Origin: a virus
Direction: 5' to 3' (one strand)
Virus record (IMG/VR): IMGVR_UViG_3300000736_000153
Coordinates: 1-28,588 of that record
Length of the DNA stretch: 28,588 bases
Program-made: the position numbers and the translations under genes
Shown: in pieces, positions 1 to 28,588 of the stretch
Layout of the letters: every line of letters begins with the position of its first letter
Numbering within the stretch: the first letter of the stretch is position 1
The notes under the pieces: generated by a model
What the model was told of the DNA's origin: nothing
What the model saw: only the letters and a program-made list of their open reading frames with translations
Database searches by the model: none

Positions 1-1092
1 TCAGATAGATTATTATCATTTTTAAAAGACAATAAAGAAGATCATTATAATTTTGAAGATGAGGTTTATTATAAAGTTTCTACTGGTAGTTTGAATCTAG
101 ATATTGCTACTAGCGGTGGTCTTTGTCCCGGACTTCATAGATTTATTGGAATGAATGAAGGCGGAAAAACCTCAGAGGCGCTTGAAGTAACAAAGAACTT
201 TCTTAAAACAGTAGAAAACTCTAGGGCTTTACTCTTCAAAGCAGAAGGAAGATTGAGTAAAGAAATCAAAGAAAGATCTGGAATTAAATTCGTAACAGAC
301 CCCAAAGAATGGGTTGATGGAACTTGTTTTGTATTTGAATGTAATATTTTCGAAACTGTTTCAGAATTGATGAAAGATCTCATTCAATCTAATGATGAGA
401 ATAAGAGATATATTTTCATCCTTGATTCAGTTGACGGATTAATGACAAAGGGCGATTCTCAAAAGAGCATGACGGAAGCGACAAAAGTCGCAGGAGGAGC
501 AGTTATTTCTTCGATGTTAATGAAGAAGATTTCTCTCGCCCTTTCTAAACGTGGTCATATGGCTATTTTTATTAGCCAAGTCCGATCTGATATCAAGCTT
601 GATCCTTACGCTGCAAATAAAGACATTCGTCAAACGACTGCTACTGGCGGAAATGCATTGTTGCATTTTGCTAATTGGATTCTTGAATTTGAACCAAAGT
701 TTAACAAAGATCTAATTCTAGAAAAGCCAAATGAAAAATATGACGCAATTAAGAATAAAATCATTGGACATAATGTAAAAATTATAATTAAAAAATCTAC
801 GAATGAGTCTACAAATTCTAAAGTTCAGTATCCAATCAAATATGGTCGTAAAGATGGATCTTCTGTTTGGAGAGAATATGAAGTTATTGATCAAATTCTT
901 TCTTGGGAGTTTGCGACTGCAAAAGGAGCATGGGTCACCTTCTCAGACGAGATTATTGAAGAACTCAAAAATGTTAATTTAGAATTAAAGAAACAACATC
1001 AAGGGATTGATAATCTAAGAACTTACCTAGAAGAAAATAAACCAATCGTAGATTATTTTTATAATAAATTCATTAAAACCCTTGCGTCATGA
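1..1092 (+). CDS. RecA/UvsX-like recombinase, 5' end outside window
   Basis: The frame is open from the first base of the window, so the gene starts upstream; the TTG at 91 is not a credible start because RecA-like sequence (KVSTGSLNLDIA) runs across it. RecA-family proteins form ATP-dependent filaments on ssDNA and carry out strand exchange in phage recombination and replication. Visible motifs are a Walker A, GMNEGGKT, encoded at 148-171; a FKAEG segment placed like the catalytic-Glu segment of RecA; a Walker B-like FILDSVDG; and a TATGGNALLHFAN segment matching the loop 2 region of RecA (TTGGNALKFYA). The C-terminal ~100 residues are lysine/glutamate-rich and unlike bacterial RecA. The stop overlaps the next ATG (ATGA), implying translational coupling to the nuclease gene. 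RecA superfamily membership is secure. Whether it is closer to UvsX or to bacterial RecA cannot be settled by eye. Confidence 0.9.
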   Translation, partial: SDRLLSFLKDNKEDHYNFEDEVYYKVSTGSLNLDIATSGGLCPGLHRFIGMNEGGKTSEALEVTKNFLKTVENSRALLFKAEGRLSKEIKERSGIKFVTDPKEWVDGTCFVFECNIFETVSELMKDLIQSNDENKRYIFILDSVDGLMTKGDSQKSMTEATKVAGGAVISSMLMKKISLALSKRGHMAIFISQVRSDIKLDPYAANKDIRQTTATGGNALLHFANWILEFEPKFNKDLILEKPNEKYDAIKNKIIGHNVKIIIKKSTNESTNSKVQYPIKYGRKDGSSVWREYEVIDQILSWEFATAKGAWVTFSDEIIEELKNVNLELKKQHQGIDNLRTYLEENKPIVDYFYNKFIKTLAS

Positions 1093-1508
1093 GATTGCTA
1101 AATATTAACGGAAAACTCGTTAATAAAAACGTAAGAAATTATCTTGTAGATTGGGATGGAAAGTGCAGAAGTAAACTACAATTTAAATTTAAACAATTCT
1201 TCTATCCTTATTGGAAAAATCATATTGTATATGAAGAGTTTCCAGTTTATGGAACAATGCTTAAAGTTGATATATTAAATGCAACAAAAAAGATAGCAAT
1301 TGAGATACAAGGCGATCAACATGAGAGCTTCAATAAGTTTTTCCACGATAATTCTAGATTAAAATACCTTCAAAGCATCAAAAGAGACGTTAAAAAAGAA
1401 AAATGGCTTGAAATGAACGAATTTAAATTCCTAGAACTATATGAGAGCGACTTAAAGAATTTATCGCCACAATATATAGAAGAAAAATGTGGTATCTTAA
1501 TAATTTAA
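1089..1508 (+). CDS. small PD-(D/E)XK-like nuclease (DUF559/Vsr-like)
   Basis: This 139-residue protein is probably a metal-dependent DNA endonuclease. The core is D61 in KVDILNA followed by E72-I-Q74 in IAIEIQGDQH, with H78 after it. That D-x(10)-E-x-Q plus QH layout is seen in the Vsr/DUF559 branch of the PD-(D/E)XK superfamily. A later segment (residues ~84-125: DNSRLKYLQ, then EFKFLELYESDL) resembles the 'R...L...G..vlR' helix-strand tail of that branch. It overlaps the recombinase gene by four bases (ATGA), which suggests a role in recombination or in processing branched DNA. No Shine-Dalgarno sequence is visible, so translation is likely by re-initiation. The fold is a fairly good guess; the DNA substrate is unknown. 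Confidence 0.55.
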   Translation: MRLLNINGKLVNKNVRNYLVDWDGKCRSKLQFKFKQFFYPYWKNHIVYEEFPVYGTMLKVDILNATKKIAIEIQGDQHESFNKFFHDNSRLKYLQSIKRDVKKEKWLEMNEFKFLELYESDLKNLSPQYIEEKCGILII

Positions 1509-1512
1509 AATT

Positions 1513-2292
1513 ATGAAAGAAATACAAATGTATACTCATTTTTTTAAGGATTATCCCTTTGTAGAGTCCAATTGGTATAAAGCTTTATCAAACAATCCAG
1601 AAATAACCACGCCAAAATCTGAAATAATCAAAAAAAATAATAAAAAATTCGTAAATCTTGATGATAAAATTTCAATTGGCGAATATGATTCATACATACA
1701 TATATCTTCAAATAAAGAGGCCGATTTTGTTGGCATAAACCATTATAGAAGATATCCATATTTTTTAAATCAACATAAAGTGTTAGATTCTAAAGTTTTC
1801 TTTGAGCCAAATGAAGAAAATTTAAAATTCTTAACTTCACAAGATCAAAAAAACGCTGCATTAGATTTATTAAAGACTTTTGAAGTTATATTGTCTAGAC
1901 CAATCCATCTGTCGTATAACGTGGAAGAACAATGGAAGATGGCACATTCAATCCAAGCTTTTGATATAATGAGAGAAGAATTAACTAAAACTGAACTTTC
2001 TGAAAGTTTAGGTTATTTTGATCATAATAATTTACATATTTTTGCATACCATTTGATTACAAAATGGGAAATTTTAAAAGAATTCACTGATTTTTATATT
2101 AAATTTATAAATAAACTGGTTGAAAGAGAAGACTTTTTAACAATATTAAATTCAGATATAGAAACACATCCAAGGTTTATAAATAAAAGATTACTATCTT
2201 TCGTAGGGGAAAGGTTAGTACCATTATGGGTTTTTCATAAAAGACTAAAAAGTGCACATATTCCTTGTGTTGTAACTGAAAAAGATGCATAA
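1513..2292 (+). CDS. DUF4422-type glycosyltransferase
   Basis: This 259-residue protein matches DUF4422, a family of predicted glycosyltransferases common in polysaccharide loci and in some phages. Seen here are the N-terminal YTHFFKD-like segment, the signature ADFVGINHYRRYPYF (H77, Y78, R79, R80, Y81), a central segment with HSIQAFDIM, and a C-terminal RLLSFVGERLVPLWVFHK that resembles the family's 'R..G...ERL...w' ending. There is no signal peptide or membrane segment, so it should act in the cytoplasm. It starts five bases after the nuclease stop, and its ATG (1513) has no Shine-Dalgarno sequence. It is odd inside a replication operon and reads like an inserted cargo gene. The family is known; the sugar and acceptor are not. 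The host envelope, phage DNA or a virion protein are all possible acceptors. Confidence 0.75.
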   Translation: MKEIQMYTHFFKDYPFVESNWYKALSNNPEITTPKSEIIKKNNKKFVNLDDKISIGEYDSYIHISSNKEADFVGINHYRRYPYFLNQHKVLDSKVFFEPNEENLKFLTSQDQKNAALDLLKTFEVILSRPIHLSYNVEEQWKMAHSIQAFDIMREELTKTELSESLGYFDHNNLHIFAYHLITKWEILKEFTDFYIKFINKLVEREDFLTILNSDIETHPRFINKRLLSFVGERLVPLWVFHKRLKSAHIPCVVTEKDA

Positions 2293-2311
2293 ATATGTGT
2301 AACATCTTCTG

Positions 2312-2590
2312 GTGACAAATAAGAAAAAATTTAATTTTCCAGAATCCCTTTTAAAGCAAATTGATGAATGCAGTTTTGGTGGATACATAATGTTTAATTT
2401 TTCAAGTAAAGGCGAACCTCAAGTATACACAAAATTTGATAATCAAATAAATGCTATGGCACTTTTATATTATGTTAATACTTGGAGTCAAAGTGTAGAT
2501 CAATTAAATCTAGAAGCAACAACAGATCAAATAGCAAAGAAAAACCTAGAAGAAGACGATTTTGATGGTTCAGAAGAAGATAAAGATTAA
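2312..2590 (+). CDS. small acidic-tailed protein, unknown function
   Basis: This 92-residue protein begins at GTG 2312; the nearest upstream in-frame codon before it is a stop at 2300-2302, so no longer start is available. It contains a short predicted alpha/beta region (GGYIMFNFS, QVYTKFD, then a helix with AMALLYYVN) and ends in a strongly acidic tail (EEDDFDGSEEDKD). I do not recognise a family. It lies just upstream of the dnaB promoter. Its general plan (G-Y-hydrophobic strand, G-rich turn, V-[YF] strand, helix, acidic tail) recalls the 74-residue protein at 8034-8258, so the two may be distant paralogues. An acidic tail fits a DNA-mimic or protein-docking role, but this is inference. 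Confidence 0.6.
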   Translation: MTNKKKFNFPESLLKQIDECSFGGYIMFNFSSKGEPQVYTKFDNQINAMALLYYVNTWSQSVDQLNLEATTDQIAKKNLEEDDFDGSEEDKD

Positions 2591-2596
2591 AAACTC

Positions 2597-2625
2597 TTGA
2601 CTTTTAATTTTTAGTTTGGTATCAT
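2597..2625 (+). promoter_or_regulatory. sigma70-like promoter before dnaB
   Basis: TTGACT (2597-2602), a 17-base spacer and TATCAT (2620-2625), with TGG immediately before the -10 hexamer (extended -10 pattern TGnTATnnT). The dnaB ATG is only 10 bases after the -10 element, so the predicted transcript has a leader of just a few bases. The same TGG-TATCAT arrangement recurs at 14448-14476. Confidence 0.7.
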
Positions 2626-2635
2626 ATAAAGCTGG

Positions 2636-4120
2636 ATGATATACTCTTTACAAGTAGAAAGACATGTACTAAGCGGCTTATTAAGGCATCAAGACCTATT
2701 TGCAGATATTGATGTATTTTTAACTGAAAATGACTTTTATAATGATGTTCACTCATCAATATATACTGTATTTAAAAATATTAAACATAAGGGCGAAAAC
2801 GTAGATAAAGTCCTATTAGCTGAAAAGATCAAGAATCTTGGTATTACATTTAAAGATGAGATTAATATATTTGATTATATTGATAATTTAAGCTTTTCAC
2901 AGATCACAGAAGAAGCTACAATGACAGCTTGCAAAGAGTTAATTAAATTAAGAGTTCGCAGAGAAATATCTCAAACAGCAGATAAGCTAAAAGATTATGT
3001 AAACAAGAATTCTGAAGATTCAATGGATGAAATTATTGGTAAGATTGATCAAATTTATAATAAGAAAATATCAGCATATTCAGAAAATGATGTGCCAATT
3101 AATATTTTCGCTGAAGTTGAAGATCTTGTAGAAGAGATTGGTAATTCTCCAAAAGAAGATACTGGACTTATTACTCCATATTCTGAATTTAATAGAATGT
3201 ATGGTGGCTTGAAGAATGGTAATATTTATGCAATCGCAAGTAGGCCGGGTCAAGGTAAATCAACTTGGTTAAATGATATTTGTTTTAAGACTTCTATTAA
3301 TCCAAAAAATAAAACTAAAACTCTTATTCTTGATACCGAAATGCAAACTGTAGACATTCAATTACGAATGGTAGCGTCATTAACAGATGTTCCAGTATGG
3401 TATCTTGAGACTGGTAATTGGCGTAAGAACGAAGAGATGACTAGAAAAGTAAGAGCAGCTTGGGCAAAAGTAAAAACTTACGAATACTTTCATTATCATG
3501 TAGGAAATAAAAACATTGATCAAGTATGTTCTATTATCCGCAGATGGTATCTTTCTAAAGTTGGTCGTGGAAATCAAGCGATGATCGCCTATGATTATAT
3601 TAAACTAACTGGCGAGAAAGTTGGCGCAAATTGGGCAGAGCATCAAGCGATTGGTGATAAGATTGATAAGCTCAAAAGAATATCAGAAGAAATTCATTGT
3701 CCAATTATTACTGCGATGCAGTTAAATCGAAGTGGAGAAAGTTTTAATAGAAAAGCTAGCGAAGTTGTTGATGATAGCTCTGTAATCTCGCTATCAGATA
3801 GATTACAATGGTTCGCATCATTTGTAGCAATCTTTAGAAGAAAGACTCTCGATGAGGTTACTCTTGATGGTCAAGCATTTGGAACTCATAAACTAATTCC
3901 AACTAAAACCAGATTCCAAGGAAAAGATGCTGCTGGTCACCAAGATTTAGTAAGAAGACTAGATTGTACTGGTAAGGAAACTTGGGCGCAAAACTATCTT
4001 AATTATCAAGTAACAAATTTCAACATTGAAGAAAGAGGATCATTACTCGATGTCGCAGAAAGACAAAGAGAACAATACGAATTAAATGATCAAAATGCCA
4101 ATGATGGAGAATTGCTATGA
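2636..4120 (+). CDS. dnaB: replicative DNA helicase, DnaB family
   Basis: This 494-residue hexameric helicase would unwind DNA 5'-3' at the phage fork and recruit primase. The N-terminal helical DnaB domain covers residues ~1-100 (VERHVLSGLL, ENDFYNDVHSSIY), followed by a linker and the RecA-like C-terminal domain. Motifs are Walker A RPGQGKST (203-210); DTEMQTVDIQLRM, matching DnaB motif H1a (usually SLEMs..Ql); a Walker B-like MIAYDYIKL; and MQLNRSGE (361-368), matching DnaB motif H3 (sQLnR). Length is close to bacterial DnaB (~470). An extra segment rich in aromatic residues lies between H1a and the Walker B (around YEYFHYHV). The gene is preceded by its own promoter and overlaps thyX by four bases (ATGA). 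No helicase loader is visible in the window. Confidence 0.93.
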   Translation: MIYSLQVERHVLSGLLRHQDLFADIDVFLTENDFYNDVHSSIYTVFKNIKHKGENVDKVLLAEKIKNLGITFKDEINIFDYIDNLSFSQITEEATMTACKELIKLRVRREISQTADKLKDYVNKNSEDSMDEIIGKIDQIYNKKISAYSENDVPINIFAEVEDLVEEIGNSPKEDTGLITPYSEFNRMYGGLKNGNIYAIASRPGQGKSTWLNDICFKTSINPKNKTKTLILDTEMQTVDIQLRMVASLTDVPVWYLETGNWRKNEEMTRKVRAAWAKVKTYEYFHYHVGNKNIDQVCSIIRRWYLSKVGRGNQAMIAYDYIKLTGEKVGANWAEHQAIGDKIDKLKRISEEIHCPIITAMQLNRSGESFNRKASEVVDDSSVISLSDRLQWFASFVAIFRRKTLDEVTLDGQAFGTHKLIPTKTRFQGKDAAGHQDLVRRLDCTGKETWAQNYLNYQVTNFNIEERGSLLDVAERQREQYELNDQNANDGELL

Positions 4121-4773
4121 ACGTAGATTTAGTATCAGTTACAAAACCAGAAATGAAAGGAATTAAAAATGCAGAAGATTTAGTTGCGTTTTGTGCTAGA
4201 GTTAGTAATCCATCAAATCAAATGAATGTCGAAACTGCTCCAAAGCTTTTAAAATTTCTAATTAAACATAAACATTGGAGTCCATTTGAACTTGTTGATA
4301 TGTGCGTTGAAATTAAAACAAGTCGTGGAATCGCTGCTCAAATTCTAAGACACAGATCATTTAGTTTTCAAGAGTTTAGCCAAAGATATAGTATCGCAAA
4401 TGAGTTTGAAGATATTGAACTTCGTTTACAAGGAGATAAGAATAGACAAGTAGGCGAGATTCTTATGAACACAAATACGGATGCATACGATAAAGTTAAT
4501 GAGCTTCTTATAGAATCTTTATCACTTTCTCAACATTGTTATGATACAATGATTGAAAATGGAGTTGCAAAAGAAGTAGCTAGAATGATATTACCATTAA
4601 CAACTCAAACTACAATGTATATGAAAGGTTCACTTAGAAGTTGGATTCATTACATTGAATTAAGAACAGAACAAAATACTCAAAAAGAACATAGACTTAT
4701 TGCAGAGAAATGTAAGAAGATTTTTATTAAAGAGTTTCCTGTGATAAGCGAGGCATTAGAATGGATCAAGTAA
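4117..4773 (+). CDS. thyX: FAD-dependent thymidylate synthase ThyX
   Basis: ThyX methylates dUMP to dTMP using methylene-THF, FAD and NADPH, supplying thymidylate for an AT-rich genome. The diagnostic ThyX signature RHRxxSxxxxSxRY appears as RHRSFSFQEFSQRY at residues 78-91. Supporting segments are KHWSPFEL upstream and a C-terminal helix with RSWIHYIELRT matching the substrate-binding 'R...f..lR' region. Length (218) is normal. The ATG overlaps the dnaB stop, and a GGAG ribosome-binding site lies at 4106-4109. The gene overlaps the primase gene by 13 bases, so it belongs to the dnaB-primase-polymerase operon. Confidence 0.95.
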   Translation: MNVDLVSVTKPEMKGIKNAEDLVAFCARVSNPSNQMNVETAPKLLKFLIKHKHWSPFELVDMCVEIKTSRGIAAQILRHRSFSFQEFSQRYSIANEFEDIELRLQGDKNRQVGEILMNTNTDAYDKVNELLIESLSLSQHCYDTMIENGVAKEVARMILPLTTQTTMYMKGSLRSWIHYIELRTEQNTQKEHRLIAEKCKKIFIKEFPVISEALEWIK

Positions 4774-5666
4774 ATGTTTATCAAATCTTAACTGATCTAG
4801 GATATAAATTAAAAGATTGTGGTAAAGAATATAGAACTAGACCTCTTTATAGAGATAGCGATAATGATACTGTATTAAAGATTTATAAAGATACTGGTCA
4901 TTGGTTTGATTTCAAAGAAAATATAAGTGGAGATTTTAATTCTTTAGTTGGTATGACTTTAAAATTAGAAGACCCAAGTAAAGCTAAAGAATGGCTCAAA
5001 GATAAAAACTTTGCATTTCATCAACCAAAAGAAATTTCAAAACCACTTCTTAAATCAACTAAAAAGTTTGATATAGATCTATTATCTAATCTAGAAAATA
5101 ATCATTCTTATTGGAACAAAAGAGGCATCAATAACGAAACCTTATCTGAATTCAAAGGCGGAGTTGGCAAAGCTGGAAAGATGAAAAACAGATATGTTTT
5201 CCCTATATTTGATATTAAAAATAATATCATAGGATTTTCTGGTAGAGATATTACGAATCTTTCTAAAATTAAATGGAAACATCTTGGTGAAAAGAGCGAT
5301 TTTGTTTATCCACTATTTTTAAACTCAGAAGCAATAGAAAATCAAAAAGAAGTAATCCTTGTTGAGAGTATTGGCGATATGTTGAGCTTGTATCAATCTG
5401 GGATTAAAAATACGCTAGTTACATTTGGGACAAGTCTTAGTTTGGGCATTTTAAATTATCTTTTAAAGATTGATATTAAAAAGATTTATATTAGCCTGAA
5501 TAATGATTCAAATAAAAATAATGCTGGGAACATTGGCGCAGAAAAAACCTATTCAAGACTCAAAAGATATTTTGATGACAAACAATTAAAAATAGCTTTA
5601 CCAAGTAAAAAAGATTTCGGAGAGATGAATAAAGAAGAAATATTACAATGGAAAAACAATCTCTAA
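4761..5666 (+). CDS. DnaG-type primase (TOPRIM), degenerate zinc domain
   Basis: This 301-residue protein should synthesise RNA primers for the DnaB helicase. Residues ~1-75 align in plan with the CHC2 zinc-binding domain of DnaG (RTRPLYRD, a strand ending GHWFDFKEN, then SGDFNSLVG), but the four zinc-binding Cys/His positions are absent; one cysteine (C19 region, KDCGKE) remains. Residues ~115-165 match the DnaG core (WNKRGINNETLSEF, RYVFPIFD, NIIGFSGRDI). The TOPRIM domain follows with E202 in LVESIGDML and D249 in ISLNNDSN; the first Asp of the usual DxD is Asn (N247). No helicase-binding C-terminal domain is evident, so it is shorter than bacterial DnaG (~600). It overlaps thyX by 13 bases and the next gene by 19. 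Confidence 0.85.
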   Translation: MDQVNVYQILTDLGYKLKDCGKEYRTRPLYRDSDNDTVLKIYKDTGHWFDFKENISGDFNSLVGMTLKLEDPSKAKEWLKDKNFAFHQPKEISKPLLKSTKKFDIDLLSNLENNHSYWNKRGINNETLSEFKGGVGKAGKMKNRYVFPIFDIKNNIIGFSGRDITNLSKIKWKHLGEKSDFVYPLFLNSEAIENQKEVILVESIGDMLSLYQSGIKNTLVTFGTSLSLGILNYLLKIDIKKIYISLNNDSNKNNAGNIGAEKTYSRLKRYFDDKQLKIALPSKKDFGEMNKEEILQWKNNL

Positions 5667-6613
5667 AAACACTCTCTGCATCTAGAATCAAAACTCTTGA
5701 AACTTGCTCTTGGGTTTATTGGAATAACTATCATACTAAAGTTCCTCAAAGTCAAAACGATGGAGCATTAAGAGGTACAATCTGCCATACGGTTTTTGAA
5801 TTACTTTTAAATAAAAGGCATCTTAAAAATTACAAAAGAATAATAAAAAAGAATGCTATTGATGGAGACGAAGGAGTAAATAGATTAGTTAAAAAATTAT
5901 CAGCAAAAGTTAAACTAGACGAAAGTAATTATAAACTATTAAACGATATGATTTTAGTTGGCCTTAAGAATGATTTCTTTGGAGAAGGTGGAGAAATAGT
6001 CAAGCCAGAGTATGATTTTGATATTACAAATGAAGAACCTAAATATCATATCAAGGGTTTTATAGATAAGCCTATTAAAATTAAAAAAGAAATGCATATA
6101 ATCGACTATAAAAGCTCCAAATATAAGTTTAGGGGTGATGATCTTGAAGCTAATATTCAAGCTATGATGTATAGTTTAGCGAGTAAGAAATTATGGCCCA
6201 AGTTAAAGCCTATTGTTAAATTTTTATTTTTAAGATTTCCGAAGCAACCAATTCAAGAACTAATATTCACGGATGAGCAGATTAAAGGATTCGAGCATTA
6301 TCTTGAGCATATTAATAATTATATTAATAAATTTAATGAAGAATCTGCTAGAGCAAACTTTGCAGTAGATAATCAAAAGAATAAATGGATGTGTCAAGTT
6401 GGTGGTTGGAAATGCCCATATAAAGATCCATATAAATATTATGTTAAAGTAAATGATAAAGGTGAAGTTGTAGAAACTAGTCTAGAGAATAACTTTAAAG
6501 ATATTAAAGGATTTAAAGTAGAAACTAGAGATTATGAAGGTTGCCCAAAATTTCAAAGTAATTCAACAAAGGATAATTTTCTTGATAGCTCAAAAGATGA
6601 ATTTTTAGATTGA
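5648..6613 (+). CDS. RecB/Cas4-type PD-(D/E)XK exonuclease, possible Fe-S protein
   Basis: This 321-residue protein fits the PDDEXK_1 family of RecB/AddB/Cas4-like nucleases. It begins with the typical LSASRIKTLETCSWVYW box, then RGTICHTVFE (the conserved G-x2-[VIC]-H), D140 in IKGFIDKPI, D153-Y-K155 in IIDYKSSK (the D-x-K core), and QAMMYSLA matching the QxxxY motif. C20 near the N-terminus and C249, C256 and C299 near the C-terminus recall the 1+3 cysteine layout that holds a 4Fe-4S cluster in Cas4 and AddB, though the spacing of the last three differs. It probably resects DNA ends in recombination-dependent replication. The last ~50 residues are polar, ending in a repeated KDNFLDSSKDEFLD tail. 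It overlaps both neighbours (19 bases upstream; TTGA downstream). Confidence 0.82.
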   Translation: MEKQSLKTLSASRIKTLETCSWVYWNNYHTKVPQSQNDGALRGTICHTVFELLLNKRHLKNYKRIIKKNAIDGDEGVNRLVKKLSAKVKLDESNYKLLNDMILVGLKNDFFGEGGEIVKPEYDFDITNEEPKYHIKGFIDKPIKIKKEMHIIDYKSSKYKFRGDDLEANIQAMMYSLASKKLWPKLKPIVKFLFLRFPKQPIQELIFTDEQIKGFEHYLEHINNYINKFNEESARANFAVDNQKNKWMCQVGGWKCPYKDPYKYYVKVNDKGEVVETSLENNFKDIKGFKVETRDYEGCPKFQSNSTKDNFLDSSKDEFLD

Positions 6614-7392
6614 TTAGTATTAAAAAGTCTGCTATATTTAGGAAAATGATACCATTATTTAAATCGCATTATTCTTTAGGAAGGTCTATATTAACCCTAG
6701 AAGATAAGAGTGAAGCGGATGATTATCCAGATTCAATAATTCAAATAGCCAAAGAAAATAAACTTAAAGAATTATTCCTAGTAGAAGATAATATGTCATC
6801 GTTTCTTGAGGCATATACCAACACCAAGAATAATAACATTAAATTAAATTATGGATTAAGAGTCACAGTTACAGAATCTATTAATGATAAAACAGATGAA
6901 TCTCGCCAAAAGAACTCCAAAATAGTTATATTCTTTAGAAATAAACAAGGTCATGGACTTTTAACTAAACTATTTAGTATAGCAGCAAAAACTGGTTTTT
7001 ATTATGAACCAAGACTTGATTATGAGACTATATCTAAAAATTGGACTGATGATTTATTGCTTTGTATCCCATTCTATGATTCTTTTATATTCAATAATAC
7101 TTTAAGAAATTCTATATGTATTCCTCAATTTAATTTCACTAAACCAATCGTCTTTATTGAAGACAATGATCTTCCTTTTGATTATATTATTAAAGATAAG
7201 ATGGAAAAATTCGCACAAGAAAACAAATTAGAACTTTTCAAAACTAAAAGTATCTATTATAATACTAAGAAGGACTTCAAAACTTATTTGACATTCAGAT
7301 GCATCAATAACAGAAGTATTCTAAATAAACCAGAACTAGATCACATGAGTAGCAATGAATTTTCTTTTGAAAGTTATTTGAGGGCAAAATAA
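6610..7392 (+). CDS. stand-alone PHP domain of DNA polymerase III alpha (degenerate)
   Basis: This 260-residue protein corresponds in size and plan to the N-terminal PHP domain (~270 residues) of DnaE. Aligning motif by motif, SHYSLGRSILTL stands where DnaE has the HxHSxYSlldg box; LVEDNMSSFLEAY stands for TDHGNMxGaxeFy; LNYGLRVTV stands for the 'kpiiGxE' strand. The metal-binding His/Asp residues of the first two boxes are missing, so phosphoesterase activity is unlikely and a structural role is inferred. The exonuclease and polymerase core follow at 7394 and 8248. The start is uncertain: TTG 6610 overlaps the upstream stop (TTGA), while ATG 6646 would put the first strand nearer the N-terminus, as in DnaE. 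Recognition of the domain rests on position and weak motifs. Confidence 0.65.
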   Translation: MISIKKSAIFRKMIPLFKSHYSLGRSILTLEDKSEADDYPDSIIQIAKENKLKELFLVEDNMSSFLEAYTNTKNNNIKLNYGLRVTVTESINDKTDESRQKNSKIVIFFRNKQGHGLLTKLFSIAAKTGFYYEPRLDYETISKNWTDDLLLCIPFYDSFIFNNTLRNSICIPQFNFTKPIVFIEDNDLPFDYIIKDKMEKFAQENKLELFKTKSIYYNTKKDFKTYLTFRCINNRSILNKPELDHMSSNEFSFESYLRAK

Positions 7393-7393
7393 T

Positions 7394-8032
7394 ATGGACG
7401 ATCATCTCTTAAGATATAATAAGAATAAGAACCTTGTATTCGTTGATTGTGAGACATTTAATCTTTGTCTTAATTTCTGTCATAATATTCCTTGGCAAAT
7501 TGCAATGATTAAAGTTCAAGGCGATAAGAAAGTCGATGAAAAGAATTATTATCTAAAATGGCAAACAGATTTAAAGATTAGTCAAGACGCAGCCAGAATC
7601 ACAAGATATGATCACAAGAAAGTCCAAAAGGAAGGGCATGACCCAAAAGAAGTTTTTGCCACAATTAAAGATTGGCTAGATCATGCGGATTATATTATTG
7701 GTCACAATACTTTAGGTTTTGACATTTACCTTATTAAAGAGTATTATAAATATATGGGGTGCAATTGGCATCATCTTGTGAATAAATTCATTGATACAAA
7801 TACAATAGCAAGAGGAATCAAATATGGAATACCATATAATCCAAAAGAAAGTCTTACTGAATATCAGTATAAAATCTATCATACAAGAAAAAAAGGAGTC
7901 AAAAGCTCTTTAACATTTTTAGGTAAAGAGAATGGCATTGAACATGATTACGATAAATTGCACGATGCAATTAATGATCTTGATCTAAATTTAAAAGTAT
8001 GGAATAAATTGAAGTGGCAGGTTGAAATTTAA
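7394..8032 (+). CDS. DnaQ-like 3'-5' proofreading exonuclease (DEDDh)
   Basis: This 212-residue protein has all the DEDDh exonuclease residues: D18-C-E20 in FVDCETF (motif I), D110 in IIGHNTLGFD (motif II), and H190 and D195 in HDAIND (motif III, HxxxxD). It therefore should hydrolyse mismatched 3' ends. It is the proofreading partner expected for the phage polymerase III alpha core encoded downstream. It starts two bases after the PHP-domain stop (TAAT-ATG spacing) with GAGGG about 11 bases upstream of the ATG. It lacks an obvious clamp-binding motif. Length is similar to bacterial epsilon (~240). An oligoribonuclease or RNase T role is less likely given its neighbours. Confidence 0.88.
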   Translation: MDDHLLRYNKNKNLVFVDCETFNLCLNFCHNIPWQIAMIKVQGDKKVDEKNYYLKWQTDLKISQDAARITRYDHKKVQKEGHDPKEVFATIKDWLDHADYIIGHNTLGFDIYLIKEYYKYMGCNWHHLVNKFIDTNTIARGIKYGIPYNPKESLTEYQYKIYHTRKKGVKSSLTFLGKENGIEHDYDKLHDAINDLDLNLKVWNKLKWQVEI

Positions 8033-8033
8033 T

Positions 8034-8258
8034 ATGGCATCATTAGACGATATTTATGATATGCTTCAAAAGCTAGATGATTCTGGCATAGAGTATTTAC
8101 TTATTACTGTTCAAAAAGGTAAAAAGAATGGTAAAGCAGATGTATTCTTTTCATTAAAGAATGACGACTCAATGAGAACTCTGTCAGCTGGACTTAGAGA
8201 ATTTAACAAAGAAATAGATAAGATAAATAAAGACGAAGAGGAAGAAGATGAAGAATAA
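8034..8258 (+). CDS. small acidic-tailed protein in polymerase operon
   Basis: This 74-residue protein is read from ATG 8034, two bases after the exonuclease stop; a TTG at 8022 would add four residues but lies inside the upstream gene. It has a short alpha/beta region (DDIYDMLQKLDD, EYLLITVQKG, KADVFFSLKND, then a helix) and ends in a run of Asp/Glu (KDEEEEDEE). The family is not recognised. Its position between exonuclease and polymerase core, overlapping the latter by 11 bases, suggests a small replisome-associated factor. The layout resembles the 92-residue protein at 2312-2590. Confidence 0.65.
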   Translation: MASLDDIYDMLQKLDDSGIEYLLITVQKGKKNGKADVFFSLKNDDSMRTLSAGLREFNKEIDKINKDEEEEDEE

Positions 8259-10845
8259 TTTATTAGAAGATAAAGCATTTTCTTCAAAGTTCCAAGATGT
8301 AGATTTGGGATTGCACGGAGTTAGATTACCAGAGTTTTCAATTGATGTTCAATCTAAAAGACATTTAAATGTTAGTGAAGATGTATCAAATTATGATTTC
8401 TTAAGAGCTTTAGCTTTAAATGGATTCAAAGACTTAAATGTAGATAAGAGTTCTGCTGAACATAAAAAATATGTTGATAGAGCAAAATATGAACTTGAAA
8501 CATTAAAAGAACTAGGCTTTATTGATTATATTTTATTGGTATGGGATGTTATTAATTTTTGTAAAACACATGATATTCCAGTAGGACTAGGCAGAGGTTC
8601 AGCTGCAGGATCATTAATTTTATATCTTATTGGGGTAACTCGAATTGATCCAGTTAAATATAACCTTTATTTCGAAAGATTTATATCCAAGATTCGTGCT
8701 AAAAAGCAAGTTGTAGATGGAGTAACTTATTTAGATGGTAGTTTGATGTGTGACGTTGATTTGGATATTTGTTATTATAATCGCCATAGAGTACTTGAAT
8801 ATCTTGAAACAAAGTTTAAAGGTAAAACAAGTAAAATCTTAACTCTTAATACTCTAAGCGGAAAATTGCTTATTAAAGAATGTGGTAAAATTGTAGGAGA
8901 AAAGTCAGAAGAAGAAATGACAATGATATCCTCACTTATTCCAAAAGTATTCGGTCAAGTTAAAGACATCACAACTGCTTATGAAGAAATTGAAAAGTTT
9001 AAAGAATGGTGTGATGAAAATAAAGAAACTTATCAAATTGCATTAAAGCTAAGAGATTTAATTAAAAATAAAGGCGTTCATCCTTCTGGAGTTCTTCTTT
9101 CTTATAATGATCTTGAAAAAGTATGTCCAACAGAATTTTCTAGCGACAAAGAAGCAGTTTCAAGTTTTGATATGAATTGGGTTAGCTTATTTAACATTAA
9201 ACTTGATATTCTTGGTTTAAGAAGCGTTTCTGTTGTTGATGACGTTTGTAAGAGTATTGGAATTAAAGTTCAAGATATTGATTTAGGTCATGAATCTATT
9301 TATAGAAACTTACAAGAATTAAAATCTCCTCATGGATTATTCCAAATTGAAGCAGATACAAATTTCAAAGTATGTCAAAAAGTAAAGCCTAAGAATCTAG
9401 AAGAACTTAGCGGTGTTCTTGCTCTAGCTAGACCCGGCGCACTTCAATTCGTAGATAAGTACGCTAAATATACAAACTACAGCGAACATGAAAGTATTCA
9501 TCCATTCTTTGACGATATCTTAAAGCAAACTGGTGGAGTTGCACTTTATCAAGAACAGCTCATGCAAATGGCGCATAAGATTGGATTTACTCTGGATGAA
9601 GCAGAAATCTTAAGAAGAATCGTAGGTAAAAAGAAAACTGAAGAAATCAAAGCATGGCAAAAGAAGATTCAAGATAAAGTTAAAGAAAATAAACTACCAA
9701 AAGAAGTAGGAGAAATTCTATGGAAAATCATGGAAGATTCAGCGAACTATTCATTTAATAAATCTCATTCACTTGCATATGCAGCTTTGGCTGCTGTTAC
9801 AATTTATCTTAAATTTAATCATCCTCAACAATTCTTTCTATCTCTTTTAAAAATGAGCAGAAATGAACCAGACCCAATTGGTGAAATTTCCAAGATTCAA
9901 AAAGAAATGCACGAATTTAATATTCAATTACTTCCACCTCATATTATTAAATCTGAAATGGATTTTTCAATTGAACAAAAAGATATTAGATTCGGATTAC
10001 TTTCAATTAAGGGTATTAGCGATAAATCGATTCAAAAACTCAATAGCTTCAGAAACAAGTATTCTAATAAATTTGAGATCTTTCAAGCAGCAGAAGAAGC
10101 AGATTTAAATATCGGAGTATTGTCAGCACTTATTCAAGCTGGTGCATTAAGTGGTTTTAGTCAATCTAGAAGTAAGATTGTATTAGAAGCTCAATTATGG
10201 AATATCCTAACCTCTAAAGAAAAGAAATATGCAATTTCATTTGCAGAGAAGTTTGATTATGACCTTATTAAGATTATTAAGCATTTGAATAAATTTACTG
10301 ATGAAAAGAATCATACAGTAATTAAAGATACTAGATTAAAAACTATTAAAAATAAATATGACCCATATCTACAAATTTATAATCAAAATAGCAAAAGCGA
10401 AAGTTTTGCTAACTGGTATTATGAAAAGAAACTTTTGGGATATACTTATAATAAAGAATTAAAAGAAATCTTCTCAGAGAAAAGAGAAAATCTAAAATAT
10501 ATTAGTGATATTGTAGATGAACCAATAAATAGTAAGGTCGCATTTGTAGGTCAAATCGAAGAAGTATTTACTGGCGTTTCTAAAAATGAAAAGAAAACCA
10601 GATATGTAAGATTAAAGATATCAGATGAAACATCATCAATTAGCGTATTAATATTTAATGATAATATTGAAAATAATAAATTATTGAATAATAAAGCATT
10701 TGAAGAGGGTAATATTGTTATTGCTAAAGGATCAAAAAGAGATGATTGTGTATTTGGCGATCTTGTAGCGATTCAAGATCAGCAAATTTATATGAAATTA
10801 AATGATTTAAAGAAAATAGTTGACAAGAAAGAAAATAAAGAATAA
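8248..10845 (+). CDS. dnaE: DNA polymerase III alpha core (DnaE-like, lacking PHP domain)
   Basis: This 865-residue C-family polymerase would be the phage replicase. It begins where bacterial DnaE leaves the PHP domain and enters the palm (LPEF... then LGFIDYILLVWD). Catalytic motifs are intact: GRGSAAGS (115-122), D171 and D173 in DVDLDI (matching the paired Asp of DnaE PDFDVDF), and D320 in KLDILGLR. An extra ~14 residues (around KKQVVDGVTYLDG) sit just before the first catalytic motif. Fingers-region motifs include ARPGALQFVDKY, GGVALYQEQLMQMA and FNKSHSLAYAALA. Helix-hairpin-helix-like sequence (IGVLSALIQAGALSGF) precedes an OB-fold (~760-855, KVAFVGQIEEVF...). The tau-binding C-terminal domain is absent. 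Together with the 260-residue PHP protein the total (~1125) equals a normal DnaE. A GAGGAAG ribosome-binding site sits just before ATG 8248. Confidence 0.93.
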   Translation: MKNNLLEDKAFSSKFQDVDLGLHGVRLPEFSIDVQSKRHLNVSEDVSNYDFLRALALNGFKDLNVDKSSAEHKKYVDRAKYELETLKELGFIDYILLVWDVINFCKTHDIPVGLGRGSAAGSLILYLIGVTRIDPVKYNLYFERFISKIRAKKQVVDGVTYLDGSLMCDVDLDICYYNRHRVLEYLETKFKGKTSKILTLNTLSGKLLIKECGKIVGEKSEEEMTMISSLIPKVFGQVKDITTAYEEIEKFKEWCDENKETYQIALKLRDLIKNKGVHPSGVLLSYNDLEKVCPTEFSSDKEAVSSFDMNWVSLFNIKLDILGLRSVSVVDDVCKSIGIKVQDIDLGHESIYRNLQELKSPHGLFQIEADTNFKVCQKVKPKNLEELSGVLALARPGALQFVDKYAKYTNYSEHESIHPFFDDILKQTGGVALYQEQLMQMAHKIGFTLDEAEILRRIVGKKKTEEIKAWQKKIQDKVKENKLPKEVGEILWKIMEDSANYSFNKSHSLAYAALAAVTIYLKFNHPQQFFLSLLKMSRNEPDPIGEISKIQKEMHEFNIQLLPPHIIKSEMDFSIEQKDIRFGLLSIKGISDKSIQKLNSFRNKYSNKFEIFQAAEEADLNIGVLSALIQAGALSGFSQSRSKIVLEAQLWNILTSKEKKYAISFAEKFDYDLIKIIKHLNKFTDEKNHTVIKDTRLKTIKNKYDPYLQIYNQNSKSESFANWYYEKKLLGYTYNKELKEIFSEKRENLKYISDIVDEPINSKVAFVGQIEEVFTGVSKNEKKTRYVRLKISDETSSISVLIFNDNIENNKLLNNKAFEEGNIVIAKGSKRDDCVFGDLVAIQDQQIYMKLNDLKKIVDKKENKE

Positions 10846-10848
10846 TAT
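10820..10848 (+). promoter_or_regulatory. sigma70-like promoter before ssDNA-binding gene
   Basis: A perfect TTGACA (10820-10825) is followed by a 17-base spacer and TAATAT (10843-10848), within the last codons of the polymerase gene. The alternative -10 TATACT (10846-10851) would need a 20-base spacer. The next ATG (10855) is six bases after the -10 element, so the transcript would start at or next to the initiation codon. Confidence 0.5.
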
Positions 10849-10854
10849 ACTAAT

Positions 10855-11397
10855 ATGATATCATTTTATAAACCAAATAGTAAAAATACAGGTACGGCCT
10901 GTAGCTTTAGCGTAAATTCAAAAGAAGGTTCAATCTGGAGTTCCTTAATTAAGCAGAGTTCATGGAACGAAGGAACAAAAACGGGTTCATTTTCAGATAA
11001 TAAAGATAATCCTCAAAAGAGTGCAAAAGTAAAGTTTTCAATAACCGAAGCCGCAGGACTACTTGAAGCTTTAGATAAGAATGTAGAATTTTCAGCTTAT
11101 CATTCTTCTGACAAGCAAGTTACAAAAATTAAGTTTTCTCCTTATATTAGAGATGAGAAGCAAGTTGGATTCTCTTATAGCGTAAATAAAGAGAGCAAAG
11201 AGAATGTAGAAAACAAACAATCTTTCCTACTTGGTTTTTACTTTAATGAAGCTAGACTTCTAAGAGAATTTTTAGTTCATGCTCTGCAATCAGTATTTAA
11301 GACTCAAGAAGTTGAAGCAATTAAAAAGTTTAAAAATTCAAAACCTAATCAAGAATCAAATAAATCTAACGCCGAAGAAGACGGCGAACTTTGGTAA
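10855..11397 (+). CDS. probable single-stranded DNA-binding protein
   Basis: This 180-residue protein has a beta-rich body with a phage-type pattern I associate with predicted ssDNA-binding proteins: ISFYKPNSKNTG, a GSFSDN turn, FSITEAAGLLEALDKN, KIKFSPYIRDEKQVGFSYSV and a LLREFLVHAL helix. I infer a PC4/Whirly-like fold but see no diagnostic residue that proves it. A polar linker (KPNQESNKSN) leads to an acidic tip ending in an aromatic residue (AEEDGELW), the plan SSB proteins use to recruit partners. It has its own promoter immediately upstream and sits just after the polymerase gene, as expected for a replication SSB. No other SSB candidate is in the window. Confidence 0.5.
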   Translation: MISFYKPNSKNTGTACSFSVNSKEGSIWSSLIKQSSWNEGTKTGSFSDNKDNPQKSAKVKFSITEAAGLLEALDKNVEFSAYHSSDKQVTKIKFSPYIRDEKQVGFSYSVNKESKENVENKQSFLLGFYFNEARLLREFLVHALQSVFKTQEVEAIKKFKNSKPNQESNKSNAEEDGELW

Positions 11398-11399
11398 TT

Positions 11400-13328
11400 G
11401 TGTCTCGCAAAAAGAAAATAGTTTATCAATCTGATTTCTCTCTAGCCAAAACTGGGTTTGGCAGAGCAGCGAAAGCTCTATTGTCTTATCTTTATAAGAC
11501 AGGTAAGTATGATATTGTACATTATTGCTGTGGAGTGCAATATTCAAATCCAGAATTAAAAAAGACTCCTTGGAAATCAGTAGGTTCGCTTCCAGACAAT
11601 CCCCAAGAAATTGAGCAACTTAACAAAGATCCAAATGTAGCTAGATTAGCTAGTTACGGCGCACATTATCTTGATAGAATTATTCAAGAAGAAAAACCAG
11701 ATACTTATATTGCAGTTCAAGATATTTGGGGTATTGATTTTGCTATTGATAAAAAGTGGTTTAATAAAATTTCTTGCGCTTTATGGACAACTCTAGATTC
11801 TCTGCCTATTCTTCCTAGCGCAGTTGAGAAAGCTCCAAAGATTAAAAACTATTGGATTTGGAGTGATTTCGCAACAAAAGCTTTGCATGAACTTGGACAC
11901 AAGCAAGTCGAAACAGTTCATGGAGCAGTTGAAACTGCCAATTTTTATAGACTAGAAGAATCTCAAAGACGAGACTTAAGAAGTAAATATGGAATTCCAT
12001 TAGATGCATTTATTATTGGTTTCGTATTTAGAAATCAATTAAGAAAAAGCGTTCCCAACCTATTAGAAGGATATGCTTTGTGGAAACGAAGTAATCCTCA
12101 AATTAAAAATACATTCCTATTGCTTCATACTCACTGGGGCGAAGGATGGAATATTCATAAGCTCGCAGCAGAATATGGAATTGATCCAAGGGAAATTCTT
12201 ACTACATATATTTGTAAAAACTGCGGTAATTATGAAATCAAACCCTTTCATGGTCAAGATGTAAATTGTAGATTCTGTGGAAGTGAAAAAAGCCAAGTTA
12301 CAACAAATGTTGGAATTGGAGTAACAGAACAACAATTAAATGAAGTATATAATCTTATGGATGTTTATTGTCATCCATTTACTAGCGGTGGACAAGAGAT
12401 TCCAATCCAAGAAGCTAAACTTACGGAATTGATTACTCTTGTTACTAATTATTCTTGCGGAGAAGAAATGTGTCAAGAAGGCGCTGGCTCATTTGATCTT
12501 GAATGGAGCGAATACAGAGAGCATGGCACAGAATTTATTAAAGCTTCTACAAAACCAAATTCAATCGCCAAGCAAATAAACAAAGTATACAATATGCCCA
12601 TTCAAAAAAGAAGAGAAATGGGTAGAAAAGCTCGCGAATGGACTATCGAGAACTTCTCGGTAGAAACTGTAGGGAAAAGAATAGAGCAATTTATTGATAA
12701 TTCAGAATTTACAGATTACGACTTCTCTCTTAAAGAAGAGGAGAAAGATGCATTTCATCAAGTTCCAAATATTGAAAAAGATAATGAATGGTTAACTTAT
12801 ATGTATCATAATATTCTAAAAATGAAAGACGTTAATGATAATGATGATGGCCATAAATATTGGATGCAAGAAATTTCAAAAGGTGCAAAGCGTCAAGATA
12901 TTGAAAATTATTTTAGACAAGTAGCTTCTCAAGAAAATCAAAAAAACAAAAAAATTGAATTTGAAGATCTTCTAGGCAAAGATGACAAAGGTAAAAGAGT
13001 GTTATATGTTATGCCAGAAAGTATTGGTGATATTTATATATCAACTTCTTTATTCAAGAATATTAAAAAGCAATATCCAGACCACAATCTTTATGTTGCT
13101 ACTAAGCCAGAATATTTCCAAATACTACAAGGAAATCCTCATATCTATAAACTCTTAGAATATATTCCTCAAATGGATCAATTACTTTGGCTTGAAGGCG
13201 CTGGAGATCATAATGGTTATTTTGAAGTAGCTTTCTTGCCCCATGCTGGAACGCAAAGATTTTTAGACTATTTACATAACGGTAAAACTAATATACAATT
13301 TGATATAAAGGAAAATGTATGCACTTAA
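11400..13328 (+). CDS. GT4 glycosyltransferase with zinc ribbon, fused to GT9 N-terminal half
   Basis: Read from GTG 11400 (642 residues); an upstream TTG at 11391 overlaps the previous stop. Residues ~5-445 form a GT-B glycosyltransferase of the GT4 type: DFSLAKTGFGRAA at the N-terminus, KSVPNLLEGYALWKR, and the nucleotide-sugar box HPFTSGGQEIPIQEAKL with two glutamates. A C-x2-C-x14-C-x2-C zinc ribbon (C272, C275, C290, C293) is inserted in the C-terminal Rossmann domain. After a charged linker, residues ~530-642 match the N-terminal half of GT9 heptosyltransferases (KRVLYVMPESIGDIYISTSL). The matching C-terminal half is the next gene, overlapping by 10 bases. The acceptor is unknown. The family assignment is good; how the GT9 halves work together is inference. 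Confidence 0.78.
   Translation: MSRKKKIVYQSDFSLAKTGFGRAAKALLSYLYKTGKYDIVHYCCGVQYSNPELKKTPWKSVGSLPDNPQEIEQLNKDPNVARLASYGAHYLDRIIQEEKPDTYIAVQDIWGIDFAIDKKWFNKISCALWTTLDSLPILPSAVEKAPKIKNYWIWSDFATKALHELGHKQVETVHGAVETANFYRLEESQRRDLRSKYGIPLDAFIIGFVFRNQLRKSVPNLLEGYALWKRSNPQIKNTFLLLHTHWGEGWNIHKLAAEYGIDPREILTTYICKNCGNYEIKPFHGQDVNCRFCGSEKSQVTTNVGIGVTEQQLNEVYNLMDVYCHPFTSGGQEIPIQEAKLTELITLVTNYSCGEEMCQEGAGSFDLEWSEYREHGTEFIKASTKPNSIAKQINKVYNMPIQKRREMGRKAREWTIENFSVETVGKRIEQFIDNSEFTDYDFSLKEEEKDAFHQVPNIEKDNEWLTYMYHNILKMKDVNDNDDGHKYWMQEISKGAKRQDIENYFRQVASQENQKNKKIEFEDLLGKDDKGKRVLYVMPESIGDIYISTSLFKNIKKQYPDHNLYVATKPEYFQILQGNPHIYKLLEYIPQMDQLLWLEGAGDHNGYFEVAFLPHAGTQRFLDYLHNGKTNIQFDIKENVCT
13307..13312 (+). promoter_or_regulatory. 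ribosome-binding site for the GT9 C-half gene
   Basis: AAAGGA lies six bases upstream of ATG 13319, inside the end of the GT4-GT9 gene. This is one of the better Shine-Dalgarno matches in the + strand block. It argues that the GT9 C-half is started independently rather than reached only by frameshifting. Confidence 0.55.
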
Positions 13329-14458
13329 TTGAAAGATATGCAACAGCTTGCGGAGTTAAGATAGATAAACCTTATATCTATGACACCTTTTTTCCAGTCA
13401 ATGTTGAAAAATATATATCATTTCAACCATTTAGTAAATATCAATCAAAAAATTATGATTATTGGGATGAAGTAGTATCAATAATTTCTCCTTATTTACA
13501 AAAAAATAATATTACATTAGTTCATATTGGCGCAAAAGAAGATAAAACTGTTAATAATACTTTAAACTTATGTAGTCAAACAAATATTTCTCAAGCAGCA
13601 TATATTATTAAAAATAGTATAATGCATGTTGGTGCAGATAGTTTTGCTGCTCATATTGCTTCTGGATATGGTAAAAAAATTGTGGCATTATATTCTAATA
13701 ATAATGTCAATAATGTTAAACCATACTGGACTAAGCCAGAGGATATGGTTCTTTTAAGCCCCAAAATAAATAAAAAACCTCAATATTCTGTTAATGAATC
13801 TCCTAAAAGCATTAATAATATTAAGCCAGAAGCTATCGCCGAAGGCATTCTTAAACTATTAAATATTCCGTACAATAATCTTCCTAAGACTGTTTACATT
13901 GGAAATGAATATATCAATAAAACGCTAGAAATAATTCCAGATAAACCCATAAATCCAGCCCAAATTGGATTAGAGACCCTTGTTATTAGAATGGATTATG
14001 TATTTAATGAGCAAGTATTAGAATTATTTTTACAGCAAAAGAAATGTATTGTATTTACTAGTAAACCTATTAACGAAGAACTTCTTAAAAAATACAAACA
14101 AAATATCCCACAATTAATTTATATTGTTGAAAAAGATAATGATACTACCTTTGTAAAAACATTAAAAAGAAATACAATTAATTCAGCTTTTATATCTTAT
14201 CTCTCAGAAGAAGAATTAAATGAATTTAAATTAGATTATATGGACTATGGCCTTATTGTAAAACGAGATCATCCAACCGATAAAATCGAAGCAAGTAATA
14301 ATACATATTTTAAATCTTCAAGAATCCTAATATCTTCTGAAGGTCAATTCAATAGTAGGTATCAATGGGAAACCAAAGATATGTCCAATAAGTATATTAA
14401 TAATCCAGAGTTAAATAAAGAACTCAACAATCTTTATATTTTTAACCTTGACCAATAA
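13319..14458 (+). CDS. GT9 heptosyltransferase C-terminal half plus extra domain
   Basis: The first ~190 residues (of 379) match the C-terminal Rossmann domain of GT9 ADP-heptose transferases. HLIERYATACGV is the helix that normally links the two halves. Residues ~100-127 (IMHVGADSFAAHIASGYG) are the GT9 donor-site box, usually 'vv.nDTg..HlAaa.g.p.valfg'. The N-terminal half is encoded at the end of the previous gene in another frame. Residues ~200-379 are a second, unrecognised domain with alternating strands and helices (PAQIGLETLVIRMDYVFN, KKCIVFTSKPI). Such a split could leave two chains that assemble into one enzyme. A sequencing or evolutionary frameshift is the alternative. No transmembrane segments are present, so it is presumably cytoplasmic. 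Confidence 0.65.
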   Translation: MHLIERYATACGVKIDKPYIYDTFFPVNVEKYISFQPFSKYQSKNYDYWDEVVSIISPYLQKNNITLVHIGAKEDKTVNNTLNLCSQTNISQAAYIIKNSIMHVGADSFAAHIASGYGKKIVALYSNNNVNNVKPYWTKPEDMVLLSPKINKKPQYSVNESPKSINNIKPEAIAEGILKLLNIPYNNLPKTVYIGNEYINKTLEIIPDKPINPAQIGLETLVIRMDYVFNEQVLELFLQQKKCIVFTSKPINEELLKKYKQNIPQLIYIVEKDNDTTFVKTLKRNTINSAFISYLSEEELNEFKLDYMDYGLIVKRDHPTDKIEASNNTYFKSSRILISSEGQFNSRYQWETKDMSNKYINNPELNKELNNLYIFNLDQ

Positions 14459-14476
14459 TATAATAGGTGGTATCAT
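14448..14476 (+). promoter_or_regulatory. sigma70-like promoter before annealing-protein gene
   Basis: TTGACC (14448-14453), a 17-base spacer and TATCAT (14471-14476), again with TGG directly upstream of the -10 hexamer. The ATG (14484) is seven bases after the -10, so the transcript should begin next to the start codon. The palindrome CATTTAAATG (14477-14486) covers the predicted start point. Confidence 0.68.
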
Positions 14477-14483
14477 CATTTAA

Positions 14484-15284
14484 ATGAGTCCTAAAATCAA
14501 ATCAGAAGAAAATACAATATCAATTGGTAGTTCGGAATTATTTGAGGCAGTTGTTGTTTCAGAACAAAAGACGGAAACCCCTCAAGTAGTTCCTCCGAAA
14601 TTAATAACAAGAAATCAATACGGCCTTATCGAAGATAAGAGTCTTAATTATGTATTTAATGATGATGGAACTATTAATTGGCGTAAAATGGTAAAGACCG
14701 AACATCTTGTTCCAAACAGACAAAAGACTCAAGAAACAGATGTCTCAAAACTTCAAGATAAAGATTTGCTTATCCTTTTAGGTGGAATTAAAGAACTTGC
14801 CCAAATTCGTGGATATACAAGTGTTGAATATAAAGTAGTAGCAGCTTCTGAGAGTTATTTTGCAACAAGCTGTAAGATAACTTGGTTGCCAAATTATGAA
14901 ACTGGTGGAAAAGAGATCGTTTTTGAATCTCTAGCTGACGCTACAGTAAATAATACAAAGAGTTTCGCAAGATTCTTCTTAGCTGCGATTGCTGAAAATC
15001 GCGCCTTTGTAAGATGTGTGAGAAATTTCTTGAAGATTAATATCGTATCTCAAGAAGAACTTGGAGATGCTAAATTATTGGATGAAGGATCAAGTGTTAA
15101 TGATAATCCAACTTCTCCTCAAGCAGTTCTTGAAAAAGTAATGAAAGATAAGGGTATTAATTTTGATCAATTAAAGAAAAAATTAGTTAAAGAAAAATTT
15201 GAAAATGCTGAAAATTTAAATAGTATCTTAGATATTCCTAAGAGTAAAATCTTTGAATTAATAGAAAGGATTAAAAAAGCATGA
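14484..15284 (+). CDS. possible single-strand annealing / recombination protein
   Basis: This 266-residue protein is not recognised with certainty. The middle (~85-195) has an alpha/beta pattern (LLILLGGIKELAQIRGY, EYKVVAASESYF, CKITWLPN) leading to a helix-rich stretch with RFFLAAIAENRAFVRCVRN and then NIVSQEELG. That 'A...R...A..R..R..l.i' helix recalls phage annealing proteins of the Rad52/DUF1071/ERF type. The C-terminal ~50 residues (GINFDQLKKKL, ENLNSILDIPKSKIFELI) resemble the small C-terminal helical domain many of those proteins carry. Residues 1-80 are mostly polar. It has its own promoter and would be expressed with replication genes. The annealing role is inference; a replisome accessory factor is equally possible. 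Confidence 0.38.
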   Translation: MSPKIKSEENTISIGSSELFEAVVVSEQKTETPQVVPPKLITRNQYGLIEDKSLNYVFNDDGTINWRKMVKTEHLVPNRQKTQETDVSKLQDKDLLILLGGIKELAQIRGYTSVEYKVVAASESYFATSCKITWLPNYETGGKEIVFESLADATVNNTKSFARFFLAAIAENRAFVRCVRNFLKINIVSQEELGDAKLLDEGSSVNDNPTSPQAVLEKVMKDKGINFDQLKKKLVKEKFENAENLNSILDIPKSKIFELIERIKKA

Positions 15285-15439
15285 ATAATGAAAATCAAAA
15301 TCTAGAAGAAAAGAGTAGCTTTACATTTAATTTATCTAAAAAAGATATAGATTTATTATTTAAATATCTATCTAGAGCTGACCTAAAAGGTTTAGAAGTT
15401 CCAGAATTTACTTATATTTTAAATATATTCAAAATTTAA
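15281..15439 (+). CDS. 52-residue conserved-looking small phage protein
   Basis: This short gene runs from ATG 15281, overlapping the previous stop as ATGA, to TAA 15437-15439. AAAGGA lies about 11 bases upstream. The product begins MNNENQNLEE and continues with FNLSKKDIDLLFKYLSR and VPEFTYILNIF, an amphipathic helix-turn-helix layout typical of tiny phage proteins often found beside replication or tail genes. Support comes from the overlap, the ribosome-binding site, two bases between its stop and the next start rather than a gap, and the absence of other coding in this stretch. Function is unknown. Confidence 0.65.
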   Translation: MNNENQNLEEKSSFTFNLSKKDIDLLFKYLSRADLKGLEVPEFTYILNIFKI

Positions 15440-15440
15440 A

Positions 15441-16280
15441 ATGTTTAAGAAAATATTTTCTCTTTTTCGAGAAGATCCAGAGATAGAATTTTATTCTATA
15501 ATCCCCGGATTAGAAGAGCTCAATAAACCGACTCCAGCATATAAAGATCCTGTTCCAAATTGGGTTAGAAATAGAGCTGAAAAAACTAAAGAAATTTTAA
15601 AAAATATTAATTTAAATCCAGAGAATATATCTGGAAATACATTTTTTGTAGAAAAATGTCCCGGAATTAGGTCTATTATAAATGAAGGCATTCATTTAAA
15701 AACTTGGCAAGATATAAGGGTGTCTTTGGTGTCTAACGATGAGAAGGGAGAATATTTAATTCATACTCCAACTCAAACATCATCATTAACTAATGGAAAT
15801 TTTATATCTCCAGAAGTTCAATCCCATAATGGTGATCAATTTCCTGAATTTATAAAATCAAGAGAAGATTCTTGGCCACATATTTTAAAAATTATGTCTA
15901 ACTGGAGAGTTAATATCAACAAAAATTGGCAAATACTTCTACTACCAACATATTATTCTAATGAATCGCAATTGTTCTCTGCTGTGCCGGGAATTTTTAA
16001 TCCAGAATTTGGATCGCACTTAAATATTAATATCCAAATACATAAAAAAGCACCAACTTCTTTTATTATTCCAGCTGGAACATCAATAGTAAAATTAATA
16101 CCAATTAAAAAAAATCAAAATTTTAATATTAAAATTAGAAAAGTTACAAATAAAGATGTTCTCAAAGAACAAGCTACGCTAGCTTTATTGAAAAAGAGAT
16201 TTATTAGTTCAAGAAAAGAACAATTGGGAGACTTAGAAAAGATGCGTGAATCAATTAAAAAATGCCCATTCTTCAATTAA
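15441..16280 (+). CDS. conserved phage protein, DUF6065-like, function unknown
   Basis: This 279-residue protein has a set of landmarks I associate with a DUF6065-like family of marine and other environmental phages: an N-terminal EIEFYSIIPGLEEL, a PVPNWVR box, EKCPGI (C73-P74-G75) followed by GIHLKTWQDI, a central W-rich part (SWPHILKIM, NWRVNINKNW), and near the C-terminus IPAGTSIVKLIPI (P211 onward). I do not know an experimentally established function. Members often sit among glycosyltransferase or host-interaction genes; here it directly precedes a GT8 gene. The last ~40 residues are a basic coiled-coil-like tail ending KKCPFFN. ATG 15441 lacks a Shine-Dalgarno sequence. Confidence 0.55.
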   Translation: MFKKIFSLFREDPEIEFYSIIPGLEELNKPTPAYKDPVPNWVRNRAEKTKEILKNINLNPENISGNTFFVEKCPGIRSIINEGIHLKTWQDIRVSLVSNDEKGEYLIHTPTQTSSLTNGNFISPEVQSHNGDQFPEFIKSREDSWPHILKIMSNWRVNINKNWQILLLPTYYSNESQLFSAVPGIFNPEFGSHLNINIQIHKKAPTSFIIPAGTSIVKLIPIKKNQNFNIKIRKVTNKDVLKEQATLALLKKRFISSRKEQLGDLEKMRESIKKCPFFN

Positions 16281-16281
16281 A

Positions 16282-17016
16282 ATGAAAAAAGCAATTATAA
16301 CATATAATTGGTTAAAAACATCATATCAAGAGGCTTTCGAGAAAGTTGTACTTCCTAGAATGGAATTTTTAGCTAAAAAATGGGATGTAGAATTAATTGT
16401 TTCTGATGAATTAAATCCAGAAATTAAAAATGAAAATTTACATCAAAGCAGTCATTTGTATCATTATAATAAACTTTTTATTTTAAAAGATTTAATTAAA
16501 AAATTTGATAGAGTATTATGCGTAGATGGTGATATGGTTTTATCTAGAGAAATGCCTAATATTTTTGAAATTTATCCTATGAATTATTTTTACGCAGTTT
16601 TAGATGCGTGCAATGGAGATGAATATTGTTTTAATAGAAATGATGAAATGATTGCTTCTCAAGCTTTGTTAGGAACAATCAACTGGACTTACGGATATTA
16701 TAATACTGGACTTATGCTGTTGGAAAATCAACATTATAAAATTTTTGAAGATTGTGATTATAAAGTTATGTTTAGATTCACGGATCAAACAAAAATTAAT
16801 TATTATTTAAGAAAATATAATTTTTTACATAAAAATCTATCAAAACAATTCAATTCTATGGCTATAAATTGTATAGATGCCAAAGAAAGCCCTTCGATAA
16901 TCAATTTAGTAACTCCAGAGATTTTATCAAAAAATTGTTGGGTTGCTCATGCTGCAGCAATTTCAGACGATTTAAGAAATGATTATATATTTAAATTGGA
17001 TCTTTTAATGCCATAA
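16282..17016 (+). CDS. GT8-family glycosyltransferase
   Basis: This protein (244 residues from ATG 16282) fits the GT-A fold, family 8 (LgtC/glycogenin-like). The start of the fold is KKAIITYNWLKTSYQEAF, and the metal-binding DxD is D82-G-D84 in VLCVDGDMVLSREMP. It is followed by FYAVLDACNGD, a GYYNTGLMLL segment typical of GT8, TDQTKINYYL (the D-Q pair of the acceptor side) and NCWVAHAAA near the end. An alternative ATG at 16246 lies within the upstream gene and would add 12 unlikely residues, so 16282 (one base after the TAA) is preferred. No Shine-Dalgarno sequence is seen. GT8 enzymes transfer glucose, galactose or related sugars with retention. It may extend a sugar added by the heptosyltransferases that follow, but that is inference. 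Confidence 0.78.
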   Translation: MKKAIITYNWLKTSYQEAFEKVVLPRMEFLAKKWDVELIVSDELNPEIKNENLHQSSHLYHYNKLFILKDLIKKFDRVLCVDGDMVLSREMPNIFEIYPMNYFYAVLDACNGDEYCFNRNDEMIASQALLGTINWTYGYYNTGLMLLENQHYKIFEDCDYKVMFRFTDQTKINYYLRKYNFLHKNLSKQFNSMAINCIDAKESPSIINLVTPEILSKNCWVAHAAAISDDLRNDYIFKLDLLMP

Positions 17017-17022
17017 ATCTTA

Positions 17023-17979
17023 ATGAATGATAGCGTATACTTTAATGGTTCAATTTTGGGTTTAGGAGATACGATTGCTCTAATACCTTTTATAAATATT
17101 TATAAAATTGAGAATAATAAAAATGTATTTTTTTTAACTAATTTTTATAGTTTATTTGAAAATGAATATAAAAATATCTTCTTCATAAAAGATCCTTCTC
17201 AAATTTCAATTTCTGATTCATTTGTAGAGATTGAATATAATCAAAAAAAATTTATCGCATACGACAGATATAACCTCGCCTATCATACAGCTCATTATGT
17301 AAAAAAAGATTTTGAAATTTTAAAAAATGAAAGACTTCCATTACAGCATCAATTAAGTAAATTTATTGGGATTAATTTTAAAGAAGAAATTAAACCAAAT
17401 ATTCATCTTTCAAATCAAAATTTTAACTATCAAAATAAATATGTTTGTATATCTACTCAAACCACTATGCAAGCGAAATATTGGAATTATGAAAATGGTT
17501 GGGAGAAAATAGCTGAATACCTTAAAAAAAATGGATATGACGTTATATGTGTTGATAAGCATGAATTTTATGGAAATTTAGTATACATGAATAGTATACC
17601 TAAAAATGCGATTAATAAAACTGGATTACCTTTAAATAAAGTAGCAAATATAATTAATAAATGCGATTTTTTTATAGGATTGGACTCTGGTCTTTCATGG
17701 TTGGCTTGGGCATTGAATAAGAAAGTAATACAAATACTTGGGATGACGGGGAAAAGTATAGCTTTTGAAAATAAATATAGTATAATAAATCAAAATGTTT
17801 GTAATACCTGTTTCTCAGATCAAAATTTAAATGTTTTTTCTGGTGATGTGCCATTTAATGATTTTTTAATGTGTCCAAAACATAAGAATACACCAAGAAT
17901 TTTTGAATGCACAAAGTCAATAACTCCAGAGATGGTGATTGAGAAAATAGATCAAATTTTAAATGAAAAAACAAGATAA
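17023..17979 (+). CDS. autotransporter-type O-heptosyltransferase (BAHT/TibC-like), copy 1
   Basis: This 318-residue protein resembles bacterial autotransporter heptosyltransferases (TIGR04414-like; TibC, Aah), which add ADP-heptose-derived sugars to Ser residues on beta-helical repeats. Evidence: SILGLGDTIALIPFI at the N-terminus; STQTTMQAKYWNYENGWEKI; FFIGLDSGLSWLAWALNKK; and a four-cysteine iron finger at C260, C263, C284 and C296 (C-x2-C-x20-C-x11-C) inside NVCNTCF, MCPKHKNTPRIFEC and SITPEMVIE. The donor-side loop (ILGMTGKSIAFE) diverges from the usual ISGFs.p.tEF, which copy 2 retains, so specificity may differ. It lies seven bases after the GT8 gene and overlaps copy 2 by 17 bases. It should act in the cytoplasm. 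No Shine-Dalgarno sequence is present. Confidence 0.8.
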   Translation: MNDSVYFNGSILGLGDTIALIPFINIYKIENNKNVFFLTNFYSLFENEYKNIFFIKDPSQISISDSFVEIEYNQKKFIAYDRYNLAYHTAHYVKKDFEILKNERLPLQHQLSKFIGINFKEEIKPNIHLSNQNFNYQNKYVCISTQTTMQAKYWNYENGWEKIAEYLKKNGYDVICVDKHEFYGNLVYMNSIPKNAINKTGLPLNKVANIINKCDFFIGLDSGLSWLAWALNKKVIQILGMTGKSIAFENKYSIINQNVCNTCFSDQNLNVFSGDVPFNDFLMCPKHKNTPRIFECTKSITPEMVIEKIDQILNEKTR

Positions 17980-18847
17980 TATTTTAATACATTTTAATTC
18001 AGATTGTTTAGGTGATTCGATAGCTTGGATGCCTTATGTAGAAGAATATAGAAAATTAAGTAACAATAAAGTCTATTGCGTAAATTTTTTAAATAAAATA
18101 TTTAATTATGGAAATATAAATTTTATAAATAAACAAGATATAGAAAACTTTGTTTTTGATAAAGTATATTTCCTAGGTTTTTGGATTGAAAATCTTAAAT
18201 TTAAAGAAATGAACTTGAAAGATCCAAGAACTTTAAATCTTCAAGAAGTAGCTTGCGACATTTTAAAAATACCATATAAAGAAATAAAACCAAATTTATT
18301 TATTAAGGATAATCAAAATAAATATAGAAATAAATATGTTTGTATAGCTACCCAAAGCACTTCTCAAGCCAAATATTGGAATCATGAAAATGGTTGGGAA
18401 AAAGTAATAAATTATTTAAATATTAAAGGATATGATGCATTATGTATTGATAAATATAATAAATATGGCAATTTAGTATACATGAATAATATGCCATCAA
18501 ATGCTATAGATAAAACTGGAGATATAGACATTCAAACTAGAATAACTGATATACTTAATTGTGAATTTTTTATTGGATTACCATCTGGACTCTCATGGTT
18601 AGCTTGGGCTTTAAATAAGAAAGTGATATTAATAAGTGGATTTAGCGATCCAAAAACAGAATTTTTTACTCCATATAGAGTAATAAATAAAAATGTGTGC
18701 AATAGCTGTTGGAATGATACAGAATTTATCTTTCCATATGATAATTTTATCTATTGTCCAAGACATAAAAATACACCGAGAATTTTTGAATGTACAAAAT
18801 TTATAACACCAGAAATGGTAATAGAACAAATTAATAAGATTATTTAA
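17963..18847 (+). CDS. autotransporter-type O-heptosyltransferase (BAHT/TibC-like), copy 2
   Basis: This 294-residue paralogue of the preceding gene is the more canonical member. It has SDCLGDSIAWMPYVEEYR, ATQSTSQAKYWNHENGWEKV, FFIGLPSGLSWLAWALNKK, ISGFSDPKTEFFTPYRVIN and an iron-finger set C246, C249, C265 and C277 (C-x2-C-x15-C-x11-C) in NVCNSCWND, YCPRHKNTPRIFEC and FITPEMVIE. Known relatives O-glycosylate Ser on repetitive autotransporter passengers. Long stretches are shared with copy 1 (for example around KYGNLVYMNNMPSNAIDKTG), showing a tandem duplication. It ends tail-to-tail with the x-Ala-x repeat fibre gene, the two overlapping by eight bases. That adjacency makes the fibre the leading candidate acceptor; host surface proteins are the alternative. 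Confidence 0.87.
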   Translation: MKKQDNILIHFNSDCLGDSIAWMPYVEEYRKLSNNKVYCVNFLNKIFNYGNINFINKQDIENFVFDKVYFLGFWIENLKFKEMNLKDPRTLNLQEVACDILKIPYKEIKPNLFIKDNQNKYRNKYVCIATQSTSQAKYWNHENGWEKVINYLNIKGYDALCIDKYNKYGNLVYMNNMPSNAIDKTGDIDIQTRITDILNCEFFIGLPSGLSWLAWALNKKVILISGFSDPKTEFFTPYRVINKNVCNSCWNDTEFIFPYDNFIYCPRHKNTPRIFECTKFITPEMVIEQINKII

Positions 18848-20864
18848 CTAAGAAAGTTTTATTTTGACTAACACCATTTATACAAACTGCAAGTACTAAT
18901 TCAGTAAAATCTCCTACGCTACCAGCCTTAGCAGCAGAACCTGCATTAGCAGCAGAACCTGCATTAGTGGCAGTACCAGCATAGGCAGCACTTCCTGCTC
19001 CAGCAGAGGAAGCATAGGATGCAAAAGCTGCATTAGTGGCAGTACCAGCATAGGCAGCAGTTCCAGCGTAACTTGAATTCGTAGCAAATGCTGCATTAGT
19101 CGCAGTACCAGCGTAAGATGAATTCGTTGCAAACCCTGCATTAGTCGCAGTACCAGCGTAAGATGAATTCGTTGCAAACCCTGCATTAGTCGCAGTTCCA
19201 GCGTATCCAGCTCTTCCAGCGTAATTTGAATTCGTTGCAAACCCTGCATTAGTCGCAGTTCCAGCGTATGAAGCGTTAGTAGCTGTATCAGCTCTTCCAG
19301 CGTAATTTGAATTCGTTGCAAACCCTGCATTAGTCGCAGTTCCAGCGTATCCTGCGTTACTTGTAAAAGATGAATTCGTTGCAAACCCTGCATTAGTCGC
19401 AGTACCAGCGTATCCTGCGTTACTAGCAAAAGATGAATTCGTAGCAAACCCTGCATTAGTCGCAGTTCCAGCGTATCCTGCGTTACTAGCAAAAGATGAA
19501 TTCGTTGCAAACCCTGCATTAGTCGCAGTTCCAGCGTATGAAGCGTTAGTAGCTGTACCAGCTCTTCCAGCGTAATTTGAATTCGTTGCAAATGCTGCAT
19601 TAGTCGCAGTTCCAGCGTATCCTGCGTTACTTGTAAAAGATGAATTCGTAGCAAATGCTGCATTAGTAGCAGTACCAGCGTATCCTGCGTTACTTGTAAA
19701 AGATGAATTCGTTGCAAACCCTGCATTAGTCGCAGTACCAGCGTATCCTGCGTTACTAGCAAAAGATGAATTCGTTGCAAACCCTGCATTAGTCGCAGTT
19801 CCAGCGTATCCTGCGTTACTGGCAAAAGATGAATTCGTAGCAAACCCCGCATTGGTCGCAGTACCAGCGTATGAAGCGTTTCCCCCTCCTTGAGTACCAG
19901 CAATTGCAGCATAGGCAGCATTTGTAGCAAATGCTGCATCAGTAGCAGTACCAGCGTATCCTGCGTTACTAGCAAAAGATGAATTCGTTGCAAACCCTGC
20001 ATTAGTCGCAGTACCAGCGTATCCTGCGTTACTAGCAAAAGATGAATTCGTAGCAAATCCTGCATTACTCGCAGTACCAGCGTATCCTGCGTTACTAGCA
20101 AAAGATGAATTCGTAGCAAATCCTGCGTTACTCGCAGTACCAGCGTAGGCAGCATTTCCTCCTCCTCCTCCGAACCCAGCAACTGCAGCATAGGCAGCAT
20201 TTGTAGCAAATGCTGCATTTGTCGCCGCAGTAGCTACATCGGCTGTACCTGCATAAAATGCGTAAAACGCTTCGTCTGAATATCCCGCGAATTGTGCGTA
20301 ATACGAATAACTTGCTCGAATTGCATCATCAGCAACGCCAGCGTATGAAGCATAGCGTGCATTTGACGCAAGATCAGCATTTTTGACAAAAGTATTTGGT
20401 AAATAAACATTTCCATTTGAATTAGATAAAATATAAACAGGAGAATTAGTAGTACCCCAATTTCTTAAAGTAACTTGAGAATTAACAGGAATATTGTCTG
20501 TACTTAATTGAATATTTTTACTTGTATCAGTTATATTAAATGAAACAGAAGTATTTGAAACTTTATTAGATATAGTTCTATTGCTACTTTTAATATCTAA
20601 ATTCATACTATCTCCATAACCATAAATTAATGCTTGATAGCTTGGAAATTGAGCGCTTTTGAAGGTTATTCCTGCGTTATATTGATAAGATTCAAAATAT
20701 GGAGAAGCACTTGAAGTTTGACGAATAGAGTTAAGATAAAGTACATTATCACACCATTCAGTATAAAGAGGATTTGTTCCTAAAACTAAATCTCGTGTTT
20801 TTGGATTTAGACAAGCTGCTCCTAATAATGTATCTCCAAAATCTGATTTAAATTGAGCTGGCAT
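18840..20864 (-). CDS. tail-fibre protein with long x-Ala-x triplet repeat
   Basis: This 674-residue structural protein has a unique N-terminal region (residues 1-161; MPAQFKSDFGDTLLGAACL..., ending in beta-rich SVSFNITDTSKNIQL) that probably anchors it to the tail. A continuous array of triplets with Ala in the middle runs over residues ~162-648. The core 21-residue unit is seven triplets, beginning NAG-YAG-TAT and ending NSS-FAS, and at least ten units are clear. Two glycine-rich breaks (GFGGGGG and GTQGGG) divide the array. The C-terminus (TELVLAVCINGVSQNK...) is a short non-repetitive cap. Such low-complexity arrays are typical of phage fibres. The start ATG (complement of 20862-20864) has AAAGGT upstream. 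The Ser/Thr-rich array faces two heptosyltransferase genes. Confidence 0.85.
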   Translation of the reverse strand: MPAQFKSDFGDTLLGAACLNPKTRDLVLGTNPLYTEWCDNVLYLNSIRQTSSASPYFESYQYNAGITFKSAQFPSYQALIYGYGDSMNLDIKSSNRTISNKVSNTSVSFNITDTSKNIQLSTDNIPVNSQVTLRNWGTTNSPVYILSNSNGNVYLPNTFVKNADLASNARYASYAGVADDAIRASYSYYAQFAGYSDEAFYAFYAGTADVATAATNAAFATNAAYAAVAGFGGGGGNAAYAGTASNAGFATNSSFASNAGYAGTASNAGFATNSSFASNAGYAGTATNAGFATNSSFASNAGYAGTATDAAFATNAAYAAIAGTQGGGNASYAGTATNAGFATNSSFASNAGYAGTATNAGFATNSSFASNAGYAGTATNAGFATNSSFTSNAGYAGTATNAAFATNSSFTSNAGYAGTATNAAFATNSNYAGRAGTATNASYAGTATNAGFATNSSFASNAGYAGTATNAGFATNSSFASNAGYAGTATNAGFATNSSFTSNAGYAGTATNAGFATNSNYAGRADTATNASYAGTATNAGFATNSNYAGRAGYAGTATNAGFATNSSYAGTATNAGFATNSSYAGTATNAAFATNSSYAGTAAYAGTATNAAFASYASSAGAGSAAYAGTATNAGSAANAGSAAKAGSVGDFTELVLAVCINGVSQNKTFLVK
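18921..20381 (-). repeat. direct-repeat DNA encoding the x-Ala-x array
   Basis: About 1.46 kb of imperfect tandem repeats, mainly 63-bp units (21 codons), with 45-bp variants near the C-terminal-coding end where the FAS-NAG hexamer is missing. Units differ by synonymous and a few missense changes (FAS/FTS, TAT/TAS, NAG/NAA). The palindrome GAATTC recurs in most units because it encodes part of T-N-S. Local GC is visibly higher than in the flanking sequence. The near-identity of units makes them good substrates for unequal recombination. Confidence 0.9.
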
Positions 20865-20866
20865 TT

Positions 20867-23800
20867 TTACCTTTGATTATGACTTATACCACTAATAATT
20901 ACACTTTTATATTTATTAGTAATATTGTATCCACTTAATGTCAATCTACCAGTTATATCATCTTCATTATTAAAATAATTTCTACTTTTAACCATAACAT
21001 GTAATCTATTTGTATCAATATCGATTATTCCACTACCAGTATACATATTATTTATTATATCTTTATTTAACCCTGATATTCCAGTTAAAAATCCATTTAA
21101 ATAATATCCAGTAGAAATATCAAAAGCGTCAAAAAATGATTTTGTATATTCTTGTCCAGTAATTAAACCAGTAAATAAATAGTTTCCAGTTCTAGAAACG
21201 AAACCAGTAGCAACTAGGTTAGTTATATAACCTGTGAAATTTATATCAGCAAAAGCATGAGTTCTATTAAAATTATAATTATTTGCAAATACAGTATTTA
21301 TATTACCAAAATTAACAAAATCTATACCAGTTCCTAATAAACTAGAAGATAATATATCTAAATTACTGCTATTTATTCTATTGTATTGAGTCCAAGAATT
21401 TTGATTTCCAGTATAAATATATATTGCGCCAGATCCTAAATCATCATATGGCGCGCCAATTGCTAAAAGATTTCCATATTTATTTAAAATTACTTTGTTT
21501 CCAAAATATGCGGTAGAATTAATATTTCCACTTATAAAGCTTGATTGTATCCAACCATTTTGATTTCCAGTATAGATATATACTCCACCACTATTAAAAT
21601 TATATCCTTGCGCTCCAACTGCAGCTGTATCTCCAATTTCATTTAAAGAAACTGAGCAACCAAAATTATCATTAGTAATATTTCCTGATCCTACCAATGT
21701 AGATAATAAATTATAATTATTATAATCACCAGTAAATATATAACTACGCCCATTAGTTCCGTTTGGTGAGCCAACTATAATTACATTTCCATTTCTATTT
21801 ATATCAGAAGAAGAACCGAAATTATTAGTTGAAATATTTGAATTTCCACTAATTTTAGATATTTGTTGCCATTGATTTTTTGTCCAACCAATATCTGTTG
21901 AAAAAATGCTAACATAATCATGTTTTTCTATATTAGATGAAAAAGTATTAGATGAAATTGCTAAAATTTTTCCATTAGGACTTGTTGCTGTATTATAACC
22001 AAAATTATAATAATCTCCTGAAAATGAAGGTTGATTTAGAACTTCTCCAGTAAATGAAAGAGCTTGACCCCACTCATTTCCATTTCCAGTATAAAGATAA
22101 ACTGCGCCAGTTGTATTACCATCAAGATTATCCAACGTATTTGATATTAAAACTTGATTTCCAGATTTATTTAAATTAACTTCTGTACCCCAAAAAACAT
22201 TAGAACCAGTAAATGTTGCTGCTGTATCCCAATTAGAACCACTTCCTGTAAATAGAAATGCAGTATATGGACTAGTAGCATTTCCAAGCCCAACTAATAC
22301 CATATTTCCAGAAGAATTCATAGAAATAGAATTTCCAAATCTAAATCTAGTTTGTGAAGATGAACCAGTTATTAAAGCTGCTTGATCCCAAGTAGATCCA
22401 TTACCAGTATAAATCCAAACTGCGCCAGTTGCTAATGCACTTGTTGTAGTTGGTCTTCCATAAAATGGTTGACCAATCGCTATAGTATTTCCATCATCAC
22501 TAATAGCAGTAGAATAACCAAATTGTCCAGCATATCTATTTGAAAATCCCGTTATCCTAGCTACTTCGCCCCAATTAGAACCACTTCCTGTAAATATCCA
22601 AGCTGCTCCGGTGTAGGCGCTCTCTGTACTTAAATTAGATCCATTCCAAAGCGGGCCACCAATAACTGCGACTGTTCCACTTGTATTTAAAGAAATTGAA
22701 CTACCAAATGAAGCTCCACTTGATTGTGAACCAGATAATACTGCGACTTTATTCCAATTTTTTTCATTTCCAGTATAAACATAAACTAATCCAGAATTAA
22801 TTGTTCCAAAGTTTCTAGAATCAAATCCAGCAGCCATGAGAATATTTCCACTAGAATTTACAGCAAGTGATCTACCTAAATTTGTTATATTTGAATCTCC
22901 GCTTATTTCAAAATATTGACTCCAATTTGATCCATTTCCAGTATATATAAAAATTGAGCCTGTTCCGTACTGAGTATTTCCTTTGCCTTTGTTACTTGCG
23001 CCAATAAATAATTTATCTCCATTACCATTAAACTGAGTACTAATACCAAAATTATCAGTATTGCCTATTCCCAATTGATTAGGATTATAACTTCCACTTA
23101 TTATATTTTTACTATATAAATCATATTTTTTGTATATATTTGCTGAACCAGAATTATTATTGTCTCCTTGATTCCCAATCACTAAAATATTTCCACTATT
23201 TAAAGCTAATGAACTTCCAAAGTATTCCCCAGAATTTTCTATGATTTGTGCATCATAAATACTTTGGTTAGATCCAGTTAATAGGTAAACTCTTCCAGTA
23301 AGTGGATCTCCTACTGTTGAACTAATAGCAAAATTATTTCCTTCTCTATTAATTTTTATTTCTTTTCCAAATTGAATATCTCCAGATATTCCAGAGTATT
23401 GTGATTTTAGATCCCATGATACTCCATTTCCAGTAAAAAATAACACTGAACCAGTAGATGATATTGTTTCTTGATTGCTTAGTATAAAAAAAGTTCCAGA
23501 ATCATTAGAACTTACTCTAATAGGAGAATTAATTTCATAAGTTGGCGTAGCGAATGATTGAATATTTTGAGTAAAAATACTAGTTATTATATTATTATAA
23601 TCAATATAACCATTCGAAGTAAAAGTATTTAATACAAAATCTTGATTATCAATAAATTGTTGATTCAAATAATATCCAGTAGCAACTAATGTTCTCGCCA
23701 TAGAAACATTTCCAGTTATAAATGCATAATTTTGGGTTGATCCAGTTATAAAACCAGTAACGCTAACTCCAGATAAACCGTTGTATCCAGTTGCTGCTAG

Positions 23801-25510
23801 ACTTGTTATTCCAGTCAAATATCCACTTCCATTTAAAATTCCAGTTAAAGTAAAATTTTGTGATCCAATGGCTCTTACGTCTCCAGTTATCTCCCCAGTT
23901 TTACCACCAGAATATTCAAATTTTATAAATAAATTTTTATTTAAACCACTTGGTGAAGATCTTAAACTACCAGTTATAATATCAAAATTTAAAATATAAT
24001 TATTTTCTTTATAATCGCCTACTCCAGTTTGAATACCACTTCTTACAAAATAATCAGTTATATCATCAGTATTAAGATTAACATTAACATATCCAGAATA
24101 TGATCCTGTTGTTGTGAAGTTTTGAGTAATTTGACCGAAATTAGTGAAAAGATTTAATTGAACTTCGTATAATCTTTCATCTTCAACTTGACCTTGAGTT
24201 AAATTATAATGATTAATTGAGAAAAACCCACTATCAGTAACATATTCTGATAGATTTTCTATCGCAAAACCAGTTGGTACTGTTACTGTACCGCTATATA
24301 TTCTGAATTCAAGATTATTAGAATTATCAATTGAGCCAGTTAAGTAATTTGTTCCTGTAATATAAAATATTGGACTTAAATTTATATTGTAGGCTGGTCT
24401 AGTTCCTAGAATATTTATATTAGAATTTGCGCCGCATCCAGTTGTATTTATATAATATCCAGTTGTAATAAAATTGTTTTTGTCACCATTCAAGCAGATT
24501 AGATTATTATTAATATAATAAGAAAATTTATTTGGAGAAATATTACCAGATATATTTACATTTTGATTTGTATCATAAAAATAAATTAATCTATTTTCTG
24601 GATCAAAAATTTTGCCTTTATCAAATCTAAAATTAAAATTTTCGGAATATATTCTATCCCTAATAGACATATAATTTTGAAAGATTTCGGAACTATTTAA
24701 AGCTCTATTATAAGCTCTAATCACGGCGAATTTTCCAGTAGTATACATCGCTGAAATTCCAGCGTCTACTCTTCCCTGTCGAGCTATATAAGTTGGTATT
24801 TCTCCATTCGGATCATCTGTTCCATTTCCATCTCCAGCACTTCCACTAAAATCTAATAATCCATCCATATAGTAGGATGTATATAATGTATTTGTATCTG
24901 GAAATATATTTCCAGAATTACGATTAACTACAGTAAAATGAAACCATTCATTAGGAGATATTTTTTTATTAGTAAATTTTGCCGCAGCACTATATCTAGT
25001 ATCATCATAATTCATTGATAATGATGATTGATTATTTTGATTTTTACCAGATATAAAAATTAATTGATTTGCGCCCATTCTTTGGCCAAATAAAGCTCCT
25101 CCACTATATTCTTGAGTTGGAAGAGCTGAAACTTTTGCTAGAATTTCTATAGTATAATCTTTATTAAATAAAAATAATGGATTAGCAACAACTGCATCAC
25201 CACTTCCATATTGATCTATTCCGTTGAATGAAATAGATCCACCTCCATCAACATCAAAAGTAGGATTGTTTACTAACTTATAATCACAATTATTACTACT
25301 TAAATCATTCCAATTATTATCTCCAGAATAACTATTAGGGTTTGATGCATCAAGATGTAAAATTAAGCCATTATCCACGAAAGATTCTTTATAACCACCA
25401 GTAAATCCTAGATTGCAAGTTCCATTTAAATTATCTAATAAAATATTTAAATTAAAAGATATTCCAGTTTGGTCACTTAAAGATAAGAAATTATTTCCAG
25501 AAAAAAACAT
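20867..25510 (-). CDS. giant tail adhesin: LamG-like domain plus FG-GAP propeller repeats
   Basis: This 1547-residue structural protein is likely a virion adhesin. Residues ~46-285 are a concanavalin/LamG-like domain (NGLILHLDASNPNSYSG, SISFNGIDQY, WFHFTVV, YMDGLLDFSG, FAVIRAYNRALNSSEI), common in phage receptor-binding and capsid-decoration proteins. Residues ~290-650 are beta-rich, with repeated Y-x-TG and ITG motifs. Residues ~660-1380 hold about 13 FG-GAP/integrin-alpha-like repeats (FGxSxxxNxxGNxxxIGxP, then GxVYIYTGNxxxW), enough for two beta-propellers. The last ~170 residues return to the TG-rich style. No signal peptide or protease motif is seen. The next gene starts two bases after its stop (TAAAAATG on the minus strand), so the fibre gene is probably co-translated. 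Ligand is unknown; sugar or surface-protein binding is inferred from the domains. Confidence 0.82.
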   Translation of the reverse strand: MFFSGNNFLSLSDQTGISFNLNILLDNLNGTCNLGFTGGYKESFVDNGLILHLDASNPNSYSGDNNWNDLSSNNCDYKLVNNPTFDVDGGGSISFNGIDQYGSGDAVVANPLFLFNKDYTIEILAKVSALPTQEYSGGALFGQRMGANQLIFISGKNQNNQSSLSMNYDDTRYSAAAKFTNKKISPNEWFHFTVVNRNSGNIFPDTNTLYTSYYMDGLLDFSGSAGDGNGTDDPNGEIPTYIARQGRVDAGISAMYTTGKFAVIRAYNRALNSSEIFQNYMSIRDRIYSENFNFRFDKGKIFDPENRLIYFYDTNQNVNISGNISPNKFSYYINNNLICLNGDKNNFITTGYYINTTGCGANSNINILGTRPAYNINLSPIFYITGTNYLTGSIDNSNNLEFRIYSGTVTVPTGFAIENLSEYVTDSGFFSINHYNLTQGQVEDERLYEVQLNLFTNFGQITQNFTTTGSYSGYVNVNLNTDDITDYFVRSGIQTGVGDYKENNYILNFDIITGSLRSSPSGLNKNLFIKFEYSGGKTGEITGDVRAIGSQNFTLTGILNGSGYLTGITSLAATGYNGLSGVSVTGFITGSTQNYAFITGNVSMARTLVATGYYLNQQFIDNQDFVLNTFTSNGYIDYNNIITSIFTQNIQSFATPTYEINSPIRVSSNDSGTFFILSNQETISSTGSVLFFTGNGVSWDLKSQYSGISGDIQFGKEIKINREGNNFAISSTVGDPLTGRVYLLTGSNQSIYDAQIIENSGEYFGSSLALNSGNILVIGNQGDNNNSGSANIYKKYDLYSKNIISGSYNPNQLGIGNTDNFGISTQFNGNGDKLFIGASNKGKGNTQYGTGSIFIYTGNGSNWSQYFEISGDSNITNLGRSLAVNSSGNILMAAGFDSRNFGTINSGLVYVYTGNEKNWNKVAVLSGSQSSGASFGSSISLNTSGTVAVIGGPLWNGSNLSTESAYTGAAWIFTGSGSNWGEVARITGFSNRYAGQFGYSTAISDDGNTIAIGQPFYGRPTTTSALATGAVWIYTGNGSTWDQAALITGSSSQTRFRFGNSISMNSSGNMVLVGLGNATSPYTAFLFTGSGSNWDTAATFTGSNVFWGTEVNLNKSGNQVLISNTLDNLDGNTTGAVYLYTGNGNEWGQALSFTGEVLNQPSFSGDYYNFGYNTATSPNGKILAISSNTFSSNIEKHDYVSIFSTDIGWTKNQWQQISKISGNSNISTNNFGSSSDINRNGNVIIVGSPNGTNGRSYIFTGDYNNYNLLSTLVGSGNITNDNFGCSVSLNEIGDTAAVGAQGYNFNSGGVYIYTGNQNGWIQSSFISGNINSTAYFGNKVILNKYGNLLAIGAPYDDLGSGAIYIYTGNQNSWTQYNRINSSNLDILSSSLLGTGIDFVNFGNINTVFANNYNFNRTHAFADINFTGYITNLVATGFVSRTGNYLFTGLITGQEYTKSFFDAFDISTGYYLNGFLTGISGLNKDIINNMYTGSGIIDIDTNRLHVMVKSRNYFNNEDDITGRLTLSGYNITNKYKSVIISGISHNQR
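21380..23530 (-). repeat. about 13 FG-GAP beta-propeller repeats within the adhesin
   Basis: Protein-level repeats of ~45-65 residues. Each has an FG[SNYC]S-type strand, an N-x-x-GN turn, a strand ending in I(G/S), a variable loop, and a G-x-[VAI]-[YW]-[IL]-[YF]-TGN-x-x-x-W strand. I count 13 copies, from SPIRVSSNDSG to GSGAIYIYTGNQNSW. DNA identity between copies is low, unlike the neighbouring fibre repeats, so this array is older or under diversifying selection. Boundaries are approximate. Confidence 0.75.
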
Positions 25511-25511
25511 A

Positions 25512-27803
25512 TTATTTTAGAATCCTCATTTTTTGTGGGCCAATTTTTTGCATAACAACTTCTTCTTTTGGTCTTTGTTCTGGTCTATTTTCAAAATTTA
25601 AATCTGTAAAAACACCATTATCATTTAAATAAACATTAAAACTAGTTAAACCTGAATTAGAATTTAAATATTGATTAAGATCTCCATAATTCATACCAAT
25701 TATTTTTAAAGAAATACTTCTTCTAAAGTTTGTATTTTTTATATTTAAATTTCTACTATTTTGTTTAATATTTGTTATATTCACAGTACCTACCGATGGC
25801 TCTTCTGTCGTAACATCATTTAAGTGAATTGAATAACTCATAACATTTGGGTTTACAGCATAATTTGAATCACTAGTCAAATTCATTGTTTTAATTCCTT
25901 CTTCTGTATAAAATAGAGTTCCTTCAGCTTTTATATAACCTAAGTAATTTTGTTCAGAGGGGAATATGATGTTAATACTATTATTATTTAATAAATTAGT
26001 TACCGCAACACCTTCTGAGAGTTTAGAAAATAAACCTACAGCAGGAGATGATAATCTTGTACAAACTCTTCTACAAATATCTACTCCAACATCTTTTTCA
26101 CAAATAGTTTGGCAACCAACTATTTCATCGCTTTCATATTGAGCAGGAATAATTCCTTCTTCTGAAGCGTTATAATTATTAAAAGTTGGAGTTACTTGAA
26201 GTAGTGGTTTGTAAGCAATTAATGTTAATCCTCTATATTTATCAGCATTTGTATTATTTGGATTTATTAATAGAAGTGCATCTCTGATTTGATCTGCAAT
26301 TTCGCCTTCTATATTTAGAAAATTTGGTCCCAAATTATCTATATTTAAATTATTCACATTATCTTCTAAATAAGATGCCCCTCCTCTAGTAAATAAACAT
26401 GAAGATGGAGGAGGCATTGTAAAACTACCTCCATAAGCTCTCCAAGGTGCGGGCTGCGTACAATCTGGCTCTGGATTTACCGTAGTAGATAAAGTTAATC
26501 TCGCGCTATCAGAGCAATATAAATCTTTCCATTGAACATAATTTGCATTATAATAGTATTTTCCTATAAAATCGCTAGCTATAGAACTTTCTCTCGCGGC
26601 GTTAGCCTGATCGACAGCTTGATTGTAATCACCAATTACTATTACGGTTTGACCACCGCTATTTACGAATTCATTTATATTTTTCAAAACAGTTTGTAAA
26701 ACAAAATCTTCTATACCATTATATCTTAAATTAAATCCTAATAAACGGTATCTTCCACCTTGCAGATGATATAATGTTCGCAGCTGTTGATTGTATTTAG
26801 ATAACGCGCAACCAATTTTAAAAGCAGATCCATAATTAACATAATCATTAAAAAAAGCGTTCTCAACAGTAATGCAATTGTAAGTAATTGGAAAAAAATC
26901 TATAAATTGTCTTTCCTTTGTTCTAGAAGGTTTAAGTATAAAATCAACGTTATCTTGTTGATAAGTACCTTCTAAGGATTCATTTTCAGAATAACTTGAT
27001 ATAGGTAAATTAGGATTATTTTGATCAAAATTTTCATTTATAAAAGTTGAGACAGGAGTTAAATCTACTGGATTTCTTAAATCTACAAAAATTAAACTAT
27101 TAGTAATAAAATCCCAATAATAATTGAAACCGAAATCAGAACACCAATTTGATAAAACTTCTCTTAGAGTGCCTGTATATGAAGTTCTGTAATCTGGATT
27201 AATGTCAAGAAAATTCTTAAAAGTAAAGTTTGGGATTTTTGCCATAGTTGTCAATAAACTTGAAAAATTATATTTAACGTCTGGAACATCGCAAGCTTGA
27301 TCAATAAACTCTTCATCTCCAACGACTAAAAGATTATTTACTAAAAGATTTGGGGAATTAGCTAGACTTCTAGTAACTATTCCATTTGTTGGCCCGATGC
27401 TGTTGTCGCAATTCGCGCAAATAACATCAATTGAAAAATTTTGAGTCGTTTCATTTATTTTATAATGCCTATTTGTTAATCCAACAAAATATCTATCTAA
27501 TAAAATAGATCCATCAGAAAATGTACATGTAATTATCTCTTCATTTACTGCCACGCTTTTAGTATGAGAAATAAAATACATTTCTGGAAAGATTAAATCA
27601 CCAAATTGGATTCTATAAGATGTTGTTAAATTTTTATCTGGTAAAATTATATTAGTGCCTTGCTCGTAAACAATGTCTATCGTTAATTTATTAGAACTTT
27701 CACTATATCCTTGGCTTATTTGCGCAGAATATATATATCCATTAGCAAACCTACCATCTGGGTAATTACCTATTCTAATCTTTTCAATAGATCTTATTGG
27801 CAT
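25512..27803 (-). CDS. large cysteine-rich tail structural protein (possible hub/baseplate)
   Basis: This 763-residue protein is a probable tail component. I do not recognise a named family. Residues ~1-120 are beta-rich (RIGNYPDGRFANGYIYSAQI, YRIQFGDLIFPEMYFI). Residues ~205-245 contain SYTGTLREVLSNWCSDFGF followed by YYWDFITNSLIFVDLR, a pattern I associate with hub/Tal-like proteins ('vL..lc.dfG..yyWd...n.l.fid'). It has many cysteines for a phage structural protein (ANCDN, DQACD, DCTQPAP, SSCLF, and CQTICEKDVGVDICRRVC around residue 590). The C-terminus is basic (QKIGPQKMRILK). The start is set by an AAGGAG ribosome-binding site eight bases upstream of the ATG. It lies between two adhesin-like genes, consistent with the tail tip. 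Hub assignment is tentative. Confidence 0.55.
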   Translation of the reverse strand: MPIRSIEKIRIGNYPDGRFANGYIYSAQISQGYSESSNKLTIDIVYEQGTNIILPDKNLTTSYRIQFGDLIFPEMYFISHTKSVAVNEEIITCTFSDGSILLDRYFVGLTNRHYKINETTQNFSIDVICANCDNSIGPTNGIVTRSLANSPNLLVNNLLVVGDEEFIDQACDVPDVKYNFSSLLTTMAKIPNFTFKNFLDINPDYRTSYTGTLREVLSNWCSDFGFNYYWDFITNSLIFVDLRNPVDLTPVSTFINENFDQNNPNLPISSYSENESLEGTYQQDNVDFILKPSRTKERQFIDFFPITYNCITVENAFFNDYVNYGSAFKIGCALSKYNQQLRTLYHLQGGRYRLLGFNLRYNGIEDFVLQTVLKNINEFVNSGGQTVIVIGDYNQAVDQANAARESSIASDFIGKYYYNANYVQWKDLYCSDSARLTLSTTVNPEPDCTQPAPWRAYGGSFTMPPPSSCLFTRGGASYLEDNVNNLNIDNLGPNFLNIEGEIADQIRDALLLINPNNTNADKYRGLTLIAYKPLLQVTPTFNNYNASEEGIIPAQYESDEIVGCQTICEKDVGVDICRRVCTRLSSPAVGLFSKLSEGVAVTNLLNNNSINIIFPSEQNYLGYIKAEGTLFYTEEGIKTMNLTSDSNYAVNPNVMSYSIHLNDVTTEEPSVGTVNITNIKQNSRNLNIKNTNFRRSISLKIIGMNYGDLNQYLNSNSGLTSFNVYLNDNGVFTDLNFENRPEQRPKEEVVMQKIGPQKMRILK

Positions 27804-27811
27804 AAGCCTTG

Positions 27812-27817
27812 CTCCTT
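27812..27817 (-). promoter_or_regulatory. strong ribosome-binding site for the 763-residue tail gene
   Basis: On the minus strand AAGGAG lies eight bases before the ATG (complement of 27801-27803). It is the best Shine-Dalgarno match in the window and fixes the start. The 36-base gap to the upstream stop shows no clear promoter or terminator. Confidence 0.7.
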
Positions 27818-27839
27818 GTACCTATCTATATTTACACTA

Positions 27840-28588
27840 TTAAATAAATCTATTGTATTCATTATTAAATATATCTTGATTTTTATCTTCTATATCTCCA
27901 GTAGGTTGGAGTAGGGTATTGATACAGGAAGTAGATAAATAGTTTCTATTTTGAAAAATTCCATTTAACCATATTTTTTCATTATAATAGTTTTGATTTA
28001 ATATGACTAATTTTAAATTTGCGCCAGTTATTTGATTAAAATAATCATCTTGAACAACATAAATTTGACCGGTTGCTAGATTATTGTTAATAACAAAATG
28101 ATCACCAGTTGCAATATATCCAGTAGGACCATTAGTAATGGTATTTAAATCTTTATCAAAATTCCAATATACTAATGGACTATAATCTTCATAAGATCCA
28201 AAAGCTCTATTAGAAGCTCCAGATCCAGACATAAACCAAGATATTATGCTTGGATCGTAATAAATTGTGCTTCCACTTATATTATTAAATTTGCTATATG
28301 CTCCAGAAGTTCGAGTATAAGTTCCATTTAAAGAATCTTTATCTATTCCAGTAACCCCTGTAATTAAAACCGTATCTATAAATCTTTGAGAAGTATAGTT
28401 TAAACCGCTTATTAATTTTTGCCCATTTAAAAATAAATTAAAATTTATATTATTAGGATTTCCTATAATTATATCTTCTCCAGTAGTATAATTAAATGTA
28501 TCACTTTTTGTATCCGTAAATTGAGCTAATGTATAGGAAATGGTATCCGTATCATCTTTACCATATGGGTTAATTATGAATCTTCCTT
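27840..28588 (-). CDS. tail/fibre-like structural protein, 5' end outside window
   Basis: The frame is open from the window's right edge (first full codon at 28586) to TAA at 27842-27840, about 248 codons with no stop, so the ATG at 28232 is almost certainly internal. The upstream part reads as coherent protein (for example GRFIINPYGKDDTDTISY, NFNLFLNGQKLISGLNY, VLITGVTGIDKDSLNGTY). The downstream part contains SPLVYWNFDKDLNTITNGPTG and IATGDHFVINNNLATG. The segment LNGQKLISGLNYTS, with NLKLVILNQNYYNEKIWLNG later, resembles the repeated beta-modules of phage tail or neck fibres. Style (ITG, TG-Y and GSG motifs) matches the 1547-residue adhesin. It is probably the first seen gene of the same late operon. 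Exact role is unknown. Confidence 0.7.
   Translation of the reverse strand, partial: GRFIINPYGKDDTDTISYTLAQFTDTKSDTFNYTTGEDIIIGNPNNINFNLFLNGQKLISGLNYTSQRFIDTVLITGVTGIDKDSLNGTYTRTSGAYSKFNNISGSTIYYDPSIISWFMSGSGASNRAFGSYEDYSPLVYWNFDKDLNTITNGPTGYIATGDHFVINNNLATGQIYVVQDDYFNQITGANLKLVILNQNYYNEKIWLNGIFQNRNYLSTSCINTLLQPTGDIEDKNQDIFNNEYNRFI

Follow-up and report, generated by a model that had tools for sequence, protein, structure and literature searches.

The window, that is, the whole stretch of DNA that was analysed, is 28,588 bases long, comprises an entire IMG/VR virus record, and represents a genome fragment. Its + strand carries a replication module with genes for RecA/UvsX-like, DnaB, ThyX, DNA polymerase III alpha and other proteins (some of these names were given by reading the sequence), and the window also encodes several glycosyltransferases plus a structural module on the − strand. 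Two tandem genes on the + strand, 17023–17979 (copy 1, 318 aa) and 17963–18847 (copy 2, 294 aa), encode glycosyltransferases of the BAHT type (bacterial autotransporter heptosyltransferase, TibC/AAH), both in a short form devoid of the N-terminal barrel. They run tail-to-tail into a gene on the − strand (18840–20864, 674 aa) for a fibre-like protein, the likely acceptor, which is defined by array statistics, a tandem repeat and homologues and consists of a head, an Ala-triplet array, and a short C-terminal tip; the stops of copy 2 and of the fibre gene overlap by 8 bases. Upstream of copy 1, also on the + strand, lie a gene for a GT8-like glycosyltransferase (16246–17016; PF01501, E 4e-6), a cassette member in two phages with paired BAHTs, and a gene for a function-unassigned protein (15441–16280; phrog_7084), which co-occurs with the cassette and whose structure prediction was poor (pLDDT 31) and was set aside. 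A DUF4422 protein encoded at 1513–2292 is a further putative glycosyltransferase, distant from the BAHT/fibre cassette. The arrangement given in the preliminary description, two tandem BAHT/TibC-type proteins tail-to-tail with a repeat fibre gene, is confirmed by the open reading frames, profile, fold, and array.

The BAHT proteins form the NCBI family TIGR04414 with a curated cut-off of 200 bits. The profile search that had been proposed for both proteins places them above this threshold, with 217 bits for copy 1 and 307 bits for copy 2, and the SGLSWLAWAL and NTPRIFECTK motifs as well as the four cysteines are present in both. In a PDB search, TibC was the sole strong match of either copy (E 2e-41 and 5e-62 for copies 1 and 2, respectively). 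The structural comparison with TibC, also proposed earlier, was made with an AlphaFold model of copy 2 (pLDDT 93, 29-row alignment), which has the full GT-B fold and superimposes on TibC (4RAP) with a TM-score of 0.93–0.94 and 1.7 Å; the next-best matches, with far weaker scores, are the LPS heptosyltransferases WaaF/WaaC and a GT9 protein. The model bears two short strands near the position of the TibC thumb, with residues at the thumb tip that differ from those of TibC. When the residues characterised in TibC (PMC4358343) were mapped onto both copies, with the numbering verified residue by residue, the catalytic base D110 and the donor residues T226, K230, and W305 proved to be kept in both, and the four cysteines of the predicted iron finger aligned as well. 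The base, W305, and the cysteines are almost invariant among 133 BAHT domains from phage loci.

Sequence identity between the two copies is just 46%, and the donor site sets them apart: copy 2 keeps R286 and P300 of TibC, and copy 1 has Val and Asp there. Since R286 contacts adenine in TibC and residue 300 sets heptose stereoselectivity (PMC4358343), divergence in the donor is favoured over an enzyme/helper pair, one of two explanations suggested earlier for the divergence of the copies. As the catalytic base and the iron-finger cysteines are retained in both copies and the differences fall at the nucleotide/sugar-binding site, the pair more likely serves two donors (or two acceptors, the other explanation) than forms an enzyme with its helper. 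In the deduplicated tree set, R286 is kept in all 40 bacterial homologues and lost in 42 of 101 phage sequences. Many phage tandem pairs combine a copy with R286 and a copy without it, while both copies have it in L022, L025, L028, and L038, and neither has it in L052, L063, and L076. Addition of heptose (~192 Da) by copy 2, with its R286 and P300, is plausible. A profile search of 51 BAHT records for ADP-heptose synthesis genes (gmhA, hldE-domain) gave no match over the cut-off; phage-encoded supply of ADP-heptose was therefore dropped as an idea, and the donor would have to be host-supplied or a sugar of another kind.

In the fibre protein, the head covers residues 1–160 and the Ala-triplet array, ~490 residues long, about residues 161–650. 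In most 60-residue stretches, one position of the triplet is Ala in 75–85% of cases, and the register shifts at Gly-rich linkers; despite these shifts, 86 array Ala residues fall in one fixed phase, compared with a mean of 56 and a maximum of 71 after shuffling. The DNA of the array consists mostly of a 63-bp tandem unit (93–94% match) corresponding to 21 aa, AGTATNAGFATNSSFASNAGY, and the array contains 56 Ser and 66 Thr residues. Homologues have the same layout in the relative G006 and a partial one in G034 and L075. Matches of the fibre to the SclB and Plasmodium HRP profiles were discarded as reflecting low complexity, not homology. Ser enrichment was not found in BAHT-linked Ala arrays relative to Ala arrays without BAHT, so high Ser is unsupported as a mark of the former; because nine other phages carry Ala-array fibres without BAHT and with similar Ser content, an Ala array alone does not imply a BAHT.

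A scan with DnaB found 44 records of close relatives, and the syntenic region was read in 27 of them. TIGR04414 proteins occur in only two of the 44. All sibling regions read share a GT4/GT9 pair and the gene 14484–15284, whereas the block made up of the 15441 gene, the GT8-like gene, BAHT, and the Ala-array fibre is restricted to BAHT carriers: a BAHT pair is present in the window and G006, and a single BAHT without GT8 in G034 and L075. BAHT and the Ala-array fibre stand together in four of four regions, and the fibre is found in none of the 25 BAHT-less sibling regions (Fisher test, 4e-5; 7e-5 without duplicates; 0.014 in the strictly comparable same-slot group, which is the conservative figure because many BAHT-less siblings bear a different, lambda-like tail module). 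The nearest sibling, L199, whose neighbouring genes are 90–96% identical, has in this slot a 201-aa protein, no array, and no BAHT; the head of that protein resembles the window fibre (E 3e-4 in a single comparison). A Thr-rich GAT array fills the slot in three other siblings (L186, L188, and L200), which likewise lack BAHT; the heads of their slot proteins gave no significant match to the window fibre. The structural-module genes at 20867, 25512, and 27840 are found in siblings without BAHT and hence do not track it, while the 15441–16280 protein is confined to the four cassette-bearing siblings among the loci examined. The GT8-like protein found no relatives when used as a query against viral contigs. 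Apparent in-frame stops within the BAHT matches in G034 and G054 were taken to lie just upstream, as open reading frames of 293 and 292 aa, respectively, are present there.

Several further features of this region deserve mention. At 11391–14458, the two halves of a GT9 are encoded by consecutive genes, the N-terminal half as part of a GT4 protein and the C-terminal half in the gene after it. A frameshift or pseudogene was rejected as an explanation, since the siblings keep two separate genes, and so was membership in the cassette, since the pair is found with or without BAHT. In the L176–L202 siblings, the GT4 genes are 68–96% identical, yet the tail modules are wholly different (lambda-like minor tail or window type), which, as judged from these sequences, amounts to the exchange of whole tail modules next to a replication module that stays conserved. 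The 15441–16280 protein has distant cyanophage relatives (24–26% identity) in a fibre region, where they adjoin genes for tail-fibre assembly, tryptophan halogenase, and 2OG-Fe(II) oxygenase; the latter two enzymes may also modify fibres.

BAHT relatives are not limited to this group: an alignment scan found at least 569 viral-contig stretches that encode them. The density of triplet arrays is 41 per Mb up to 3 kb from a BAHT and 15 per Mb farther away (60 distinct loci), and zero in 1.0 Mb of DnaB control loci. Starting from the other partner, BAHT was found in 24 of 50 viral records for which a (GTS)n collagen-like fibre was the sole selection criterion versus 2/44 and 1/40 in controls, and in 18 of 42 versus 2 of 42 when records of 20–150 kb only were counted. 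All counts, here and for the siblings, take related records as independent, and most of the records are fragments. Within contigs, BAHT and the (GTS)n fibre lie closer to each other than under random placement (combined p 0.001, some of the contigs being related). Many phage BAHTs have no array in the stretches examined. Fusions of BAHT with GT4, methyltransferase, and other GT domains occur in several phages, among them the cultured Microcystis phage Mel-JY01, where the distance between the fusion and a (GTS)n fibre gene is 1.7 kb. In L007 (4040–13996), the gene for a 2255-aa fusion of GT4, methyltransferase, PLOD-type GT, DUF6625, FkbM methyltransferase, and BAHT lies 13 nt upstream of a gene for a 1058-aa (GTS)n protein. 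In the IMG/VR record L082 (9545–12785), the BAHT gene overlaps by 34 bases the gene for a collagen-like GEKGDKGDQ protein, and as this protein is poor in Ser/Thr, the acceptor of that BAHT may be a different protein.

Co-occurrence with repeat fibres had been set beforehand as a test of self-glycosylation, and it is strongly supported by the siblings, the (GTS)n records, and the array densities. Self-glycosylation is thereby partly supported, as a correlation, and the association is statistical rather than a matter of one neighbourhood. Comparison with hundreds of other phages suggests that phages may use BAHT-type enzymes to put sugar on the repetitive tail fibres of their own virions.

The closest known system is TibC/AAH (TIGR04414; PDB 4RAP, 4RB4), which shares with the window proteins the profile, fold, catalytic base, donor-phosphate residues, and iron-finger cysteines, as well as a repetitive Ser-containing protein encoded next door. 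In contrast to it, the phage copies lack the N-terminal barrel, are arranged in tandem, and include one with an altered donor site, and the neighbour is an Ala-triplet fibre in a structural module instead of a beta-helical autotransporter. Judged by profile, catalytic core, and predicted fold, the window enzymes are of the BAHT type, in a phage variant without the barrel. Glycosylation of the virion by phage enzymes has been reported for mycobacteriophages (Freeman et al. 2023, as described in PMC12619734); phage glycosyltransferases act there on virion proteins, as is proposed here, but the account in PMC12619734 places the glycans on the C-termini of capsid and tail-tube proteins, whereas BAHT-type enzymes and a repeat fibre are involved here. 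In the host-recognition region of pelagimyophages, glycosyltransferases likewise cluster with tail-fibre genes, though they are mostly GT8, and the passages of PMC7029224 that treat them read them as modifying the host O-chain and name no BAHT. The open literature, with subscription journals mostly outside, yielded no paper that links TibC or O-heptosyltransferases with phage fibres or describes phage BAHTs or glycosylated triplet-repeat fibres. The earlier statement that no phage example has been described holds to this extent, but at least one phage entry in UniProt is already named ‘Glycosyltransferase Aah/TibC’, and relatives are present in the 569 or more stretches mentioned above.

Taken together, it appears rather probable that 15441–20864 is a swappable fibre-plus-modification cassette in which the BAHTs glycosylate the tail-to-tail fibre. 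Both BAHT-type GT-B enzymes would be made in the infected cell and would attach sugar to side chains of Ser, and possibly of Thr, in the adjoining repeat fibre. Known BAHTs modify Ser of repetitive proteins, and TibC modified Ser and not Thr (PMC4358343). Copy 2 would most likely use ADP-heptose of the host; copy 1 would probably take another sugar nucleotide or modify another site. The GT8-like enzyme might extend the glycan, and the fibre would enter the virion already glycosylated. The benefit could be rigidity, protection, binding, or masking. Family, fold, conserved catalytic residues, and co-occurrence with repeat fibres stand behind the self-glycosylation proposed in the preliminary description; the modification of the fibre itself, the sugars, the order of steps, and the benefit are inferred.

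An unlikely alternative is that the BAHTs modify the host surface (protein, LPS, or another glycan) and thereby block superinfection, adjacency to the fibre being due to a shared hypervariable host-recognition region. GT9 paralogues act on LPS, and the weaker structural matches of the copy 2 model include WaaF/WaaC. Natural BAHT targets are cell-surface autotransporters (PMC4358343), and a host-surface role is proposed for the fibre-region glycosyltransferases in the pelagimyophage passages cited above (PMC7029224). However, the closest characterised relatives target protein Ser, not LPS, and the association is specific to triplet-repeat fibres and is seen starting from either partner. Still less probably, the BAHTs glycosylate phage DNA or a virion protein other than the fibre, the latter being a mere neighbour in an exchange block. 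Phage glycosyltransferases acting on DNA or capsid are known (works cited in PMC12619734), and since cassette swaps move whole blocks, linkage alone cannot name the acceptor. On the other hand, the further structural-module genes occur in siblings without BAHT, the nearest sibling is devoid of both array and BAHT, and in fold and residues the BAHTs agree with a transferase that acts on protein Ser.

Several observations weigh against glycosylation of the fibre by the BAHTs: the short form of both copies, the lack of ADP-heptose synthesis genes over the cut-off in the 51 BAHT records, the modification of Ser and not Thr by TibC together with the unenriched Ser of the array, the Ala-array fibres without BAHT in nine other phages, and the many phage BAHTs with no array in the stretches examined. 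The N-terminal beta-barrel of TibC (residues 1–97, PF21129; ~80–90 residues) is absent from both copies: the TIGR04414 matches start at profile position 81–88 of 374, and no PF21129 match was found. Removal of 80 or 95 N-terminal residues of TibC abolished its activity on TibA (PMC4358343), and the copies, being without the barrel, could be inactive remnants or structural partners. This seems very improbable given that the catalytic and iron-finger residues are kept despite the low identity between the copies, and that copy 2 is confidently modelled as a full GT-B fold. Moreover, many phage loci encode short forms of 270–300 aa with the same residues, often immediately behind a long form.

On a broader scale, it is conceivable, though so far tentative, that BAHTs constitute a widespread phage toolkit that O-glycosylates triplet-repeat fibres (collagen-like Gly-x-y and Ala-x-y), and that phage paralogues with a changed donor-nucleotide site add sugars other than ADP-heptose-derived ones. 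The loss of Arg286, limited to phage copies, is a concrete lead to a changed donor sugar. If the proposal is true, the fibres of many large aquatic phages would be glycosylated, and the enzymes responsible would be of a kind treated until now chiefly as aiding bacterial virulence autotransporters. The proposal would also assign a specific role to some glycosyltransferases of phage host-recognition regions, which are usually read as modifying DNA or O-antigen, and would provide a directly testable enzyme–acceptor pair.
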